From Tichowtungia aerotolerans (lineage in GTDB: Bacteria; Verrucomicrobiota; Kiritimatiellia; Kiritimatiellales; Tichowtungiaceae), in NCBI RefSeq assembly GCF_009905215.1, contig NZ_CP047593.1, forward strand, positions 1,864,900 to 1,928,899: a DNA stretch of 64,000 nt, written 5' to 3'. The position numbers and the translations under genes were made by a program. Every line of letters starts with the position of its first letter. Positions within the stretch are counted from its first letter, which is position 1. Positions 1 to 64,000 of this stretch are shown here, in pieces. The notes under the pieces were generated by a model, which had not been told where the DNA came from, ran no database searches, and saw only the letters and a list, made by a program, of their open reading frames with translations.

Positions 1-1
1 T

Positions 2-424
2 TTCCTGATCCTGGACGAAGCAACCGGCTCCGCGGCCGGGACGGTTCGCACACACTATCAGTTCGCGCCGTGCGACTATGCAATCGACGGCCTTTCCGCC
101 GAAACCCGTTTTGCGGAAGGGGCCAACCTGCTGGTGAAAAGTTTTCCGCAGGTCCGGCCGGTGGCCGTCGAAAAAGAGGACGGTTGGATTTCATACAAGC
201 CGCAGGTTAAAGAGCCGCGCCCGGCCTGGAGCTACGGCGTCGAAAAAGGAGCCGATGAAGACAAGGTGGTTTTCCTGACCGCGCTGATTCCTTATCGGCA
301 AGGTGAAAAACCTGGTTCCGTCGAGGCGTCTGTGCAGGACGACGTTTTCCTGCTGATTGTCGATGGACGGGAATATCGAATAGAGCTCGATGCGGAAAAC
401 AAGCAGCTGAGTTACTCACTCTAA
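2..424 (+). CDS. Heparinase II/III family protein, C-terminal part
   Basis: The reading frame is open from the left edge to a TAA at 422-424, giving the last 140 residues of a larger protein. It begins FLILDEATG and contains HTYQF-like, GANLLV and FLTALIPY stretches in a beta-strand-rich pattern. I associate this with the C-terminal beta-sandwich domain of heparinase II/III-type polysaccharide lyases (PL12/PL15/PL17-like fold). The catalytic toroid lies outside the window, so substrate cannot be read. It sits upstream of a sulfatase on the other strand and a GH3/DUF2264 pair, which fits degradation of a sulfated, uronic-acid-containing glycan. The family call rests on residue pattern only. 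Confidence 0.6.
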   Translation, partial: FLILDEATGSAAGTVRTHYQFAPCDYAIDGLSAETRFAEGANLLVKSFPQVRPVAVEKEDGWISYKPQVKEPRPAWSYGVEKGADEDKVVFLTALIPYRQGEKPGSVEASVQDDVFLLIVDGREYRIELDAENKQLSYSL

Positions 425-470
425 GTTAAGCGACTATGTTAAGAAATATGATTGTTTCAGCATGTTTAAC

Positions 471-543
471 GTAGGACAGGCTTCCAGCCTGTCTAACCGC
501 GCAAAGAGTCGAGCATGTGTGACAGGCAGGAAGCCTGTCCTGC
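471..543. repeat. 23-bp inverted repeat, BIME/MITE-like
   Basis: Two 23-bp arms (471-493 and 521-543) are reverse complements with two mismatches, separated by 27 nt. Each arm is itself a small palindrome (ACAGGCT-TCC-AGCCTGT and GACAGGC-AGGAA-GCCTGTC). It lies between the heparinase stop and the convergent sulfatase stop. There is no T-run, so it is a poor intrinsic terminator and looks like a REP/BIME-type element. Confidence 0.7.
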
Positions 544-636
544 GTTGCCGAGGTGTCGTACAAATGAAGTTAACTTAGTATCATTCAAGCTTGCTTCACA
601 ATTTGTATTCACTGCAGCTTAAATTGAAATCGAGGG

Positions 637-2070
637 TTATGATTCCGGAACCAGCTTCCATCCGCCCGAAACCGTGCCGGGAACGGTGAAGGTGTCGCCT
701 GTTTTTTTGATCTCTGCCGCCAGTCGTTTGCGGTGTTCCTGGAGCACCTGGGCGTAGGCCGGGTCAACGGCGAGGTTGACCATTTCTCCGGGGTCATTCC
801 GCATATCGGTCAATCGCTCGCGCAGCCTGCCGGTGGAGTAGGCGACGTACTTGTAGTTCTTTGTGCGCAGCATGCGGCCCTCGACCCCGGAGCTGAAACC
901 GTAGGCCGGTGACAGGTCGTTTTCAACAACCAGCTGGTCCCGCCACTCTACCGGGCGGGCTTCGGCCAGCGGGCGCAGACTGCGCCCGTCCAGTTCTTCG
1001 GGCGCCGGAACGCCGGCGTAGTCACAGACGGTCGGAAAAATATCGAGACCGGTGGCGACCAGATGCTGCTCGTTCACAGCACCCGGGGTGCGTACGCCGG
1101 CTCCGCTGATGATGAACGGGACGCGCGCGGGTTCATCGTACATCAGCGTTTTCTGGTTCCATTTGTGGGCACCGTTTCCGTCGCCGTGGTCGCTGGTGAA
1201 GATGATGACGGTGTTGTCGTCGACCACCTCAAGGATTTTGGCGATTTCGGAGTCGACGCGCTCGGTGAGGCGGTTGAGCGCCCAGCGGTACTGCCGCCAG
1301 CGTTCGTCCGGCCAGTCGCGGACGGGATAGGTTCCCTTCTGCCAGGTTTGGTATTCGCGAATGATGTCCGGTTCGTTTTCCGGAATCTCGAAATTGTCTG
1401 GCAGCGCGGGGCACTGATCCGGTGGCGGGGCGTCGTCGATCGGGCCGTTCCAGAGCAGGGTGCGGCGCTCGGGGAATCCACCGGTGGCGCGGCGCGCCCA
1501 CTCACAGATGTCGTGCGGGTTGACGAAGGAGGCAACCAGGAAGAACGGCTGGTTGCGTTTTTCCTGAATAAACTCAACGGCCGGTTCGGCGAAGTGGCGG
1601 TCATTAAACTCGTGCCTGCCGCCTTCTTTCATCATGGTGAATCCATGCCAGTCGGAGGTTTCGGTGGACATGGGGATATGCCACTTGCCGATGTAGCCGG
1701 TGTCGTATCCCGCCTGGGTAATGAGTGTGCCGAGCGATGTTCCGTTTACATTAAAGCGATCCATGTTGATGGTGACGCCGGTTTCGTGCGGCATCTTTCC
1801 GGTCATCATGGAGGTGCGCGACGGCACGCAGATGGGGTTGGCGCAGTAGGCTCTTTCGAAGCGCACGCCGTTGGCGGCCAATTGGTCCATGGCCGGGGTT
1901 TTCAGGTCGGGGTTGCCGGTGCAGCTCATGCCGTCGGCCACCTGCTGGTCGGTCATAATCCAGAGGATATTGGGCCGGCGCTTGCGGCTGCCGGGGACGG
2001 CGCTGGCCAGTCCGGCGGCGCCGAGAGCCAGAGTGGATGAAGTCAGGTATTCTCTGCGTGTCATATTCAT
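637..2070 (-). CDS. Secreted S1-family sulfatase
   Basis: 477 residues. The N-terminus has TRREYL followed by a hydrophobic Ala/Leu stretch (about residues 4-26), a Tat-like signal. RPNILWIMTDQQ is the usual first metal-binding strand (Asp41). The formylglycine motif is C81-V-P-S-R in NPICVPSRTSMMTGK. KWHIP and FTSDHGD further along give the other expected active-site and metal residues. It would hydrolyse sulfate esters from a polysaccharide outside the cytoplasm after Cys-to-formylglycine maturation. The start is supported by GAGGAG just upstream; an ATG two codons in is an alternative. It is divergent from the GH3 gene, and two LacI-type operators lie in the shared promoter region. The substrate cannot be told from sequence. 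Confidence 0.93.
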   Translation of the reverse strand: MNMTRREYLTSSTLALGAAGLASAVPGSRKRRPNILWIMTDQQVADGMSCTGNPDLKTPAMDQLAANGVRFERAYCANPICVPSRTSMMTGKMPHETGVTINMDRFNVNGTSLGTLITQAGYDTGYIGKWHIPMSTETSDWHGFTMMKEGGRHEFNDRHFAEPAVEFIQEKRNQPFFLVASFVNPHDICEWARRATGGFPERRTLLWNGPIDDAPPPDQCPALPDNFEIPENEPDIIREYQTWQKGTYPVRDWPDERWRQYRWALNRLTERVDSEIAKILEVVDDNTVIIFTSDHGDGNGAHKWNQKTLMYDEPARVPFIISGAGVRTPGAVNEQHLVATGLDIFPTVCDYAGVPAPEELDGRSLRPLAEARPVEWRDQLVVENDLSPAYGFSSGVEGRMLRTKNYKYVAYSTGRLRERLTDMRNDPGEMVNLAVDPAYAQVLQEHRKRLAAEIKKTGDTFTVPGTVSGGWKLVPES

Positions 2071-2147
2071 AAAACAGACTCTCCTCTTTTAATACGGATG
2101 TTCCTCCTCTACCTGTTTGGAATGCAACCTGAATATTTAACAGAACC

Positions 2148-2163
2148 GGTTTATCCGTTAACG
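2148..2163 (+). promoter_or_regulatory. LacI-type operator O1
   Basis: GGTTTATCCGTTAACG matches the 16-bp consensus GGTTTAYTCGTWAASC shared by four sites in the window. It lies between the divergent sulfatase and GH3 genes, 21 bp (two helical turns) from the next copy. Confidence 0.7.
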
Positions 2164-2168
2164 CATCA

Positions 2169-2184
2169 GGTTTACGAGTAAACC
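2169..2184 (+). promoter_or_regulatory. LacI-type operator O2
   Basis: GGTTTACGAGTAAACC is a palindrome with perfect 7-bp arms and a 2-bp centre. Read on the other strand it is GGTTTACTCGTAAACC, nearly the copy at 10036. The likely ligand-responsive repressor is the LacI-family protein at 5874-6917. Confidence 0.75.
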
Positions 2185-2268
2185 ACTCGATTGATTTCCC
2201 CGGAGGCAGGAGTCGGTTAGCGTATTTCCTGTACAAACGGAGAATGGATTTCAATGAAGGAGAATACT

Positions 2269-3963
2269 ATGAGTGAGAAGAAGACGTTTGTTGATGGTCT
2301 GGTCGACAAGATGACCATTGAGCAGAAGGTGGGACAGTGTTTTGTGATCGGGTTCTGCGGCACGGTTGTGACGCCGGAAATCCTGAAGCGCATTCGTAAA
2401 ATTAAACCGGCCGGTATTCGCGCTGGACTGACTTTCCGCGCCAAGACCGCTTTGCACGATCCCTATGCGACCAGTGATGTGTTTGCTCACCGCGTGTTGC
2501 GCGACCCCAAAGACGGCGTAAAAGATATTATCCCCGGTCTGCTGCCGCCGCACTGCACCAATGAGGACTACTGCACCTTCCTAAACACCATGAAAGAGGA
2601 AGCACTCAAAGACGGCCTCGGCATTCCGCTGCATATCACAATGGATATGGAAGGCGACGTCAGTTGCGACTATACCCGCGGCGGCATCTTTAACTTCCCG
2701 TTCCCGATGGGCGCGACCGCATCCGGAGACCCGCAGATGGCTTTTGATACTGCCTGGGCCACCGGCCGCCAGCTCAATGCGCTCGGCGTCAACTGGCTGC
2801 ACTCCCCGGTGCTCGACACCAATACCGAACCGAACAACCCGGAAATCGGAACCCGTTCCTACGGAGAGGACGCCGAGACCGTGATCAAATTCGGCACCAA
2901 AGGATACGAAGGGTTCAAGGAAGCCGGTATCATCACAACCGGGAAGCACTTCCCGGGACGCGGCGAATCCGTTACCGATGCGCATCGCGGTCTGCCAGTT
3001 ATCGATATTCCGCTCGAGCAGATGGAAGAGCACCTCAAACCGTTCAAGGCGATGGTCGATGCCGGCATCCCGTGCATCATGACCGCCCACACGGTTTATC
3101 CGTGCCTCGACCCCGACAACGCCGCGACGCTGTCGAAGAAAATTCTGACCGACCTGCTCAAAGAAGAGTGGGGCTTTGAAGGCTGTGTCACGACCGACGA
3201 CATCACCATGGGCGGCATTGTTGAAAAATATGAAGTGTCCGAAGCGTGTGTCACCGCGATCAACGCCGGCGCCGACCTGATCCTGCTGCGCGACGAAGCG
3301 CCGCTGATCGATGAGGTGTACGAAGAAGTCGTTCAGGCCGTCAAGGATGGCAAGCTTCCCGAAGAGCGTCTGAACGATGCTGTGCGCCGTTCGCTCACGG
3401 TTAAATATGAATACGGTCTGTTTGAAAACGGCAACCTGCGTGACGTCGCTCAGGCCGGATCCGGTATTGCCGATCCGAAGGTTGCGCAGATCGCCAAAGC
3501 CAGCGCCGAAGCGGCAATCAAAGTGATTCGCGACGAACAGAACATCCTGCCGCTGGCGAAAGATAAAAAGGTTCTGGTGATCGAACAGCGCTGCCCGCTG
3601 CACTACCGTACAGACTCCACCAAATGCCATCCCGGTATCTTCTGGGAAAACTTCTTCCCGTACTCCGAGGACGTCGGACAGGTGGAAGTCGAAATGACGC
3701 CGACCGAATACGATATGAAGCGCGTGATGAAACGCCTCAACGAAGTGGATGTGATCGTGACGACCAACTATTTCGACCGCCGAGCCCATGCGAAGGGCTC
3801 GTTCGTGGACGAAATTGTTAATGCCACCGACAAGCCGGTTGTTGTTGTGACCAACTCGCCATATCCGTTTACGGTCGCTGACAACTTTAAGACCGTGGTT
3901 TGCACCTACGGTGTTGCGCCTGAGTCGCTCACCGCCGCAGTCAAAACCATCTACGGAGAGTAA
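2269..3963 (+). CDS. GH3 family glycosidase, NagZ-like
   Basis: 564 residues from ATG 2269, chosen because AAGGAG (2257-2262) sits 6 nt before it; an in-frame ATG at 2254 would place the SD inside the gene. No signal peptide, so cytoplasmic. The GH3 N-terminal barrel is clear: GKHFPGRGESVTDAHRGLP carries the KHFPGxG...D-x-H motif typical of NagZ-type beta-N-acetylhexosaminidases (the His is the unusual acid/base), and TTDDITMGG carries the nucleophile Asp. The C-terminal about 170 residues (ADP-KVAQIAKAS onward) form the second GH3 domain. It probably removes terminal sugars from imported oligosaccharides. Only 2 nt separate it from the DUF2264 gene, so they are co-transcribed. Confidence 0.88.
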   Translation: MSEKKTFVDGLVDKMTIEQKVGQCFVIGFCGTVVTPEILKRIRKIKPAGIRAGLTFRAKTALHDPYATSDVFAHRVLRDPKDGVKDIIPGLLPPHCTNEDYCTFLNTMKEEALKDGLGIPLHITMDMEGDVSCDYTRGGIFNFPFPMGATASGDPQMAFDTAWATGRQLNALGVNWLHSPVLDTNTEPNNPEIGTRSYGEDAETVIKFGTKGYEGFKEAGIITTGKHFPGRGESVTDAHRGLPVIDIPLEQMEEHLKPFKAMVDAGIPCIMTAHTVYPCLDPDNAATLSKKILTDLLKEEWGFEGCVTTDDITMGGIVEKYEVSEACVTAINAGADLILLRDEAPLIDEVYEEVVQAVKDGKLPEERLNDAVRRSLTVKYEYGLFENGNLRDVAQAGSGIADPKVAQIAKASAEAAIKVIRDEQNILPLAKDKKVLVIEQRCPLHYRTDSTKCHPGIFWENFFPYSEDVGQVEVEMTPTEYDMKRVMKRLNEVDVIVTTNYFDRRAHAKGSFVDEIVNATDKPVVVVTNSPYPFTVADNFKTVVCTYGVAPESLTAAVKTIYGE

Positions 3964-3965
3964 GC

Positions 3966-5741
3966 ATGATGATGGCCTTCGATCTCCCAATCGCTGCAAA
4001 CCCGCTTACAACCCGCGCTGATGTGCAGGAGGCGGTTCGACAGATCTGTGAACCGCTCAAGCCGCACTTCAGCGACGGCAAAGCGTTGGTCCGCCTGGGT
4101 GCAACCTGCACCAACTATGGTGAGCGGCGCTGCGAGATGGAGGCCTTTGCCCGGCCGTTCTGGGGGCTGATGCCCCTGGCCGCGGGCGGCGGGGAATCCG
4201 ACTTCTGGGAGATCTGCCGCGAAGGCCTGCTCAACGGAACCAATCCGGATCATCCCGAATACTGGGGTGATCTGGTGGATGTCGACCAGCTGGCCGTTGA
4301 AATGCCGCCGGTCGCTCTGGCACTGGCGCTGGCGCCGGCGCAGTTCTGGACACCCTTCTCGGATGCCGAGCGCGAGCAGATTGTCGCGTGGATGGATCAG
4401 ATCAACCACAAGGCGATGTCCGACAACAACTGGCGCGCCTTCCCGATTCTGGTGAATGCATCGCTTAAAAAAGCGGGCATGCCTTATAACGCGGAGGTGA
4501 TGGAAGCCGGTCTTCAGCGGCTGGAGGATTTCTATCTGGGTGACGGCTGGTATTCCGATGGAACCGGTAAACGGATGGACTACTACATCCCGTTTGCCAT
4601 CCATTTTTATTCGCTGATCTATGCCGGACTGATGGGAGATGAAGATCCCGAGCGCGCGGCGAAATTCAAAGAGCGGGCGGTGCTGTTTACCAAAGACTAT
4701 CTGCATTGGTTCACAGCTGATGGCACGGCGCTGCCATTCGGGCGCAGCCTGATTTATCGCTTTGCACAGGGCGCATTCTGGGGTGCACTGGCTTTCGCCG
4801 ACTGCGAGGCCCTGCCGTGGGGTGTCGTGAAAGGCATGTACCTGCGCCATTTGCGCCACTGGTTCAGCCAGCCGATTTTTACGCCCGATGGTTTACTTTC
4901 CATCGGATACGAATATCCGAACCTGCTGATGAGCGAATTTTATAATGGCCCCGGTTCGCCGTACTGGGCCATGAAAGCATTCCTGCCGCTGGCGGTTGCG
5001 GAAGATCATCCGTTCTGGACATCCGAGGAACTGCCGTTTCCAAACTTGGGAAACCTCTCTGTGCAGAAGCATGCGCTGATGCAGATTGCATCTTCTGAAA
5101 ATCACGACCATCTGGTTGCATTGACCGCCGGGCAGTGGTGCGGACTGGACTTTGGCCATACGGCTGAAAAATATTCCAAGTTTGCCTACTCTTCGCATTT
5201 CGGGTTCAGTGTTTCCCGCGAAGCGACCGGCCTGGTGAAAGGCGCATACGATTCGATGCTTGCGCTGAGTGACGGCGAAGATCACTGGCGCGTGCGTCGC
5301 CAGTGCGAATCGGTGGAGATTACCGACGACGCTGTGATTTCGATCTGGAAGCCGTGGCCGGACGTTGAAATTGAAACGCGGCTTGAGTTCCGCGGGCCGT
5401 GGCATGTCCGCACACACACCATCAAAACCGGCCGTGCACTTGAAACAGCAGAGGGCGGATTTGCGGTCGAGCGTGAAGACGGATTGTCGCCGCTCACGGA
5501 TGTGGTCGAGAAGGCCGGCGGCGTGCTGTACCGCGGAAGCGGGATCCTGAACGTTGAGGGCGATCGCGAGACTCAGGTGATTGAGCCGCTGCCCAATACG
5601 AACCTGAATCATCCGCGTACGGTCATTCCGACGCTGACCGGACATCTCGAGCCGGGCGAGCATCAGTTGATTTGTGCTGTGCTCGGTTTGCCGGATGCAG
5701 AACAGGCGAATCAGGTTTGGGCGTTACCGGTTTCCGATTGA
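3966..5741 (+). CDS. DUF2264 protein (GH154/PL37-related)
   Basis: 591 residues without a signal peptide. The N-terminal about 370 residues are helical, with FWGLMPLAAGGG, DNNWRAF and DGWYSDGTGKRMDYY, which I recognise as the DUF2264 (PF10022) (alpha/alpha) barrel. A beta-rich C-terminal part follows (from about residue 390, GLDFGHTAEKYSKFAYSSHFGF). Members of this family have been linked to uronic-acid-active enzymes in families GH154 and PL37, so a cytoplasmic glucuronidase-like role is plausible but inferred. Three ATGs stand in tandem at 3966, 3969 and 3972; GGAGAG at 3956-3961 suits the second or third best. It follows the GH3 gene by 2 nt and precedes the LacI gene. Confidence 0.82.
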   Translation: MMMAFDLPIAANPLTTRADVQEAVRQICEPLKPHFSDGKALVRLGATCTNYGERRCEMEAFARPFWGLMPLAAGGGESDFWEICREGLLNGTNPDHPEYWGDLVDVDQLAVEMPPVALALALAPAQFWTPFSDAEREQIVAWMDQINHKAMSDNNWRAFPILVNASLKKAGMPYNAEVMEAGLQRLEDFYLGDGWYSDGTGKRMDYYIPFAIHFYSLIYAGLMGDEDPERAAKFKERAVLFTKDYLHWFTADGTALPFGRSLIYRFAQGAFWGALAFADCEALPWGVVKGMYLRHLRHWFSQPIFTPDGLLSIGYEYPNLLMSEFYNGPGSPYWAMKAFLPLAVAEDHPFWTSEELPFPNLGNLSVQKHALMQIASSENHDHLVALTAGQWCGLDFGHTAEKYSKFAYSSHFGFSVSREATGLVKGAYDSMLALSDGEDHWRVRRQCESVEITDDAVISIWKPWPDVEIETRLEFRGPWHVRTHTIKTGRALETAEGGFAVEREDGLSPLTDVVEKAGGVLYRGSGILNVEGDRETQVIEPLPNTNLNHPRTVIPTLTGHLEPGEHQLICAVLGLPDAEQANQVWALPVSD

Positions 5742-5873
5742 TGATTCCTGATGGAATGCGGAGGCAGTTACGCCCGGCCTGCTCTTAAATCATCAATCGA
5801 CAAGGCATTGCCGAGATGATCTTGATGTGCCATTGTAGAGCCGAAAAAGGCGTAAGTTTCGGGAGGACATGGC

Positions 5874-6917
5874 ATGAGCGAGTCGGGCAAAGCTGTAACC
5901 ATTAAAGATATCGCACTCGAATGCGGTGTAACCGCAACGACCGTTTCGCTCGCGTTGCGCAATCATCCTCGAATTTCCGATGCCACCAAAGCCAAGGTTC
6001 GGGAAGCCGCAGAGCGGCTGAACTATCGGCGGAATCCGATGGTGTCTGCGCTGATGGCCAATCTGAGCCAGTCGCGCAAGCCGGTCGCTGCGCTGCCGTT
6101 GGCTGCGGTTTATACGCATGACCTTAAGGCCATTGAAGAGAACAGCTATCACCTGAATATCTGGAAGGGGATGGAACGCCGTGCTTCTGAATTGGGCTTC
6201 AAGCTCGAGCGTTTTTATTTAATTCCCCAGAAAATGAGCGGCAGGCGTCTGACGCAGATTCTGGTGACTCGCGGAATCAGCGGAATTATTATCCCGCCGC
6301 TGCTGCACGCCGGCGGTCATTTGAGCATCGACTGGAAAGAGTTTTCCGCGGTGGCCATCGGCTATTCCATGCTGAGCCCCAACCTGCATCGGATCTGTCC
6401 CGACCAGTATCGCGGGATTCGGATGGTGCTGCGCGAGCTCAAGCAGCTGGGCTACAAAAGACCCGGTCTTCTACTCAACCGGCAAAGCGATCTGCGTACG
6501 ATCCATCTGTGGAGTTCCGGCTTTTACGGCTACGAACATGCTCAGAAGAAAAAAGGCATTATCCCGGTGCTTGAATGCAATGAAGTCAGCGAGGAAGAGC
6601 TTCAGAAGTGGTATGAAAAATACACGCCCGACGTGATTATCAGTTCCGATTTTAATATTATCGACCCCTTGCATAAAATGGGCCTTCAGTTTCCGGAGGA
6701 TGTGGGTCTGGTCACCCTTTCGCGTTACAGTCCGGCACAGGGGATTGCCGGAATCGACCAGAATGCCGACGCGCTGGGCGCAGCGGCCATCGAGCAGCTG
6801 GTGCAGATGATGTATTACAACGAGCGCGGGATCCCGGAGATGCCCCGTGTCGTTCAGATCCCGTCCGCCTGGGGCAAAGGCGAATCGATCTGCAGACAGG
6901 TTCCCGCAGAGAACTGA
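5874..6917 (+). CDS. LacI-family transcriptional regulator
   Basis: 347 residues. Residues 8-58 (VTIKDIALECGVTATTVS...) are the LacI helix-turn-helix and hinge. The rest is a periplasmic-binding-like effector domain, with GISGIIIPP, DVIISSDFN and DVGLVTLSRY. GGGAGG lies upstream of the start. Its own upstream region lacks the GGTTTAYTCGTWAASC site, so autoregulation through that site is not evident. The four copies of this operator at 2148, 2169, 10036 and 10058 flank the genes it sits among, so it probably represses the sulfatase, GH3-DUF2264, DUF3604-ROK and symporter-HAD units until a sugar or uronate binds. It belongs to a LacI subset with a degenerate effector domain common in this phylum; the ligand is unknown. 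Confidence 0.93.
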   Translation: MSESGKAVTIKDIALECGVTATTVSLALRNHPRISDATKAKVREAAERLNYRRNPMVSALMANLSQSRKPVAALPLAAVYTHDLKAIEENSYHLNIWKGMERRASELGFKLERFYLIPQKMSGRRLTQILVTRGISGIIIPPLLHAGGHLSIDWKEFSAVAIGYSMLSPNLHRICPDQYRGIRMVLRELKQLGYKRPGLLLNRQSDLRTIHLWSSGFYGYEHAQKKKGIIPVLECNEVSEEELQKWYEKYTPDVIISSDFNIIDPLHKMGLQFPEDVGLVTLSRYSPAQGIAGIDQNADALGAAAIEQLVQMMYYNERGIPEMPRVVQIPSAWGKGESICRQVPAEN

Positions 6918-6986
6918 CCGCACTTTATTATGTGCAGGCCTGGTCCCCGATCGGGGTTTGCACGCTGTGCGTATGTGCGGTATGCC

Positions 6987-7014
6987 GCAGGCCGCGTGAA
7001 GACACGCGGCCTGC
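6987..7014. terminator. Perfect 12-bp hairpin between convergent genes
   Basis: GCAGGCCGCGTG-AAGA-CACGCGGCCTGC lies between the LacI stop and the convergent ROK-like stop. There is no U-tract on either strand, so it may act as a bidirectional roadblock or RNA 3'-end stabiliser rather than a textbook intrinsic terminator. Confidence 0.6.
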
Positions 7015-7018
7015 AGGG

Positions 7019-8407
7019 TTAAATATTTGGGAGACTCGCTGCTGCGACGGCCTGGCCGACGCGGCGGCTTTTTTCGTCCGGCACATGCAGGGCGATTTCG
7101 CCGGCGAGTTCAGGGAATTCCTTGTTCAGAACTTCCTGCGTCTTTTCGATGATCACTTCGCCGCCGCGGCCGGAGGTGACGCGCCCGAGGATCAGTACGT
7201 TTTTGAAGTCGTACAGCTCCTTGTAGTGCGGCAGCGTGTAGCCGAGATAGATGCCGATGGTGGTGAAGATATCGAGTGCGGCGGGGTCGCCTTCGTTGGC
7301 TTTTTCCTGAACCGCTTTGAGGCGTTCGGGGAAAAGCATTTCTTCCGGGAAATCAAATCCGGCTTCGGGTGCCAGTTTGGCGACCGCCTGCTGCGAGAAG
7401 TACTGCGCTCCGCAGCCGATGTCGTCGGCGATGGGATCAATGGCGGCGTCGGGGTTGAAGTCGACGGGGACGTAGGCCAGCTCGTTGTAGTTCCCGGTGA
7501 AGAGTGATTCCTCGTTGACGAAGCCGGTGGCTTCACTGGAGCCCATGGCGATGCCGAGCAGGGAGTGCTCTTTGAGCGACATGGCACCGGCCAGCGCGGT
7601 GACTTCGCCGTCGTTGAGCACTTCGAACGGCACGTTCCATTCCCTGGCCAGATTGAGGAAGATCGGGCGGATGTGTTCGTGGAATGCATCGGCCGGGACG
7701 CTTCGGAAGAGCGAGGCGTATTTGGCCATGTTATCGACGTAGGCGCCGGCGGCGCTGCCGCCGATGGCATCCACTCGCGGAAGCTTTTCCGCCGCCAGTT
7801 TCAGTCCCTCGGCAATCCGTTCAATATGATACTGCGGGTCGGTCTGCACGCTCGGGTTCCAGGGGATCTCAGTGGTGAAGACGGCTTCTCCGTCCACAAC
7901 GGCCGAGAGTTTATAGTCGCTGGCGCCGAGGTCGAAGCCGATGCGGCAGCCGTCGAGATGTCCGCCGATCGGAATACTGCGGCTCTTTGCGACCGGAACC
8001 TCATCCGCGGGGACAATTCGGATTTCGAAGTCGCGGTCGTAGACGACTTTCATGCGGTTCGCGTCGTAGGCGCGCGCGCCGCCGGGCGAGTAAATGGCGC
8101 TCAGCTGTTCACAGAGAACAGCGGGGCCGCTGAGGTGAAGCACGGATCCGCCGCGTGCCCACAGCAGGGCTTTGATCTGCCGCTCAACATAGCGGAGGGT
8201 GTCGGCGTCGTGCCCGGAGCCCGGCATAAAAACGGTCAGATCGAGTCGGGAGACGCAGCCGTCGGTGCGTTCCAGCGCAATGATCATTGCGCTGGTGCTG
8301 TCCGACCGGCCGACGGCGTCGCGGTAGTTGCGGTTGCCGAGGATGGACGGGCAGAAGCCTTTATCCAGCGGCATCGGGACATTCGGGGTTACTTCCAAAA
8401 GTGACAT
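7019..8407 (-). CDS. ROK/hexokinase-fold protein (ASKHA)
   Basis: 462 residues. From about residue 155 the sequence IGFDLGASDYKLSAVVDGE is a typical ASKHA phosphate-1 loop. VDAIGGSAAG, VLNDGEVTALAG (phosphate-2-like) and GIAMGSSEATGFV (adenosine-loop-like) follow in the right order for ROK sugar kinases. The N-terminal about 150 residues are an extra region without a clear helix-turn-helix. A sugar kinase or kinase-derived sensor is the likely role. It lacks the usual ROK zinc-binding CxCGxxGC cluster, so catalytic activity is uncertain. It lies 21 nt downstream of the DUF3604 gene, in one operon from the operator pair near 10 kb. Confidence 0.7.
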   Translation of the reverse strand: MSLLEVTPNVPMPLDKGFCPSILGNRNYRDAVGRSDSTSAMIIALERTDGCVSRLDLTVFMPGSGHDADTLRYVERQIKALLWARGGSVLHLSGPAVLCEQLSAIYSPGGARAYDANRMKVVYDRDFEIRIVPADEVPVAKSRSIPIGGHLDGCRIGFDLGASDYKLSAVVDGEAVFTTEIPWNPSVQTDPQYHIERIAEGLKLAAEKLPRVDAIGGSAAGAYVDNMAKYASLFRSVPADAFHEHIRPIFLNLAREWNVPFEVLNDGEVTALAGAMSLKEHSLLGIAMGSSEATGFVNEESLFTGNYNELAYVPVDFNPDAAIDPIADDIGCGAQYFSQQAVAKLAPEAGFDFPEEMLFPERLKAVQEKANEGDPAALDIFTTIGIYLGYTLPHYKELYDFKNVLILGRVTSGRGGEVIIEKTQEVLNKEFPELAGEIALHVPDEKSRRVGQAVAAASLPNI

Positions 8408-8428
8408 GTTATCAACTCCTTGTTGGGG

Positions 8429-9964
8429 TTAGCGTTTGATCCAGATGGGGGAGGACCATGCCCATTGCTTGTTGTACTGCTCGACGCGCAGACGGTAGCA
8501 GTCCATGCCGTTGGGCAGGGCGTCGCCTTCTGCGGTGTCTTCGAGCTGTGTTTCAAATTCATAGGATTCGGGCAGGGCGGCGACAACGCGGTAGGCGGGG
8601 GTGCCGTAGCCGCTGATGTAACCGCTGCGCGCTCCGGCCAGCACTTCGCGCAGGGTGTGGCTGAAGGTTGCGCCGTTGAACTCCAGGTCTATGATGCCGT
8701 CGAGCGGCATTTCGACTTCCAGGGAAAAACCCTGGTTTGAATTGGTTACCGGGGTCGGATTGCCCTGTGTTTTTGTTTTGAACCTGACGTTGGTCTCGCT
8801 TTCCTGGGTCCAGTCCGAGAAGCGGAAGTCTTCTTCATTTTCGGTGGGAGACACCACTTCCGATCCTTTGAAGCGCGGCTCGGCTTTCAGGATTTTTCCT
8901 TCGCGAACGCCGAAGGCGGCATCCCAGTGGACGACTTTGCCGCGGGAGCCCCAGCCGACCTCCAGTCCGATTTTTGCGCGGACGGTTTGGTTTTCTGCGG
9001 GCGCTTCCGTGACTTTCGGCAGGAAGTAATGCTTGAGCACTTTTTCATTTTTGAGCAGTTCGATCGTGCGAATGGCGCCGCCACCTTTGACGCGGAAGCG
9101 GATGTCGCGCTGGTCGGACGGTTCCTGAATGACGTCGCCGATGAAGCTGTCGTTGACGGAAAGCTCAACCTCGATATTGTCGCCGGTCAGCGCGATGGTG
9201 CGGCGGTTGAGAATGGCGTCCCAGATGGACTTGCGGGTCAGCTCCGGAGCAAACACGGCGACGCGACCGTGGCCGTGGCTGCCGGGATGTGCGCTGTGGT
9301 GATCGGTTGAGGCGACACAGCCGACGATGCGGCCTTTTTTGAGTCCGGCGCTGTAGGTGCTGTCCTGGTCGCACGGGCCCATGGAGTGAAGGTAGGGGTA
9401 GGCGGTTTCGTCGCTTTCGCTGCAGGCGTGCATAGAAAAAAGTTCTACGACCGGGCTGAGGGGATGATCTTCGTGCTCTTCCCAGTTGATGCCGCGGAAG
9501 CCCTGTTTGTAGCCGATGTGGTGGGTGAAGGTCATGCAGGCGATGCCTTCTTCGTTCAGTTTTGCGAGCGTGTCGCGCAGTTCCGGCACCGTTTGGGTCT
9601 GCAGGATGCTGCCCTTTCCGTCGCGGTACATCACGGTCTGGTCGCCGGAGTGGCAGGAATGTTTTTCGTAACCGAGAAACGAGACAAACGCACCGTCCTG
9701 GTTGGCATCGTCGCAGACTTTGACAAAGTGATCCCAGCAGCCGGCGAGTTTTTTGAAGCCGTCTTCGTGGTATTTGATGCGGCGTTCCATGCCGTGTTGC
9801 TGGCGCGGCATATCGGGCCACAGGGCGTGTCCGGTTACCGATACAAAGTCCAGCTGCATTTTTGCGTTGGCGATGGCGTCTTCCACCGGGCCGTGGCCGT
9901 AGCTTGCGCCGCAGTGATTGTGGATGTCACCGTAGTAGGTTGTGAGTTTTTCAGATGTTTTCAT
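8429..9964 (-). CDS. DUF3604/PHP-like metal-dependent protein
   Basis: 511 residues from ATG 9964, preferred over an upstream start at 10030 because GGGAG lies 6-7 nt before it and because 10030 would run into the operator region. The N-terminus has YYGDIHNHCGASYGHG and later CVASTDHHSAHPGSHG, the His/Asp-rich clusters of PHP-type phosphoesterase/amidohydrolase folds. The whole resembles DUF3604 (PF12228). No signal peptide is evident. Function is unproven; proteins of this family are frequent in sulfatase-rich glycan loci. It is the first gene of the leftward operon with the ROK-like gene and is divergent from the symporter. Confidence 0.75.
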   Translation of the reverse strand: MKTSEKLTTYYGDIHNHCGASYGHGPVEDAIANAKMQLDFVSVTGHALWPDMPRQQHGMERRIKYHEDGFKKLAGCWDHFVKVCDDANQDGAFVSFLGYEKHSCHSGDQTVMYRDGKGSILQTQTVPELRDTLAKLNEEGIACMTFTHHIGYKQGFRGINWEEHEDHPLSPVVELFSMHACSESDETAYPYLHSMGPCDQDSTYSAGLKKGRIVGCVASTDHHSAHPGSHGHGRVAVFAPELTRKSIWDAILNRRTIALTGDNIEVELSVNDSFIGDVIQEPSDQRDIRFRVKGGGAIRTIELLKNEKVLKHYFLPKVTEAPAENQTVRAKIGLEVGWGSRGKVVHWDAAFGVREGKILKAEPRFKGSEVVSPTENEEDFRFSDWTQESETNVRFKTKTQGNPTPVTNSNQGFSLEVEMPLDGIIDLEFNGATFSHTLREVLAGARSGYISGYGTPAYRVVAALPESYEFETQLEDTAEGDALPNGMDCYRLRVEQYNKQWAWSSPIWIKR

Positions 9965-10035
9965 TGGATTTCTCCCTTTTATTTTCGATTGGCGAGATCT
10001 TGGCCGATTGAAAAATCGTACGCACGCCAAACGGA

Positions 10036-10051
10036 GGTTTATTCGTAAAGC
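10036..10051 (+). promoter_or_regulatory. LacI-type operator O3
   Basis: GGTTTATTCGTAAAGC lies between the divergent DUF3604 and symporter genes. It differs from the palindromic consensus only near one end. Confidence 0.75.
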
Positions 10052-10057
10052 ACGCCG

Positions 10058-10073
10058 GGTTAACGAATAAACC
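10058..10073 (-). promoter_or_regulatory. LacI-type operator O4
   Basis: On the minus strand this reads GGTTTATTCGTTAACC, the best match to the consensus. It starts 22 bp from O3 and ends next to where the -35 of the symporter promoter should be, a repressing position. Confidence 0.78.
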
Positions 10074-10095
10074 GTCGCTTCTCTTTCCTTGTTCC

Positions 10096-10101
10096 TATAA
10101 T
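10096..10101 (+). promoter_or_regulatory. Probable -10 box of the symporter operon
   Basis: A perfect TATAAT. The -35 position (about 10073-10078) has no good match and abuts operator O4. A start site near 10108 would make an ATG at 10108 leaderless, so the downstream ATG with an SD is preferred for the gene. Confidence 0.6.
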
Positions 10102-10146
10102 TGAACGATGGTGATGCAGATAAGAAAACAACCCGTGGAGAATATG

Positions 10147-11919
10147 ATGGGATCGAGCCTGGATTTAATAATTGTCGGAGTGTACATGTGCGTGCTGGTG
10201 CTGATTGGCATGGTGTTCGGAAAGCTGGTGAAGAGCGGCAGCGATTACTTTAAAGCCGGTGCCAAAGGCAGCTGGTGGATGGTCGGTGCGAGTATGTTTA
10301 TGAGCGGCATCAGCGCCTGGACATTCGTTGGAAATGCATCCGGAATTTTTCGGGCGGGCTGGAGTCCGCTGGCAATCTACATCGCCAACGTGACCGGATT
10401 CACCCTCGCCGCCTTTTTCCTCGGGGCGTGGTACCGCCAGATGCGTGTGATCACCTATGCCGAGACCATCAAAGAGCGCTTTGGAAAATCGGCTGAGCAG
10501 CTTGTTGCACATCTGCTGGTTCTCAACGGGTTTATGTGGGCAGGCGTCGGGCTCTATACGCTTTGTGTGTTTGTCGGGCCGTTAATTCCGAACGTTCCGA
10601 TTGAAGGACTGATTCTGGGCATCGGCTTTGTCGTGGTGCTGTATTGCACGGTTGGCGGCAACTGGGCGGTGATGGCCAATGATTTTGTGCAGGGCATTAT
10701 TCTGGTGGTGGTGACGTCGATCGTGACGGTTCTCTGTTTTATGAACGCTGGGGGCATCGGAGCCTTTTTTGATGCCGTTGCCAATTCAAGTGCGGCCGAA
10801 GAGCTGCGGTTCGTGACGCCCTCTCCGGAGGGAGCCTCGACATGGAGCGGTCTGGCCAATTATGGTCTGGCCTGGTGCATCGTGATCTTCATCAATCAGC
10901 TCTTCAACCAGTCGAGTCTGTTCCAGGGCGTACGCTATTTCTCGGCAAAAGACGGCCGGGAAGCCCGGAAGGCATCCATCTTTGCCGGCCTCATGATGGT
11001 CATGGGACTGCTTATTTTCTTTGTGCCGCCCATTTACGCCCGGGTTTTTCTGGAAAGCGAAGTGATGGCCATGCATGAAGTGCCGAAAAAGGCCGCTGAG
11101 TTCGCCTATTCGATAACGAGCCAGACGGTGCTTCCGAAGGGAACATTCAGCATTATGATTGTGGCAATCTTTGCTGCGGCGATCAGTACGCTGGATACCG
11201 GCCTGAATCGCAATGCGGCGCTGATTATTCGCGACCTGCTTCCCGCGCACCGCCGGTTTTGGAAAATGAAGCCGATCAATCCGGACCGGGAAGTGTTCCT
11301 CGGCAAACTGACGACAGTTCTGGCAGGGTTTGTGGTGATGGGCATCGCCATCTTCTATGCCAATGTCAAGGACACCTCGCTGTTCGACTTTATGCTCAAG
11401 ACGGTAATCGGCCAGCTGATGACTCCGCAGTTTGTGCCGCTGATTCTCTTCCTGTTTATTCGCAAGGTGCCGCGCTGGGCCATCTTCTCCTCCCTGGGCG
11501 GCGGCTATCTGCCGACGGTTGCTCTGCTGGTCTGGAATGCCGTTGCGGCGGAACCGGTCATCCTTTCTTCGCACCTGACCATGGCCCTGGTCATGGGCTG
11601 CGGAGCCCTCGGTTATCTGCTGGCGCTTCCGTTCTGGTCGAAAGTCAGTGACAAAGAAAAACAAGCCACACACGCCTTCTACGAAAAAATGGAGCGGCCG
11701 ATTGATTTCGAAAAAGAGGTCGGCAAAGGCAATGACTCCTTCCAGCTCATTATGATCGGCCGGTTCGCGCTGGTTCTCGGCGCGCTGTTCCTGCTGATGC
11801 TGATCCCTGTCGATACCGTTGCGGGCCGCTGGGTGATTGTCACCATTTCCGGCGTGGTCGGCGGTGTCGGTGCACTTATGTGGCTTTCGGGACATAAAAT
11901 TGCCAAAAAGGAATCATAA
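10147..11919 (+). CDS. Sodium:solute symporter (SSS family)
   Basis: 590 residues from ATG 10147, with GGAG at 10137-10140 six nt before; 10144 is also possible, and 10108 lacks an SD. About 13-14 hydrophobic helices. Early on, GSDYFKAGAKGSWWMVGASMFMSGISAWTF-like sequence and FQGVRYFSAKDGREARKASIF later are typical of SSS sugar/uronate symporters. C-terminal extra helices extend past the usual core. It would import the sugar or oligosaccharide released by the secreted enzymes using a sodium gradient. It is controlled from the divergent region with two LacI-type operators and is followed after 14 nt by the HAD gene. Confidence 0.92.
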   Translation: MGSSLDLIIVGVYMCVLVLIGMVFGKLVKSGSDYFKAGAKGSWWMVGASMFMSGISAWTFVGNASGIFRAGWSPLAIYIANVTGFTLAAFFLGAWYRQMRVITYAETIKERFGKSAEQLVAHLLVLNGFMWAGVGLYTLCVFVGPLIPNVPIEGLILGIGFVVVLYCTVGGNWAVMANDFVQGIILVVVTSIVTVLCFMNAGGIGAFFDAVANSSAAEELRFVTPSPEGASTWSGLANYGLAWCIVIFINQLFNQSSLFQGVRYFSAKDGREARKASIFAGLMMVMGLLIFFVPPIYARVFLESEVMAMHEVPKKAAEFAYSITSQTVLPKGTFSIMIVAIFAAAISTLDTGLNRNAALIIRDLLPAHRRFWKMKPINPDREVFLGKLTTVLAGFVVMGIAIFYANVKDTSLFDFMLKTVIGQLMTPQFVPLILFLFIRKVPRWAIFSSLGGGYLPTVALLVWNAVAAEPVILSSHLTMALVMGCGALGYLLALPFWSKVSDKEKQATHAFYEKMERPIDFEKEVGKGNDSFQLIMIGRFALVLGALFLLMLIPVDTVAGRWVIVTISGVVGGVGALMWLSGHKIAKKES

Positions 11920-11933
11920 AAAGGAATTATACG

Positions 11934-12830
11934 ATGGACTACGTTTCTCAACTCAAAAACCTTCCGAAAAAAAACGACTTTTTCATCGGATTTGACAGCG
12001 ACGGCTGTGTGTTCGATACAATGGAACTGAAGCATAAGGAATGCTTCTGCCCGGCCGCGATCAAGCATCTGGGCTGCCAGCCGGTCAGCAAAGCCGCTCG
12101 CGAAGTGTGGGATTTTGTCAACCTGTACAGCAAGACGCGTGGCTGCAACCGCTTTATTGCCGTGCAGCACTTCCGGAATCTGCTCAAAGAACGCACCGAT
12201 GTGAAAGCGCGCGGATTTGATCCGATGGATCTGTCCGGTCTGGATGCGTGGGTGCAGCGTGAAACGAAACTCGGCAACCCGGCACTCGAGGCGGAAGTGG
12301 TCGAAAACGGCAATCAGGACCTGCATATTATGCTCGATTGGAGCCGGGAGGTTAATGCGCGGGTTGAAGACATGGTTTCCGGAATGACGCCGTTCCCGGG
12401 AGTTCTTGACGTGTTGAAACACGGACGGGACCGGGCCGACATGATTGTGGTTTCCCAGACGCCCCTTGATGCTTTGGAGCGCGAATGGGAAGAAAACAAC
12501 ATGACCCCTTATGTTCGTTTGATCGCCGGGCAGGAGCATGGGACTAAAGCTGAGCACATCCGCTTTGCAACAGAAGGGAAAGGGTATGGGAAAGATCGTG
12601 TTCTGATGGTTGGTGACGCGCCCGGAGACTACAAAGCGGCCGCGGACAACGATGCGCTCTATTATCCCATCATTCCCGGACAGGAGGAAGCGTCGTGGCA
12701 GCGCCTCGTCGATGAGGCCCTGGAGCGCTTTTTCGCCGGCACTTTTGCCGGGAGCTACCAGCAGCAGCTGCTGGACGAATTTGACGCCTCACTGCCGGAA
12801 CACCCGCCGTGGGAAAACGGAACCGATTAA
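11934..12830 (+). CDS. HAD-superfamily hydrolase
   Basis: 298 residues. Motif I FDSDGCVFDTM (DxDGxxxD), motif II VVSQTP (Ser/Thr), a Lys in GTKAEH and motif IV MVGDAPGD are all in order, giving an intact HAD phosphatase/phosphotransferase. The cap is the large helical insertion between motifs I and II (about residues 25-150). AAGGAA precedes the start by 7 nt. As last gene of the symporter transcript it probably acts on a phosphorylated sugar intermediate. The exact substrate is unknown. Confidence 0.85.
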   Translation: MDYVSQLKNLPKKNDFFIGFDSDGCVFDTMELKHKECFCPAAIKHLGCQPVSKAAREVWDFVNLYSKTRGCNRFIAVQHFRNLLKERTDVKARGFDPMDLSGLDAWVQRETKLGNPALEAEVVENGNQDLHIMLDWSREVNARVEDMVSGMTPFPGVLDVLKHGRDRADMIVVSQTPLDALEREWEENNMTPYVRLIAGQEHGTKAEHIRFATEGKGYGKDRVLMVGDAPGDYKAAADNDALYYPIIPGQEEASWQRLVDEALERFFAGTFAGSYQQQLLDEFDASLPEHPPWENGTD

Positions 12831-12862
12831 TTTCCGGAGCACAAAAACAATTAAAGGAAAAG

Positions 12863-12889
12863 GCGGGGCCGCGCGGCTCCGCTTTTTTT
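12863..12889 (+). terminator. Intrinsic terminator after the HAD gene
   Basis: A GC stem (GCGGGGCCG / CGGCTCCGC with one G-U pair) is followed by seven T (12883-12889). Confidence 0.9.
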
Positions 12890-13071
12890 GCATCTTGTGG
12901 TTAGTTGAAATCGTACTTGGTTGGTTGCCGGCGCGGGTTATCAAAAAGTACGAGCTTTGAAAGGACATCGTTTTTCGACATGGGCCGGATAAACTGCGCG
13001 AGTTCCCCGGTTTTCATGACAAAAGTTGAAAGGGGATCAAGCAGGCAGAGACCGTTCCGATTGAGGCTGCA

Positions 13072-13374
13072 GTGTCGGGTGAATTTGTTTCGGTCAAACC
13101 GCACGCAACGCTGACGACTGGCGAAGTGATTCGCATGTTGCGTGAGCTGAAAGGCTGGACGCAGGAGCAGTTGGCCGAGCAGTCCGGCCTCAACGCCAAA
13201 AACATCAGCCTGCTCGAAAACGGCCGCATCGACATCGGCAAAAAACGTGCTGTCCAATTAGCAGAAGCCTTCAATGTCCACCCCGCCATCATCATGTTTC
13301 CCGAATACGAAGCCGACTTGATCGGCAAGGCGGCGCAAGGTGATGAAATAATAGGACTGACATCGGAGCCTTAA
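13072..13374 (+). CDS. Orphan XRE-family HTH (HigA-like antitoxin type)
   Basis: 100 residues from GTG 13072 with GAGG 5 nt upstream; the frame is open a further 14 codons without another good start. GEVIRMLRELKGWTQEQLAEQSGLNAKNISLLENG is a clear XRE helix-turn-helix, and VHPAIIMFPEYEADLI resembles the tail of antitoxin-type XRE proteins. I find no RelE/HigB/HipA toxin on either side. Between 12890 and 13071 I recognise nothing. Either this is a solitary regulator or the remnant of a toxin-antitoxin pair. Confidence 0.72.
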   Translation: MSGEFVSVKPHATLTTGEVIRMLRELKGWTQEQLAEQSGLNAKNISLLENGRIDIGKKRAVQLAEAFNVHPAIIMFPEYEADLIGKAAQGDEIIGLTSEP

Positions 13375-13679
13375 TGAGAGCAGTTTTCAATGGTACTGGA
13401 ATAATGATATCGGCGATCCCGCTCTGACGAAAAACAGTTCAGTCGATGACCTGCGGGCTCAGGTCATCGACTGACCCGTTACTGACCCCCGCGGCAAGTT
13501 GAAGTCTATTGAGTGGGTTCGTTTGGGGAACCGCTTTTATGGGGTGTTAATCAATTAGATTCGCATTGTATGCATAAAGCATTGTCAAATAAATTTCTTT
13601 GCGCAAGCTGAGCTTGTTTGCTGCTTGATTAGATTGTTAAATATTGCTCGACTATTTCTTAAAAAGAAAGGCGCGTGCT
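13375..13679. other. Gene-free AT-rich stretch
   Basis: No ORF worth calling. It contains the 15-bp perfect inverted repeat at 13439-13474 and then an AT-rich leader to the secreted-protein gene, with GAAAGG as a weak ribosome site near 13666. Confidence 0.6.
13439..13474. repeat. 15-bp perfect inverted repeat
   Basis: TCAGTCGATGACCTG-CGGGCT-CAGGTCATCGACTGA: arms are perfect, the loop is 6 nt and no T-run follows. It could be the end of the XRE transcript, a protein-binding site or a scar of insertion. Confidence 0.75.
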
Positions 13680-14303
13680 ATGCATACGATCAGGTTCGTT
13701 TTAATTATTTTAACCTTGGGATTTTACAGCATTGCCGCTGAGGTTTCTGAAGAAGTCGAGGGGCTGCAAGAAAAGTTTCAATACACGATGAAGGTTTGGG
13801 CTGTCGAGGATGACAATATTGAAACAGACAACGGTGATGAGTACTTTGTACTGGAGTTTGAGTCTCAGCAACCCAACCTAATGAAGATTATAGAGCAAAG
13901 TGAATTTTTTTTCGGCTCTCAGCACCCTCTCCGAACTCAGATTGAGGGCCAAGAAGGATTATTTGAAATGCGTGTGACAGTTCAGCTGACTGATAAAAAA
14001 ACTAAAGCGGTCGGATACGCACAGTCTTTTGATGAGCCATTACCTCTAAAATTTACAGAAAATACAATTGGTAACTATGCAGATCACACCGCATGGGAGT
14101 ATCGCATTCCATTCGGCAATATGAAAAAGCCGAAACTGTCCGCATATGCAATCGAATTTGGACTCCTGAAAGACGGAAAATTTATTTCGATTGCGACGGA
14201 ATACAAAAAAGTTGAAGACTCTGAAGAGATCCTTTCTGCAGGAGGCGACGAACTACAAATGGAATGCTATAAATGCTCTCACTACTATTGGGATACCAGA
14301 TAA
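13680..14303 (+). CDS. Secreted protein of unknown function
   Basis: 207 residues from ATG 13680; an in-frame ATG at 13644 would put 12 charged residues before the signal peptide. Residues 1-20 are a standard Sec signal ending around YSIAA-EVS. The mature part is acidic, predicted mostly beta, and ends with a Cys pair (ECYKCSHYYW). I recognise no family. Its base composition is clearly more AT-rich than the neighbouring genes, and it stands alone between the XRE gene and convergent glyQS, which suggests recent acquisition. Confidence 0.65.
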   Translation: MHTIRFVLIILTLGFYSIAAEVSEEVEGLQEKFQYTMKVWAVEDDNIETDNGDEYFVLEFESQQPNLMKIIEQSEFFFGSQHPLRTQIEGQEGLFEMRVTVQLTDKKTKAVGYAQSFDEPLPLKFTENTIGNYADHTAWEYRIPFGNMKKPKLSAYAIEFGLLKDGKFISIATEYKKVEDSEEILSAGGDELQMECYKCSHYYWDTR

Positions 14304-14348
14304 GGGAGCATATTCTGCTGTCCTGTGATACTGTCTGAAATTTGTAAT

Positions 14349-14452
14349 CTGTAGGCGCGGGCGCCCATCGTACGCAGCTACAGTTTTCCAAACATTGGAA
14401 ACTTCGGACGGCCCGGCGGTCCATCCCTACCTGAATTTTCCAAACATTGGAA
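14349..14452. repeat. Composite repeat: TGTAG element plus two 15-bp palindromes
   Basis: A 35-nt element bounded by CTGTAG...CTACAG (14349-14383) is followed by two identical copies of TTCCAAACATTGGAA at 14386-14400 and 14438-14452. The TGTAGGCGCGGGCG start recurs at 42254, again beside TTCCAAACATTGGAA. Confidence 0.8.
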
Positions 14453-14525
14453 AAAGAAAAGGCGGGAAGGTCTTCGACCATTCCCGCCCCACAAACACTT
14501 CCGTGTTTTCTGTGTATTCCGTGGT

Positions 14526-16058
14526 TTAGAACCGAACCTTCTCTGCGACGTAAGCTTCGAGCTCGCTGATGGGCATGCGAACCTGCTCCATGGTGTCGCG
14601 GTCGCGCACGGTGACGGTGTCGTCTTCGAGGGTGTCGAAGTCGATGGTGACGCCGAGCGGGGTTCCGATTTCGTCCTGGCGGCGGTAGCGGCGTCCGATG
14701 GCGCCGGCCTGGTCGTAGAAGCAGTTCCAGCGCTCGTTGAGCTGTTCGAACACTTCGCGGGCTTTGCCGACGAGCTCCTCTTTGTTTTTGAGCAGCGGGA
14801 AGACGGCCACTTTGTACGGCGCGATGCTGGGGGCAAAGCGCAGGACGGTGCGAGCTTCGTAGCCTTCCGGTGCGCGTTTGGCGTCCGGGTCGGCGGTGAG
14901 GACTTCGCCGCCGTCTTTGGGAATCCATTCGACGCGGTAGGCTTCGCAGAGCAGCGCGAGTGCGATGCGGTCGACGCCGGCGGAGGGCTCGACGACGTGC
15001 GGCAGGTAGCGCTCCTTGGTCTCTTCATCGTAGTATTCGAGGCCTTTGCCGGAGGTGTTCTGGTGCTGGGTGAGGTCGAAGTTGCCGCGCGCGGCGATTC
15101 CTTCGAGCTCCTGGGTGCCGAAGGGGAAGTCGTACATGATGTCGGTGCAGGCGCTGGCATAGTGGGCGAGGGCGTCGCCTTCGTGAATGTCGCGGTGCAT
15201 GCGGCCTTCGGGAAGTCCGACTCTTTCATACCATTTGAGGCGCTCGGATACCCAGTATTCGTGCTGTTCAGCATCAGTGCCGGGTTTGATGAAGTATTCG
15301 AGTTCCATCTGCTCGAATTCGCGCGAGCGGAAGGTGTAGTTGCGCGGGTTGATTTCGTTGCGGAAGGCTTTGCCGATCTGGGCGATTCCGAACGGAATTT
15401 TCTGGCGCGAGACGGCGTGGACGTTGCCGAACTGGGCGAAGATGCCCTGTGCGGTTTCGGGGCGCAGCCAGGCGACGGCGGCATTTTCTTCGACGGGTCC
15501 GACGTGCGTTTTGAACATCAGGTTGAACGCGCGCGGCTCGGTGAGGGTGCCGGCTTCGGAGGCGTCCGGGCCGACGAGGCGGTCATAGTTTTCGACCGGG
15601 ATGTCGAGCAGCGGCACGATTTCGTACTCGTCCGGGTTCTGCTTGCCCATTTTTTTGACTTTTTTGCGCGGCGGCTCTTCGTCTTCGGGATAGGCGAACA
15701 TCAGGGTGGCCGCGTTGGACTTGTGTTTGAAGACGAGGATCTGGTCGGCGCGGTAGCGGCCTTTGGTTTCGCGGCAGTCGAGCATCGGGTCCTTGAAGTT
15801 GCCGACATGGCCGGAGGCTTCCCACACGCGCGGGTGCATAATGATGGAACTGTCGAGTCCAACGACGTTTTCGCGGGTCTGGACGACGGATTTCCACCAG
15901 GATTCCTTGATGTTGCGTTTCAGTTCGACGCCGAGCGGACCGTAATCCCAGAAGCCGTTAATGCCTCCGTAGATTTCCGAAGTTTGGAAAATAAAGCCGC
16001 GGCGCTTGCACAGCGATGCCAGCGCATCCATCGATACATGATAATCATTCGGTTCCAT
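14526..16058 (-). CDS. glyQS: Glycyl-tRNA synthetase, single-chain class II
   Basis: 510 residues from ATG 16058 (AGGA 6 nt upstream); a start 8 codons earlier at 16082 is less likely. Charges tRNA-Gly in the cytoplasm. Motif 1/GlyRS signatures YGGINGFWDYGPLG and RENVVGLDSSIIMHP, motif 2 RNEINPRNYTFRSREFEQMELEYF and motif 3 EPSAGVDRIALALL are all present. The C-terminal anticodon-binding domain starts near APYKVAVFPL. This is the alpha2 type found in eukaryotes, archaea and some bacteria, not the alpha2beta2 GlyQ+GlyS type. An insertion around residues 130-170 is Lys/Glu-rich. The 15-mer TTCCGAAGTTTGGAA at 15975-15989 lies inside it. Confidence 0.95.
   Translation of the reverse strand: MEPNDYHVSMDALASLCKRRGFIFQTSEIYGGINGFWDYGPLGVELKRNIKESWWKSVVQTRENVVGLDSSIIMHPRVWEASGHVGNFKDPMLDCRETKGRYRADQILVFKHKSNAATLMFAYPEDEEPPRKKVKKMGKQNPDEYEIVPLLDIPVENYDRLVGPDASEAGTLTEPRAFNLMFKTHVGPVEENAAVAWLRPETAQGIFAQFGNVHAVSRQKIPFGIAQIGKAFRNEINPRNYTFRSREFEQMELEYFIKPGTDAEQHEYWVSERLKWYERVGLPEGRMHRDIHEGDALAHYASACTDIMYDFPFGTQELEGIAARGNFDLTQHQNTSGKGLEYYDEETKERYLPHVVEPSAGVDRIALALLCEAYRVEWIPKDGGEVLTADPDAKRAPEGYEARTVLRFAPSIAPYKVAVFPLLKNKEELVGKAREVFEQLNERWNCFYDQAGAIGRRYRRQDEIGTPLGVTIDFDTLEDDTVTVRDRDTMEQVRMPISELEAYVAEKVRF
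15975..15989. repeat. Near copy of the 15-bp palindrome in glyQS
   Basis: TTCCGAAGTTTGGAA; exactly the same 15-mer occurs at 56929-56943. Confidence 0.6.
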
Positions 16059-16148
16059 AAGCATTCCTATCCTTAAAAGCAAAGGTCGCAGGATGCCCCA
16101 TCACGTTTGGAGTTGAAAGTATAAACTGAAACAGACAGACTGCCCGGT

Positions 16149-16394
16149 GTGAAAGAAAAACGGGCATTTAAACGGTTTGATGTGTTTTCGATTCTGGCGG
16201 CGGCCAGCATTCTGCTGGCTCTGCTGTTCGAGAGTTTTTTCATTTTTGAATTGTACGAAACGGACCTCTTTGCGGCTGTTTTGTCCCGTCCGGCTGTTCC
16301 TGTGCCTGTGGAGACGAAGGAAGAGGCTGCGCCGGCCCCGGCTGTGGAAAAGTCCGAGCCGGTTGATGTTGAGGATGTGGTTCCGGTCGGTTGA
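16149..16394 (+). CDS. Small single-pass membrane protein
   Basis: 81 residues from GTG 16149. Basic N-terminus (MKEKRAFKRFD), one membrane helix (about residues 12-37), then an Ala/Pro/Glu/Val-rich acidic tail ending PVDVEDVVPVG. The ribosome site is weak. No family recognised. It lies between divergent glyQS and speA; the clean charge-hydrophobic-acidic layout supports a real gene over chance. Confidence 0.55.
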   Translation: MKEKRAFKRFDVFSILAAASILLALLFESFFIFELYETDLFAAVLSRPAVPVPVETKEEAAPAPAVEKSEPVDVEDVVPVG

Positions 16395-16482
16395 CCTGAT
16401 TGAATACAACTTACGCTTTTCAATGTGTTTGACGGGGCGTAAAACGCCTCTCCTGATTTTTTAACTGTAAGGAGCCGGGAAT

Positions 16483-18396
16483 TTGAAGAGTTTGCAGAGC
16501 GGTTGGTCGTCAGCGAAAGCGGCGGAGGTTTATGGTGTCGAGCGCTGGGGTGCCGGTTATTTCAGTGTATCCGAAACCGGCGAAGTGGTGGTTCATCCGT
16601 CCGGAAACGGTGCCTCGGTGAGTCTGCAGGAGATTTCGCAGGGGATTCAGGAGCGGGGCTTTGACCTGCCGGTGCTGGTGCGCATCAGTGATATCCTCGA
16701 TGCGCGCATCAAGAATCTGCATGAGAGTTTCGGTGCGGCGATTCAGGAGTATGGATATAGCGGCTGCTATCGTGGCGTCTATCCGATCAAAGTGAATCAG
16801 CAGCAGCAGGTTGTTGAGGAGATCTGTAATTTCGGCGCGCATTATCATCATGGTCTGGAAGCGGGCAGCAAGGCCGAGCTGATTGCTGCGATGTCGTTCC
16901 TGCAGGATTCCGGTGCGTATCTGGTTTGTAACGGATACAAGGACGAAGAATTTGTCGATTTGGGACTCTACACCCTGAAGATGGGGATTCGCTGTGTTTT
17001 CGTCATCGAAATGCCCTCGGAACTCGATCTGATCCTGGAGCGATCGAAGAAACTCGGAGTGCGCCCGATTCTTGGAGTCCGCATGAAGCTTTCCACGCAG
17101 GCGAGCGGTCACTGGACTGAGTCCGGCGGAGAGCGCAGCGTGTTCGGCCTCAATACGGCGCAGGTTATGGATGCCGTCGACCGCTTGCGCGAGGAGGAGA
17201 TGCTCGACTGCCTGCATCTGCTTCACTATCACCTGGGCTCTCAAATTCCTAATATTCGCGATATCCGTGAGGCGGTCAAAGAAGGCTGCCGGATCTATGC
17301 CGGGCTGGTCAATGAAGGGGCGGCCATGGGAGCGCTGGACCTCGGCGGGGGACTGGCGGTGGACTATGACGGATCACATACGGATTTTACGAGCAGCTGC
17401 AACTACGGTACCGCCGAGTACTGCTCGGCCATTGTTGAGGAAATCATGAGTATTCTGGATGAGACCGGCACGCCGCATCCGGATATTGTCACCGAATCCG
17501 GCCGGGCTACGGTCGCCTACTATTCGGTGCTTCTGTTCAATGTGCTCGATGTCAGCCGTTTCGAAACGCACGATCTGCCCGAAACGCTGCCGGAGGACGC
17601 CCACGAACTTCTGGGGAACCTGATGGAAACGCTCAACGCCCTGAGTGTCGAAAAAGTCCAGGAGTGCTACCACGATGCCGTGTATTACCGCGACGAGGCG
17701 CACGAGCTGTTTAAGCGCGGCGGCATCACGCTGCGCGAGCGCGGGGTGGCCGGACAGATCTTCTGGCACATCCTGCGCCGCATTTCCGTGCTGCTCAAAG
17801 ACCTCGACTATGTTCCCGATGAGTTCGAACACCTGCCCGCCGCGCTGGCCGATGTCTACTACGGCAACTTCAGCCTCTTCCAGTCGCTGCCCGACAGCTG
17901 GGCCATCGATCAGCTTTTCCCGATTCTGCCGATTCACCGCCTGAATGAAGAACCGACCCACGAGGCGATTCTGGCCGACATCACCTGCGACTGCGACGGC
18001 AAAATCGACCGCTTCATCGACCTGCACGATGTGCGGCGCACACTGCCGGTGCATGATCTGCGCGATGATGAAGACTACACCCTCGGCGTTTTTCTGGTCG
18101 GGGCCTACCAGGAGACGCTGGGGGATCTGCATAATCTGCTCGGCGATACCAATGTGGTCAGTGTGCAGATTGATGAGGACGGTCACATTCACTACAGCCG
18201 CGAGATCGAAGGCGACAGTGTTGCCGATGTGCTCAGTTATGTGGAGTATGAGCCGAAGGAGATGGTGCGACGGGTGCGGGCCATGGCGGAGCGGGCGGTC
18301 AAGTCCGGTCGGATTTCACCCAAAGAGCGTCGGGCCGTCATGGATGCCTATGAAAGCGGTCTGCGTGGATATACTTATTTTGAGAGGGAAAACTGA
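16483..18396 (+). CDS. speA: Biosynthetic arginine decarboxylase
   Basis: 637 residues from TTG 16483 (AAGGAG 8 nt upstream). PLP-dependent fold III decarboxylase making agmatine from arginine, the entry to putrescine. The PLP lysine is K103 in GVYPIKVNQ. HHGLEAGSKAEL, LLHYHLGSQ and ALDLGGGLAVDYDGS are the conserved SpeA blocks, and the length matches the family (about 630-660). It begins a set of polyamine genes with the dehydrogenase at 18685 and nspC at 22451, which suggests agmatine-derived putrescine is extended by the carboxy(nor)spermidine route. Confidence 0.95.
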   Translation: MKSLQSGWSSAKAAEVYGVERWGAGYFSVSETGEVVVHPSGNGASVSLQEISQGIQERGFDLPVLVRISDILDARIKNLHESFGAAIQEYGYSGCYRGVYPIKVNQQQQVVEEICNFGAHYHHGLEAGSKAELIAAMSFLQDSGAYLVCNGYKDEEFVDLGLYTLKMGIRCVFVIEMPSELDLILERSKKLGVRPILGVRMKLSTQASGHWTESGGERSVFGLNTAQVMDAVDRLREEEMLDCLHLLHYHLGSQIPNIRDIREAVKEGCRIYAGLVNEGAAMGALDLGGGLAVDYDGSHTDFTSSCNYGTAEYCSAIVEEIMSILDETGTPHPDIVTESGRATVAYYSVLLFNVLDVSRFETHDLPETLPEDAHELLGNLMETLNALSVEKVQECYHDAVYYRDEAHELFKRGGITLRERGVAGQIFWHILRRISVLLKDLDYVPDEFEHLPAALADVYYGNFSLFQSLPDSWAIDQLFPILPIHRLNEEPTHEAILADITCDCDGKIDRFIDLHDVRRTLPVHDLRDDEDYTLGVFLVGAYQETLGDLHNLLGDTNVVSVQIDEDGHIHYSREIEGDSVADVLSYVEYEPKEMVRRVRAMAERAVKSGRISPKERRAVMDAYESGLRGYTYFEREN

Positions 18397-18684
18397 TTTA
18401 CAGAAGGATTAGTGATTGAGGAGAATTTGCGGTGTGATGTGCTGGTTGAAGACTGTTTAGAAAATTCTTCCGGTGCATAAAGCACAGTTATTAAGTGATA
18501 TGAAATTGATGGATATTCCGGTTGGTTTATTGGGGAATGTTCATGAATTAAAGGTGGTGGATGGGTTGCACCGGTTCATTTTGACAGGTGTGAACCGGTA
18601 ACTTCGTTTTCTTTGTTTCCTTCTGTGAAAAAACGATTTACAGAAGTTGTCTAAATTATCTAGTGGTATAAACAGGAGTATGTC
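18397..18684. promoter_or_regulatory. Intergenic region with inverted and direct repeats
   Basis: 288 nt without an ORF. ACCGGTTCA (18570-18578) and TGAACCGGT (18591-18599) form a 9-bp inverted repeat with a 12-nt spacer. GATTTACAGAAG occurs at 18395-18406 and again at 18635-18646. No known riboswitch or terminator recognised. It presumably carries the promoter of the dehydrogenase gene. Confidence 0.4.
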
Positions 18685-19881
18685 ATGGGCAAAGTTTTGA
18701 TTATTGGAGCCGGCGGGGTGAGCAGTGTGGTCGTTCATAAATGCGCGCAGCATCCGGACGTTTTTGAAGAAATTGTTTTGGCCAGCCGCACGAAAAGCAA
18801 GTGCGACTCCATCGCCGCTCAGATTGACCGTCCGATAGAAACTGCTCAGGTCGATGCCGATAATGTTCCCGAGCTCGTTGAACTGATTAAAAAAGTCCAG
18901 CCCGACCTCGTTCTCAACGTCGCTTTGCCCTATCAGGATCTGCACATCATGGACGCCTGTCTTGAAACCGGCGTCAACTATCTCGATACCGCCAACTATG
19001 AACCGGAAGACACTGCGAAGTTCGAATATAAATGGCAGTGGGACTATCAGGACCGTTTCAAAGACGCAGGGATTATGGCGCTGCTCGGCTCCGGCTTCGA
19101 TCCCGGCGTCACCTCTGTCTTCTGTACCTACATTCAGAAGCACCACCTCGATGAAGTTCACACCATCGATATCATCGATGTCAATGCCGGGGATCACGGC
19201 TATCCGTTTGCCACCAATTTCAATCCCGAAATCAATATCCGTGAAGTCACCGCCCGCGGCCGTTACTGGGAAAAAGGCGAATGGAAAGAAACCGACCCGC
19301 TCTCCGTCAAGCATGCCTTTGAAGTGCCGGAAAACATCGGTACGCCCAACATCTACCTGATGTATCACGAAGAGCTCGAATCGCTCGCCAAACACATCCC
19401 GCACCTGAAGCGCGCACGCTTCTGGATGAGCTTCGGCGACAGCTACCTCAAACACCTCGAAGTGCTCGGCAACGTCGGCATGACCCGCATCGACGAAGTT
19501 GAATTCAACGGACAGAAAATCATTCCGCTTCAGTTCCTTAAAGCCCTGCTGCCCGATCCGGCCACGCTCGGTCCCCGCACCGTTGGCAAAACATGGATCG
19601 GCTGCCAGGTCACCGGCCTCAAAGACGGTAAGGAGAAAACCGTCACCATCTACAACACCTGCGATCACCAGGAGTGCTACAAAGAAGTGCAGTCGCAGGC
19701 CATTTCCTACACCACCGGCGTGCCCGCCATGATCGGGGCCAACCTCATGATTTCCAAGGTTTGGAGCGGCGAGGGCGTCTTCAACATGGAACAGATGGAC
19801 CCCGATCCCTTCATGGACCTGCTCAACACCTGCGGTCTGCCGTGGAAAGTCATCGACGGCCCCGTCATCGATCTCGGATAA
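18685..19881 (+). CDS. Carboxynorspermidine synthase-like dehydrogenase
   Basis: 398 residues; CAGGAG lies 6 nt upstream. The N-terminus KVLIIGAGGVSSVVVHKCA is an NAD(P)-binding Rossmann loop of the saccharopine-dehydrogenase family. LGSGFDPGVTSVFC and NAGDHGYPFATNFNPEINIREVT are characteristic of carboxynorspermidine/carboxyspermidine dehydrogenase (CANSDH/CASDH). The enzyme condenses aspartate-beta-semialdehyde with a diamine, using NADPH. Its partner decarboxylase nspC is 2.6 kb downstream. Saccharopine dehydrogenase is the main alternative, made unlikely by the nspC context. It overlaps the next gene by one base (TAATG). Confidence 0.9.
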   Translation: MGKVLIIGAGGVSSVVVHKCAQHPDVFEEIVLASRTKSKCDSIAAQIDRPIETAQVDADNVPELVELIKKVQPDLVLNVALPYQDLHIMDACLETGVNYLDTANYEPEDTAKFEYKWQWDYQDRFKDAGIMALLGSGFDPGVTSVFCTYIQKHHLDEVHTIDIIDVNAGDHGYPFATNFNPEINIREVTARGRYWEKGEWKETDPLSVKHAFEVPENIGTPNIYLMYHEELESLAKHIPHLKRARFWMSFGDSYLKHLEVLGNVGMTRIDEVEFNGQKIIPLQFLKALLPDPATLGPRTVGKTWIGCQVTGLKDGKEKTVTIYNTCDHQECYKEVQSQAISYTTGVPAMIGANLMISKVWSGEGVFNMEQMDPDPFMDLLNTCGLPWKVIDGPVIDLG

Positions 19882-21062
19882 TGTACGATGTAATTATTAT
19901 CGGCGGGGGCGCGGCGGGCATGTTTGCCGCCGCGGTACTCGCGGAAGAGGCTCCGGAGCTGAATGTGCTGGTGCTCGAAAAGGGCGCGAAGCCGCTGGCG
20001 AAGGTCCGTGTTTCGGGCGGCGGGCGCTGCAATTTGACGCATGTCTGCTCCGACATTCGCGAGTTCATCAAAAACTATCCGCGCGGCGGGCGCGAGCTGA
20101 TCGGCCCGTTCAACCGTTTTGGGCCGGCGCAAACCGTCGACTGGTTTGAGTGGCACGGCGTGCCGCTGGTCACGCTCGACGACGGCTGCCTTTTTCCCGA
20201 ATCCGACAGCTCTGAAAGTGTGATTGATGCGCTGCTCGAAAGCGGCGCGAAGATCCGGACGAATGCGCAAGTCGCCAAAATTTTTGGCTTTGAGGGTGGG
20301 TTCAATGTGAAGCTGACGGACGGCGAGCAGCTCAGTTGCCGTAAGCTGCTGGTGGCGACCGGCGGCGGCGCATTTGTCGAAGGGCTCGGCCACACCATCG
20401 AGCCGTGCGTGCCGTCGCTGTTTACATTCAATACGTCGGATAAAGAACTGACCGCACTGTCCGGAATCGTGGTGGAGCCGGTTCAGGTGAGCGCCGGAAA
20501 GCTGAAGGCGGACGGTGCACTGCTGATAACGCATCAGGGCGTCAGTGGCCCGGCGGTTTTGCGGCTTTCGTCATTTGGTGCGCGGACGCTGGCGGAAACC
20601 AATTACCGCTTTGAAATGAAGATCAATTGGCTCCCGGATCAGAACGCGGAACAGATTTTCCAAACCTTGGAAAAACAGAAGGCGGCGTCGCCGAAAAAGC
20701 AGATCGGAACCTGGTCGCCGGTCGGGCTGGTTTCCAGACTTTGGAAACTGCTGGTTGCCCGCGCGGGCATCGATGAGACGCGCGAGTGGGGCGGATGCTC
20801 CGCGAAGGCGCTGCGGCAGCTTGCCGCGCAGATCAGCGGGTTCACGCTTCCAATTACTGGAAAAAACCGGCACCGCGAGGAATTTGTCACCTGCGGCGGA
20901 ATTCGCCTGAAGGAAGTGAATTTCCAGACGATGGAAAGCCGTCTGGTTCCCGGTCTCTATGTTGCGGGCGAGGTGCTCGATATCGATGCGCTGACCGGCG
21001 GCTTCAATCTGCAGGCGGCATGGACAACGGGATATCTCGCGGCGCAGGCGATGATGATTTAG
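19881..21062 (+). CDS. BaiN/HI0933-type FAD flavoprotein
   Basis: 393 residues from ATG 19881, overlapping the preceding stop (TAATG, translational coupling). YDVIIIGGGAAGMFAAA is the FAD-binding loop and VSGGGRCNLTH is the signature of the HI0933/BaiN family, with VATGGGAF and GEVLDIDALTGGFNLQAAWTTG closing the FAD site. The redox role is unknown. Oddly, the gene carries four copies of the TTCCA-N5-TGGAA word (20658, 20732, 20848, 20922) in less than 300 bp, encoding IFQTLEK, SRLWKLL and similar variants in two frames. The stop overlaps that of the convergent gene by 4 nt. Confidence 0.9.
   Translation: MYDVIIIGGGAAGMFAAAVLAEEAPELNVLVLEKGAKPLAKVRVSGGGRCNLTHVCSDIREFIKNYPRGGRELIGPFNRFGPAQTVDWFEWHGVPLVTLDDGCLFPESDSSESVIDALLESGAKIRTNAQVAKIFGFEGGFNVKLTDGEQLSCRKLLVATGGGAFVEGLGHTIEPCVPSLFTFNTSDKELTALSGIVVEPVQVSAGKLKADGALLITHQGVSGPAVLRLSSFGARTLAETNYRFEMKINWLPDQNAEQIFQTLEKQKAASPKKQIGTWSPVGLVSRLWKLLVARAGIDETREWGGCSAKALRQLAAQISGFTLPITGKNRHREEFVTCGGIRLKEVNFQTMESRLVPGLYVAGEVLDIDALTGGFNLQAAWTTGYLAAQAMMI
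20658..20936. repeat. Four TTCCA-N5-TGGAA palindromes inside the flavoprotein gene
   Basis: TTCCAAACCTTGGAA (20658-20672), TTCCAGACTTTGGAA (20732-20746), TTCCAATTACTGGAA (20848-20862) and TTCCAGACGATGGAA (20922-20936). This is the densest cluster in the window. Confidence 0.85.
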
Positions 21063-22012
21063 GGCAGGCGGTATTCCTTCTTCATCCAGTCGATCGCTTT
21101 GTCGGCGAGGTTGGGTGGCAGGATGTCGGTATGTCCGTCGTATAGATCAATGTGATATTTGGGAATGTTGTCCGTGATGAACTGAGCCTGTTTTTTCACA
21201 TTGTCCTGATCTTCCGCGCCCAGCAGAGCGTAGACCCGCATATCGCTGTTTTTGCGGATCAGGTCAATGGGCGGATCAATGCTGCGCAATCCGTCGAAAT
21301 CCGGTTCCTGAAGGATTACGCCGGCGACGGGGCGCATGGTTGCGTAAAGCAGCGCGGGCACGGTGCCGGCCGTAAAGAGTTTGCGGCGGGAAATCCTGAA
21401 TTTTTCCACGGCGTCATCGTAGGCGGCCAGAAAGTTTTCATTCATCTTCTGCCCAAGGCGATCGCCTTTCTGCTCGCTGAGGATCACGGCGGCCCATTTT
21501 TTACCCTGGACCCGCTTGCAAATACTGTCCCACTGCCTGGGATGTTCTACAAACAGGCAGGGATAATAGCGGCTGTCTGATTCGTAGTAGCCTTCCGGCA
21601 AGTAAACGTAGTACCCGCTTCGGCCGGAGTCGGGACGAATGGGCTCGGGCAGGTAGTTCCAGTCCTCGTTGCGATTGTAGGTGGCGACAACGGCAGAAAT
21701 TTTGTTTTCCGGGTAGATCTGTTTCTGTTTTTTCAGTTCTGCTTTTTTTTCCTGTTTGAGCTGAGCCGCGCGTTCGGTGCGCTCCCGGGCCTTTTGAAGA
21801 TAGCTGTCGGAGATGTCGCTGTTGGTCACGATTCCGTTGCGAAGCGTTACGGTTCCCTTGGGAAACAGGATCACTTCCATCTCTCCCTGGAGCATACTGC
21901 CCTTCGGTTCGCCGAGTTCCGCGATTACAGAGTCCCGGCTGTCTCCGGGTTGGACTGCCTGTGCCTGATAGAGAAACAGCAGTGCGAGTGTGGCCGGGCG
22001 AAAAATTTTCAT
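21059..22012 (-). CDS. Secreted esterase-like protein, serine motif absent
   Basis: 317 residues from ATG 22012, with a signal peptide (MKIFRPATLALLFLYQAQA). Residues about 22-70 (DSRDSVIAELGEPKGS...) resemble a SmpA/OmlA-type small domain, then a charged helical stretch (QKARERTERAAQLKQEKKAE). The C-terminal about 200 residues look like an alpha/beta-hydrolase of the esterase/PHB-depolymerase kind: GYYVYLPEGYY early and a possible catalytic His in YDGHTDILPP. Where a GxSxG nucleophile is expected (after SRRKLF) the sequence is TAGTVPALLYA, so no Ser is in place. It may be a non-catalytic relative. Family call is tentative. Confidence 0.6.
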   Translation of the reverse strand: MKIFRPATLALLFLYQAQAVQPGDSRDSVIAELGEPKGSMLQGEMEVILFPKGTVTLRNGIVTNSDISDSYLQKARERTERAAQLKQEKKAELKKQKQIYPENKISAVVATYNRNEDWNYLPEPIRPDSGRSGYYVYLPEGYYESDSRYYPCLFVEHPRQWDSICKRVQGKKWAAVILSEQKGDRLGQKMNENFLAAYDDAVEKFRISRRKLFTAGTVPALLYATMRPVAGVILQEPDFDGLRSIDPPIDLIRKNSDMRVYALLGAEDQDNVKKQAQFITDNIPKYHIDLYDGHTDILPPNLADKAIDWMKKEYRLP

Positions 22013-22174
22013 GACTGAACTATAGCGCAAAACGACGGGTTTGATTGCAGATAATTCAAAAATTCCGGGTTTGGAATCGGCCGGTAAAAAAGCGGGGCGC
22101 TGCCGAATCATTTTTACTTGTTTTCGCCAACGGAAAGAATATAGAGCTCGGTGCATTTCTGTGCAGGAGACTGT

Positions 22175-22399
22175 ATGGCCAAAGTTAAAGAAGATTTGAT
22201 TGTGATGGACGGGACGGTAGTCGATGTGCTGCCGGCAACCATGTATCGGGTGGAACTGGAAAACGGCCACAAATTGCTGGCGCATGTTTCCGGAAAAATC
22301 CGCAAGAATTTCATTCGCATTTCGACGGGGGATCGTGTGACCGTGGAAATCTCCGCGTATGACCTGACCAAGGGCCGCATTACCTATCGCCACAGCTGA
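22175..22399 (+). CDS. infA: Translation initiation factor IF-1
   Basis: 74 residues from ATG 22175 with AGGAG upstream. An S1/OB-fold protein; [32 protein letters not shown] and [24 protein letters not shown] match IF-1 along its full length. It binds the 30S A site with IF-2 and IF-3. It stands as a single gene before nspC rather than with ribosomal-protein genes. Confidence 0.97.
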
Positions 22400-22450
22400 G
22401 TTCGGCTGTTTTGGCGTGCAATCCGCTGCATCCGACGGTAAAACCGCCGC

Positions 22451-23611
22451 ATGAATTTACGGACGGTTTCCACTCCCTGTTTTATTGTTGATGAGGCGCT
22501 GGTACGGCGGAACTGCGAAATCCTCGCATCTGTTAAAGAACGGACCGGATGCAAGATCCTGCTGGCGCTCAAAGGTTTTGCCTGCTGGCCGCTTTTTCCA
22601 ATGGTTGGAAAATACCTCGACGGCGTCTGCGCCAGCTCCCCGTGGGAGGCGCGCCTCGGCCGTGAGGAATTCGGCAGGGAAGTCCATGCTTTTGCTGCTG
22701 CTTATTCGGACGCCGATTTTGCGGAACTGCTGACCCTTTGCGATGAGATTGACTTCAACTCGTTCCATCAACTGAATCGATTCCGTGATGTGGCGGAACG
22801 CGACCTCCGGGCGCGTTTGAGCGCGCTCGGAGAGCCCGTTCCACCTGTTAAAATCGGACTGCGCATTAACCCCGAATGCTCCACGCAAGATCATGCCATT
22901 TATGATCCCTGCGCGCCGAAGTCCCGCCTTGGAATCCGGCGGGCGGATTTTGAAGGACAAAGCCTCGACGGTATTTCCGGACTGCATTTCCATACGCTGT
23001 GTGAACAGAACGCCGATGCACTCGAAAAAACGCTGGCCGCAGTCGAAGAAAAATTCGGCGAGTTTCTGCCGCAGATGGAGTGGGTCAATTTCGGCGGCGG
23101 ACACCACATTACGCGCGACGACTATGATGTTGATCGGCTTTGCGAGCTCATTAATGCGTTTAAGGCGAAATACGGTGTGCAGGTGATTCTGGAGCCGGGC
23201 GAAGCGGTTGCGCTCAACGCGGGAGTGCTGGTTGCTTCCGTGCTCGATGTGGTTCACAACGAAATGGACATTGCCATTCTCGATGTTTCCTGCACCTGCC
23301 ACATGCCGGATGTGATGGAGATGCCGTACCGACCGGTTATCACCGGGGCCGGGGAGTCCGGCGAAAAGGCGCATACTTACCGGTTGGCCGGTCTCAGCTG
23401 TTTGGCCGGCGATGTCATCGGCGACTGGTCTTTTGATGAACCGCTGAAGCCGGGCGATCGGTTGGAGTTTCTCGACATGGCCCACTACACCATGGTCAAA
23501 ACCACGTTTTTCAACGGCATTCAGCATCCTTCCATCGCCATCCAGCGCGGCGACGAACTTGAGGTTGTTCGCAAGTTTAATTATCAGGATTACAAAAACC
23601 AATTAGCTTAA
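22451..23611 (+). CDS. nspC: Carboxynorspermidine decarboxylase
   Basis: 386 residues. PLP-dependent fold III enzyme; STPCFIVDEALVRRNCEIL and LALKGFACW place the PLP lysine at K41. WVNFGGGHHITRDDYD, LEPGEAVALNAG and DVSCTCHMPDVMEMPYRP are conserved NspC blocks, the Cys of SCTCHMPD being the active-site residue on the partner subunit. It decarboxylates carboxy(nor)spermidine made by the 18685-19881 dehydrogenase. No strong SD is seen before the ATG. The word TTCCAATGGTTGGAA (22596-22610) is read in frame as FPMVGK in a conserved stretch. Confidence 0.95.
   Translation: MNLRTVSTPCFIVDEALVRRNCEILASVKERTGCKILLALKGFACWPLFPMVGKYLDGVCASSPWEARLGREEFGREVHAFAAAYSDADFAELLTLCDEIDFNSFHQLNRFRDVAERDLRARLSALGEPVPPVKIGLRINPECSTQDHAIYDPCAPKSRLGIRRADFEGQSLDGISGLHFHTLCEQNADALEKTLAAVEEKFGEFLPQMEWVNFGGGHHITRDDYDVDRLCELINAFKAKYGVQVILEPGEAVALNAGVLVASVLDVVHNEMDIAILDVSCTCHMPDVMEMPYRPVITGAGESGEKAHTYRLAGLSCLAGDVIGDWSFDEPLKPGDRLEFLDMAHYTMVKTTFFNGIQHPSIAIQRGDELEVVRKFNYQDYKNQLA
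22596..22610. repeat. 15-bp palindrome inside nspC
   Basis: TTCCAATGGTTGGAA, exact arms, encoding part of LFPMVGKYL. Confidence 0.8.
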
Positions 23612-23704
23612 TTGGCACAAAGCCTCAAAATTTCCCGAGGTTTGTCTTAGAACCCTGAAATCTTCGAGGAATAAATATCTCATAAAAAATTTCAGGAAAA
23701 GGTT

Positions 23705-23728
23705 TACATACATGCGTGTATGTATGTA
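23705..23728 (+). promoter_or_regulatory. AcrR-type TetR operator
   Basis: TACATACA-TGCG-TGTATGTA plus a further TGTA repeat. The arms match the 24-bp E. coli acrR/acrAB operator (TACATACAT...ATGTATGTA). It sits 32 nt before the TetR start, where binding would block the whole efflux operon. Confidence 0.85.
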
Positions 23729-23759
23729 TAACGCGTACCCAGAACTTGGAGGAAGTAGG

Positions 23760-24425
23760 ATGGCAAGACGAACCAAAGAGGAAGCGGACGCAACGCGCGA
23801 GAGCGTGTTGATGGCCGCATTGGATCTGTTTGCGGAAAAAGGGTATTCGCGAACGACACTCGCAGGCATTGCTAAACGAATCGGTATGACGCGCGGAGCG
23901 GTGTACTGGCATTTTGACAACAAAGAGGCACTGCTTGCTGCATTGATTGATCATGTGCACGAGCTGAAAGAGGACGTGGTCCATTCGCAGATTTCTAACA
24001 TTCAGACAATTGACGATCTGCGAAAAGCCTGCATCCTGCACGCACAGATGGTCGAGAGCGACCCCGTAGTTCACAAGTTTGAGTTTTTTATGATGTATCA
24101 GATGGAATGGTCCGAAGAACTGCTGGAGCAGACCAAGCGCAATATGGATGAGCTCCGTGAAAATCCGCTGGACAGTTTTAAAAAACATTTCAACCAGCCT
24201 CAAATTGCTGCACGTTTAAATCCGGGAGTTGATACGAATCTTTTAGTGATGACTTTGGCATCCTTCTGGGTCGGTGCCTGTAAAATATGTCTGGGGTATC
24301 ACTTCCCGGATTCAGAGGTGGTTCGTGAAGACGGTGAGACGACAGGAACAGGAGTCAGTTTTGTAAAAACCGTGGAGCGCGGTTTCGATTTAATTATGAA
24401 TGGGGTTTTAAAGAAAGAGGCATGA
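23760..24425 (+). CDS. acrR: TetR-family efflux repressor, AcrR-like
   Basis: 221 residues from ATG 23760 with GGAGG upstream; an ATG at 23712 lies inside the operator and is rejected. ARRTKEEADATRESVLMAALDLFAEKG and IAKRIGMTRGAVYWHFDNKEALL are close to the AcrR/TtgR DNA-binding domain. The C-terminal ligand-binding domain is helical. It likely represses its own operon through the site at 23705-23728 and is released by hydrophobic drugs. Its stop overlaps the region of the adaptor's start. Confidence 0.92.
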   Translation: MARRTKEEADATRESVLMAALDLFAEKGYSRTTLAGIAKRIGMTRGAVYWHFDNKEALLAALIDHVHELKEDVVHSQISNIQTIDDLRKACILHAQMVESDPVVHKFEFFMMYQMEWSEELLEQTKRNMDELRENPLDSFKKHFNQPQIAARLNPGVDTNLLVMTLASFWVGACKICLGYHFPDSEVVREDGETTGTGVSFVKTVERGFDLIMNGVLKKEA

Positions 24426-24427
24426 CG

Positions 24428-25531
24428 ATGAATAAAAAAATGATTTTTGCGGGCGTGGGGGTTGTCTTGGTCGCCGGAGCCGGCGGCTGGTTTCTTCGCG
24501 GCATGGCCGGCGCCAAAGGCCCCGGCATGCCGGGGATGGGCGGCATGCAGATGCCGCCGCCGGCGGTCAATGCCATGGAGATCCGTCCCTCCTTCCTGCG
24601 CCCCGCCGAGGAGTTTATCGCCCGGGTCGAGCCCGTTCAGGATGTGATGATCCGCAGCGAAATTTCCGGAATGATTGAAACCGTTCATTTTTCCGAGGGG
24701 GCTCAGGTTCGCGAAGGCGACGTGCTCTTCACCATCGACAGGCGCAGCTATCAGGCCGCCGCCGATGCGGCGGAGGCCGATCTGCTGCTTGCCCGGCGGC
24801 TGTATGAGCGGCTGCAGAAGGCCGATGAGCGCAGCGTTTCCAAATCCGATCTCGAAACGGCTGAAAGCGATCTGCTGCGGGCGCAGGCCGCCTTCGATGC
24901 CGCACAGGTGGATCTGGAGCGCACGGAAATCAAGGCGCCTGTCAGCGGGCGCATCGGTTCGGCGCTGATCAAAAAAGGCAACTATGTTACGCCGGCGTCC
25001 GGGGACCTGGCGCGCATTGTGCAGATCGATCCGATCCGGGTGACCTTTTCGATGACCGACCGCGAGTATCTCGCGCTTCGGCAGCGGGAACTGGCCGGCG
25101 ACGGCCGCGTGCGCGTCGCCCAGGTTCGGCTGGCGGACGGCTCCACCTTTGATGCCGTCGGCAGGAAGGATTTTGACGACAACGCCATCAACCCGGCGAC
25201 CGGCACGATTGCCGTCCGCTACCTGTTCGAAAACAAAGACCAGCTGCTGCTCCCCGGCGGTTTCGTGACGGCGCTGATCCGCAACTCCGACGCCGCCGCG
25301 GGGATCCTGATTCCGCAGAAGGCGGTGCTGGTCGATCAGCAGGGAGCCTATGTGCTCACGGTGGATGAGGCCGGTTCTGTGGGAACGGCGCGGATTGCGC
25401 CGGGTCAGCAGGTCGGCACCGGCATCACCGTGCTGTCCGGACTGAAAGAAGGCGACCGGATTATTGTCGACGGCGTGCAGAAGGCACAGCCGGGGGCGAC
25501 GGTCAGTGTGACTTTGCTGGAGGATAAATAA
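24428..25531 (+). CDS. RND efflux periplasmic adaptor (MFP)
   Basis: 367 residues from ATG 24428 (GAGG 7 nt upstream; an ATG at 24422 is too close). An N-terminal hydrophobic segment is followed by a Gly/Met/Pro-rich linker ([14 protein letters not shown]), the lipoyl halves ([28 protein letters not shown] and [20 protein letters not shown]), a coiled-coil hairpin between them (about residues 105-160), then beta-barrel and membrane-proximal domains. No lipobox Cys, so it is anchored or secreted. It bridges pump and outer-membrane channel. It overlaps the pump gene by one base. Confidence 0.93.
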
Positions 25532-28500
25532 TGATTTCCCGAGTGTTCATCGAGCGTCCGCGACTGGCGGGCGTCGTCTCTATTGTTTTAATGCTGGCGG
25601 GGGTTCTGTCCATCGCCTCGCTGCCGATCGCCCAGTACCCGCAGGTGACGCCGCCGCAGATCACGGTGCGCGCCAGCTATCCGGGCGCCGATGCCGAAGT
25701 GCTGGCCGCCACGGTGGCCGGCCCGATTGAGGATGCCGTCAACGGGGTCGATGACATGATTTACATGTCGTCGACCTCCGACAGTTCCGGTTCCTACATG
25801 CTGACGGTCAGTTTCGAGGTCGGCACCGATCCGGACATCGCGCAGGTCCAGGTGCAGAACCGCGTTGCGCAGGCCGAGCCGCTGCTGCCGAGCGAAGTGA
25901 CTCAGCAGGGCGTGGTCGTGCAGACGCGCTCCTCCGACATGCTCGGTTTCCTGATGATCCGCTCGCCGGGCGGAAGCCGCAACCAGCGCTTTCTCAGCGA
26001 CTATGCCACGAGGGTGATTCAGCCGGCGCTCGAGCGAATCCCCGGCGTCAGCAGCGCGCAGGTGTACGGTCCGAAGTACAGTATGCGCGTCTGGATGGAT
26101 GCCGACCGCCTCTCCGCGCTCGGCCTGTCGGCCTCGGATGTCACCTCGGCCATTCAGCGGCAGAATATCCAGGCCTCGGTCGGTTCGGTCGGCAGCGTGC
26201 CGGGCGACGGTTCGGTGCAGGTCACCTATACACTCAAGGCCGAAGGCCGCCTGAACGACCCGGCCGACTTTGAAAACATTGTGGTGCGCACCGGCGAAAA
26301 CGGCGCGGTGGTGTACCTCAAGGATGTCGCCCGCATCGAAAAAGGGGCCGACCGCTATCTCTATTCCGGTTTCTACAACGGCGAGTCCGCGGTTCCGATT
26401 GCGATCAGCCGCTCGACCGGTTCCAATGCGCTCGAGGCCATGAACTCACTGCGCCGGGAGATGGAGTCGCTCAAGCAGATGTTCCCGGACGACATGGAGT
26501 ACGTGCTGCCCTACGATGCGACCGAAGTGGTGCGCGTCAGTATCCGCGAAATCGTCACGACGCTGCTGCTCACGGTCTTCCTCGTCGTCCTCGTCTGCTA
26601 CACCTTCCTGCAGGACTGGCGCGCGACGCTGGTGCCGACGCTGACCATCCCGGTTTCGCTCTGTGCCACATTCGCGGTGCTGATGGCGTTCGGCTACAGC
26701 ATCAACACCCTGACGCTCTTCGGGCTGGTGCTGGCGATCGGCGTGGTGGTGGACGACGCGATCGTGGTGGTGGAGCGGGTGCTGCATCTGATGGAGCACG
26801 AAAACCTCGACCACAAGGCGGCGACCATCAAGGCGATGGAGCAGGTCAGCGGCGCGATTGTCGCCACGACGCTCGTGCTGCTCGCCATCTTTGTGCCGAT
26901 CGGTTTTGTCGGCGGGATCACCGGGAAAATCTACCAGCAGTTTGCCGTCGCCATTTCCGCCGCGGTGCTGTTTTCCACGGTGAACGCGCTGACGCTCAGC
27001 CCGGCGCTCTGCGCCACGATGCTTCAGATTGTCAAACCGAAGAAGCACGGCCCGCTTCGCTGGTTCAATACCGGCCTGGGACGGGTGCGCGGCCATTATG
27101 TCAACGCCACGACCCGCCTTGCGCGTCGCCGGATTGTCACCCTGTTCGTGCTGCTCGGCGTGCTGGCCGGAATCTGGCTGGTCGCCTCCCGCAGCCCGTC
27201 GGCCTTTCTGCCGGATGAGGACCAGGGGGTGATCTTCGGCGCGGTGCAGCTTCCGGAGGGGGCGAGCAGCGAGCGCACCCATGAACTGCTCCGTGAAGTC
27301 ATCACGCCGCTGCGCGATGAGCCGGGAGTGATGTCGATTGTCGAAATCACCGGCTTCAGCCTGATCGGTGGTTCGGGTGAAAACCTGGCCTTCGTGGTGA
27401 TCGACCTCGACAGCTGGGATAAACGCCTCTCCCCGGAGCTGCAGGTCGACGCCCTGCGCCAGAAGTTCCAGGCGCGGCTCTCCGCCGTGCCCGGCGCCCG
27501 GATCGACCTCTTCACGCCGCCGGCCATTGCCGGACTCGGTATGAACAGCGGTCTGGACATCCGCCTGCAGGCGATTGATAACAGCGATCCGCATCGGCTG
27601 AGCGCGGTGCTCAACAGCTTTCTGATGCAGCTCAACGCCGCGCCGGAAATCCGCTACGCCTTCAGCGCCTACTCCTCGGCAACGCCGCACCTCTTCCTGC
27701 AGGTGGACCGCGTGAAGGCTTCGCTGATGCAGGTGGAGATCAATGAGATCTTCTCCACCCTGCAGAACTATTTCGGCTCGCGCTACGTCAACGACGTCAA
27801 CTTTGAGGGACAGGTCAACAAGGTGATCGTGCAGGCCGACTGGCAGTTCCGCGACCGGGTGGATGACATCCGCAAGCTCTACGTCAAGAGCCGCGCCGGC
27901 GCCATGGTTCCGCTCGGCAGTATTATGACGATTTCTCCGACGCTGGCTCCGCGGCTGGTCGACCGCTACAACAAATTCACGGCGGCGACCATCTCGGCGA
28001 TCATCACGCCCGGCGTCAGCAGCGGCGACGCGATGACGGCGGTCTCGGCGATCGCCCGCGACCACCTGCCCGAAGGCTACAGCTTCGATTGGTCGAGCCT
28101 GAGCTATCAGGAGGCGAAGGCGGCCGGCGGCTCCACCATTCTCATCGCCATGGCGCTGGTCTTCGGCTTCCTCTTCCTGGTGGCCCAGTACGAGAGCTGG
28201 AGCATTCCGCTGCCGGTGATGTTCTCGACAGCGGTGGCCACCCTCGGCGCGCTGATCGGCCTGAAGATGATGGATCTGCCGCTCAGCATCTACGCGCAGC
28301 TCGGGCTGATCCTGCTGGTCGGCCTCGCCAGCAAAAACGCCATTCTGATTGTCGAGTTCTCCAAAACCCGGCGCGAGGAGGGGCTCTCCATCGTCGACGC
28401 TGCGGCCGACGGGGCCGGGCAGCGTTTCCGCGCCGTGCTGATGACCGCCTTCACCTTTGTGCTCGGCGTGCTGCCGATGGTGTTTGCCACCGGCGCCGGT

Positions 28501-30033
28501 GCCAAGGCCCGGCAGGCCATCGGATCGACGGTGTTCTGGGGGATGACCGCGGCGACGCTCTTCGGGATTATCCTCGTGCCCGCGCTCTACACGCTGTTCC
28601 AGACCCTTCGTGAGCGGGGACATGCATTCCGCCTGCGGCACACCCACAGCAAACTCCACCTGCTGGTGATTCTGCTGGTGCCGTTCTTCTTCGGCGGCTG
28701 TCTGACCGTCGGCCCGGATTATGAACAGCCCGAACTGCCGGCCGTTGGAAGCGCTGAATTCGAGACCCCTGCCGACTGGTGGACCACGCTCGGCGACCCG
28801 CTGCTTGCAGAGCTCGTCGATGAAGCGCTGCAGAACAACCACGACCTGCAGTCGGCGGTTGCCGCGGTGCGTGCCGCCCGGGCCCGGCTGAATATTGCCC
28901 GGGCCGCGTACGGCCCGCAGCTCGATGCCGGCGGCAGCTTTACCCGCAGTAAATCCGGGGATGATGTTTCCGTGGTGAGCAGCGGCGAGCGCGATGTCTA
29001 CAGCGCCGGCTTCGATGCCGCGTGGGAAATCGACATCTTCGGCGGTACGCGTCGTTCATCCGAAGCTGCGCTCGCCGCGTTTGAGGCGCAGGATGCCGCC
29101 CGGGCCATGGTTGAAGTTTCGCTCGCCGCCGAAACCGCGCAGGCCTATGTGCAGCTGCGCGAAGCTCAGCAGCGCCTGCGGGTTGCTCAGGAAAACCTGA
29201 GCCTGCAGCAGGAAACCTTCGATCTGCTCCAGTCCAGATTTGACAGCGGGCTGATCAACGAGCTGGCCTACCAGCAGTCCAGGGCCAACCTGGAAAGCAC
29301 CCGGGCCGCCGTCCCGCAGCTTGAGACGGTGCTGGAGCAGAGCTTTAATGCGCTGGCCGTGCTGACCGGCGCCATGCCCGGAACACTTCAGGAGCGCTTT
29401 GCCGAGGTCCGGGAAATCCCGGCCGCGACGCCGGCGGATGTAACCGGTATTCCGGCTGACCTGCTGCGCCGCCGTCCCGATGTGCGCGTGGCCGAGCGCG
29501 AGCTCGCCGCGCAGACCGCCCGCATCGGGGTCGCCAAGTCGGATTATTTTCCGAAGCTCCGACTGAACGGCTCCATTGGGGTCGAGGCGCTCAGCTTTGG
29601 CGGACTGTATGATGACGGCAATGAGTTCTACGGCTTCGGCCCCGGCGTGAGCTGGGCCATCTTCCGCAGCGGATCCATTCGCAACAACATCCAGGCGCAA
29701 ACCGCGCTGCAGGAGCAGGCGCTGGCCGCTTACGAGCAGAGCGTGCTCTCCGCTGTGCAGGAGACGCGTGATGCGCTGGCCGCCTTCCGCAACGAGCAGG
29801 TCCGGCTCGACGCACTGACCGCTGCGGCAGACGCTGCGCGCTCTGCCGCCAGGCTCGCCGACGACCGCTACGCAAACGGTCTCGAACCGTTCGACACCGT
29901 GCTCGACGCCCAGCGCGTTCAGCTCCAGCTCGAAGACCGGCAGGTCCAGAGCCAGAGCGAAAGCACGCTCTCCGTCATCCGCCTCTACAAAGCCCTTGGC
30001 GGCGGATGGGGGCAAAGTTTGGCCGACCAATAG
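25531..30033 (+). CDS. RND pump fused to outer-membrane factor
   Basis: 1500 residues in one uninterrupted frame. Residues 1-about 1030 are a complete HAE1-type RND transporter: the proton relay Asp pair is in [18 protein letters not shown] (TM4) and the Lys in [15 protein letters not shown] (TM10). After TM12 comes a basic linker ([15 protein letters not shown]) and a hydrophobic stretch [16 protein letters not shown] ending at Cys1057. From there about 440 residues are a NodT/OprM-type outer-membrane factor ([63 protein letters not shown]). The hydrophobic stretch looks like the factor's old lipoprotein signal, kept as TM13. Whether the mature protein is cleaved at Cys1057 is unknown. Confidence 0.93.
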
Positions 30034-30069
30034 TTCAGTACGCGGGGAGGCCGACCGTCTGCACAGAGG

Positions 30070-30113
30070 ATTCCAACCTTTGGAAAAAGATGTTCCAAAG
30101 GTTGGAATTTTTT
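30070..30113 (+). terminator. Intrinsic terminator built from two palindrome copies
   Basis: A perfect 16-bp stem (30070-30085 / 30093-30108), 7-nt loop AAAGATG, then a run of six T. Each arm is itself a TTCCA-N5-TGGAA word (TTCCAACCTTTGGAA and TTCCAAAGGTTGGAA). It ends the efflux operon. Confidence 0.9.
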
Positions 30114-30216
30114 ATGGGTGCAGGCTCCGCCTACTGCCAATGGTTGGAAAATCGGTTGCGGGTGGGCGGCTGCTTGCTTTATGGTGATTGCGAATGCAAG
30201 GCGGAGGAAATTTCGG

Positions 30217-31095
30217 ATGAAAATGATTTGGATTGGTTTAATGACATTGGGGCTGGCCTGTGCGGCGGGCGCTGCGGATAAGGAACCCGTAAAGGTGACC
30301 GGTGACCGGGTCAGTTTGCGTGCGGCTCCGGATCTGAATGCAGTTCTGTTAGACCGCGCGATGAGCGGTGACGAGCTGGTTCTGAAAGATAACACCAATC
30401 CGGATTGGGTCGGAGTCCTTCCGCCGGATTCTATTGATCTGTGGGTGCTTGGTGAATATGTGGAGAATGGAACGGTCGTGCCTGCCAAGCTGAATGTGCG
30501 GTCCGGTCCCAGTCTGAACCACAGCGTGGTCGGCGTGGTGAAAAACGGAACGCAGCTGACGGTTCGGGGGGATGTTTCCGGCTGGCTGCGCATTGCGCCT
30601 CCGGAAGAGGCGGTTGTTTGGATCAGTCGCAAGTTTGCAGACGTTGCGCCGCCACTGCTTCTGGAGCCGGAGGTGATTGTGGAAGTGGTGCCGGCTCCTG
30701 AGCCGGAAAAGGCAGAGGTTGCTGTTTCGGAGCCGAAAAAAACGCCGCGGGTGGTGATTGTTGAAAAAGTGGATCAACCCGAGGCCAACAGGATGATGGC
30801 GGCCGCGGCGGATGTGCCGGAGCTTCCGGAGGTACTGGTGCCGGATCCGGACAAAAAGCAGGGCGGTGAGGAAACGTTTAGCGGCATTCTCCAGTTTGCG
30901 GGAGGAATCCTTTATAAACTGACCGATCCGACTGCGGGAGACGCTACGGTCTGTTATGTTCGCGGCAATTCGAGCCAGATGGAAAAACTGAAAGGACGGC
31001 TGCTGATCATTACCGGCCCGGTTTATCGCGCCGTAGACCTCGATATGCCGTTTGTCCGCCCGGTTCAGATCAAACTGCTCAAGCAGGCGGAATAG
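30217..31095 (+). CDS. Secreted SH3-domain protein
   Basis: 292 residues from ATG 30217 (GGAGG 9 nt upstream; the 99-nt upstream in-frame extension is rejected). Signal peptide MKMIWIGLMTLGLACAAGA. Two bacterial SH3-like repeats follow: VTGDRVSLRAAPDLNAVLL (about 24-80) and PAKLNVRSGPSLNHSVVGVVKNG (about 86-140). A Pro/Glu/Val-rich spacer leads to a C-terminal domain (EETFSGILQFAGGILYKLTDP). Such repeats usually bind cell-wall peptides, so an envelope role is likely. The region 30118-30216 holds a further imperfect palindrome copy at 30135. Confidence 0.8.
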   Translation: MKMIWIGLMTLGLACAAGAADKEPVKVTGDRVSLRAAPDLNAVLLDRAMSGDELVLKDNTNPDWVGVLPPDSIDLWVLGEYVENGTVVPAKLNVRSGPSLNHSVVGVVKNGTQLTVRGDVSGWLRIAPPEEAVVWISRKFADVAPPLLLEPEVIVEVVPAPEPEKAEVAVSEPKKTPRVVIVEKVDQPEANRMMAAAADVPELPEVLVPDPDKKQGGEETFSGILQFAGGILYKLTDPTAGDATVCYVRGNSSQMEKLKGRLLIITGPVYRAVDLDMPFVRPVQIKLLKQAE

Positions 31096-31117
31096 TTTCC
31101 CGTGATTGCAAAAGCAG

Positions 31118-32056
31118 TTATTTGCATCTCAGCGTATGCACGGTGATTTCGGGCGGGCAGTTGAACCGCACGTTGACGGATGAGGTTCCTGCGCCGCGCG
31201 AGGTGTAGCCCTGCAGTCGATGATATTTCCATGCTCCTTTGCGCTGGTCTTTGCGGCAGCGGGAGTTGGCCAGAATCGGATGTCCGCCGGGAAGGCAGGT
31301 TTGTCCGCCGTGTGTGTGGCCGCACAGATAGAAATCAACCCCTGAAAAGGCGGCTTTGCGGATGATTTGCGGCGAGTGGGCCAGCAGAATGCAGAACGCG
31401 TCATTCGGCATTCCTTCGGTTGCTTTTTCGAGATCATCAGTTTCGTAATAATGTGGATCGTCAACGCCGAGCAGATAGAGTGACGCTTTCCCGCGTTCGA
31501 AAACAACCCGTTCGTTGAGCAGTATCCGGATTCCGGCGGATTCCAGCAGCGGCACCATCTCGATGCAGTCATGATTGCCGAGAACGGCATAAACAGGTGC
31601 GTTCAGGTTTTGTACAAGCTCGGCCATATGCTGCGACGGAATTCGATAGTCTTCAAAAGTTCCTTCGCGGAAGTCGCCGGTGAAGACGCAGATATCATAG
31701 TCCAGGTTCCCTGCTTTATCCTGAATGATGGACAGCAGTTTGGGGTTGTCGTCGATGTGGGCATCGCTGATATGCAGAATGCGAAACCCGTCGAATGCCT
31801 GCGGAAGTCCGCTGAAAAACACTTCATTTTGTTCCACTCTCAGGTTCATGGCGTTGCGATAGCCGATCCGGTAAATTCCGAGAACCTTCAGTGTGCGCCG
31901 CATGATCCGGTGCAGTATGCGGATGTTTCCGATGTGAAGCCGCGCGCGCCCCGCGCCGAACAGCCGCACCACATGGTGCGACTGAATTTTCAGGCGTCGG
32001 GCCAGAAGCTGTTTTCCCAGCCGCTTTTCAAGTTGTGTATAATCGACGTCTGCCAC
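31118..32056 (-). CDS. Calcineurin-like metallophosphoesterase
   Basis: 312 residues. All dinuclear-metal motifs are present in order: HISDAHID (DxH), FTGDF (GD), LGNHD (GNHD), LAHSP (H) and CGHTHGG (GHTH). The arrangement resembles the YkuE/UDP-diacylglucosamine-pyrophosphatase-like class. A basic, helical N-terminal about 90 residues precede the catalytic domain, without a convincing transmembrane segment. Substrate unknown. It is convergent with the SH3 gene (22 nt apart). Confidence 0.9.
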   Translation of the reverse strand: MADVDYTQLEKRLGKQLLARRLKIQSHHVVRLFGAGRARLHIGNIRILHRIMRRTLKVLGIYRIGYRNAMNLRVEQNEVFFSGLPQAFDGFRILHISDAHIDDNPKLLSIIQDKAGNLDYDICVFTGDFREGTFEDYRIPSQHMAELVQNLNAPVYAVLGNHDCIEMVPLLESAGIRILLNERVVFERGKASLYLLGVDDPHYYETDDLEKATEGMPNDAFCILLAHSPQIIRKAAFSGVDFYLCGHTHGGQTCLPGGHPILANSRCRKDQRKGAWKYHRLQGYTSRGAGTSSVNVRFNCPPEITVHTLRCK

Positions 32057-32191
32057 TGCTTATCCTTTTGCCAGCTTCGTATTCTCGGACTATATTGCCA
32101 CATTACTTCAGATTCATAATCTTAATTTTATTCATAATCATGCCTGTTTTGCAGGGATTATGATCAGGCTTAAGAGCAAGAGCGGCATTGA

Positions 32192-34372
32192 ATGGCATCG
32201 CAGAATAAAGACGACAACCGACTGGACGGGCAGGTGGAGCGCATCGTTTTCCGCAACGAGGAAAACGGCTACACCGTGCTGCGCGCCAAGGTGCGCGGGC
32301 ACAAGGACCTCGTCACCGTGGTCGGAACGGCGTCGAGCATCAATCCCGGCGAGTGGCTGGCCGCCGACGGCGAGTGGATCACCGATCCCGGCTACGGACG
32401 CCAGTTCAAGGCCGAAACCATGCGTGCCTCCCAGCCCGATACCATTGAGGGAATCAAAAAATTTCTCGGTTCCGGCATCATCCGCAATATCGGCCCGAAG
32501 TATGCCGAAAAGCTGGTTGATGCCTTTGGGCGCGATGTATTCAACGTCATCGAAAAATCGTCCGGCAAGCTTCTGAAGGTGGAGGGAATCGGCCCCGGCC
32601 GGCGCGCGAGCATTAAAGCCGCATGGGAGGAACAGAAGGGCATTCGCGAGATCATGAGCTTTCTGTTCAGCCATGGGGTGAGTACCGCGCGCGCGTTTCG
32701 CATTCACAAAACCTACGGCGAGCACGCCATCGAGCGGATTCAGCGCGATCCGTACTGCCTCGCCCGCGACATTCGCGGCATCGGTTTTCTGGTGGCCGAT
32801 GGTATTGCCCGCACGCTGGGTATCGCCAAGGATTCCGAGCTGCGCGCCCGCGCCGGGCTCGAATATGTGCTGCAGGAAATGACCACCGCCGGTCACTGCG
32901 CCGTGCCGCGCGGCGACCTGCAGAGCAAGGCGGTCGAGCTGCTCGAAATCCCGCCGGACCGCATCGGCGGCGCGCTTGATCACCTGCTCGAAAACAAGCG
33001 GGTTATTCACGACGAAGACCGCCGCGGCCGCAACCTGATCTATCCGCCCAAGCTGTATTTCGCCGAATGGAACTTCGCCAAAAAGCTGATCGAGCTGAAC
33101 TACGGAAAGCATCCCTGCCCGAAAATCGATTTCGAAAAGGCACTTGAATGGGTGCAGAAGAAAGAAAAGATCGAGTTGTCAGAAAACCAATGCGAGGCGC
33201 TGCGGCTGGCGATTCAGGCCAAAGTAATGGTCATTACCGGTGGTCCCGGTGTCGGGAAAACCACGCTGGTGAATTCCGTCATTCAGGTGCTGCGCGCCAA
33301 GCGAATGAACGTGGTGCTTTGTGCGCCGACCGGGCGTGCGGCCAAACGTCTGAGCGAAACGACCGGGCTGTCTGCCAAAACCATTCATCGGCTGCTGAAG
33401 TTCAATCCCGGCACCGGCGGATTTATCCATAATCAGGAAAACCCGCTGGAAGGCGATGTCTTTATTATCGATGAGTCGAGCATGATCGATCAGGTGCTCG
33501 CACAGCAGCTGCTCGACGCCGTTCCGCAACGTGCGGCGGTTGTTTGGGTCGGTGATGCCGATCAGCTTCCGTCGGTCGGGCCGGGCCGCGTTCTTCGTGA
33601 TGTGATTCGCTCCAAAGCGGTGCCGGTGATCGAGCTGACCGAAATTTTCCGGCAGGCCGCCGAGAGCCGGATCGTAACCGGCGCCCACCGAATCAACCAG
33701 GGGCAGCTTCCCGAGTTTCCAGAGGAGGGTGATAAAAACGCCGATCTCTATTTTGTCGAGCAGCCGGACGCGGATAAAGCCATTGGTGTGATCAAGCGGA
33801 TGGTGAAAGATTCCATTCCCAAGCGGCTTGGGTTCGACCCGATCGAAGATGTCCAGATCCTTACGCCGATGCAGAAAGGCGAGCTGGGAGCCCGCAACCT
33901 GAACCAGGTGATGCAGGCACTGCTCAACCCTCGGGGAAACCAGATTGATCGTTTCGGCGTCATCTATCGCGAGGGCGACCGCGTGATGCAGACCGAAAAC
34001 AACTACGACAAAGATGTCTACAATGGCGACCTCGGTCGCATTGCTGCGATTGACGAGGTGCAGGGAGAAGTCGTCGTGAAATTTGATGATCGCCGCGTGC
34101 TGTATGAGTTTCGTGAAGTCGATGAGCTGATGCATGCCTATGCCATCACCATTCACAAAAGTCAGGGCAGTGAGTATCCCTGCGTGATTATTCCGATGCA
34201 TACACAGCACTTTGTGCTGCTCCAGCGCAGCCTGCTGTACACAGCCGTTACCCGCGCCAAAAAATTTGCGGTGCTCGTCGGCACAAAAAAAGCGATGGGG
34301 CTTGCTGTCTCACGCGCCGATTCCCGCGAGCGCGTCACCACTCTTACCGAACGGCTTCAGAGTCAGAGGTGA
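32192..34372 (+). CDS. recD2: RecD2-family DNA helicase
   Basis: 726 residues. The N-terminal OB-like and helix-hairpin-helix region (FRNEENGYTVLRAKV, GIIRNIGPKYAEKLV, VEGIGPGRRASIKAAW) marks RecD2 rather than RecBCD RecD. Superfamily 1B helicase motifs follow: Walker A ITGGPGVGKTTLVN, motif Ia LCAPTGRAAKRLSE, DEAD-like IIDESSMID, VGDADQLPSVGPG and C-terminal MHAYAITIHKSQGSEYP. It is a 5'-3' helicase acting in DNA repair or replication restart. The start at 32192 has only a weak SD. Confidence 0.96.
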   Translation: MASQNKDDNRLDGQVERIVFRNEENGYTVLRAKVRGHKDLVTVVGTASSINPGEWLAADGEWITDPGYGRQFKAETMRASQPDTIEGIKKFLGSGIIRNIGPKYAEKLVDAFGRDVFNVIEKSSGKLLKVEGIGPGRRASIKAAWEEQKGIREIMSFLFSHGVSTARAFRIHKTYGEHAIERIQRDPYCLARDIRGIGFLVADGIARTLGIAKDSELRARAGLEYVLQEMTTAGHCAVPRGDLQSKAVELLEIPPDRIGGALDHLLENKRVIHDEDRRGRNLIYPPKLYFAEWNFAKKLIELNYGKHPCPKIDFEKALEWVQKKEKIELSENQCEALRLAIQAKVMVITGGPGVGKTTLVNSVIQVLRAKRMNVVLCAPTGRAAKRLSETTGLSAKTIHRLLKFNPGTGGFIHNQENPLEGDVFIIDESSMIDQVLAQQLLDAVPQRAAVVWVGDADQLPSVGPGRVLRDVIRSKAVPVIELTEIFRQAAESRIVTGAHRINQGQLPEFPEEGDKNADLYFVEQPDADKAIGVIKRMVKDSIPKRLGFDPIEDVQILTPMQKGELGARNLNQVMQALLNPRGNQIDRFGVIYREGDRVMQTENNYDKDVYNGDLGRIAAIDEVQGEVVVKFDDRRVLYEFREVDELMHAYAITIHKSQGSEYPCVIIPMHTQHFVLLQRSLLYTAVTRAKKFAVLVGTKKAMGLAVSRADSRERVTTLTERLQSQR

Positions 34373-34392
34373 GCACAACGGTGGTCGCAGCC

Positions 34393-34542
34393 TTACGGGT
34401 TGCAGTTTTTGCAGCTGAAGTAACGACAGTTTGATCGATGAAAGATCATGCTGTTGATGTTTCCCCGGTAGACGGCTCCAACTGTTGCTGCGGTTGAGAG
34501 CAGCTCAGAGACGAACAAAGTCGTGAATATTGCTTTTTTCAT
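34393..34542 (-). CDS. Tiny secreted Cys/His protein, Ada-metal-site-like
   Basis: 49 residues. An N-terminal hydrophobic signal-like segment (MKKAIFTTLFVSELL...) is followed by YRGNINSMIFHRSNCRYFSC and KNCNP. The pattern GNxxSxxFHxxxCRY...CxxC is the spacing seen in Ada-type metal-binding domains and in short relatives of secreted nucleases. It would be exported and bind one zinc through the His and Cys residues. The SD (GAAGAA) is weak, and no neighbour hints at function. It is convergent with recD2, 20 nt apart. The following 34543-34801 holds no further gene, only the palindrome copies at 34608 and 34710. Confidence 0.6.
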   Translation of the reverse strand: MKKAIFTTLFVSELLSTAATVGAVYRGNINSMIFHRSNCRYFSCKNCNP

Positions 34543-34607
34543 ATCGTATTTTCTTCAGACTCTTTATGGAAAGAAACGCAGCGAAGAGGGTGGAGAGGAA
34601 GAATATT

Positions 34608-34622
34608 TTCCAATGCCTGGAA
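34608..34622. repeat. 15-bp palindrome, intergenic
   Basis: TTCCAATGCCTGGAA; a weaker copy, TGCCAGGGATTGGAA, is at 34710-34724. Confidence 0.75.
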
Positions 34623-34801
34623 GCTTCTTTGGTCTCTGTGGTTTTCTGTCGGGTGGAGTGTGGCCTCCGGGTATATGCGGAGGTTGCGGTCCGCTTTTGC
34701 GTACGGTTTTGCCAGGGATTGGAACACATTTAAAAACATGATCTGGATCAATGTCTTTGGATCTGAAGGTGGTATTCTGTGTGCATCGAATGGAGGAAAT
34801 C

Positions 34802-35533
34802 ATGAAACGCAAGATCATCGAAATTGATGAAGAAAAATGTAACGGCTGCGGCAACTGTGTCACCGGCTGCGCCGAGGGAGCCTTGCAGATTGTAGACGGG
34901 AAGGCGAAACTGGTGAACGAAGTGTTCTGTGATGGACTTGGAGCCTGCATTGGGACCTGTCCGACCGGCGCACTGAAGATCATTGAGCGCGATGCGCCGG
35001 AGTTTGACGAAGAAGCCGTTGAAGAACACCTTCAATCAAAAAAAACTCCGCCCGCCGGAGGCTGCCCCGGACTGCAGCTGCGCTTTAATGAAAAGCCTAA
35101 AGCCGAAAAACGCAGCGTGAGCAGTCCCGCTGTTTCCGGGCAGGTCATTCCGTCCGAACTCAACCAGTGGCCGACGCAGCTGCATTTGGTTCCGCCGAAC
35201 GCTCCGTTTTTCAAAAACCGAGAACTGGTTGTGCTGTCCACCTGTTCGCCGTCTGCCTCGCCGGATGTAAACTGGCGTTTTATTCGCGGACGCGCGATCG
35301 CGATTGCCTGTCCAAAGCTTGACCGTACCGAAGGGTATGTTGAAAAGCTCACGGAAATATTGAAATCCAACGGTATTCCAAAGGTGATTGTTGTGCGCAT
35401 GGAAGTTCCCTGCTGCGGCGGACTGACCGCCTTGGTGCAGCAGGCGGTTCGCCGGAGCGGACGAACCGATCTCGTGGTTGAAGAAGCGACCATTGGGTTG
35501 AACGGAGACTTAATTGATACAAAGGAGATTTGA
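34802..35533 (+). CDS. Dicluster 4Fe-4S ferredoxin-domain protein
   Basis: 243 residues from ATG 34802 (GGAGG upstream). Residues 1-60 bind two [4Fe-4S] clusters: CNGCGNCVTGCAEGAL and CDGLGACIGTCPTGAL. A linker with CPG follows, and a C-terminal about 110-residue domain has STCSPSASPDVNW, AIACPKLDRTEGY and VRMEVPCCGGL, whose conserved Cys could bind another metal. This two-part layout is common in anaerobes next to a small cupin, as here (3 nt spacing). The electron partner is unknown. Confidence 0.85.
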   Translation: MKRKIIEIDEEKCNGCGNCVTGCAEGALQIVDGKAKLVNEVFCDGLGACIGTCPTGALKIIERDAPEFDEEAVEEHLQSKKTPPAGGCPGLQLRFNEKPKAEKRSVSSPAVSGQVIPSELNQWPTQLHLVPPNAPFFKNRELVVLSTCSPSASPDVNWRFIRGRAIAIACPKLDRTEGYVEKLTEILKSNGIPKVIVVRMEVPCCGGLTALVQQAVRRSGRTDLVVEEATIGLNGDLIDTKEI

Positions 35534-35536
35534 GCC

Positions 35537-35866
35537 ATGAATGATTTAAAAGGAAAAGCACTGAACCTGAAAACACTGGTGGACTATTCGGATGGAGCCG
35601 TTGTCAGTCGCACGCTGCTTAAAAAGGAAACCGGTAACATTACGCTGTTTTCATTTGATACAGGACAGGGGCTCAGTGAGCACACTTCGCCGTTTGATGC
35701 CGTGGTCGAAGTCGTTGAAGGTGAAGGAACTTTCATTATTAATGGGGATCCGCAAACCGTGAAGGCCGGTGAAATGATCATCATGCCCGCCAACATCCCG
35801 CATGATGTGCAGGCCGCAGCTGCTCCGTTCAAAATGCTCCTGATTATGATTCGTTCCGAGCAGTGA
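35537..35866 (+). CDS. Small cupin-domain protein
   Basis: 109 residues; AAGGAG lies upstream. A single cupin barrel: GQGLSEHTSPFDAVVEVVEGEGTFIINGDPQTVKAGEMIIMPANIPHDVQA carries both conserved motifs, with His in motif 1 (SEHTS) and PHDV in motif 2. It probably binds a metal. Coupled to the ferredoxin gene, so likely works with it. A CGTCAGCC/GGCTGACG hairpin (35887-35912) follows the gene without a T-run. Confidence 0.88.
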   Translation: MNDLKGKALNLKTLVDYSDGAVVSRTLLKKETGNITLFSFDTGQGLSEHTSPFDAVVEVVEGEGTFIINGDPQTVKAGEMIIMPANIPHDVQAAAAPFKMLLIMIRSEQ

Positions 35867-36063
35867 CGCAGCTGCCGTTAAATAAGCGTCAGCCGGAGCT
35901 GAGAGGCTGACGAGGGGGATTGCAAAATCAACAGAAAGGTCGGCAGTCTTTTACACTTAAATTCACAGTTCAAGTTTACGGTTAAACTCCTCGACGCTGC
36001 TTCTTTACGTGTGTTCTTAGAAATCATGCGTACGATATCGTGTTCAGAAAAAGAGGGGGTATT

Positions 36064-36813
36064 ATGAACAAGATTAAAGTGTGGTTGGGCGCAGTGGCAA
36101 TTGTGGGAATATTCGGAAACGCACTGGCTGTGGATGAAGCAGGTGGGTTGGTGTTTGACTCTGTAATCTTCTCGGAAAATTTTGATGCATATCAGGCGGA
36201 TCGGGTTCTTCCCCGCGGCAAGGTCTGGAAATCTGTTTCGTCAAAAGAGGAGAAGGACTGCGTGGTGTTGGTTCGGGCGGACGAAAACAATATATTCGGA
36301 GGTGCCGGCAATAAATATCTTCAGATCGATGATAACTCTACGGATATGGCTGCCCGTGTATTGGCAAAAAATGTTCCCGGGTTCAGTTCAAAGCTGTTTC
36401 GCATGAGTTTTGATTTTTATGAGCCGGATAACAGCAAAACCGGTGCGTTTGGTTTTCGGGCCGGTGTGGATTCCATTGCAAAAAGTGATGAGACTGTAGT
36501 GAATGGCGTTCAGCTTTCGGATGGGAAATCGCGGCCGGGAGCTGACTATTCCCTTGGTGAAAAACATCATATGGATCTTTATATCAATGAGACCGGCGAA
36601 CGGATTTCTTATATGGCCCCAGATGGAAGTTCAATGCGCCTTAAGTCGGAGAACTGCGCTGTCTGGATTGACGGGATTTGTGTTGCAAAGGGCGCGGATA
36701 TTCAGCGGTCTCTCAAAGAATCTGTTGCCGCGACCGGTTTCAAGCTGGAGACTTATTCCAGCTCAAAGCAGGAAGTCTGGGTTGATAATATTGAAATTGC
36801 TGTAGCTCAGTAA
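36064..36813 (+). CDS. Secreted jelly-roll domain protein, paralogue of PL8 N-terminus
   Basis: 249 residues from ATG 36064 (GAGGGGG upstream). Signal peptide MNKIKVWLGAVAIVGIFGNALA. The mature part is one beta-sandwich-like domain (VIFSENFDAYQADRVLPRGKVW ... VWVDNIEIAVAQ) that parallels residues about 25-240 of the next protein (VVFQDSFDSYETGSALPDKGGW ... VWFDNIEIAV), including NVPGFSSKL/NIPGLDSKL and EPDN. It appears to be a free-standing, duplicated carbohydrate-binding-type domain. The stop overlaps the region of the next gene, so the two are co-translated. Confidence 0.8.
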   Translation: MNKIKVWLGAVAIVGIFGNALAVDEAGGLVFDSVIFSENFDAYQADRVLPRGKVWKSVSSKEEKDCVVLVRADENNIFGGAGNKYLQIDDNSTDMAARVLAKNVPGFSSKLFRMSFDFYEPDNSKTGAFGFRAGVDSIAKSDETVVNGVQLSDGKSRPGADYSLGEKHHMDLYINETGERISYMAPDGSSMRLKSENCAVWIDGICVAKGADIQRSLKESVAATGFKLETYSSSKQEVWVDNIEIAVAQ

Positions 36814-36824
36814 TGGAGAATCTT

Positions 36825-39800
36825 ATGACAGGTAAAGTGATTTTATGGGTCGGGTTGATAGCAGCATCGGCATTCGCTGCGCCAGTCAAATTCTCGCAGG
36901 TGGTTTTTCAGGACAGTTTTGATTCATATGAAACCGGTTCTGCGCTTCCGGATAAAGGCGGATGGACCCGTGTGGAGGCAAAGCCCGGACGGGAAACCTA
37001 TGCGGAAATTCGCGAAGAAGCCGGAAGAAAAATTCTGCAGGTTCGGGACAACGGAAACGCCGCGTTGAGGGTTGTTGCCAAAAACATCCCCGGACTGGAT
37101 TCGAAACTGGTGCGCTTCAGCGCCGATATCATGGAGCCGGACAACGGCCTTGACGGGTCGCTTGCCATCAAATTCGGTATCGGTGAAGCCTCGGCCAAGG
37201 AGGGGGCGGTAACCGTGGGCGGAATCCGTGTCGACGGGGAGAAACTGCGTCCCGCCGGCTCTGGAATCTACGTGTTCGGACAATGGTTTCATATCGATGC
37301 CTATTTTAATGAAACATCGGAAGGCATGGAATATATCGGGCCGGATGGCAGTACATCTTTTCTTGGATCCGGCCTGATGGATCTGTGGGTGAACGGCCAG
37401 CTGGCCGCAGGTAATACATTACAGGACCGTACGGTTGAGAGTCTCACAGCCATCAGAAGTTTCCGGATCGAGACTTTTTCGTCGTCTTCCCAGGAGGTCT
37501 GGTTCGACAATATCGAGATCGCGGTTCCGTCTGACCAGAAAGTGATCATCGAAGCGCCGGTCAAGCTGTCGATCTATGAGCCGCGGGTCTATGCGCCGGT
37601 TAATCTTTCGTCTTCGCAGATCGTTGCCGAGCAGCAGCGTATCAAGCAGCGGTATACACAGTTCCTGATCGGAACAGACCAAACTTTTATCGGAAAATTC
37701 GGAGCCGAGGTCGCGGCGGGTTTCTTTGACCGGATTGAGGGGCCGATTGCCAAAGCCATGGCCTTTGATTACTCCAAAGACGCAGGGGAAACCTTTCATA
37801 TTTTTGAAAACGATCCGGGATATAAAGAGGAGTTTGGCGTCTACTCCCAGATCCTTCAGCAGTTTGTGCTCGCGCTGGCCTACGGGTATACCGTCAACAT
37901 TCCGGACAGCCCGTATTACAAAAACCCGGACGTACTCGCCGCCTACCTGAAATGTCTGGATTATCTTTACGGACGCGGCGTGCGCGATGGAATGACCTTT
38001 CACTACAATGTACATCGCATGCATATGGACGGTGCGCCGCAGCCGGAAAACGGTGCGGGCAACATCGTTAAAATGGAGCTGCGCATGGGTGCTTACTGCC
38101 AGTCCGTGCTGCTGATGGAGCCGTACTTCAAGGATACGCCTGCCTTCAGGAAGGCTCATGCGTTGGTTCGCCACCTCGAAATGCTGGGCAAAACCTCCGG
38201 TCATGTCCGCTACTACGATCCCTATGTCGCGCCGCCTGCTTTCAAATATCTTGCGCAGTCCGATGCCATGCAGAACTACGGCGATACGACGCTTGTTTCT
38301 GCGCTGCTTGAAACCGACCCGCAACGCATTGCCGATATGCTGCTTGAAACAAAACGTATCTATTCGGACTCGCTCAGTGTCGTTCCCGGCTGGGCCGACA
38401 CCATCAAGCCCGACTTTACCGGTTTTCATCATCGCGGCATCTATGGCAATGCCTACACCGGCGGCTTTATTCCGCAGGCAGCCTTCGGCGTGTACCTTCT
38501 TTCCGGTACCCCCTATGAAGTGCGCCCAGAGTCTGTTGAAAACGTTAAAAAGCTCATCAAGACCTACCGGACCTATTGCCAGAAATATTCCATGCCGTTT
38601 GGCATTCGCGGCCGTATGCCCGAAAATACCCACAATATCAACACGCAGGTCTTTCCCGGCATTCTCATCTATGCTTCTTCGCTCGGGCTCGATGACGATG
38701 AAATGAAAGCGGTCTTCGGGCGCCTGTGGGATCTCGACCAGGTCACCCTCGAGTTCCTCTTTAACGGCGGGCGCGGAAAGATTTTCCGGGGCATGTACTG
38801 TCTCGACATGCTTCGCCAGCTCGATGCACTGGCTCCTTCTGCCGAGCCCGACCCCAACGGCTTCTGGTTCAAACCTTACGGTGGACTCGCCATTCACCGG
38901 CGCGCCGACTGGATGGCTGCAGTCAAAGGCTACAGCAAATACATTTGGGACTATGAAAACGGAAAAAGACTCGAAAACATATACGGACAGTATTTCAGCC
39001 ACGGTTCTTTTACGCTGTTTACCGAAGGCGACCCCGTCAGCGATATCGCCAGCGGTTACGACCTCCGCAGAGGCTGGGACTGGTACCGTATGCCCGGCAC
39101 CACCGCAGTCCATTTTCCCATTGAGCCGCGCGGTACTCTCGAGCATCGACAGTTCAGCCCCGAGACTTTTCTGGGCGGGGTCTCTGTCGACGGGCAGAAC
39201 GGTTTGTTCAGCATGATCCTCAACCAGGAAAAATTCGGTGACGGAACAGAAATCGACCTGAAAGCCAAAAAGAGCATCTTCTTTGTGGATGACACCATCC
39301 TTCTGCTCGGCTCCGGTATTTCCGGCGGCGACGGAAAGCACGCCGTGGAAACCACGCTGTTTCAGTCCGTGCTTCCCGACGGCTCTGCTTACGCTGTTCC
39401 CGACGGGGTGTTGACCGATCCGGCAGGCAATACGTATCTTGTTAAATCCGGCAAACTGAAGAGTCGGGTCGGAAGACAGGATTCCTATCTCGACAACGGC
39501 AAAACCAAAACCTCCGGCAACGTTGCCGTCGCATGGATCGACCACGGCCTCGCGCCGAAAAACGCCTCCTACGAAGCCGCCATCGGTGTGCGCGGCGCAG
39601 AGCTCGCGCCGTACGAAGTGCTTTGTGCCGACGACCGGATGCATCACGTCCGCTTCCCGCAGCAGGGCATCGATGCCTACGCGATTTTCCAACCCCTGGA
39701 AAAAATGCTTCCAAACATTGGAACGGTTGATGAGCCCTGCCTGATCATGACCCGGGAAACTTCCGACGGCATCGAACTTTCGCTCGCCAATCCCGATATC

Positions 39801-40034
39801 GGACTGCTTCCAAAAGATGCTCCGATGCCCACCTTCAACTGGTTCAGCGAAGACGACAACCAGTATCTTCCCGCTCAGCCGCGGCCTGTCGAACTCACGC
39901 TCAACGGCAAATGGCATCTGACGGGATCTCCGGAGAAAGTGAAAATGGTTTCTCAGAAAAAAGGAAAAACCGTTCTTCGCTTCGACTGTCTCAACGGCAT
40001 GGATATCCACGTAAAACTTGTCAAAGGCGAGTGA
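36825..40034 (+). CDS. Secreted PL8-type polysaccharide lyase
   Basis: 1069 residues from ATG 36825 (GGAG 6 nt upstream). Signal peptide, then an N-terminal jelly-roll-like domain (to about 245), a helical (alpha/alpha) domain (about 260-650) and C-terminal beta-sandwich domains. HHRGIYGNAYTGG and IRGRMPENTHNIN resemble the His/Tyr and Arg/Asn active-site blocks of PL8 chondroitin/hyaluronan lyases; the N-terminal domain and size resemble chondroitinase ABC. This predicts beta-elimination of a uronic-acid polysaccharide outside the cell. Two palindrome words (39687, 39709) encode IFQPLEKMLPNIG near the C-terminus. PL8 subfamily and substrate are not decided. Confidence 0.78.
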   Translation: MTGKVILWVGLIAASAFAAPVKFSQVVFQDSFDSYETGSALPDKGGWTRVEAKPGRETYAEIREEAGRKILQVRDNGNAALRVVAKNIPGLDSKLVRFSADIMEPDNGLDGSLAIKFGIGEASAKEGAVTVGGIRVDGEKLRPAGSGIYVFGQWFHIDAYFNETSEGMEYIGPDGSTSFLGSGLMDLWVNGQLAAGNTLQDRTVESLTAIRSFRIETFSSSSQEVWFDNIEIAVPSDQKVIIEAPVKLSIYEPRVYAPVNLSSSQIVAEQQRIKQRYTQFLIGTDQTFIGKFGAEVAAGFFDRIEGPIAKAMAFDYSKDAGETFHIFENDPGYKEEFGVYSQILQQFVLALAYGYTVNIPDSPYYKNPDVLAAYLKCLDYLYGRGVRDGMTFHYNVHRMHMDGAPQPENGAGNIVKMELRMGAYCQSVLLMEPYFKDTPAFRKAHALVRHLEMLGKTSGHVRYYDPYVAPPAFKYLAQSDAMQNYGDTTLVSALLETDPQRIADMLLETKRIYSDSLSVVPGWADTIKPDFTGFHHRGIYGNAYTGGFIPQAAFGVYLLSGTPYEVRPESVENVKKLIKTYRTYCQKYSMPFGIRGRMPENTHNINTQVFPGILIYASSLGLDDDEMKAVFGRLWDLDQVTLEFLFNGGRGKIFRGMYCLDMLRQLDALAPSAEPDPNGFWFKPYGGLAIHRRADWMAAVKGYSKYIWDYENGKRLENIYGQYFSHGSFTLFTEGDPVSDIASGYDLRRGWDWYRMPGTTAVHFPIEPRGTLEHRQFSPETFLGGVSVDGQNGLFSMILNQEKFGDGTEIDLKAKKSIFFVDDTILLLGSGISGGDGKHAVETTLFQSVLPDGSAYAVPDGVLTDPAGNTYLVKSGKLKSRVGRQDSYLDNGKTKTSGNVAVAWIDHGLAPKNASYEAAIGVRGAELAPYEVLCADDRMHHVRFPQQGIDAYAIFQPLEKMLPNIGTVDEPCLIMTRETSDGIELSLANPDIGLLPKDAPMPTFNWFSEDDNQYLPAQPRPVELTLNGKWHLTGSPEKVKMVSQKKGKTVLRFDCLNGMDIHVKLVKGE
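39687..39723. repeat. Two 15-bp palindromes inside the lyase gene
   Basis: TTCCAACCCCTGGAA (39687-39701) and TTCCAAACATTGGAA (39709-39723), 7 nt apart as in the terminator at 30070 but not complementary to each other over the centre. Confidence 0.85.
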
Positions 40035-40047
40035 CTTTTTGAGCCGG

Positions 40048-40087
40048 CGAAATCCTGCGGCGGTAGATTTCGGTTTTTCTTTTTTTC
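40048..40087 (+). terminator. Intrinsic terminator after the lyase
   Basis: CGAAATC (40048-40054) and GATTTCG (40066-40072) form a stem, followed by T-rich sequence (five T, then seven T after a C). Confidence 0.75.
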
Positions 40088-40143
40088 AATTGTTTGGAAA
40101 AAAAGAAAAGCCCCTGTAGGCTGAACCGCAACAGGAGGTCGGT

Positions 40144-41823
40144 ATGAAAATGTGGTTTATTGTTCTGGGGATTTTTGCGGCAGCAGTTGGCATCCGAGCC
40201 GATATCGTTGCGGACTCAACCATTAAAGAGGTGACGGTGTTCCGGGACCGTGCCGCGGTAACCCGCATAGCGACCGTTTCGCTCCAGGCCGGATCCAACC
40301 GGGTTCGTTTTGAGAATCTGCCGGATCGCACCGCTCCCCACAGTCTTCAGGCGGTAGGGCGCGGCAAGGCTGTGCTGGCCGATGTCCAGTTCAAGGCTGA
40401 AAGTTTTGAATCCATTCCGGATGAAGCCCGCAGGGCGCTCTATGCCCGGCGCGATGAGTTGCAGATCCGCATGACCGGGCTGGAGGACACGCTGGCCCGG
40501 CTCAAAAAGCAGAAAGATTTTCTCGATCAGATCAGCCAGAAAGTCACCTTCACCGCCGCGCGCGAAGGCGAGCTCGAACTCGACCCGGCCAAGTGGGATC
40601 AGATGCTTACGCTCTACGCCGACCGCAGCGCGCAGTACGATTCCGAACTTCGGAAAACTGAAGCCGACAAAACAGCGCTCCGCAAAGAACTCGATAAAGT
40701 CGAGGCCGATATCCGCGAAGCAGGCTACAACGCCAACCGCAAAAAAATCCTGGCAGAGCTCGAGCTGCTGGCCGATCAGCCCGGCGACGTGACCGTTGAA
40801 CTGACCTATATGGTTTCCGGTCCGACCTGGGCCCCCGGCTATGATGTGCGGGTCGATACGAAAGCCCAGAAAATGGCCGTTTCCTATTACGGCAATATTC
40901 GTCAGTCCACCGGCGAAGACTGGAACAACGTGCAGCTCAGTCTTTCGACAGCCAACCCCGGCCTCGGCGGGCAGCACCCGGAACTCAAACCGTGGCGGAT
41001 CGATGAACAGCGGCCGCGCACGTACGGTTCATCTGCTCGTCTCAGTAAATCACGCGCTCCTATGAAACAAATGTTTGAAGGATCGATGGATAATGTGATG
41101 GCATTGGCTGAGAAAGCTGAGTTTGAGCCGCCCCCCACGATGGAGGTCCGGAAGGCGGAGGTGGAATCCGGAGCCGGAGCTGTTGTTTTTGTGATCCGTG
41201 GTGACAGCTCTATTGCCGCCGACAACGTATCGCATCGTGTTTCTGTTTCTCAGGATGCCTTTGGTGTAGCCCTGCGCTATTCCACCGTGCCGAAGCTTTC
41301 GCCGGTGGCATATCTCAAAGCCAAAGCGGTAAATCATCTGAATTATCCACTGCTGCCCGGCCGGGCGAACGTGTTCCTGAATGACAGCTTCATTACGGAA
41401 TCCAGTATAGAACTGATTGCTCCGCAGGAAGAATTCTGGACCTTCCTCGGCGCGGATGAAGGCGTGAAAGTGGAGCACAAACTGGTCAAACGCTATCGCA
41501 GCACCGAAGGCCTCACCGGACGCACAACGCGCTACCAGTTTGTCTACGAAATTGAACTGCACAATACGCATTCTGTCGCCGAAGACGTTGTCGTATGGGA
41601 TCAGATTCCGATGTCCGGTTCGGAAAATATCGAAGTGAAGCTGGTTGAGCCCAGAATTGCGAAAGACAGCGAGCGGATTAAAATCAACGAAGACAACTTT
41701 ATCGAATGGCATTACGTTCTGAAGCCCAACCAGAAAGTCACCATTCCGTTTGAGTTCTACGTGGATGCCCCCGCCGGCACCGACATCGATGGTCTCGGCA
41801 ACCTGAACTTCAGCAGGCAGTAG
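40144..41823 (+). CDS. MuiA-like protein (DUF4140/DUF4139)
   Basis: 559 residues with a signal peptide (MKMWFIVLGIFAAAVGIRA). STIKEVTVFRDRAAVTRIATVSL is the DUF4140 N-terminal domain; a coiled coil follows (about 95-205). PTWAPGYDVRVDTKAQKMAVSYYGNIRQSTGEDWNNVQLSLSTANP opens the DUF4139 beta-rich domain, which continues to the C-terminus. This matches proteins named mucoidy-inhibitor A (MuiA). The cellular role is poorly defined. It is a stand-alone gene between terminators. Confidence 0.88.
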   Translation: MKMWFIVLGIFAAAVGIRADIVADSTIKEVTVFRDRAAVTRIATVSLQAGSNRVRFENLPDRTAPHSLQAVGRGKAVLADVQFKAESFESIPDEARRALYARRDELQIRMTGLEDTLARLKKQKDFLDQISQKVTFTAAREGELELDPAKWDQMLTLYADRSAQYDSELRKTEADKTALRKELDKVEADIREAGYNANRKKILAELELLADQPGDVTVELTYMVSGPTWAPGYDVRVDTKAQKMAVSYYGNIRQSTGEDWNNVQLSLSTANPGLGGQHPELKPWRIDEQRPRTYGSSARLSKSRAPMKQMFEGSMDNVMALAEKAEFEPPPTMEVRKAEVESGAGAVVFVIRGDSSIAADNVSHRVSVSQDAFGVALRYSTVPKLSPVAYLKAKAVNHLNYPLLPGRANVFLNDSFITESSIELIAPQEEFWTFLGADEGVKVEHKLVKRYRSTEGLTGRTTRYQFVYEIELHNTHSVAEDVVVWDQIPMSGSENIEVKLVEPRIAKDSERIKINEDNFIEWHYVLKPNQKVTIPFEFYVDAPAGTDIDGLGNLNFSRQ

Positions 41824-41838
41824 GTAATGAGTGCAGAA

Positions 41839-41860
41839 CAGCCTTCCTGAAGGAAGGCTG
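41839..41860 (+). terminator. 9-bp GC-rich hairpin after the MuiA-like gene
   Basis: CAGCCTTCC-TGAA-GGAAGGCTG; no U-tract, so possibly a 3'-end hairpin. Confidence 0.55.
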
Positions 41861-41896
41861 TGTGGCAATGATGCCCCATCGTGTTTTGGAAAAAAC

Positions 41897-41946
41897 TGTA
41901 GCCGTTCGCCTGTGGCGAACGAGTCGCCCACAGGGCGACTGCTGCA
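41897..41946. repeat. 50-nt Y-shaped repeat, copy 1
   Basis: An outer stem TGTAGC/GCTGCA (one mismatch) encloses two hairpins: CGTTCGCC-TGT-GGCGAACG and GTCGCCC-ACA-GGGCGAC. It is 47/50 identical to 45941-45990. Confidence 0.88.
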
Positions 41947-41960
41947 AAATAATGATTATT

Positions 41961-42185
41961 TCACCGGCGTTGCTTTTTTAATTGTTCCGGAGCGAGCATT
42001 TCTTCGACCTGCTGCCGGGTCAGCAGCTCCGGTTTCTGGCTCTTGAGATATGCATAGCGCCCGAGCAGTCCGGTCCAGACGATGATCAGAAACAGCAGAA
42101 GCCAGAACTTCTCTTCGCCAGTCAGCGAAAAACGCCCTCGCGCCCAGATGATCAATTCGTCCAGCGCTGGCGGCAGTTTTTTCAT
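41961..42185 (-). CDS. Small single-pass membrane protein
   Basis: 74 residues from ATG 42185. A short N-terminal helical part (KKLPPALDELIIWARG), one membrane helix (FWLLLFLIIVWTGLLGRYAYL, about 26-46) and a basic/acidic tail (SQKPELLTRQQVEEMLAPEQ). The SD is poor. No family recognised. The gene is flanked by repeats on both sides. Confidence 0.6.
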   Translation of the reverse strand: MKKLPPALDELIIWARGRFSLTGEEKFWLLLFLIIVWTGLLGRYAYLKSQKPELLTRQQVEEMLAPEQLKKQRR

Positions 42186-42187
42186 GC

Positions 42188-42312
42188 AACAGAGATTAAT
42201 TGTTTTGCCAAGGTCTGGAAAGGTTAAGGTAAAAATTTCCAAACATTGGAATCTGTAGGCGCGGGCGGTGATCGCGCCCAACGTGCTCTGCTGTAATATG
42301 AACAGAGATTAA
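42188..42312. repeat. Composite repeat region flanked by 12-bp direct repeats
   Basis: AACAGAGATTAA occurs at 42188-42199 and 42301-42312. Between them lie a weak palindrome copy (42207-42221), TTCCAAACATTGGAA (42237-42251) and a TGTAGGCGCGGGCG element containing GGCGCG...CGCGCC. From 42313 to 42428 I see no gene. Confidence 0.65.
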
Positions 42313-42428
42313 CAGCAGCAGGACCCTGTTTTTCTAAGTCATCAAATTACATTGCTTTGGTCGGCAATGCAGCAACCTTTTTGTGGCCTTTCTGGCGAGC
42401 CTCTTTTTCAAATCCAGTGTCTCTGACT

Positions 42429-43865
42429 TTACAAACCTGACGGTCTGGGATCAGGAGAAAACCCCGCTGAAATAGACGAAAACAACACGGACTGCACGAA
42501 GGTGGCGGCGAAGCCAAACGGGAAATACCAGATCCATGAAACCTCGGTGCGCTGGAGCCAGAAGGTGAATATGATGCCGATCACAGCGGCGGGCAGCCAC
42601 GCTTTAAACGAGCCTCGCTTGGTCAGCAGTCCGAACAGGAACAGAGCGAGCACCGGTGCGCTGAACAGCCCCATAAACGTCGCGAAGGTTTTAATGATGC
42701 CTTCGGCCTTTGCCACGAAAAACAGCATGACCGAAAGCCCGGTCGCCAACCCGCCGAGCACCGCGGTGACGATTCGCGCACGATGGACGGGCCGCTTACC
42801 TTCGCCGATAAAGTCGTGCACCACCACGGTCGCCATCGAGTTGATGCCGGAGTCCATGCTCGACATGGCCGCCGCAAAAATGGCGGCGATCAGCAGTCCG
42901 GAAATTCCGGAGGGAAGGGCGCTGATGATGAAGTGCGGAAAAATTTTATCACCGCTGATGGTTTCCGGGAGCAGCCCCGGATTGAGCTCGTAGTAGGCAA
43001 ACAGTCCGAGACCAATAAAGAGCAGCAGACTGATGATGCAGAAGTCGACGCCGGCATTGAAGGCGATGGCTCGCGCCATGCCGCCCTTGGTTTTGGTGGA
43101 AAGCAGCCGCTGTACGGTTACCTGGTCGGTTCCGTAGTCCTGCATCATTTGGAAGAAGAAGGAAATCGCCACGCCGGTGAGCGTCATGCGCCACAGGCTG
43201 AGCGAGCCGTCGAGCTGCAGGTGGTCGTGCGAATGCGCGAACGAAAGGATGCCGCTCATGCCGTCGGGATGTTTCACGCACAGTACGCCGGCGACAAAGA
43301 TCGCGCCGCCGATGAGCATCACGAACTGTACGACGTCGGTCCAGAGCACGGCGGCCAGTCCGCCCGCAACGGTGTAGAGCGTGGCCAGCAGGCCCATCAG
43401 CAGAATGCTGGCGAGCAGCGGCAGGCCGGTGGCGATCGAGAGCGCCATCGCCGGCGCGTAGATGACGGTGGCCATCCATCCGAGTCGCGCCAGCAGGAAG
43501 AGCGCGGCGGCGGTTTTGCGCGCGACCGGACCGAAGCGGATGCCGATGTATTCATACGACGTCGTGATATTCAGCTTTCGGTAGACCGGGTAGAACAGAA
43601 AAATCAGGATCGGCGCGAGCAGCGGGCTGACGATGGCCACGGCCAGCAGTGTGACGTTGCTGCGATAGGCGAGGCCGGGCAGGCCCATGTAGGTTACCGC
43701 GCTGGTCAGCGAGGCATACATGCTCATCGCGACCGCGAGCCACGGCATATTGCGGCCCGCCAGAAAGAAGTCATTGGCAGTTTTCTGCCGCCCTGCGAAG
43801 CGCAGTCCGATCCAGACCATCACGGTCAGGTATGCGAGAAGAACGGCGAGGTTGATTGCATTCAT
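42429..43865 (-). CDS. Sodium:solute symporter (SSS family)
   Basis: 478 residues from ATG 43865 (GGAG 8 nt upstream). 12-13 membrane helices. GRNMPWLAVAMSMYASLTSAVTYMGLPG and IAAIFAAAMSSMDSGINSMATVVVHDF are SSS hallmarks, the latter in the helix that lines the sodium site. Length is typical. The substrate is unknown; the neighbouring gene (dus) gives no clue. The start overlaps the dus stop (ATGA), so the two are translationally coupled. Confidence 0.92.
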   Translation of the reverse strand: MNAINLAVLLAYLTVMVWIGLRFAGRQKTANDFFLAGRNMPWLAVAMSMYASLTSAVTYMGLPGLAYRSNVTLLAVAIVSPLLAPILIFLFYPVYRKLNITTSYEYIGIRFGPVARKTAAALFLLARLGWMATVIYAPAMALSIATGLPLLASILLMGLLATLYTVAGGLAAVLWTDVVQFVMLIGGAIFVAGVLCVKHPDGMSGILSFAHSHDHLQLDGSLSLWRMTLTGVAISFFFQMMQDYGTDQVTVQRLLSTKTKGGMARAIAFNAGVDFCIISLLLFIGLGLFAYYELNPGLLPETISGDKIFPHFIISALPSGISGLLIAAIFAAAMSSMDSGINSMATVVVHDFIGEGKRPVHRARIVTAVLGGLATGLSVMLFFVAKAEGIIKTFATFMGLFSAPVLALFLFGLLTKRGSFKAWLPAAVIGIIFTFWLQRTEVSWIWYFPFGFAATFVQSVLFSSISAGFSPDPRPSGL

Positions 43866-44818
43866 GCCGTCCACTCCGCATCCGCCAGATATTCGTCCAG
43901 GATTTCATGATAGGTCGTGAGGCGGTGGCATTTTTTGACCTTCTTCAGGAATTTCCGGGCATTGGAAAGATTCTGGCCCGGATAGCGCCAGAATTCTTTC
44001 ATTTTTCCAAGCATTGGAAGATCGCCGTCGATCACGGTGCGATAGTTTTCAAACACCTCGTCGTGAAACGCCTTCAGCCGGCCAATCGGGTTTCCGATGT
44101 CCGGATTCCCGTTTTTGATCTGCTCGCACAGAAACGGATTCGCCAGCAGTCCGCGGCCGAGCATAAACCTATGCACCCCTATGCAATAGGGTTCCAATGC
44201 TTGGAAAAAGGCGAGGGTGAAAATATCGCCGTTGTAGCAGACGGGATGCTGGATGAGTTCATAGGCTTCGGCGAAGGCGTCGAGGTCGACGCTTCCGTCA
44301 TACATTTGCTCCGCTGTGCGCGGGTGGATGATCACTTCGCTGAGCGGATGGCGGTTGAGCACTGGAATCAGGTTGAGCAGATCTGATTTGTCCGAAATTC
44401 CGAGTCGCACTTTGACGGAAATGTTGCACGGGCTTTCGGCGCAGATGGTTTCGAGCAGGGCGTCGATTTTTTCGGGGTGCGGCAGCAGGCCGGAGCCGCG
44501 GCCTTTGTTGCGGACGGGTTTATGCGGGCAGCCGAGGTTCCAGTTGATTTCTTCGTAACCGAGGTCGTGCAGGGCTTTGGCCATGTTTACAAACTCGGCG
44601 GCGTCTTTGCCGAGCAGCTGCGGAATCAGCGGCAGACCGGAATTATTCTCCGGCAGAACATCCTTCAAAAGCTTCGGGTTGATCTTTTCTGCGGGTACAG
44701 TGGTGATGAACGGCGCCATTTCGGCGTCCAGGCCCTGGAAATGGCGTACGAAAGCCTTGCGGTAGTGCATCGTGGTGACTCCCCGCATCGGTGCTAGAAT
44801 TAAAAACGGACTGTGCAT
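43862..44818 (-). CDS. dus: tRNA-dihydrouridine synthase
   Basis: 318 residues from ATG 44818; an upstream TTG start at 44854 is less likely. FMN-dependent reduction of uridine in tRNA D-loops. ILAPMRGVTTMHYRKAF, EINWNLGCPHKPVRNKGRGSGLL (catalytic Cys) and EVIIHPRTAEQMYDG match the family, with a helical C-terminal domain. The LGCPHK block differs from the LGCPVK/LGCP-KV of DusA/B/C, so the subclass is unclear. Three palindrome words lie inside it (43953, 44005, 44192). Confidence 0.92.
   Translation of the reverse strand: MHSPFLILAPMRGVTTMHYRKAFVRHFQGLDAEMAPFITTVPAEKINPKLLKDVLPENNSGLPLIPQLLGKDAAEFVNMAKALHDLGYEEINWNLGCPHKPVRNKGRGSGLLPHPEKIDALLETICAESPCNISVKVRLGISDKSDLLNLIPVLNRHPLSEVIIHPRTAEQMYDGSVDLDAFAEAYELIQHPVCYNGDIFTLAFFQALEPYCIGVHRFMLGRGLLANPFLCEQIKNGNPDIGNPIGRLKAFHDEVFENYRTVIDGDLPMLGKMKEFWRYPGQNLSNARKFLKKVKKCHRLTTYHEILDEYLADAEWTA
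43953..44206. repeat. Three 15-bp palindromes inside dus
   Basis: TTCCGGGCATTGGAA (43953-43967), TTCCAAGCATTGGAA (44005-44019) and TTCCAATGCTTGGAA (44192-44206). The last two encode PMLGK- and FQALE-type peptides on the minus strand. Confidence 0.8.
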
Positions 44819-44926
44819 GTCCGATACATGCCATAAATCGATGGTCGGTTCCAACTCCCGCCTGCGGTTTTAGCGTGGTCCAAAGGATTGTTTTTTTTAA
44901 GATATGTATGTTTAAATACGCACGAA

Positions 44927-45931
44927 ATGAAAGCAATTGCTCCAGGCAAACTGATTCTCAGCGGCGAACATTCGGTTGTGTATGATCGGCCCGCCGTGGC
45001 GATGGCGATCGACCGCAGTGTGGTTGCCACCATTGAGGATGCCGATGATGATCAGGTATCGTTCGATCTGCCGGATATTCAGGAACACGATTCGTTCACG
45101 ATGCTGGCCCTGCAGGATTTCAAACGGCGGGCACAGACCAACTACCGTTTGTTTCTTGATGGAAAGCTTGGAATTCGGGATGTGCTCTACAAGCCGGTCG
45201 ACCTGTTTAAGTTTGGATTCATTACGTTGCTGGACGGGTTGCACCGTTCTCTCGACAGCGGCATTGTGATTCAGCTCAAATCCAACCTGCCGGTCGGCAG
45301 CGGTCTGGGCTCGTCTGCCGCCGCCGTGCTCAGCGAGCTGCGTGCGGTCGGACATTATCTGCGTGTCGATTTTAAACCGGAGTGGGCCTACGAGTTCAGC
45401 CTCGAATCCGAAAAGCTTCAGCACGGGCATCCCAGCGGCGTCGATTCCTACATTTCTCTCTACGGCGGGTGCGCTGCGTTTGAGCAGGGTAAAGCCCGTT
45501 CTGTTCCGCTCCCTCGCATGAAGATGTATCTGGTTGAAACCGGCAGTCCGGAAACGACTACCGGCGAATGCGTTGTAAATGTGAAGCAGCGTTTCGAAAA
45601 CGATAAAATCTGGAGCGATTTTGAATCCGTTACCCGCGAGGTCGAAAGCGCAGTGCGCGAAAACAACGATGCGCTGATGCGTTCGCTTCTGCGTGAAAAT
45701 CATCGCCTGCTTTGCCGCATCGGCGTGGTGCCGCAGAAAGTGCAGCAGTTTGTGGCCGATGTAGAAGCCGCCGGCGGCGCGGCAAAAATCTGTGGGGCAG
45801 GATCAACCAAAGGCGAACGCGGCGGCGTTGTGCTTGTGCTGGCCGACTTTATGCCGAGCGCGCTGGCCGAGAAATACGGCTATACCGTTTCGCCTGTTCG
45901 CGGCGATCCGCTGGGCACACGGATTGTCTGA
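44927..45931 (+). CDS. GHMP kinase, mevalonate kinase-like
   Basis: 334 residues from ATG 44927 (weak SD). APGKLILSGEHSVVYDRPAVAMAID is the typical mevalonate-kinase N-terminus, LPVGSGLGSSAAAVLSEL the GHMP ATP loop (about 117-135), GHPSGVDSYISLYGG the third motif and KICGAGSTKGERGGVVLV the C-terminal glycine motif. It probably phosphorylates mevalonate for isoprenoid synthesis. It is followed by a second GHMP kinase with the Y-shaped repeat in between. Confidence 0.85.
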   Translation: MKAIAPGKLILSGEHSVVYDRPAVAMAIDRSVVATIEDADDDQVSFDLPDIQEHDSFTMLALQDFKRRAQTNYRLFLDGKLGIRDVLYKPVDLFKFGFITLLDGLHRSLDSGIVIQLKSNLPVGSGLGSSAAAVLSELRAVGHYLRVDFKPEWAYEFSLESEKLQHGHPSGVDSYISLYGGCAAFEQGKARSVPLPRMKMYLVETGSPETTTGECVVNVKQRFENDKIWSDFESVTREVESAVRENNDALMRSLLRENHRLLCRIGVVPQKVQQFVADVEAAGGAAKICGAGSTKGERGGVVLVLADFMPSALAEKYGYTVSPVRGDPLGTRIV

Positions 45932-45940
45932 TTCAATCTG

Positions 45941-45990
45941 TGTAGCCGTTCGCCTGTGGCGAACGAATCGCCCGCAGGGCGACTGCTACA
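45941..45990. repeat. 50-nt Y-shaped repeat, copy 2
   Basis: Perfect outer stem TGTAGC/GCTACA with hairpins CGTTCGCC-TGT-GGCGAACG and TCGCCC-GCA-GGGCGA. It lies between the two GHMP kinase genes, 13 nt before the second ATG, where an SD would be expected. Confidence 0.9.
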
Positions 45991-46003
45991 GAAACGGATA
46001 TGT

Positions 46004-46891
46004 ATGAACCAATTGTTAATCAAAACATCAGCACCTGGATCGTTAATGTTGCTTGGCGAACATGCTGTGCTGCACGGTCGGCGCGCGCTGGTGTGCGCGA
46101 TTGATCGGCGCATGACCGTTTCGCTCTCGCCGCTCGCCAAGCCCGTTTTGAAAATTGATTCCGCGCTGGGGCAGTACGAATCGCCGCTCGCCGATTTGGC
46201 AGACCATCCCGATTTCCGTTTTGTGCTCGATGCGGTAAAGCAGTATCCGCTGGAGCGGGGGATTGAGTTGAAAATCGAATCCGAGTTTTCAAGCGACATC
46301 GGATTCGGATCATCCGCTGCAGTCACAGTGGCGACGCACGCTGCGCTGATCGGAAACATTCAAAACAAAATCGATCTGTTTAAGCGGGCGCTGGCGACGG
46401 TTCATCGGGTGCAGGGGCGAGGATCAGGATCGGACGTCGCGGCCAGCGTTTTTGGAGGCGTGGTTGCCTACCGCGCAGACCCGCAGGAAATTCATCCGGT
46501 CTGCGAGGAGTTTCCGCTGACTGCGGTTTATTCCGGCTCCAAAATGAAGACGGTCGACGTGATCCGTTATCTCGAAGAAAAACGAGCTCACAATGCGGAT
46601 TACTTTGAGAGGATTTTTGACCGCATGGATGCCAGCGTCGGCGAGGTGATGGAAGATTTTTCGCGACTGGGCGACATGCTGGTTCTCAATCAGAAGCTGA
46701 TGGCTGAGATGGGGCTCTGTAACGCCGCGCTGGCGGACATTATTCAGCGGTTCGGCGAGCAGAAGGTTCCGGCCAAGATATCCGGATCCGGCCTCGGCGA
46801 CTGTGCCATCGGCCTGGGCGACTTCCCGGAGTCCGGGACGTATAAAAAATACGCCCTGCGTGTGGTCACACAGGGCGTACAGCTGGATTAG
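46004..46891 (+). CDS. GHMP kinase, mevalonate/phosphomevalonate type
   Basis: 295 residues from ATG 46004; a longer in-frame start at 45956 would translate the repeat and is rejected. SAPGSLMLLGEHAVLHGRRALVCAID, SSDIGFGSSAAVTVATHAAL and KISGSGLGDCAIGLG are GHMP motifs 1-3, and GRGSGSDVAASVFGGVVAY resembles the phosphomevalonate-kinase-type loop. Pairing with the mevalonate-kinase-like gene suggests the next step of the pathway, but the substrate is not certain. No SD is visible. A 9-bp stem (46850-46858 / 46871-46879) overlaps the end of the gene. Confidence 0.75.
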   Translation: MNQLLIKTSAPGSLMLLGEHAVLHGRRALVCAIDRRMTVSLSPLAKPVLKIDSALGQYESPLADLADHPDFRFVLDAVKQYPLERGIELKIESEFSSDIGFGSSAAVTVATHAALIGNIQNKIDLFKRALATVHRVQGRGSGSDVAASVFGGVVAYRADPQEIHPVCEEFPLTAVYSGSKMKTVDVIRYLEEKRAHNADYFERIFDRMDASVGEVMEDFSRLGDMLVLNQKLMAEMGLCNAALADIIQRFGEQKVPAKISGSGLGDCAIGLGDFPESGTYKKYALRVVTQGVQLD

Positions 46892-46902
46892 GGAGTTTTT
46901 TC

Positions 46903-48396
46903 TTAGTCCTTGGCCAGCATTTCATTCATCGCCTTTGCGGCTTTGCGGCCTTCACCCATTGCGAGGATGACCGTTGCTGCGCCGAGGACGATGTCGCCGC
47001 CGGCAAAGACGCGGCTGAGCGAGGTTTTTCCGTTTTCATCCGCGACAATGTTGCCCCACTTGTTGGTATCGAGGCCGGGCGTGGTTTGGCGAATGAGCGG
47101 GTTGGAGTCGTTTCCGATGGCGACAATCACTGTGTCGAGATCGATTTCGAACTCGCTGCCCTCAATGGCGATCGGACGGCGACGGCCCGAATCGTCGGGT
47201 TCGCCCAGTTCGTAACGCAGGCATTCGACGCCGCTCACCCAGCCCTTTTCATCGCTCAGAATCCGTTTGGGATTTTCGAGGAAGTGGAAGATAACGCCTT
47301 CTTCCTTGGCGTGGGCAATCTCTTCCACACGCGCCGGCATTTCTGCTTCGGTGCGGCGATAGATCAGGTGGACCTCTTTGGCGCCGAGGCGTACAGCGGT
47401 GCGTGCGGCATCCATGGCGACGTTGCCGCCGCCGAGCACGGCGACTTTTTCCGATTCAAAGATGGGGGTTTGTGCCCGTTCTTTGTCGTAGGCGCGCATC
47501 AGGTTCGAGCGGGTCAGGTATTCGTTGGCGGAGTAGACGCCGACAAGGTTTTCGCCCTCGATGTTCATGAAGCGCGGCAGGCCGGCGCCGGTTCCGATGA
47601 AGAGCGCGTCGAACCCGTCCTGCTCGAGCAGGTCGGTAATCTTACGCGTGCGGCCGATCACAAAGTTGGTACGCAGCTCGCAGCCCATGGCCAGCAGGGT
47701 ATCGATCTCTTTCTGCACGATGGCTTTGGGCAGGCGGAATTCCGGAATGCCGTATACCATTACGCCGCCCGGTTTGTGAAACGCTTCGAAAAGAACTACG
47801 TCGTGGCCTTCGCGGCGGACGTCGGCGGCGACGGTCAGTCCGGCGGGGCCGGTGCCGATGATGCCGACTTTTTTGCCGGTTGCCGGTTTTACGGTCGGCT
47901 TTTCAACCAGTCCCTGCTCCCGTTCCCAGTCTGCGACAAAGCGTTCGAGACGTCCGATGCTGACCGCCTGGTCGACCGATTTGAGTGCTTTGCCGACCGT
48001 GCAGGGCGCCTGGCACTGCGCCTCCTGCGGGCAGACGCGGCCGCAGACTGCGGGCAGCAGGCTGCTTTCTTTGATGACATCGACGGCTTTCTTGTTGTCG
48101 CCTTCGGCGATCGCTTTGATAAAACCGGGAATATTGATGCTGACCGGGCAGCCTTTTACGCAGGGTGCGGTTTTGCACTGCAGGCAGCGCTCGGCTTCGA
48201 TGCGTGCCTGAGCGGGCGTATAGCCGATGGCGACTTCTTCCATATTGGAGCGCCGCACCATCGGATCCTGCGAAGGCATTTCCTGCATCGGAATGGCCAT
48301 TCGGTCTTTCGGGGTCAGCGGTTCCGTGCGGGCGTTGAGATCGTTCAGTACGTTTTCGGCATCAGCGGCCAGTTTTTCGGCGGGAATATAAGTCAT
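46903..48396 (-). CDS. nfnB: NfnB: NADPH-binding subunit of ferredoxin:NADP transhydrogenase
   Basis: 497 residues. An N-terminal ferredoxin-like region with two Cys groups (CLQCKTAPCVKGCPV and CGRVCPQEAQCQAPC) binds [4Fe-4S] clusters. KKVGIIGTGPAGLTVAADV and VAVLGGGNVAMDAARTAVRLGA are FAD and NADPH loops; GGDIVLGAATVILAMGEGRKAA closes the FAD site. It resembles GltD-type proteins, but the adjacent NfnA-like gene 14 nt upstream points to NfnAB, the electron-bifurcating NADH/NADPH/ferredoxin enzyme. GltD-like glutamate synthase use is the alternative; a true gltD is at 60024. Confidence 0.88.
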   Translation of the reverse strand: MTYIPAEKLAADAENVLNDLNARTEPLTPKDRMAIPMQEMPSQDPMVRRSNMEEVAIGYTPAQARIEAERCLQCKTAPCVKGCPVSINIPGFIKAIAEGDNKKAVDVIKESSLLPAVCGRVCPQEAQCQAPCTVGKALKSVDQAVSIGRLERFVADWEREQGLVEKPTVKPATGKKVGIIGTGPAGLTVAADVRREGHDVVLFEAFHKPGGVMVYGIPEFRLPKAIVQKEIDTLLAMGCELRTNFVIGRTRKITDLLEQDGFDALFIGTGAGLPRFMNIEGENLVGVYSANEYLTRSNLMRAYDKERAQTPIFESEKVAVLGGGNVAMDAARTAVRLGAKEVHLIYRRTEAEMPARVEEIAHAKEEGVIFHFLENPKRILSDEKGWVSGVECLRYELGEPDDSGRRRPIAIEGSEFEIDLDTVIVAIGNDSNPLIRQTTPGLDTNKWGNIVADENGKTSLSRVFAGGDIVLGAATVILAMGEGRKAAKAMNEMLAKD

Positions 48397-48410
48397 GATG
48401 TTGCTCCGGA

Positions 48411-49244
48411 TTATGGGTTGTCAGGCATGCAGCGGCACTTGTGGGCCTCTTCCTGCTTTTTATAGGAGCCCAGCCGGTTGATCATGTTGTCGAAATCAAC
48501 CAGATGGCCGTCGAACTCCGGGCCGTCGACGCAGACAAATTTGGTTTCGCCGCCGACCGTCACGCGGCAGCCGCCGCACATGCCGGTGCCGTCTACCATG
48601 ATGGTGTTGAGCGAAACCTGTGTGGGCACTTCGTAGGGGCGCGTGGTTTCGACACAGAATTTCATCATGATCGGCGGGCCGACCGCCACCACCAGATTCG
48701 GGCGAGGATCCTGTTCGCACAGTTCCTTGAGCGGTTCGGTGACGAGGCACTTGCGGCCGTAGGAGCCGTCGTCGGTGCAGACGATCAGTTCGTCGGCCAT
48801 GGCGCGCATTTCCTCTTCGAGAATCATCAGTTCTTTGTTCCGCGCACCCATGATAATGGTGACGTGGTTGCCGGCCGCTTTCAGGGCCTGGACGATGGGG
48901 TGCAGCGGAGCGACTCCGATTCCGCCGCCGACGCAAACAACGCGTCCGAAGTTTTCAATATGAGTCGGTGTGCCGAGCGGCCCGACCAGTGCGGCGATGT
49001 CGTCGCCGGCATTCAGCTGCGCCAGCTTTTTGGTTGTGTCGCCGACCGCCTGGAAAATAATGGTGATGGTGCCGGCGTCTGCGTCCGCATCGGCAATGGT
49101 CAGCGGGATCCGTTCGCCGTAATCCTCGCATAGCTGAAGGATGATAAACTGACCGGCCCGGCGTTCGCGGGCAATCAGCGGAGCATCAATCTGCATCTGA
49201 AAGACGGTTTCCGATAGCTGTTTCTTTTCAAGTATTCGATTCAT
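48411..49244 (-). CDS. nfnA: NfnA: FAD/[2Fe-2S] NADH-binding subunit
   Basis: 277 residues from ATG 49244 (GGAG 9 nt upstream). The N-terminal FAD barrel has AGQFIILQL and ERIPLTIADAD; CVGGGIGVAPLHPIVQALKAAGN binds NAD(H). The C-terminal MCGGCRVTVGGETKFVCVDGP with a preceding CVET... Cys set binds a [2Fe-2S] cluster, as in NfnA/SudB. It forms a heterodimer with NfnB. The gene lies directly after an intrinsic terminator of gdhA. Confidence 0.88.
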   Translation of the reverse strand: MNRILEKKQLSETVFQMQIDAPLIARERRAGQFIILQLCEDYGERIPLTIADADADAGTITIIFQAVGDTTKKLAQLNAGDDIAALVGPLGTPTHIENFGRVVCVGGGIGVAPLHPIVQALKAAGNHVTIIMGARNKELMILEEEMRAMADELIVCTDDGSYGRKCLVTEPLKELCEQDPRPNLVVAVGPPIMMKFCVETTRPYEVPTQVSLNTIMVDGTGMCGGCRVTVGGETKFVCVDGPEFDGHLVDFDNMINRLGSYKKQEEAHKCRCMPDNP

Positions 49245-49265
49245 TGGTCTACACTCCGGGTTAAC

Positions 49266-49291
49266 AAAAAACCTCTCCGCCAAGGCGGAGA
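49266..49291 (-). terminator. Intrinsic terminator after gdhA, before nfnA
   Basis: On the minus strand: TCTCCGCC-TT-GGCGGAGA, GG, then six T. It ends 22 nt before the nfnA start codon, so nfnAB needs read-through or a promoter overlapping this element. Confidence 0.8.
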
Positions 49292-49307
49292 AGCTGAGTC
49301 AACCATC

Positions 49308-49344
49308 CGGCGGGCTGCTAAGCAACCCGCCGTTATTTGTTTTT

Positions 49345-49346
<2 letters not shown>
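49308..49346 (+). terminator. Second hairpin with T-run on the plus strand
   Basis: CGGCGGG...CCCGCCG (49308-49314 / 49326-49332) with an inner TGC/GCA pair, then TTATTTGTTTTTTT. Active orientation is plus, i.e. against antisense transcription; on the minus strand it is just a hairpin after gdhA. Confidence 0.6.
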
Positions 49347-50697
<1,351 letters not shown>

Positions 50698-50711
50698 TTA
50701 ACAGTTATCCG

Positions 50712-50734
50712 GAATTGCGGCAATTCATTGCCGC
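50712..50734 (+). promoter_or_regulatory. Nested palindrome upstream of gdhA, candidate NrpR site 1
   Basis: GCGGCAA-TTCA-TTGCCGC (50717-50734, perfect arms), overlapped by GAATTG-CGG-CAATTC (50712-50726). About 30-50 nt upstream of the gdhA start. Confidence 0.55.
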
Positions 50735-50835
50735 TGTTCTGACACTCTTCTGCCGTCATGCGGGGAAAAGCTATAGCCTAAAAAGCACCTCGGGGCAAAA
50801 CGATTTGTCAAAAAGCTTGCAGCTGAAGCGATTAT

Positions 50836-50849
50836 CGGCAATTTTGCCG
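50836..50849 (+). promoter_or_regulatory. Palindrome upstream of nrpR, candidate NrpR site 2
   Basis: CGGCAA-TT-TTGCCG, sharing its arms with site 1. It lies 21 nt before the nrpR start, suggesting autoregulation. Confidence 0.55.
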
Positions 50850-50870
50850 TTATTTGGAGAGGGCCCCCTT

Positions 50871-51875
50871 ATGGACAAACGCGCAAAGAAACGATTGGCA
50901 ATCCTGGACATTTTGCATCGCAGCACCGATTCGCTCAGCAGTACCCGCATCACCGAGCTGTTGAACGCACAAGGGGTGGATATTAGCGAGCGCACGGTGC
51001 GGCTTTATCTGCAGGAGCTCGATCAGGAGGGTTTCACCGAAAACCGCGGGCGCCGCGGGCGCGTCATCACCGACAAGGGTAAAAATGAGGCCGCCGCCTC
51101 GCGCGTCCTCGAACGGATCGGCCTGCTCTCCGGCAAAATTGACGCCATGGCCTACCGCATGGACTTCGATCCCGCCCTCCGCCGCGGCTCCGTCGTTGTC
51201 AATGTGTCGGTCGTTCCGCTTCCGGTAATTACGGCAAAACGGCTTGAGCTGATTAAGAAGGTATTTAGTAAAGGATATTCGATGGGCACCCTGTTGACGC
51301 TGTTCAAGCCGGGCGATCCCGGGGCCGGCATCACCATTCCCGAGGGGCACATCGGGATCGGGACGGTTTGTTCGATCACACTCAACGGCGTGCTGCTCCG
51401 CCGCGGCATCCCCACCTTCTCGCGCTTCGGGGGACTGCTCGAACTGCACAACGGCAAACCGACCCGCTTCGTCGATATCATCCATTATGACGGAACCAGC
51501 ATCGACCCGCTCGTCGTCTTTATTCGCAGCGGCATGGCCGACTACGTCGGCGCCGTCACCGACGGTAACGGCCTCATCGGGGCCAGCTTCCGCGAGTTTC
51601 CGGCCGACAGCATCGAGGCGGTTCACAGCATTTCCGAACAGCTCGAAACCATCGGGCTCGGCAGCCTGCTCTGCTTCGGCAACCCCGGCCAAAGCCTCTT
51701 CGGCGTACCGGTCGGCCCGCAGCGCGCGGGAGCAATCATCATCGGCGGGCTCAACCCGATGTCGATTTTTGAAGAGACCGGTGCGCGCATTCAATCGAGT
51801 GCACTTTCGAGCCTGATCGACTTCAACCGCCTCTTCCATTACACCGAGTTCGAACAGCGTCTCGCCGCATTTTAA
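50871..51875 (+). CDS. nrpR: NrpR-family nitrogen transcriptional regulator
   Basis: 334 residues from ATG 50871 (GGAGAGGG upstream; a longer start at 50715 would cross both palindromes). Residues 1-68 are a winged helix (LAILDILHRSTDSLSSTRITELLNAQG). The remainder is the NrpR regulatory domain (DUF128): GHIGIGTVCSITLNGVLLRRGIP, GGLLELHNGKPTRFVDIIHYDGTSIDPLVVF and GAIIIGGLNPMSIFEE. NrpR proteins, best studied in methanogens, repress nitrogen-assimilation genes and respond to 2-oxoglutarate. Divergence from gdhA fits that role. Confidence 0.88.
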   Translation: MDKRAKKRLAILDILHRSTDSLSSTRITELLNAQGVDISERTVRLYLQELDQEGFTENRGRRGRVITDKGKNEAAASRVLERIGLLSGKIDAMAYRMDFDPALRRGSVVVNVSVVPLPVITAKRLELIKKVFSKGYSMGTLLTLFKPGDPGAGITIPEGHIGIGTVCSITLNGVLLRRGIPTFSRFGGLLELHNGKPTRFVDIIHYDGTSIDPLVVFIRSGMADYVGAVTDGNGLIGASFREFPADSIEAVHSISEQLETIGLGSLLCFGNPGQSLFGVPVGPQRAGAIIIGGLNPMSIFEETGARIQSSALSSLIDFNRLFHYTEFEQRLAAF

Positions 51876-51906
51876 CTGCGGTCGGCGGAAAAACGCTAAC
51901 GAACGT

Positions 51907-51952
51907 TTCCCAAGACTGGAAAAATAAGTTATACCGCTTCCAAGGTTTGGAG
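51907..51952. repeat. Two degenerate palindrome copies upstream of the PPDK-N gene
   Basis: TTCCCAAGACTGGAA (51907-51921) and TTCCAAGGTTTGGAG (51938-51952), each one or two bases off the word. Confidence 0.5.
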
Positions 51953-52002
51953 GCCCGGCGGCGACCCGCGTCAACGGGGCGGAAACCGGAAAGGAACGCG
52001 GT

Positions 52003-54603
52003 ATGAATTCGACCGATGCAACTCTGACCACCGGACTTCCGGAGCTCGACAAGGTTCTGAAAGGCATTCTGATCGGCGACAACATCGTCTGGCAGATCGA
52101 CTCTGCCGACGAATATCATGAGCTCGTCACTCCCTTCTGCCGGGCGGCGCTTACAAACGGCAGTCGGCTGATCTATTTTCGTTACGCCCGCCATCAGGCT
52201 CTGGTTACGGAGAACGAAGGCGCTGAAGTGCACGAACTGGACCCCGAGCAGGGCTTCGAGCATTTCATCGAGCAGATTTGCGCAGTGATCGAAGAGGCCG
52301 GGCCGGGAACGTTTTACGTGTTCGACTGCCTGTCGCGCCTGGCGGTCGACTGGTACTCCGACGAAATGCTGGGCAACTTTTTCATGCTGACCTGCCCCCA
52401 TCTCTTCGACATGGAAACGGTCGCTTACTTCGCGCTCTACCGCAACTACCACACCTCGCGCGCCGTCGTCCCGATCCAGAACACGACCCAGCTGTTTGTC
52501 GATGTCTACCGCCACAGGGGCGATCTCTATGTGCGGCCCATCAAGGTGCTGCACCGCTATTCGCCCACCATGAACATGCTGCACGTGCGGCGCGGCGAAT
52601 CCTTCAGCCTCGTCACCTCCAGCGCGGTCACCTCGGAGATCATGACTTCTGCCAAATGGTCTGGCCTGAACTCCGACAGCAGCCTCGGCTTCTGGGAATC
52701 CTCCTTTCTGCAGGCGCAGGAGCTGATGGCATCGGGCGACTACCGCCCCGACCTGCCCGAGCGGGGTAAGAATCTCTACGAAAAACTCGTGCGCATGGTG
52801 GTCTCGCGCGACGCGGGCATGCAGAAGCTGATCGCCCGTTACCTCACTCTGCAGGATATTCTAGATATCCGCAAACGGATGATCGGCACCGGTCTGATCG
52901 GCGGAAAAACCGTTGGGATGCTGCTCGCGTGCGCTATTGTGAAAGGGAGTGATACGCGTTTCGTTGAGCTCATGGAGGCGCAGGATTCTTTCTTTATCGG
53001 TTCGGATGCGTTCTTTTCTTTTTTGGTAAGCAACGGCATCTGGTGGGTGCGGCAGAATCAGCGCGATCCGGATAAATTTCTCGAGGGTGCCGATGAGGCG
53101 CGACGGCGCATCATCACCGGCACGTTTTCCGCCCACATCATGAAGCAGTTTGAGGAAATGCTCGACTACTTTGGCCAGTCTCCTTTCATCGTGCGTTCCA
53201 GTTCGCTTCTCGAAGACAACTTCGGCAACTCCTTTGCCGGAAAATACGAAAGTGTTTTCTGTGTCAATCAGGGGCCGCGCGAGCGGCGCATGCAGGACTT
53301 CCTCGCCGCTGTTAAGCGGATTTATGCCAGCTCGATGAGTGAGCAGGCGCTGCGCTACCGCGCGCGGCGCGGTATGCTCGAGCGCGATGAGCAAATGGCC
53401 CTGCTGGTGATGCGCGTCTCGGGCACGATGCATGGGCGCAGGTTTTATCCCGAAATCGCCGGCGTTGGGTTCTCGTTCAATCCGTACGCCTGGCACGAAA
53501 GCATCGACCCGCAGGCCGGCGTCATCAGGCTGGTGTTCGGGCTGGGTACCCGCGCCGTCGATCAGGCCGACGACGATCACACCCGGATTGTCGCGCTCAA
53601 CGCGCCCGACAAGCGGCCGGAAGCCAACTTCGACGAAGTGGCTCAGTACACCCAGCGGCGCGTCGACTACCTCGACCTCGAGGCCAATCAGCTCGTCTCC
53701 GGTTATTTTGAAGATGTCACCGGAGAGGCCAGCGGCTTGCCGCTGGATGTCTATACCAGCATCGATCGCAGTTTGCCGCGCGATGCGCCGCCGAGGCGAA
53801 TTCTCACCTTTGAGCAGCTGTTATCTAAAACGTCTTTCGTGAATGATTTGCGGGAGATACTCGATACCATAGAGACTGCCTATGATTACCCGGTCGATAT
53901 CGAGTTTACGGCCAACTTTATGGAAAACGGAGAATATCGAATCAATCTGCTGCAGTGCCGCCCGCTGCAGGCGAAGGGTTCGGAAGCCATTAATCTGCCC
54001 GAGATCAATGTGCCTGTCGAAGACCGGATTGTCGAAGCGCGCGGCGCGGTCGTCGGGCAGAGCCGGTTGGGGCAGATCGGGCGCTTTATCTATATTGTTC
54101 CCGAGCGCTATGCGCAGCTTCCGGTTAATACCCGCTATGAAATTGCCCGGCTGATTGGCGACATCAATCGCGCCGAAAAAGAGAACGTGCCCGAAAACGT
54201 CATGATCATCGGGCCCGGCCGCTGGGGAACCAGCAGCCCTTCGCTCGGCATTCCTGTTTCTTTCTGCGATATCAACACCGTCACGATTCTTTGCGAGATC
54301 GTCGCTATGCACGATACCCTCGTGCCGGACGTTTCGCTCGGAACCCATTTTCTCAATGAACTCGTCGAGCTGGACATGCTTTATCTCGCGCTGTTCCCCG
54401 ACAAGGGGCAAAACTATCTCAACACCGCGTTCTTTGAAGAGGCACCCAACCGCTTACTGGATCTTGTCCCCTCCGCTGGAAAATGGGCGGATACCGTGCG
54501 GGTGATCGATGCGGCCGATGTCGCCGGGCGCGGCGCGATCCGTATCGTGGCCGATGCCCTCGGGCAGACAGTGAGCTGCCACTTCGTGCCGGTCGATTCA
54601 TGA
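52003..54603 (+). CDS. PEP/pyruvate-binding (PPDK-N) protein with degenerate KaiC-like domain
   Basis: 866 residues. The N-terminal about 230 residues start TTGLPELDKVLKGILIGDNIVWQID, which resembles a KaiC/RecA-type domain but lacks a GKT Walker A. From about 370 the PPDK/PEP-synthase ATP-grasp domain is clear: PFIVRSSSLLEDNFGNSFAGKYESVF, ALLVMRVSGTMHGRRFYPEIAGVGFSFNPY and FVNDLREILDTIETAYDYPVDIEFTA followed by INLLQCRPLQ. There is no phospho-His swivel or PEP-binding barrel, so it cannot be a full PPDK. Role unknown. It stands alone upstream of a terminator. Confidence 0.85.
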   Translation: MNSTDATLTTGLPELDKVLKGILIGDNIVWQIDSADEYHELVTPFCRAALTNGSRLIYFRYARHQALVTENEGAEVHELDPEQGFEHFIEQICAVIEEAGPGTFYVFDCLSRLAVDWYSDEMLGNFFMLTCPHLFDMETVAYFALYRNYHTSRAVVPIQNTTQLFVDVYRHRGDLYVRPIKVLHRYSPTMNMLHVRRGESFSLVTSSAVTSEIMTSAKWSGLNSDSSLGFWESSFLQAQELMASGDYRPDLPERGKNLYEKLVRMVVSRDAGMQKLIARYLTLQDILDIRKRMIGTGLIGGKTVGMLLACAIVKGSDTRFVELMEAQDSFFIGSDAFFSFLVSNGIWWVRQNQRDPDKFLEGADEARRRIITGTFSAHIMKQFEEMLDYFGQSPFIVRSSSLLEDNFGNSFAGKYESVFCVNQGPRERRMQDFLAAVKRIYASSMSEQALRYRARRGMLERDEQMALLVMRVSGTMHGRRFYPEIAGVGFSFNPYAWHESIDPQAGVIRLVFGLGTRAVDQADDDHTRIVALNAPDKRPEANFDEVAQYTQRRVDYLDLEANQLVSGYFEDVTGEASGLPLDVYTSIDRSLPRDAPPRRILTFEQLLSKTSFVNDLREILDTIETAYDYPVDIEFTANFMENGEYRINLLQCRPLQAKGSEAINLPEINVPVEDRIVEARGAVVGQSRLGQIGRFIYIVPERYAQLPVNTRYEIARLIGDINRAEKENVPENVMIIGPGRWGTSSPSLGIPVSFCDINTVTILCEIVAMHDTLVPDVSLGTHFLNELVELDMLYLALFPDKGQNYLNTAFFEEAPNRLLDLVPSAGKWADTVRVIDAADVAGRGAIRIVADALGQTVSCHFVPVDS

Positions 54604-54644
54604 GCAGAATCGTTGTGATGTAAAAGGGTCGTAAGCCATAGAAA

Positions 54645-54670
54645 AGGCCTTGGGCGAAAACCCAAGGCCT
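54645..54670. terminator. Bidirectional terminator hairpin
   Basis: A perfect 10-bp stem AGGCCTTGGG-CGAAAA-CCCAAGGCCT lies between the convergent PPDK-N and greA genes. Short T-runs flank it on both strands (TTTT after GCGG on plus, TTTT on minus). Confidence 0.85.
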
Positions 54671-54698
54671 GCGGTTTTAAAGGCGAAGCCTGTTCCTG

Positions 54699-56819
54699 TT
54701 ATCCTTTTACCCATGCTTTGATGTGCTCGGGCAGCGGGGTGACCGCGGTGACAGTAACTTCAGCGCTGATGCCGCTGGAGGTCGGTACCTGTGTTTTTTC
54801 TCCGGCTTTGGCTCCGTTGAGCGCTTTGGCCATTCCGGCCTGACAGGAGATGATGTGCATCTGTTCATTCTGGTCCCACTCACCAAGGATGTAGTAGGTT
54901 TCGCGACTGCCGTCAGCGTATTCAAGTTCCACGCCGGTGGCGATGCCGGCGACGTCGTACGGGAAGCCGGCGAAATCGGTCGGCTTAACGGTATCGAGCG
55001 CATTCTGCAGCTCTTCGGCCTGCAGACCGAGCAGCCGCTGTTTTTCTTTGGCGTATTTGAACTCGGCGTTTTCGCGGAGGTCGCCGTAGCTGCGGGCCAG
55101 TTCAATTTCCTTGGAATTTTCCGGGATCTGTTTGCGGATGATATCCTCGAACTGATCCTTGCGGGCCTGATAGCTGCGGGAGGAGGTGATGCGCGGATTT
55201 TTCTCCTGTTTCGGTGCGGCGGTCTTCTTGAGAACCACTTCGTGCAGGTCGGGAGAAATTTTAATGATTTTGGCCTGCAGGCTCTGGCGGTCGAGCTTGC
55301 TCCATGCGGGCGACTCGCTGATGCGGCGCATGAAGTCGCGCTTCTGCGAGTCGGTCATGGCAGCCAGAATGGTTTTGAGCGAAGAGACGTTTTCGATCTG
55401 TTCGCGCAGCTGGTTCTGGGCGCGCAGGGCGGCGCCACCATGCTCCTGCTCAATCAGCTCAATGGTCTGGAAAGAGAGGTCGGCTTTGTCGTCCATGCCC
55501 CATGCTGCCGCTTTTTCTTCGTTGCGCAGGACCCACAGGAGCATGGCCGGGCTGCACTGCCGGCGACGAACGGTGTCGAGAATCTGTTCGCTGAGTTCTT
55601 CTTCGGCACCGTTGCGGATGAGTGCTTCGATGGTTTCGTTGAGTGCGGTGGTTCCGAATTCCGGCAGGCGTCGTAGCAGGAAGCTGCGGGCGGTTCCGGA
55701 GCCGTCGAACAGGCGGTTGATGAATGCCTGCATGAAGCGGGCCGGAAGTTCTTCGAGCAGGGCGGGCAGGTCGTCGAGTTCAGCCAGTTTGGTCAGCTCG
55801 GCGGCACAGTCGATATCGGTGGGCTCTACGCCGAGCTGTTCGGCGTAGACCAGTGCGCACGCAATCCAGCCGGGCTGATTGAGCGCGCCGCCTTTGATGG
55901 CGAAGGCGAGGCGGTCGGCGATGGCGTCGGCCATGTAAGGTTCAACCTCTTTTATGTTCTGCGCCAGGATCTCTTCGAATTTTTTGAAGAGAGCGGGAAC
56001 GTCGCGCTCGGTCCTGAGTTTGGCAAACCATTCTTCGTCGTAGGCTTTGGCTTTGGTGCGGACGCGAATCGGCACAGAACGTTTTGTCGGGATTTCGATG
56101 AGCGGATCGTCTTTGAGATCTTTACGTGCGGCGGACCAGAATTTTTTCCAGCCGGATTCGTCGAACAGGTCGGGGACGAAGTGGTCTTCGAGCTGATTGA
56201 CAGAGAGCGAGCCGTAGCTGCGCAGCGTGATGCGGATGATTTCGCCCGGCTCCTTTTTGAGCATCTCGGCGAATTTTTCCGGATCATTGTGGCGGATGGC
56301 CAGCAGGTGGTCGTCGTCGAGCACTTCAAGAGCTTCGGCGGCGTAGGAGAAGGCGAGTTCGTGGTCGCCTTTCTTTTCAAATTCAATTTCCACTTTCTGG
56401 TAGAACGCGTCGATGCGGTCGATGATGCCGAAGCCCCAGGTTTTGTTGTAGCAAAGCATGCCGCGCTTCATGGCGCGCAGGTGGCGCAGGCGCAAAAAAG
56501 CCTCTTCAATGGAAGAGGCTTTTTCGAAGGCAGGCTCGATAAACTTCTGCTCTTTACGGCTTGTGCTGAGGATATGCAGAAGTTCTTTCTGGGCAATAGC
56601 CGGGGATGATTCCTGTTTAAGAGCCATCCACTTGTAGACCGCAACGGCCCCGTCGAGCTGTTTTTTGTCGATCAGGTTGTCTTTGAGCAGTTCCGCCCAC
56701 TCAAACGCGCGTACATCCTTGCCGTCGGCGGCGAGTGCATCAAATTCTTCGATCAGTTCGTCAACCGGAACGGTTTCCGCTTCGAGATGAGCAAGCAGTT
56801 GTTCTTCTGTTAGAGCCAT
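54699..56819 (-). CDS. greA: Long GreA-type transcription elongation factor
   Basis: 706 residues from ATG 56819 (GGAGG 7 nt upstream; a longer frame to 56987 has no SD). About 540 residues of helical N-terminal extension (KTWGFGIIDRIDAFYQKVEIEFEKKGDHELAF, several helical repeats) precede a GreA/GreB domain: the coiled coil (SSRSYQARKDQFEDIIRK... ELARSYGDLRENAEFKYAKEKQRLL, acidic tip) and the C-terminal FKBP-like domain (VELEYADGSRETYYILGEWD). It rescues backtracked RNA polymerase by stimulating transcript cleavage. Typical GreA is about 158 residues; chlamydial GreA is about 715, so this is the PVC-type long form. Confidence 0.9.
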   Translation of the reverse strand: MALTEEQLLAHLEAETVPVDELIEEFDALAADGKDVRAFEWAELLKDNLIDKKQLDGAVAVYKWMALKQESSPAIAQKELLHILSTSRKEQKFIEPAFEKASSIEEAFLRLRHLRAMKRGMLCYNKTWGFGIIDRIDAFYQKVEIEFEKKGDHELAFSYAAEALEVLDDDHLLAIRHNDPEKFAEMLKKEPGEIIRITLRSYGSLSVNQLEDHFVPDLFDESGWKKFWSAARKDLKDDPLIEIPTKRSVPIRVRTKAKAYDEEWFAKLRTERDVPALFKKFEEILAQNIKEVEPYMADAIADRLAFAIKGGALNQPGWIACALVYAEQLGVEPTDIDCAAELTKLAELDDLPALLEELPARFMQAFINRLFDGSGTARSFLLRRLPEFGTTALNETIEALIRNGAEEELSEQILDTVRRRQCSPAMLLWVLRNEEKAAAWGMDDKADLSFQTIELIEQEHGGAALRAQNQLREQIENVSSLKTILAAMTDSQKRDFMRRISESPAWSKLDRQSLQAKIIKISPDLHEVVLKKTAAPKQEKNPRITSSRSYQARKDQFEDIIRKQIPENSKEIELARSYGDLRENAEFKYAKEKQRLLGLQAEELQNALDTVKPTDFAGFPYDVAGIATGVELEYADGSRETYYILGEWDQNEQMHIISCQAGMAKALNGAKAGEKTQVPTSSGISAEVTVTAVTPLPEHIKAWVKG

Positions 56820-56928
56820 GACTTTTCCTCCGTAAAAATGACCCGACACCATACGGCCTTCCGGGGATTCCGGCAAATCCAAAGGCGCGGAGATTTTTTC
56901 CGGGATTGGCCACCGAAACGGCGTTTTT

Positions 56929-56943
56929 TTCCGAAGTTTGGAA
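56929..56943. repeat. Near copy of the 15-bp palindrome, greA-thrS intergenic
   Basis: TTCCGAAGTTTGGAA, identical to the copy in glyQS at 15975. Confidence 0.6.
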
Positions 56944-57007
56944 AACTGCAAGTCCTGCGGGGTCTGATTGACACGGAAAGCCTGCAAACGTATAGTCTGC
57001 GGCTCTT

Positions 57008-58729
57008 ATGAAAAACGAAATTGCAATCGAAACGCTCCGTCACTCGACGGCCCACGTGATGGCCGCCGCCGTCTGCCGGATTTATGACAACGTCCAGCTT
57101 GATATCGGCCCTTCGGTCGAGAACGGCTTTTACTACGATTTTGACCTGCCTGAGCGCATTACTCCGGAGGACTTCGAGAAGATCGAACACGAGATGAAAA
57201 AAATCGTGAAAGAGGATCTTCCGTTCGAGCGCATCGAAGTGAGCCGTGCTGAAGCCGAAGCCATGCTCGTCGGGCAGAAGTACAAACTCGAACGTCTGGC
57301 CGACATTCCGGAAAATGAAGTGGTTACCTTTTATAAATGCGGCGATTTCTTTGATCTCTGCCGGGGTCCGCATCTCGAGAGCACCGGACAGATTCGGGCC
57401 TTCAAGGTTCTGAACGTGGCCGGCTCCTACTATCGCGGCAAGGAAACCAATCCGATGCTGCAGCGCCTCAACGGCACGGCCTTTACCAACGAGAAGCAGC
57501 TGAAGCTCTACCTGAAACAGCTCGAAGAAGCCAAAAAACGCGACCATCGCAAACTCGGAACGGAGCTGGATCTGTTCAGCATTCATAACGAAGTCGGCCC
57601 CGGCCTGGTGCACTGGCATCCGAAAGGTGCGCGCATTCGCTCGCTGATCGAGGAATACTGGCGTCAGGAGCACTTCCGCAACGGCTACGAAATCCTTTAC
57701 ACTCCGCACGTCGGAAAAGCCAATCTGTGGGAAACCTCCGGGCATCTCGATTTCTACGCCGAGGGCATGTACGCGCCGATGGAGATCGACAAGTCGGACT
57801 ACTATGTGAAACCGATGAACTGCCCGTTCCACATCAACATCTATAAAGCGGGCCTGCGTTCCTACCGCGACCTGCCGTTGCGCTGGGCCGAGCTCGGCAC
57901 GGTATACCGCTACGAAAAAGCGGGCGTTCTCCACGGCCTGCTGCGTGTGCGCGGTTTCACCCAGGACGATGCACATATTTTCTGTACGCCGGAACAGATC
58001 GAAAGTGAAGTGGCGGAGGTGATCCGCTTCTCGAACAACATCTGGAAAACATTCGGATTTGAAGAGATTACTGCCTACCTCTCCACCCGCCCCGAGAAAG
58101 CGGTTGGCGAAGAAGCCCGCTGGGCGCAGGCGACCGAGTCGCTCAAAGCAGCGCTTGAAGCCGAAGGCATTCCGTACGAAACGGACGAAGGCGGCGGCGC
58201 ATTCTACGGTCCGAAGATCGACCTCAAGATCAAGGATGCCATCGGCCGCGAGTGGCAGATGAGCACCATTCAGTTCGACTTCAACCTGCCTGAGCGCTTC
58301 GACCTGACCTATGTCGGCGAAGATGGCGAAAAGCACCGTCCTTATATGGTGCATCGCGCGCTCTTCGGCAGTATCGAACGTTTCTTCGGTATTCTCGTCG
58401 AGCACTACAGCGGGGCCTTCCCCGTCTGGCTCGCTCCGGAACAGGTGCGCGTTCTTCCGCTCAGCGCGGATCAGATCGATGCCGCCGGTGAACTGGCGGC
58501 CGAGCTGCGTAAAGAAGACATTCGTGTGACCGTCGAAACCAAAGACGGCAAAATCGGCGCCAAGATTCGCACAGCGCAGATGGACAAAGTTCCATACATG
58601 CTGGTGCTCGGGGCCAAAGAAATCGAAAGCGGCGAGCTGGCTGTGCGTGACCGTACCGGAGCGCAGGAGACGATGAGCCGTGCTGATTTTATTGAAAAAA
58701 TAAAAAATGCTGTGCAAAGTAAGGCATAA
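57008..58729 (+). CDS. thrS: Threonyl-tRNA synthetase lacking the TGS domain
   Basis: 573 residues. It starts directly with the editing domain (LRHSTAHVMAAAV, the HxxxH zinc pair; CRGPH later) and continues with the class II core: motif 1 region TPHVGKANLWETSGH, motif 2 YRYEKAGVLHGLLRVRGFTQDDAHIFC, motif 3 VHRALFGSIERFFGILVEHY, and the anticodon domain (VRVLPLSADQIDAAGELAAELRKE). The about 60-residue N-terminal TGS domain of most bacterial ThrRS is absent. It is followed closely by infC, the usual order. No rpmI-rplT follows in this window. Confidence 0.96.
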   Translation: MKNEIAIETLRHSTAHVMAAAVCRIYDNVQLDIGPSVENGFYYDFDLPERITPEDFEKIEHEMKKIVKEDLPFERIEVSRAEAEAMLVGQKYKLERLADIPENEVVTFYKCGDFFDLCRGPHLESTGQIRAFKVLNVAGSYYRGKETNPMLQRLNGTAFTNEKQLKLYLKQLEEAKKRDHRKLGTELDLFSIHNEVGPGLVHWHPKGARIRSLIEEYWRQEHFRNGYEILYTPHVGKANLWETSGHLDFYAEGMYAPMEIDKSDYYVKPMNCPFHINIYKAGLRSYRDLPLRWAELGTVYRYEKAGVLHGLLRVRGFTQDDAHIFCTPEQIESEVAEVIRFSNNIWKTFGFEEITAYLSTRPEKAVGEEARWAQATESLKAALEAEGIPYETDEGGGAFYGPKIDLKIKDAIGREWQMSTIQFDFNLPERFDLTYVGEDGEKHRPYMVHRALFGSIERFFGILVEHYSGAFPVWLAPEQVRVLPLSADQIDAAGELAAELRKEDIRVTVETKDGKIGAKIRTAQMDKVPYMLVLGAKEIESGELAVRDRTGAQETMSRADFIEKIKNAVQSKA

Positions 58730-58757
58730 ATAGAAACCAGAGACCCAGGGGGAAATT

Positions 58758-59315
58758 ATCGCAAGTCCGAATTATAAAGGTAGGGGCCGACCGCGTCGTG
58801 AGTTTGGTCCGCGTATGAACAATATGATCCGCGTGCCGGAAGTCCGCTGCATCGACGAAAACGGAGAGCAGCTCGGCATTATCCCGACACGCAAAGCGTT
58901 AACCCTCGCTCATGAGGCAGGCCTTGATCTGGTCGAAATCACCGCCAGTGCGAAGCCGCCCGTTTGCCGCATTATGGACCACGGCAAATTCAAATATGAG
59001 CAGGACAAAAAGAAAAAAGAGCAGAAGAAGAAACAGTCTGTTGTTAAGCTCAAAGAGGTCAAGTTTCACGTCAATGTTGGGGAGCATGATTACGAAACCA
59101 AACTGCGCCATGCCTTCGAGTTTCTGGAACACGGCGATCGCGTCAAATTTTCACTCATGTTTCGCGGGCGTGAAAACGCTCACCGTGAACTCGGGTTTGA
59201 GCTGATGAAGCGAGTTACTGCCGATATTGCCGAAGTGGCAACCGTTGAGCAGGCTCCGCGCCTGCAGGGGCGCAACATCTTCATGATGGTCGTTCCGAAG
59301 AAGACGAAAAAATAA
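58758..59315 (+). CDS. infC: Translation initiation factor IF-3, non-ATG start
   Basis: 185 residues if the start is ATC 58758 (ATT at 58755 is one codon earlier). From 58758 the frame reads IASPNYKGRGRPRREFGPRM before NNMIRVPEVRCIDENGEQLG, matching the usual IF-3 N-terminus; starting at the first ATG (58815) would cut these conserved residues. AGGGGG ends 5 nt before ATC. The N-domain, Lys-rich linker (KKKKEQKKKQSVVKLKEVKFH) and C-domain are all present. IF-3 discriminates start codons, so AUU/AUC starts on infC allow autoregulation, as in E. coli. Cotranscribed with thrS. Confidence 0.93.
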   Translation: MASPNYKGRGRPRREFGPRMNNMIRVPEVRCIDENGEQLGIIPTRKALTLAHEAGLDLVEITASAKPPVCRIMDHGKFKYEQDKKKKEQKKKQSVVKLKEVKFHVNVGEHDYETKLRHAFEFLEHGDRVKFSLMFRGRENAHRELGFELMKRVTADIAEVATVEQAPRLQGRNIFMMVVPKKTKK

Positions 59316-59342
59316 TTCGGAAGCTTCGATTGCTGCCTGTTT

Positions 59343-59385
59343 AATCCGTACGCATGGGGTGCCATGCTGTACGGATTTACTTTTT
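59343..59385 (+). terminator. Intrinsic terminator after infC
   Basis: Outer 9-bp stem AATCCGTAC/GTACGGATT, inner GCATGG/CCATGC with one bulged T, then TAC and five T. The T-run merges into the palindrome copy at 59384. Confidence 0.85.
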
Positions 59386-59398
59386 CCAAACATTGGAA
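59384..59398. repeat. 15-bp palindrome after infC
   Basis: TTCCAAACATTGGAA, one of five identical same-strand copies in the window. Confidence 0.85.
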
Positions 59399-59415
59399 AA
59401 CGAACCCGGCGGCTT

Positions 59416-59757
59416 TTAGACTTTTTTGACGAACTCAGACTTCAGGCCCATTGCGCCGATACCGGGAATTTTGCAGTCGATATCATGATCGCCGTCGACA
59501 AGACGAATGCCTTTGACCTTGGTGCCGACCTTGACGACCTGCGATGACCCTTTGATTTTCAGGTCTTTGATCACCGAAACCGTATCGCCATCCTGAAGCA
59601 CATTTCCGTTGGCATCTTTGATCACGTTTTCATCCGAGAGGGCTTCAGATTCTTCATTTGGGTTCCACTCGTGTCCGCAGTCCGGGCAGACCAGCAGTGC
59701 ACCGTCTTCGTAGGCATATTCGGAATCGCATGTCGGGCAGTTGGGAATGTCGCTCAT
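59416..59757 (-). CDS. phnA: PhnA/YjdM zinc-ribbon protein
   Basis: 113 residues from ATG 59757 (AGGA 8 nt upstream). The N-terminal zinc ribbon [25 protein letters not shown] is followed by the PhnA SH3-like domain ([50 protein letters not shown]). The name comes from phosphonate loci, but no phosphonate genes are here; the cellular role of this family is not settled. The region 59758-60023 after it (upstream on the minus strand) has no further gene I can support. Confidence 0.93.
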
Positions 59758-60023
59758 AGTCGTGTCCTTTTCAAAAGCCGGGGAGTTAAACACAAACCCA
59801 ATCGTTGTTCCAGACCTGCGGAGATTTTTTTGACCGGGTCTGTCGGGAGCAACGCTCTGGGCATAAAGCTTCTCAACAGATGCATTGAACGAATCCCTCC
59901 GCCTCGGGGGATCCTTCTCCATGTGAACGGGAACCGGATGGGTTCGGGTTTCCGCTCGTTCTTTAAGTCTTCGCAACCGTGCGCGGGAGTTCCTCTTTGA
60001 AAAGCTCTTTTCTTCCGTTGGTT

Positions 60024-61490
60024 TTACCTTCTCGGCAGTTCGCCGTTACCCTTGGTCGGCAGGCAGGATTCTTCCATCAGATATTCATCGACGCAGCGCG
60101 CGGTTTCGCGGCCTTCGGAAATCGCCCAGACGATGAGCGACTGCCCGCGCCGGCAGTCGCCGGCGGCAAAGATCTTTTCAACAGAGGTCTGATAGTTTCC
60201 GGTGGTTTTGATGTTCCCACGTTCGTCGAGTTCGATGCCGAGTGCTTGGATGGCGTTGTCCGGTTCCGGGCCGGTGAAGCCCATGGCCAGCAGAACGAGG
60301 TCGGCGTCCCATATTTTTTCGGATCCGGGGACTTCGTCCATGGTGGCGTTGCCGGTTTTTCGCTCGCGGTTGAATTCAACGTTGACGGTTTTGACGCCCG
60401 TGACGTGACCGTCTTTTCCGATAAATTCTTTGGTGAGAATGCAGTAGTTGCGCGGATCGTGTTCGGCTTCGCGGTGGGAAGAGCTGGTGCGCAGTTTCAT
60501 CGGCCAGTAGGGCCAGGGCTGGTGAGCCGGGCGGTCTTTCGGAGGCTGCGGGAACAGCTCGAAGTTAACAACGCTTTTTGCGCCGTGCCGGATCGATGTC
60601 CCGACGCAGTCGGAGCCTGTATCGCCCCCGCCAATAACAATTACGTTCTTTCCTTCGGCGCAGATCTGCGGTTTCTCGAAGTCGCCTGCACAGGTTTTAT
60701 TCTGCAGCGGCAGGAAGTCCATCGCGAAGTGAATGCCTTCCTGGTCACGGCCGAGAATCGGCATGTCGCGGCCCTTGGTTGAGCCGATGGCCAACACGAT
60801 GGCGTCAAAGCTTTTCAGCTCGTCGTCGGACAGGTCGGTGCCGACGGAAGCGTTTGTTTTGAAGGTGATGCCTTCGGCTTCGAGCACCTCCAGGCGGCGG
60901 TCGATGACCCATTTTTCGAGTTTGAAGTCCGGGATGCCGTAGCGGAGCAGTCCGCCGATGCGGTCCGCGCGTTCAAAAACAGTCACCGTGTGGCCTGCGC
61001 GGTTGAGCTGCTGTGCGGCAGCCAGTCCGGACGGACCGGAGCCAATCACGGCGACAGTCTTGCCGGTGCGTTCCTCGGGCGGTTCGGGTTTTACCCAGCC
61101 TTCTTTGAAAGCATGTTCAATAATATGCTTTTCAATATTCTCGATGGTAACTGCCGGTTCATTAATGCCAAGCACGCAGGCCTCTTCGCATGGAGCCGGG
61201 CAGAGGCGTCCGGTGAATTCCGGGAAGTTGTTGGTCGCGGAAAGAACTTCCCACGCCTGCTTCCAGTGACCGTTGTAGGTGAGGTCATTGAATTCCGGAA
61301 TGATGTTCCCCAGCGGACAGCCGATGTGGCAGAACGGGATCCCGCAGTTCATGCAGCGGGCTGCCTGATCCTGCAGTTTGTCTTCACCGAACGGCTGATA
61401 GACTTCCTTGTAATCGTGGATGCGCTCCGAGACCGGACGTTCCATCGGTGTCTTGCGTTCAAATTCTTTAAATCCAGTTGGTTTTCCCAT
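60024..61490 (-). CDS. gltD: Glutamate synthase, small (beta) subunit
   Basis: 488 residues. Cys groups [17 protein letters not shown] and [12 protein letters not shown] bind the two [4Fe-4S] clusters. [22 protein letters not shown] is the FAD loop, [22 protein letters not shown] the NADPH loop, and [22 protein letters not shown] closes the FAD site. It supplies electrons from NADPH to GltB, which makes glutamate from glutamine and 2-oxoglutarate. On this strand it follows the four-helix-bundle gene and gltB, presumably as one transcript. Confidence 0.96.
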
Positions 61491-61514
61491 GGTTCGTCTC
61501 CTTCGGAGACGGAG

Positions 61515-61549
61515 AAGGCTTTAGACCTTAGGCTTTGGGCCTTAGGGCT
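61515..61549. repeat. Left iterated repeat flanking the four-helix-bundle gene
   Basis: Made of AGGCTTTAG-, ACCTTAGG- and CTTTGGGCCTTAGGG-like units. The gene's stop codon (61542-61544) lies in it. Its reverse complement shares CTAAGGTCTA-AGCC and CTAAAGCCTT with the right repeat. Confidence 0.75.
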
Positions 61550-61904
61550 GTTCTCCGCCCCCTTTCCTTAATGCGTTAATTAAACCGTTTAGTACACGTG
61601 CGGTTTCTGCCGCTGATTCTTCCAGGTTGTTATCTGACAAATATCCAAGACGTTTCGCCAGCGATGACTGGTAGCCCAGTTCTTTTGCTGATCCGTATGC
61701 ATCATCCAGAAACCGGAGATAATCTTTTTCCGTATTTCGAGCACATCCTTCTACGATATTTGATGGAACGGAAACTGCGGCACGCCGCATCTGAGATGTT
61801 AGTCCGTAAATTTCCTCTCTTGGAAAAGTGGACGTTTCCAGGTAGGTCTGCAGAGCCAGCGCATCCGCCAGTTCAAATGCTTTCAGGTTCCGATGATCTC
61901 TCAT
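61542..61904 (-). CDS. Four-helix-bundle (S23/IVP family) protein
   Basis: 120 residues. FELADALALQTYLETSTFPREEIYGLTSQMRRAAVSVPSNIVEGCAR and EKDYLRFLDDAYGSAKELGYQSSLAKRLGYLSDNNLEE match the four-helix-bundle family (TIGR02436), first found in 23S rRNA intervening sequences and related to Avd accessory proteins of retroelements. No catalytic motif. It separates gltB from gltD, which are normally adjacent, and is bracketed by short repeats, so it looks like an inserted cassette. No reverse transcriptase is visible. Confidence 0.9.
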   Translation of the reverse strand: MRDHRNLKAFELADALALQTYLETSTFPREEIYGLTSQMRRAAVSVPSNIVEGCARNTEKDYLRFLDDAYGSAKELGYQSSLAKRLGYLSDNNLEESAAETARVLNGLINALRKGGGEQP

Positions 61905-61911
61905 TTCCTCT

Positions 61912-61945
61912 GCCTAAAGTCTAAGGTCTATAGCCTAAAGCCTTT
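61912..61945. repeat. Right iterated repeat flanking the four-helix-bundle gene
   Basis: GCCTAAAGTCT-AAGGTCTATAG-CCTAAAGCCTTT: three related 10-11-nt units, inverted relative to the left repeat. It sits between the gltB stop and the four-helix-bundle start. Confidence 0.75.
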
Positions 61946-61948
61946 CCT

Positions 61949-64000
61949 CTACTCTCCCGTGCGTTGTTCATCGGCGAGCATGGCCAGTGCTTTTTTGTAA
62001 TCGACGGGGATGACCTTGATGAATTTCTTCAGGGTGTTGTTCCAGTCGGTAAGCAGTCGCTCCGCCTTCGGGCTGCCGGTCAGGGCGAGATGCTTTTCGA
62101 CGCGATCGCGGAGGAACGCAAGATCCTCTTTTTCCAGCGGGTCAAAATTGACCATTTCCGGGTTGCATCGGTTTTGGATGAAGTCTCCCGCTTCGTCGAG
62201 AACGTAGGCAATTCCGCCGGACATTCCCGCCGCGAAGTTGCGGCCGGTCGGGCCGAGGATGACCGCGCGGCCGCCGGTCATGTACTCACAGCCGTGGTCA
62301 CCGATTCCTTCGACCACGGTGATGGCTCCGGAGTTGCGGACGCAAAAACGCTCCCCGGCCAGCCCGTTGATGAATGCTTCTCCTTTGATGGCTCCGTAGA
62401 AAGCGACATTGCCGATCAGAATATTTTCTTCCGCTTTGAAGCTGGATGCTTCCGGTGGACGGATGATCAGGCGTGCGCCGGAAAGCCCCTTGCCGAAGTA
62501 GTCGTTGGCGTCGCCTTTCACATTAAAGGTGATTCCGTGAGCGCTGAATCCGCCAAAGCTCTGGCCGCTGTTGCCGGTACAGTTGATCGTGATGGTGTCT
62601 TCCGGCAGTCCTTCGGCGCCGTATTTTTTGGAGATCTCATGCGAGAGCATTGCGCCGACGGTGCGGTAGATGTTCTTGAGTTCCACATTGATGACGACTT
62701 TCTCGCCTTTTTCGAGCGCAGGAGTAGATTGTCTGATCAGTTCGTGGTCGAGCGCCTGGTCGATTCCATGATCCTGCTTTTCGGTACAGCGGATTCCGAT
62801 GGAGGCATCCACTTCCGGTTTGTAGAGGATCTTTGAATAGTCGAGGCCCTGGGCTTTCCAGTGGGCAACCGCTTTCTGAACGTTCAGGCGTTCGGAATGA
62901 CCGACCATTTCATCAATGGTGCGGAAGCCGAGTTCGGCCATGATACTGCGCAGATCTTCGGCGATGAAACGGAAGAAGTTGACGACGTATTCCGGTTTGC
63001 CCGCGAATTTTTTACGCAGTTCCGGGTCCTGAGTGGCAACCCCGACAGAGCAGGTGTTCATGTGGCACAGGCGAAGCATAATGCAGCCCATGGTGATGAG
63101 CGGCGCGGTGGAAAATCCGTACTCCTCGGCACCGAGGAGGGCGGCGACGGCGACGTCGCGGCCGGTGAGTAGTTTTCCATCGCATTCGACGCGGATCCGG
63201 CTGCGCAGGTTGTTGAGAACCAGCGTCTGCTGGGTTTCGGCGAGGCCGAGCTCCCACGGAAGTCCTGCGTGTTTGATGGATGCCTGCGGCGAAGCGCCCG
63301 TTCCTCCGTCGTATCCGGAAATCAGGACGACGTCCGCTTTTCCTTTTGATACGCCGGCAGCAACCGTTCCTACACCGACCTCAGACACAAGTTTCACGTT
63401 GATGCGGGCCGACGGGTTTGCGCTCTTCAAGTCATAGATGAGCTGGGAGAGATCTTCGATCGAATAGATATCATGGTGTGGCGGCGGCGAGATGAGCGTC
63501 ACATACGGTGTGGAGTGGCGTGTTTTGGCGATCCACGGTTTCACTTTGTGGCCGGGCAGCTGTCCGCCTTCTCCCGGCTTGGCGCCCTGTGCCATTTTAA
63601 TCTGAAGTTCGTCGGCGTTGGTCAGGTAGTGGCTGGTGACACCGAAGCGTCCGGACGCCACCTGCTTGATTGCGGAGCGGCGCAGGTCGCCGTTTTCATC
63701 CGGCGTAAAACGTTCGGCATCCTCTCCTCCCTCGCCGCTGTTGGATTTTCCGCCGATACGGTTCATTCCGATCGCGAGCGTCTCGTGTGTTTCCTGCGAA
63801 ATAGACCCGTAGGACATCGCGCCGGTTTTGAAACGTTTGACAATTTCCGTCCACGGTTCGACCTCACTCAGCGGAACGGGCTCGGCGGATTTATCAAACT
63901 CGAACAGTCCGCGCAGTGTGGCAAGGTTTTTGCTGTTGTCATTGATGAGCTCGGCGTATTCGTAATAGCGGTCAACGCTGTCGGTCCATGTGGCTTCCTG
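61949..64000 (-). CDS. gltB: Glutamate synthase, large (alpha) subunit, C-terminal part
   Basis: The frame is open to the right edge, giving the last 683 residues; the N-terminal amidotransferase and central domains are outside. The visible part begins in the FMN domain ([38 protein letters not shown]), continues with [14 protein letters not shown], the 3Fe-4S cysteines in [24 protein letters not shown], and ends with the GXGXG beta-helix ([30 protein letters not shown]). It uses electrons from GltD and ammonia from glutamine to make glutamate. Truncation is only by the window edge. Confidence 0.97.

Follow-up and report, generated by a model that had tools for sequence, protein, structure and literature searches.

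The open reading frame at positions 25531–30033 of the window—the whole stretch of 64,000 nucleotides of Tichowtungia aerotolerans DNA that was analysed—encodes an RND inner-membrane pump and an outer-membrane factor (OMF) in a single frame. This raises the question of whether the fusion is genuine and, if so, whether its product works as one protein or is cut into two.

The locus and its two domains

The frame extends over 1500 codons without any internal stop and lies within a single contig, which constitutes the 3.88 Mb genome. The features of the locus are the following, all on the forward (+) strand:

23712..24425, +: TetR-family regulator, MtrR/AcrR-like
24422..25531, +: periplasmic adaptor (MFP), a separate gene (TIGR01730)
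25531..30033, +: fused RND permease–OMF open reading frame, 1500 aa, from ATG to stop
25531..28602, +: RND (HAE1) permease domain, residues about 1–1024 (Pfam, NCBIfam, proton-relay residues)
28603..28653, +: basic linker, corresponding to a signal-peptide n-region, residues about 1025–1041, predicted to be cytoplasmic
28654..28698, +: h-region and lipobox of a putative internal lipoprotein signal peptide, residues 1042–1056
28699..28701, +: Cys1057, predicted lipidation and cleavage site, invariant in 22/22 fused members
28699..30030, +: NodT/OprN-type OMF domain, residues 1057–1500 (NCBIfam, alignment, model)

Regulator and adaptor thus lie upstream of the fused frame (gene order TetR–adaptor–[RND-OMF]), and the end of the adaptor gene shares one base with the beginning of the fused frame. 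No second OMF gene adjoins the fused frame. The efflux operon adjoins a gene for a pyridoxal-dependent decarboxylase with an Orn_DAP_Arg_deC C-terminal domain (22451–23611), whose product is likely a carboxynorspermidine decarboxylase, and downstream of the operon lies an ordinary RecD2/YrrC-type helicase gene (32192–34372).

The RND part matches Pfam ACR_tran over residues 2–1023 (model positions 1–1020/1021) and the NCBIfam model TIGR00915 (HAE1) in full length over residues 3–1026, with 1125.8 bits against a cut-off of 940.35; its best matches are MexB/AcrB. The proton-relay residues D408, D409, K935, R965/R967, and T972, located by two motifs, are all present—intact, as the sequence-only reading had claimed. 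As judged by these features, the RND part is an intact HAE1-type permease, with drug transport itself being predicted. The OMF part features two matches to Pfam OEP, starting at residue 1092, and a match to the NCBIfam model TIGR01845 (NodT) over residues 1078–1492 with 358.5 bits against a cut-off of 210.05. From Cys1057 on, it aligns end to end with OprN (3–440 of 444 against 2–446 of the mature chain) and is therefore full length. An AlphaFold model of residues 867–1500 with a mean pLDDT of 72 shows the OprM/OprN fold—four strands and long helices per protomer—and has OprN as its nearest solved structure (TMt 0.77, E 1.9e-25). The second strand pair is partly of low confidence, as is the joint, in which the model places a helix of 15 residues. 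The domain matches and the absence of an internal stop bear out that pump and OMF share one 1500-residue frame, with the joint and Cys1057 located where the sequence-only reading had placed them.

Distribution and origin of the fusion

Separate genes in all close relatives, the case that would speak against a fused gene, were not what a search of relatives returned: the same in-frame RND–OMF joint occurs in 21 further loci from 21 genomes—22 with the window. The 22 loci stem from 22 separate assemblies and, where full length, are 59–74% identical to the window's protein. Besides genomes of the window's own genus and order, their holders include members of a few other families within the class; one of the holders is the Kiritimatiellia MAG Arabian11_MAG_24 (L039). 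Five further candidates picked by open-frame length (G215, G337, G385, G356, and G254) were rejected, being adjacent genes with a stop in between.

In the OMF tree, the fused domains form one clade (support 97/97). Separate RND and OMF genes lie side by side in other Kiritimatiellota, in Synergistota, and in one Hydrogenedentota MAG. In the nearest of these pairs (L043 and L173), the OMF start is preceded by a purine-rich ribosome-binding site and, lying in a different frame, forms an ATGA overlap with the RND stop; a small indel at this overlap could have given rise to the fusion. The fused group of the RND tree also includes five nested genes that are unfused (L022 in genome G023, L023 in G024, L024 in G014, L026 in G019, and L027 in G018). 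These are 69–71% identical to the window's RND part, end shortly after TM12, and have no adjoining OMF gene; together with their nested position, this fits a later loss of the OMF part. A close unfused lineage that seems to have lost this part implies that the linkage of RND and OMF is not indispensable, which counts against the explanation as a polyprotein preferred below. Genome G020 carries a fused copy (L017/L158) in addition to a closely related unfused RND copy (contig C249).

Translation and probable processing at the joint

The sequence before Cys1057 is built like a lipoprotein signal peptide in all three parts, with a basic n-region, a hydrophobic core, and a lipobox. The n-region carries three to five Lys/Arg against zero to two Asp/Glu in 22/22 fused members, and the hydrophobic run before the Cys comprises 13–16 residues in most of them. 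Gly-Cys is invariant in all 22 members while neighbouring positions are variable. A PROSITE-style lipobox pattern fits 20 of the 22 joints, the exceptions L013 and L169 having Asn at −2; within the window's 1500-aa protein, the Cys1057 site is its only match. Asp at +2 is absent in all 22 joints. A lipobox Cys is thus present at the predicted N-terminus of the mature OMF, but it is internal in the protein rather than N-terminal. These counts agree with the view that the stretch resembles the lipoprotein signal of the OMF. The accompanying proposal of a basic linker followed by a hydrophobic TM13 holds in part: charge and hydrophobicity are as expected, whereas the run has the usual length of a signal peptide and is short for a TM13 that stays in the membrane.

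As judged by dN/dS ratios pooled over eight pairs, the joint (31 codons, about 0.13) is under purifying selection, as are the RND part (0.08) and the OMF part (0.16); the linker is hence translated in this frame, and its length changes between members are whole codons. Internal starts were sought at −30 to −13 codons from the Cys, the range where a lipoprotein signal peptide would start. In this range, ATG, GTG, and TTG are all missing from 10 of the 22 joints, the window included, ATG is missing from 18, and no Shine-Dalgarno match of more than three bases at usual spacing was found in the 22 joints. Matches of four to five bases precede three TTG codons at −9 or −11 (L018 and L169), which are too late for a signal peptide and therefore not credible as OMF starts. 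An out-of-frame ATG of the window near 28621, behind GAGCGGGG, was rejected as the OMF start because, read by eye, its frame meets a stop after 15 codons. Ten joints lacking a start codon, together with the lack of a credible Shine-Dalgarno sequence, make a separately initiated OMF unlikely. As judged by these counts, internal initiation is not a conserved mechanism in this clade, and the joint—with no stop and no conserved start or Shine-Dalgarno sequence—points to RND and OMF being made as a single translation product.

LspA is found in 22/22 good genomes of the order. The window's genome encodes Lgt as well as another, separate OMF whose signal resembles that of a lipoprotein (L006). No match to LolA (PF03548) was obtained in this genome, which counts against a lipidated polyprotein; lipoprotein sorting to the outer membrane may proceed via a divergent carrier in this group. 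The distance between Cys and the first OMF helix is 25–30 residues and, hence, at most about 105 Å. No direct contact exists between RND and OMF in the reconstituted pumps MexAB-OprM and AcrAB-TolC (PMC4754349); an OprM–MexA study, as cited there, gives an intermembrane distance of 21 nm. The OprM N-terminus extends upwards from the equatorial domain as far as the outer membrane (PMC8277102). Taking the equatorial domain to lie about half-way up the 100 Å periplasmic barrel, the gap for an uncleaved chain is estimated at near 160 Å. The linker is therefore too short for the pump geometry, rendering an uncleaved chain unfit for a normal pump.

The locus is probably best explained as a polyprotein that receives a lipid at Cys1057 and is cut there, so that RND and OMF arise in a ratio of 1:1. 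The fused gene would be translated as one chain, and the RND part would insert its 12 helices with the C-terminus in the cytoplasm. The basic linker would remain in the cytoplasm, and the short hydrophobic run would be taken up by the translocon like any lipoprotein signal peptide, with the OMF exported behind it. Lgt would then lipidate Cys1057 and LspA would cut just before it. The used signal peptide would remain on the RND part as a short tail at its C-terminus, and the OMF with its lipid would move on to the outer membrane. Every round of translation would yield one pump protomer and one channel protomer—the adaptor being made separately—which would match 3 RND : 6 adaptor : 3 OMF, the stoichiometry proposed for such pumps (PMC4754349). 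Topology, cleavage, lipidation, and the benefit of the 1:1 ratio are predicted features of this model. The sequence-only reading had raised such a polyprotein as a possibility, and its mechanism is very probably right: the fusion is conserved, the joint is under selection, Gly-Cys is invariant, the n-region is positive, and both LspA and Lgt are encoded. In addition, a conserved internal start or Shine-Dalgarno sequence is absent, the geometry argues against an uncleaved chain, and independent fusions carry a matching signal.

Four other explanations were weighed against the polyprotein. That the chain stays whole, with TM13 as a permanent helix and the OMF working tethered to the pump, is unlikely; one open reading frame and a hydrophobic stretch in positive-inside orientation agree with it, but 13–16 residues in most members are few for such a helix, the invariance of Gly-Cys would have no reason without cleavage, and the linker to the OMF does not fit the known pump geometry. 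It is distinctly improbable that an internal start in the joint gives rise to a separate OMF, the read-through fusion being a by-product. An ATG does occur within 30 codons of the Cys in 4 of the 22 joints, the further fusion L149 (see below) has an ATG with AGGA upstream, and the ancestral arrangement had an overlapping ATG. This is opposed by the 10 joints, the window's among them, that have neither ATG, GTG, nor TTG at −30 to −13, by the lack of Shine-Dalgarno sites there, and by the further fusions L150 and L159, whose joints hold no start at all; moreover, with no stop between the parts, the full-length chain would be made anyway.

Cleavage by another linker protease or by signal peptidase I, without lipidation, is in keeping with the signal-peptidase-I-like sites of the other fusions L149, L150, and L177. 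The conserved element of the main clade is, however, the lipobox Gly-Cys (22/22), which makes this route highly improbable for the window. An error of sequencing or assembly, or a decayed fusion, has next to no probability: the loci come from separate assemblies, all parts are under purifying selection, and nothing was found in its favour; sequencing error is ruled out by the same fusion in 21 other genomes.

Other fusions and known systems

Further RND–OMF fusions were found outside this clade, with cleavage sites read by eye. L159 (G259:C326) combines an AcrB-like RND with a NodT OMF, and its joint ends in LTG^CKSG. L150 (G018:C117) and L149 (G044:C146) each combine another RND with a TolC-type OMF and feature the joint sites ARA^Q and SA^Q, respectively. 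L177 is a Hymenobacter plasmid gene annotated as CusA/CzcA, with the joint site VRA^Q and relatives on many Hymenobacter plasmids. No in-frame start codon occurs at −40 to −9 in the joints of L159 and L150, so these must be read as one chain, yet both retain the kind of signal peptide that suits the OMF in question. L149 and L150 share 25% identity over their full length and possibly go back to one event; RND–OMF fusions appear to have at least four separate origins. With somewhat less assurance than for the window itself, the data favour a broader reading: lipoprotein signal peptidase would split a single precursor into a polytopic membrane protein and a lipoprotein, and RND–OMF polyproteins would have arisen several times independently, each retaining an internal signal peptide of the appropriate type, so that the two pump parts are produced together in a 1:1 ratio.

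To our knowledge, polyproteins are rare in bacteria. If cleaved, the window's product would be a naturally occurring example of signal peptidase II processing a signal peptide that follows 12 transmembrane helices and would test what Lgt and LspA need on the N-terminal side. Cleavage would also fix the ratio of pump to channel and dedicate one channel to one pump, unlike shared OMFs such as TolC or OprM. The repeated fusions make the assembly order and stoichiometry of tripartite pumps directly testable.

The RND–OMF fusion as such is already present in public annotation of Bacteroidota. No paper on such a fusion was found in the open literature—weak evidence, with most subscription papers outside the search—and the lipoprotein-processed HAE1 version looks undescribed. 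What appears new relative to the material found is the HAE1–NodT version, its conservation across the class, and the retained internal lipobox.

MexAB-OprM and MexEF-OprN, each an HAE1 RND with a NodT-type OMF, have the same three components and folds as the window's system, with regulator and adaptor upstream. However, RND and OMF are two adjacent genes in these systems, whereas the window has one open reading frame with the OMF signal peptide inside. The CusA/CzcA-family fusion of Bacteroidota (Hymenobacter, WP_324680285.1, 1472 aa) is likewise one frame whose joint contains an internal signal peptide; it differs by its heavy-metal RND, a signal-peptidase-I-like site (VRA^Q), a downstream adaptor, and a separate origin. 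In FbcH, the cytochrome b-c1 precursor of Bradyrhizobium japonicum, an internal signal peptide comes after a polytopic protein of the inner membrane, and cleavage of this peptide yields two subunits in a 1:1 ratio. FbcH is thereby a precedent for the splitting of a precursor at an internal signal peptide, the arrangement proposed on the grounds of sequence for the window's frame. FbcH differs in belonging to a respiratory complex and in being cut by signal peptidase I without a lipid, its product staying at the inner membrane.

Follow-up and report, generated by a model that had tools for sequence, protein, structure and literature searches.

Introduction

To our knowledge, none of the known uptake sequences is palindromic, and we know of none that follows a helical spacing rule. 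REP and REPIN elements are dispersed palindromes that occur as inverted pairs. The uptake sequences DUS and USS come in lineage dialects (PMC3630211, in excerpt), and close inverted pairs of them form terminators at gene ends (PMC1852404, in excerpt). Cyanobacteria carry a highly iterated palindrome, HIP1 (PMC4390886, in excerpt), and the boxes of NrdR are palindromes that lie 15–17 bp apart, with three or four whole turns between their centres (PMC12051234, in excerpt).

Here, we describe a palindromic 15-bp word from Tichowtungia aerotolerans, starting from a 64-kb stretch of its genome (the window), to which positions refer unless stated otherwise. The first-pass annotation had proposed a terminator made of two inverted copies of this word, and had taken it as support for an uptake sequence or a co-opted repeat. 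Judged by titles and abstracts, no description of the word was found in the open-licence full-text papers that were searched.

A hairpin downstream of an efflux gene

A gene on the forward strand (25531–30033) encodes a fusion of an RND efflux transporter with an outer-membrane efflux domain (ACR_tran + OEP), and the next gene on the same strand (30217–31095) encodes a bacterial SH3-domain protein. Between them, also on the forward strand, is a hairpin (30070–30113) with a 16-bp perfect stem, a 7-nt loop and six T, which is a candidate intrinsic terminator for the efflux gene. Its letters are, in order, A, TTCCAACCTTTGGAA, the loop AAAGATG (30086–30092), TTCCAAAGGTTGGAA and TTTTTT (30108–30113). 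The two words occupy 30071–30085 and 30093–30107 (all words are treated as strandless) and are 22 bp, or 2.1 turns, apart; the efflux stop codon lies 37 bp before the first. Both are perfect dyads and are inverted copies exactly as first described, and their centres, CCT and AGG, are indeed complementary. The stem pairs 30070–30085 with 30093–30108, which bears out the 16-bp stem and the six T of the first-pass annotation, with the detail that the last pair takes the first T of the T-run. A further copy of the word, TGCCAATGGTTGGAA, which has one mismatch and is absent from the first-pass annotation, is found at 30135–30149, 42 bp (4.0 turns) from the second.

The RNA of the hairpin had a predicted folding energy of −29.1 kcal/mol, compared to a mean of −11.45 for shuffled sequences (z = −7.29), and none of 200 shuffles equalled it. 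A stable hairpin past a stop codon, with a T-run directly after the stem, is the anatomy of an intrinsic terminator, as had been claimed. The stem is AT-rich, with 6 of 16 G/C in each arm, and thus lacks the G+C-rich stem of such terminators. A simple terminator consensus scan of 29800–30500 missed the hairpin and reported two weaker sites at 30153–30177, and Rfam gave no match anywhere in the window. We consider it fairly probable that the hairpin and T-run form a terminator of the efflux transcript, through local co-option of a word pair.

A word with up to two mismatches was found 6–48 bp past the stop codon in 7 of 10 orthologues of the efflux gene in the genus, own genome included, and in 6 of 10 at up to one mismatch. 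Words occur there even though the intergenic DNA is dissimilar. The layout also varies: genome G003 has a 31-bp series, and G006 a pair at 22 bp with complementary centres. Four additional genomes of the genus contained only distant paralogues of the efflux gene. The gene itself joins the RND transporter and the outer-membrane efflux protein in a single reading frame of 1500 aa; frames of 1498–1549 aa were found in 5 of 9 orthologues from the genus, while the other four were shorter, some perhaps cut by contig ends.

Abundance and placement of the word

The word, TTCCAA-NSN-TTGGAA (counted as TTCCAA-N3-TTGGAA), is present in 11 copies in the window and in 567 copies in the 3.88-Mb single-contig genome, where the reversed control gave 0. 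The same half-sites with a spacer of 0–2 or 4–8 were not found in the window. With all 11 window copies at a spacer of 3, and 567 copies against 0 in the control, the words in the hairpin are not there by chance. Elsewhere in the window, two words (14386–14400 and 14438–14452) lie 52 bp, or 5.0 turns, apart between convergent genes, and another (59384–59398) also falls between convergent genes. Those at 20658–20672, 22596–22610, 44005–44019 and 44192–44206 are inside genes, the last two separated by 187 bp (17.9 turns), and one (42237–42251) is between genes. A second pair with a 22-bp distance, TTCCAACCCCTGGAA (one mismatch) and TTCCAAACATTGGAA, lies inside a gene at 39687–39723; its centres are not complementary, and it has no T-run.

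When the copies were aligned, a T was seen to precede and an A to follow the word, and the centre base was C or G in ≈98%. Conservation stopped ≈3 bp beyond either side. Among 220 copies with one mismatch, the changes clustered at two inner positions, being A to G in 145 of the 220. This pattern looks like binding specificity, judging from the sequences, as random decay would be spread over all positions. We write the family consensus of the 15-bp dyad with its flanks as T-TTCCRR-NSN-YYGGAA-A.

The limited conservation bears on one possible origin of the word, a mobile palindromic repeat of the REP/REPIN kind spread by a transposase. The words are dispersed, palindromic and often paired, and in some relatives mostly intergenic, as such a repeat might be. 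However, the lack of copied flanks, with nothing conserved beyond ≈3 bp per side, contradicts it. The unrelated spacers within arrays (see below), the many words in coding sequence, and words gained and lost by point changes in an orthologous gene also speak against it. We regard this origin as very improbable.

Placement was assessed for 149 exact copies in 864 kb, using gene calls from an in-house hexamer-based caller rather than annotation. Genes contained 98 copies, compared to 130 expected. Codirectional gaps contained 28 (expected, 10), convergent gaps 10 (expected, 1.7) and divergent gaps 9 (expected, 2.9), and 4 more copies touched a gene edge or the end of a stretch. Counting words with up to one mismatch in the window and an even grid of stretches, the density was 2.0/kb within 80 bp after stop codons, 1.0/kb before starts, and 0.2/kb both in genes and farther from them. 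The same order (after stops, before starts, elsewhere) was seen in G048 and G076, and more weakly in G018–G020.

The word has a density of ≈0.15 per kb over the whole genome, and the first 650 kb alone give the same value. A stretch of ≈126 kb (genome positions 94646–220623) contains no exact word, where ≈18 would be expected at the genome average; the GC content of the part sampled is ordinary, and the stretch is possibly acquired DNA. Among the matches listed, the centre ACA outnumbered TGT on the forward strand by 28 to 5 in sampled stretches of the first 1.3 Mb; this trend was weaker and opposite beyond 1.3 Mb, and GGT/ACC leaned the other way. The pattern is strand-related and hints at replication polarity, for which we make no claim. 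Near 703.7 kb (L074:3570–3840) there are about nine near-words, TTCC(G/A)...TGGAA, many of them 31–32 bp apart. They adjoin a gene resembling a phage terminase, apparently in a prophage with its own variant array. Near 3.871 Mb (L340:11228–11400), five phased words, in steps of 31, 53, 33 and 31 bp, are flanked on one side by a divergent gene and on the other by a gene that by eye resembles the type IV pilus/T2SS ATPase PilB, with a PilC-like gene after it.

Helical phasing of neighbouring words

Whole-genome pairs with a gap of 3–20 bp numbered 18, and every gap was 7, 15 or 16 bp. Distances between words clustered at 22, 31–32, 42, 52, 63, 74, 83, 116, 126 and 137 bp. The phasing test was based on an even grid of 20 stretches, an unbiased sample that was analysed alone, and counted words with up to one mismatch. 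The grid yielded 23 consecutive distances below 300 bp, with a best period of 10.46 bp and a mean cosine of 0.84; with the window added (n = 30), the period was again 10.46 bp and the mean cosine 0.85. A larger set (n = 79), whose stretches were partly picked near known words or pairs, also gave 10.46 bp (bootstrap 95% interval, 10.44–10.48). In comparison, the 33 control palindromes with permuted half-sites that had enough pairs gave a mean cosine of 0.00 (sd 0.09, maximum 0.21). Words less than 300 bp apart thus sit on a common face of the helix.

Pairs inside single genes were phased as well (32 pairs, R = 0.92), and coding repeats do not explain this, since neither 22 nor 31 is divisible by 3. 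At 140–300 bp, the number of pairs was at chance level (14, with 15.4 expected), yet the pairs were in phase, with a mean cosine of 0.85. Counting words with up to two mismatches, coherence fell from 0.88 at 18–45 bp to 0.44 at 300–360 bp and to ≈0 beyond 450 bp. DNA has a torsional length near 100 nm, and ≈300 bp is the range over which twist is kept; the observed decay with distance resembles that due to thermal twisting.

The spacing also bears on the idea that the words organise the chromosome, with a nucleoid-associated or domain-forming protein bridging or coating sites on one face, and with a gene-end bias that reflects where such sites do the least harm. Same-face spacing to ≈300 bp favours this idea, as does the roughly even distribution along the genome at the density given above. 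However, relaxed DNA has a helical pitch of 10.46 bp, while a period of ≈11 bp is seen for protein loops in living cells. On this and the evidence from relatives below, we consider chromosome organisation possible but on the unlikely side.

Word pairs as terminators

The words could also be kept mainly as transcription terminators, with inverted pairs giving rise to hairpins. Besides the hairpin anatomy at 30070–30113, the concentration of words at gene ends, seen in three genome sets, speaks for such a role. So do the centres of the closest pairs: at a distance of 21–22 bp, 6 of 14 pairs had fully complementary centres, where 5.5% would be expected (p = 6e-5), indicating that hairpin formation matters for these pairs. 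Other paired copies near gene ends, for which a search had been suggested, do exist. At greater distances, complementary centres were found in 4 of 38 pairs (30–33 bp), 1 of 17 (39–42 bp) and 0 of 9 (51–64 bp).

Against this, a T-run follows just 1 of the 14 close pairs, that of the window, and an extended stem with a T-tail was found at 2 of 43 exact words near stop codons. The bulk of the words (98 of 149) are in genes. The commonest pair spacings are 31–32, 42 or 52 bp, without complementary centres and with many such pairs in genes, and the helical series of 31, 42, 52, 63 bp and beyond would be meaningless for RNA hairpins. The pairing follows the DNA helix (10.46 bp), and terminators do not account for this. 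The first-pass reading is partly supported: the gene-end density and the close complementary pairs agree with it, and the scarcity of T-runs does not support it as a general rule. Termination as the main role of the words was rejected because T-runs are too few, and we consider it quite improbable; the terminator reading appears to fit the 30070–30113 hairpin and a few other sites.

Relatives, arrays and dialects

The word was present in 84 of 117 genomes searched (own included), with 62–793 copies per genome within the genus and a maximum of 1339 in the class. Of 288 genomes sampled across the phylum, those outside the class had 0–5 words. The more than 10-fold difference in copy number within one genus (62 to 793), and the near absence of words from many complete relatives, would be odd for a basic organiser and count against a chromosome-organising role.

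In genomes G048, G057, G081 and G104, the words form arrays with steps of 31 or 31/32 bp (some 22 or 30) and unrelated spacers, which makes tandem copying an improbable origin for them. Triple arrays were found at 116 or more loci, mostly intergenic: of 187 matches listed, 135 were in gaps, 12 in genes, 13 at edges and 27 at contig ends. In codirectional gaps, they are placed symmetrically between stop and start, and the neighbouring genes are unrelated. (Arrays beside unrelated genes would suit chromosome organisation.) The genomes with triple arrays belong mostly to Kiritimatiellae, Kiritimatiellales or Pontiellaceae, and some to Lentisphaerae, Verrucomicrobia or Spartobacteria.

The word also occurs in dialects. 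A search for generic pairs found them in 29 of 80 genomes, with control matches in one genome. The dialect TTCCGA forms pairs in species of family f19 (19–179 per genome), and loci with TTCCAT or TTCCAC (TTCCAY) were found in the generic search, their host genomes being inferred. The spacing is equal for TTCCAA, TTCCGA and TTCCAY. In G059 and G092, every pair among the matches listed had a gap of 15–17, although 5–28 was permitted. A dialect search in 113 kb of 20 word-poor genomes had found nothing; the later pair search did find dialects. Phasing is not uniform: in G018–G020 (640–1177 words each) it was absent at 18–45 bp (n = 9, cosine 0.04) and weak at 45–300 bp (cosine 0.40–0.49).

In some genomes with very few words, phased pairs remain (loci L343, L347, L355 and L357), and several of their neighbours resemble, by eye, genes of mobile elements or defence. 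We considered these pairs as a mark of core targets; given such neighbours, import from word-rich relatives is likelier. Word pairs were also seen on 12 viral contigs, several of them out of phase; contigs L229 and L220–L222 carry two to six words at spacings of 28, 36, 42, 45 or 60 bp. These may be unrelated palindromes.

Candidate binding proteins

One global transcription factor might use the words as its operators; the single Lrp/AsnC protein of the class would be an example and, by architecture, was the best known candidate. Sites of Lrp are palindromic and two or three turns apart (PMC2995911, in excerpt), and palindromic sites on one face at two or three turns are what we observe. Lrp is mostly single-copy, the 9 genomes without Lrp in families f3 and f26 carry 0–1 words, and 4 of 7 genus members examined have words ≈50 bp upstream of lrp. 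On the other hand, a word near lrp was found in 0 of 13 other word-rich genomes, most words are in genes and after stops, and arrays flank unrelated genes. Many genomes with Lrp have no words or pairs. Read by eye in 40 aligned Lrp proteins, the recognition helix differs between species that have the word in common. Genomes G027, G032, G041 and G042 gave no Lrp match and have 25–88 words, but they are 59–89% complete. The variable helix and the word-less genomes with Lrp make this protein an unlikely binder, and the operator reading as a whole is likewise doubtful.

Autoregulation by a regulator encoded next to an array was also considered; the array neighbours include no regulator that recurs across species. 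A binder was not found among Lrp and the array-neighbour genes that were looked at.

Discussion

The primary object described here is a genome-wide, dialect-bearing and helix-phased recognition word, to which termination at the efflux locus is secondary. The copy number, the spacing law, the dialects, the tolerated mismatches and the gene-end bias are observed; the protein and its multivalency we infer. The dyad family T-TTCCRR-NSN-YYGGAA-A is likely to be the double-stranded DNA site of a dimeric, multivalent protein, with same-face spacing under selection. Such a protein would bind the words as double-stranded DNA, and the protein, or a surface with many copies of it, would grip two or more sites together. 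Selection would keep adjacent sites facing one side of a duplex that is straight and torsionally relaxed. At the efflux locus, two words two turns apart would also fold in RNA, as a co-opted pair. A dimeric-box repressor such as NrdR can need whole turns between its boxes (PMC12051234, in excerpt), which makes the spacing law plausible without identifying the binder.

As a role for the word, we lean, with less than even confidence, towards a signal that would favour a cell's own kind of DNA in uptake. The genome-wide spread of the words, within genes as well as at gene ends, their dialects by lineage and their absence from several stretches favour this role. As with uptake sequences, one short word is in large excess throughout the genome, both inside genes and between them, and has dialects. 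ComEC was found in 112 of 117 relatives, and a PilT-family protein above the cut-off in 109 of 117; both are in the own genome and also in word-less relatives. Being nearly universal, they neither support nor refute uptake. For the uptake idea of the first-pass annotation, these genes do not discriminate; the hairpin itself we read as a probable co-opted pair. A chromosome-organising protein is nearly as likely as uptake, both being tentative. Palindromic copies that face the same side of a straight, torsionally relaxed duplex over ≈300 bp might constitute a new kind of genome-wide signal, an uptake or recognition system in which multivalent arrays are read on linear DNA and dialects mark lineages, a suggestion that we make with some reserve.

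Should the words be uptake signals, they would extend DUS-like systems beyond the lineages known to us to have them, and the spacing rule would reveal the way in which a receptor grips DNA. Should a chromosome protein use them, the genome would record which sites that protein has to keep together. In both cases, how far the phasing persists offers a physical clue to the state of the DNA when it is read, relaxed and linear or supercoiled, and the dialects allow the protein to be sought through covariation.

Among the known systems, REP and REPIN differ in that the word has no conserved flanks or copied unit beyond the palindrome. HIP1 is an 8-mer linked to methyltransferases, whereas the word is a gapped dyad with helical phasing. 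Unlike the clusters of Lrp/AsnC, the words are mostly in genes and after stops, and the recognition helix does not track them. NrdR uses one box pair of another sequence at ribonucleotide-reductase promoters, compared to the hundreds of sites seen here. The DUS and USS of Neisseriaceae and Pasteurellaceae, like the word, number in the hundreds to thousands, both within genes and between them, and have dialects; the word, known from sequence alone, differs from them in being palindromic, in keeping to one face of the helix over hundreds of bp, and in forming arrays at 31/32 bp.
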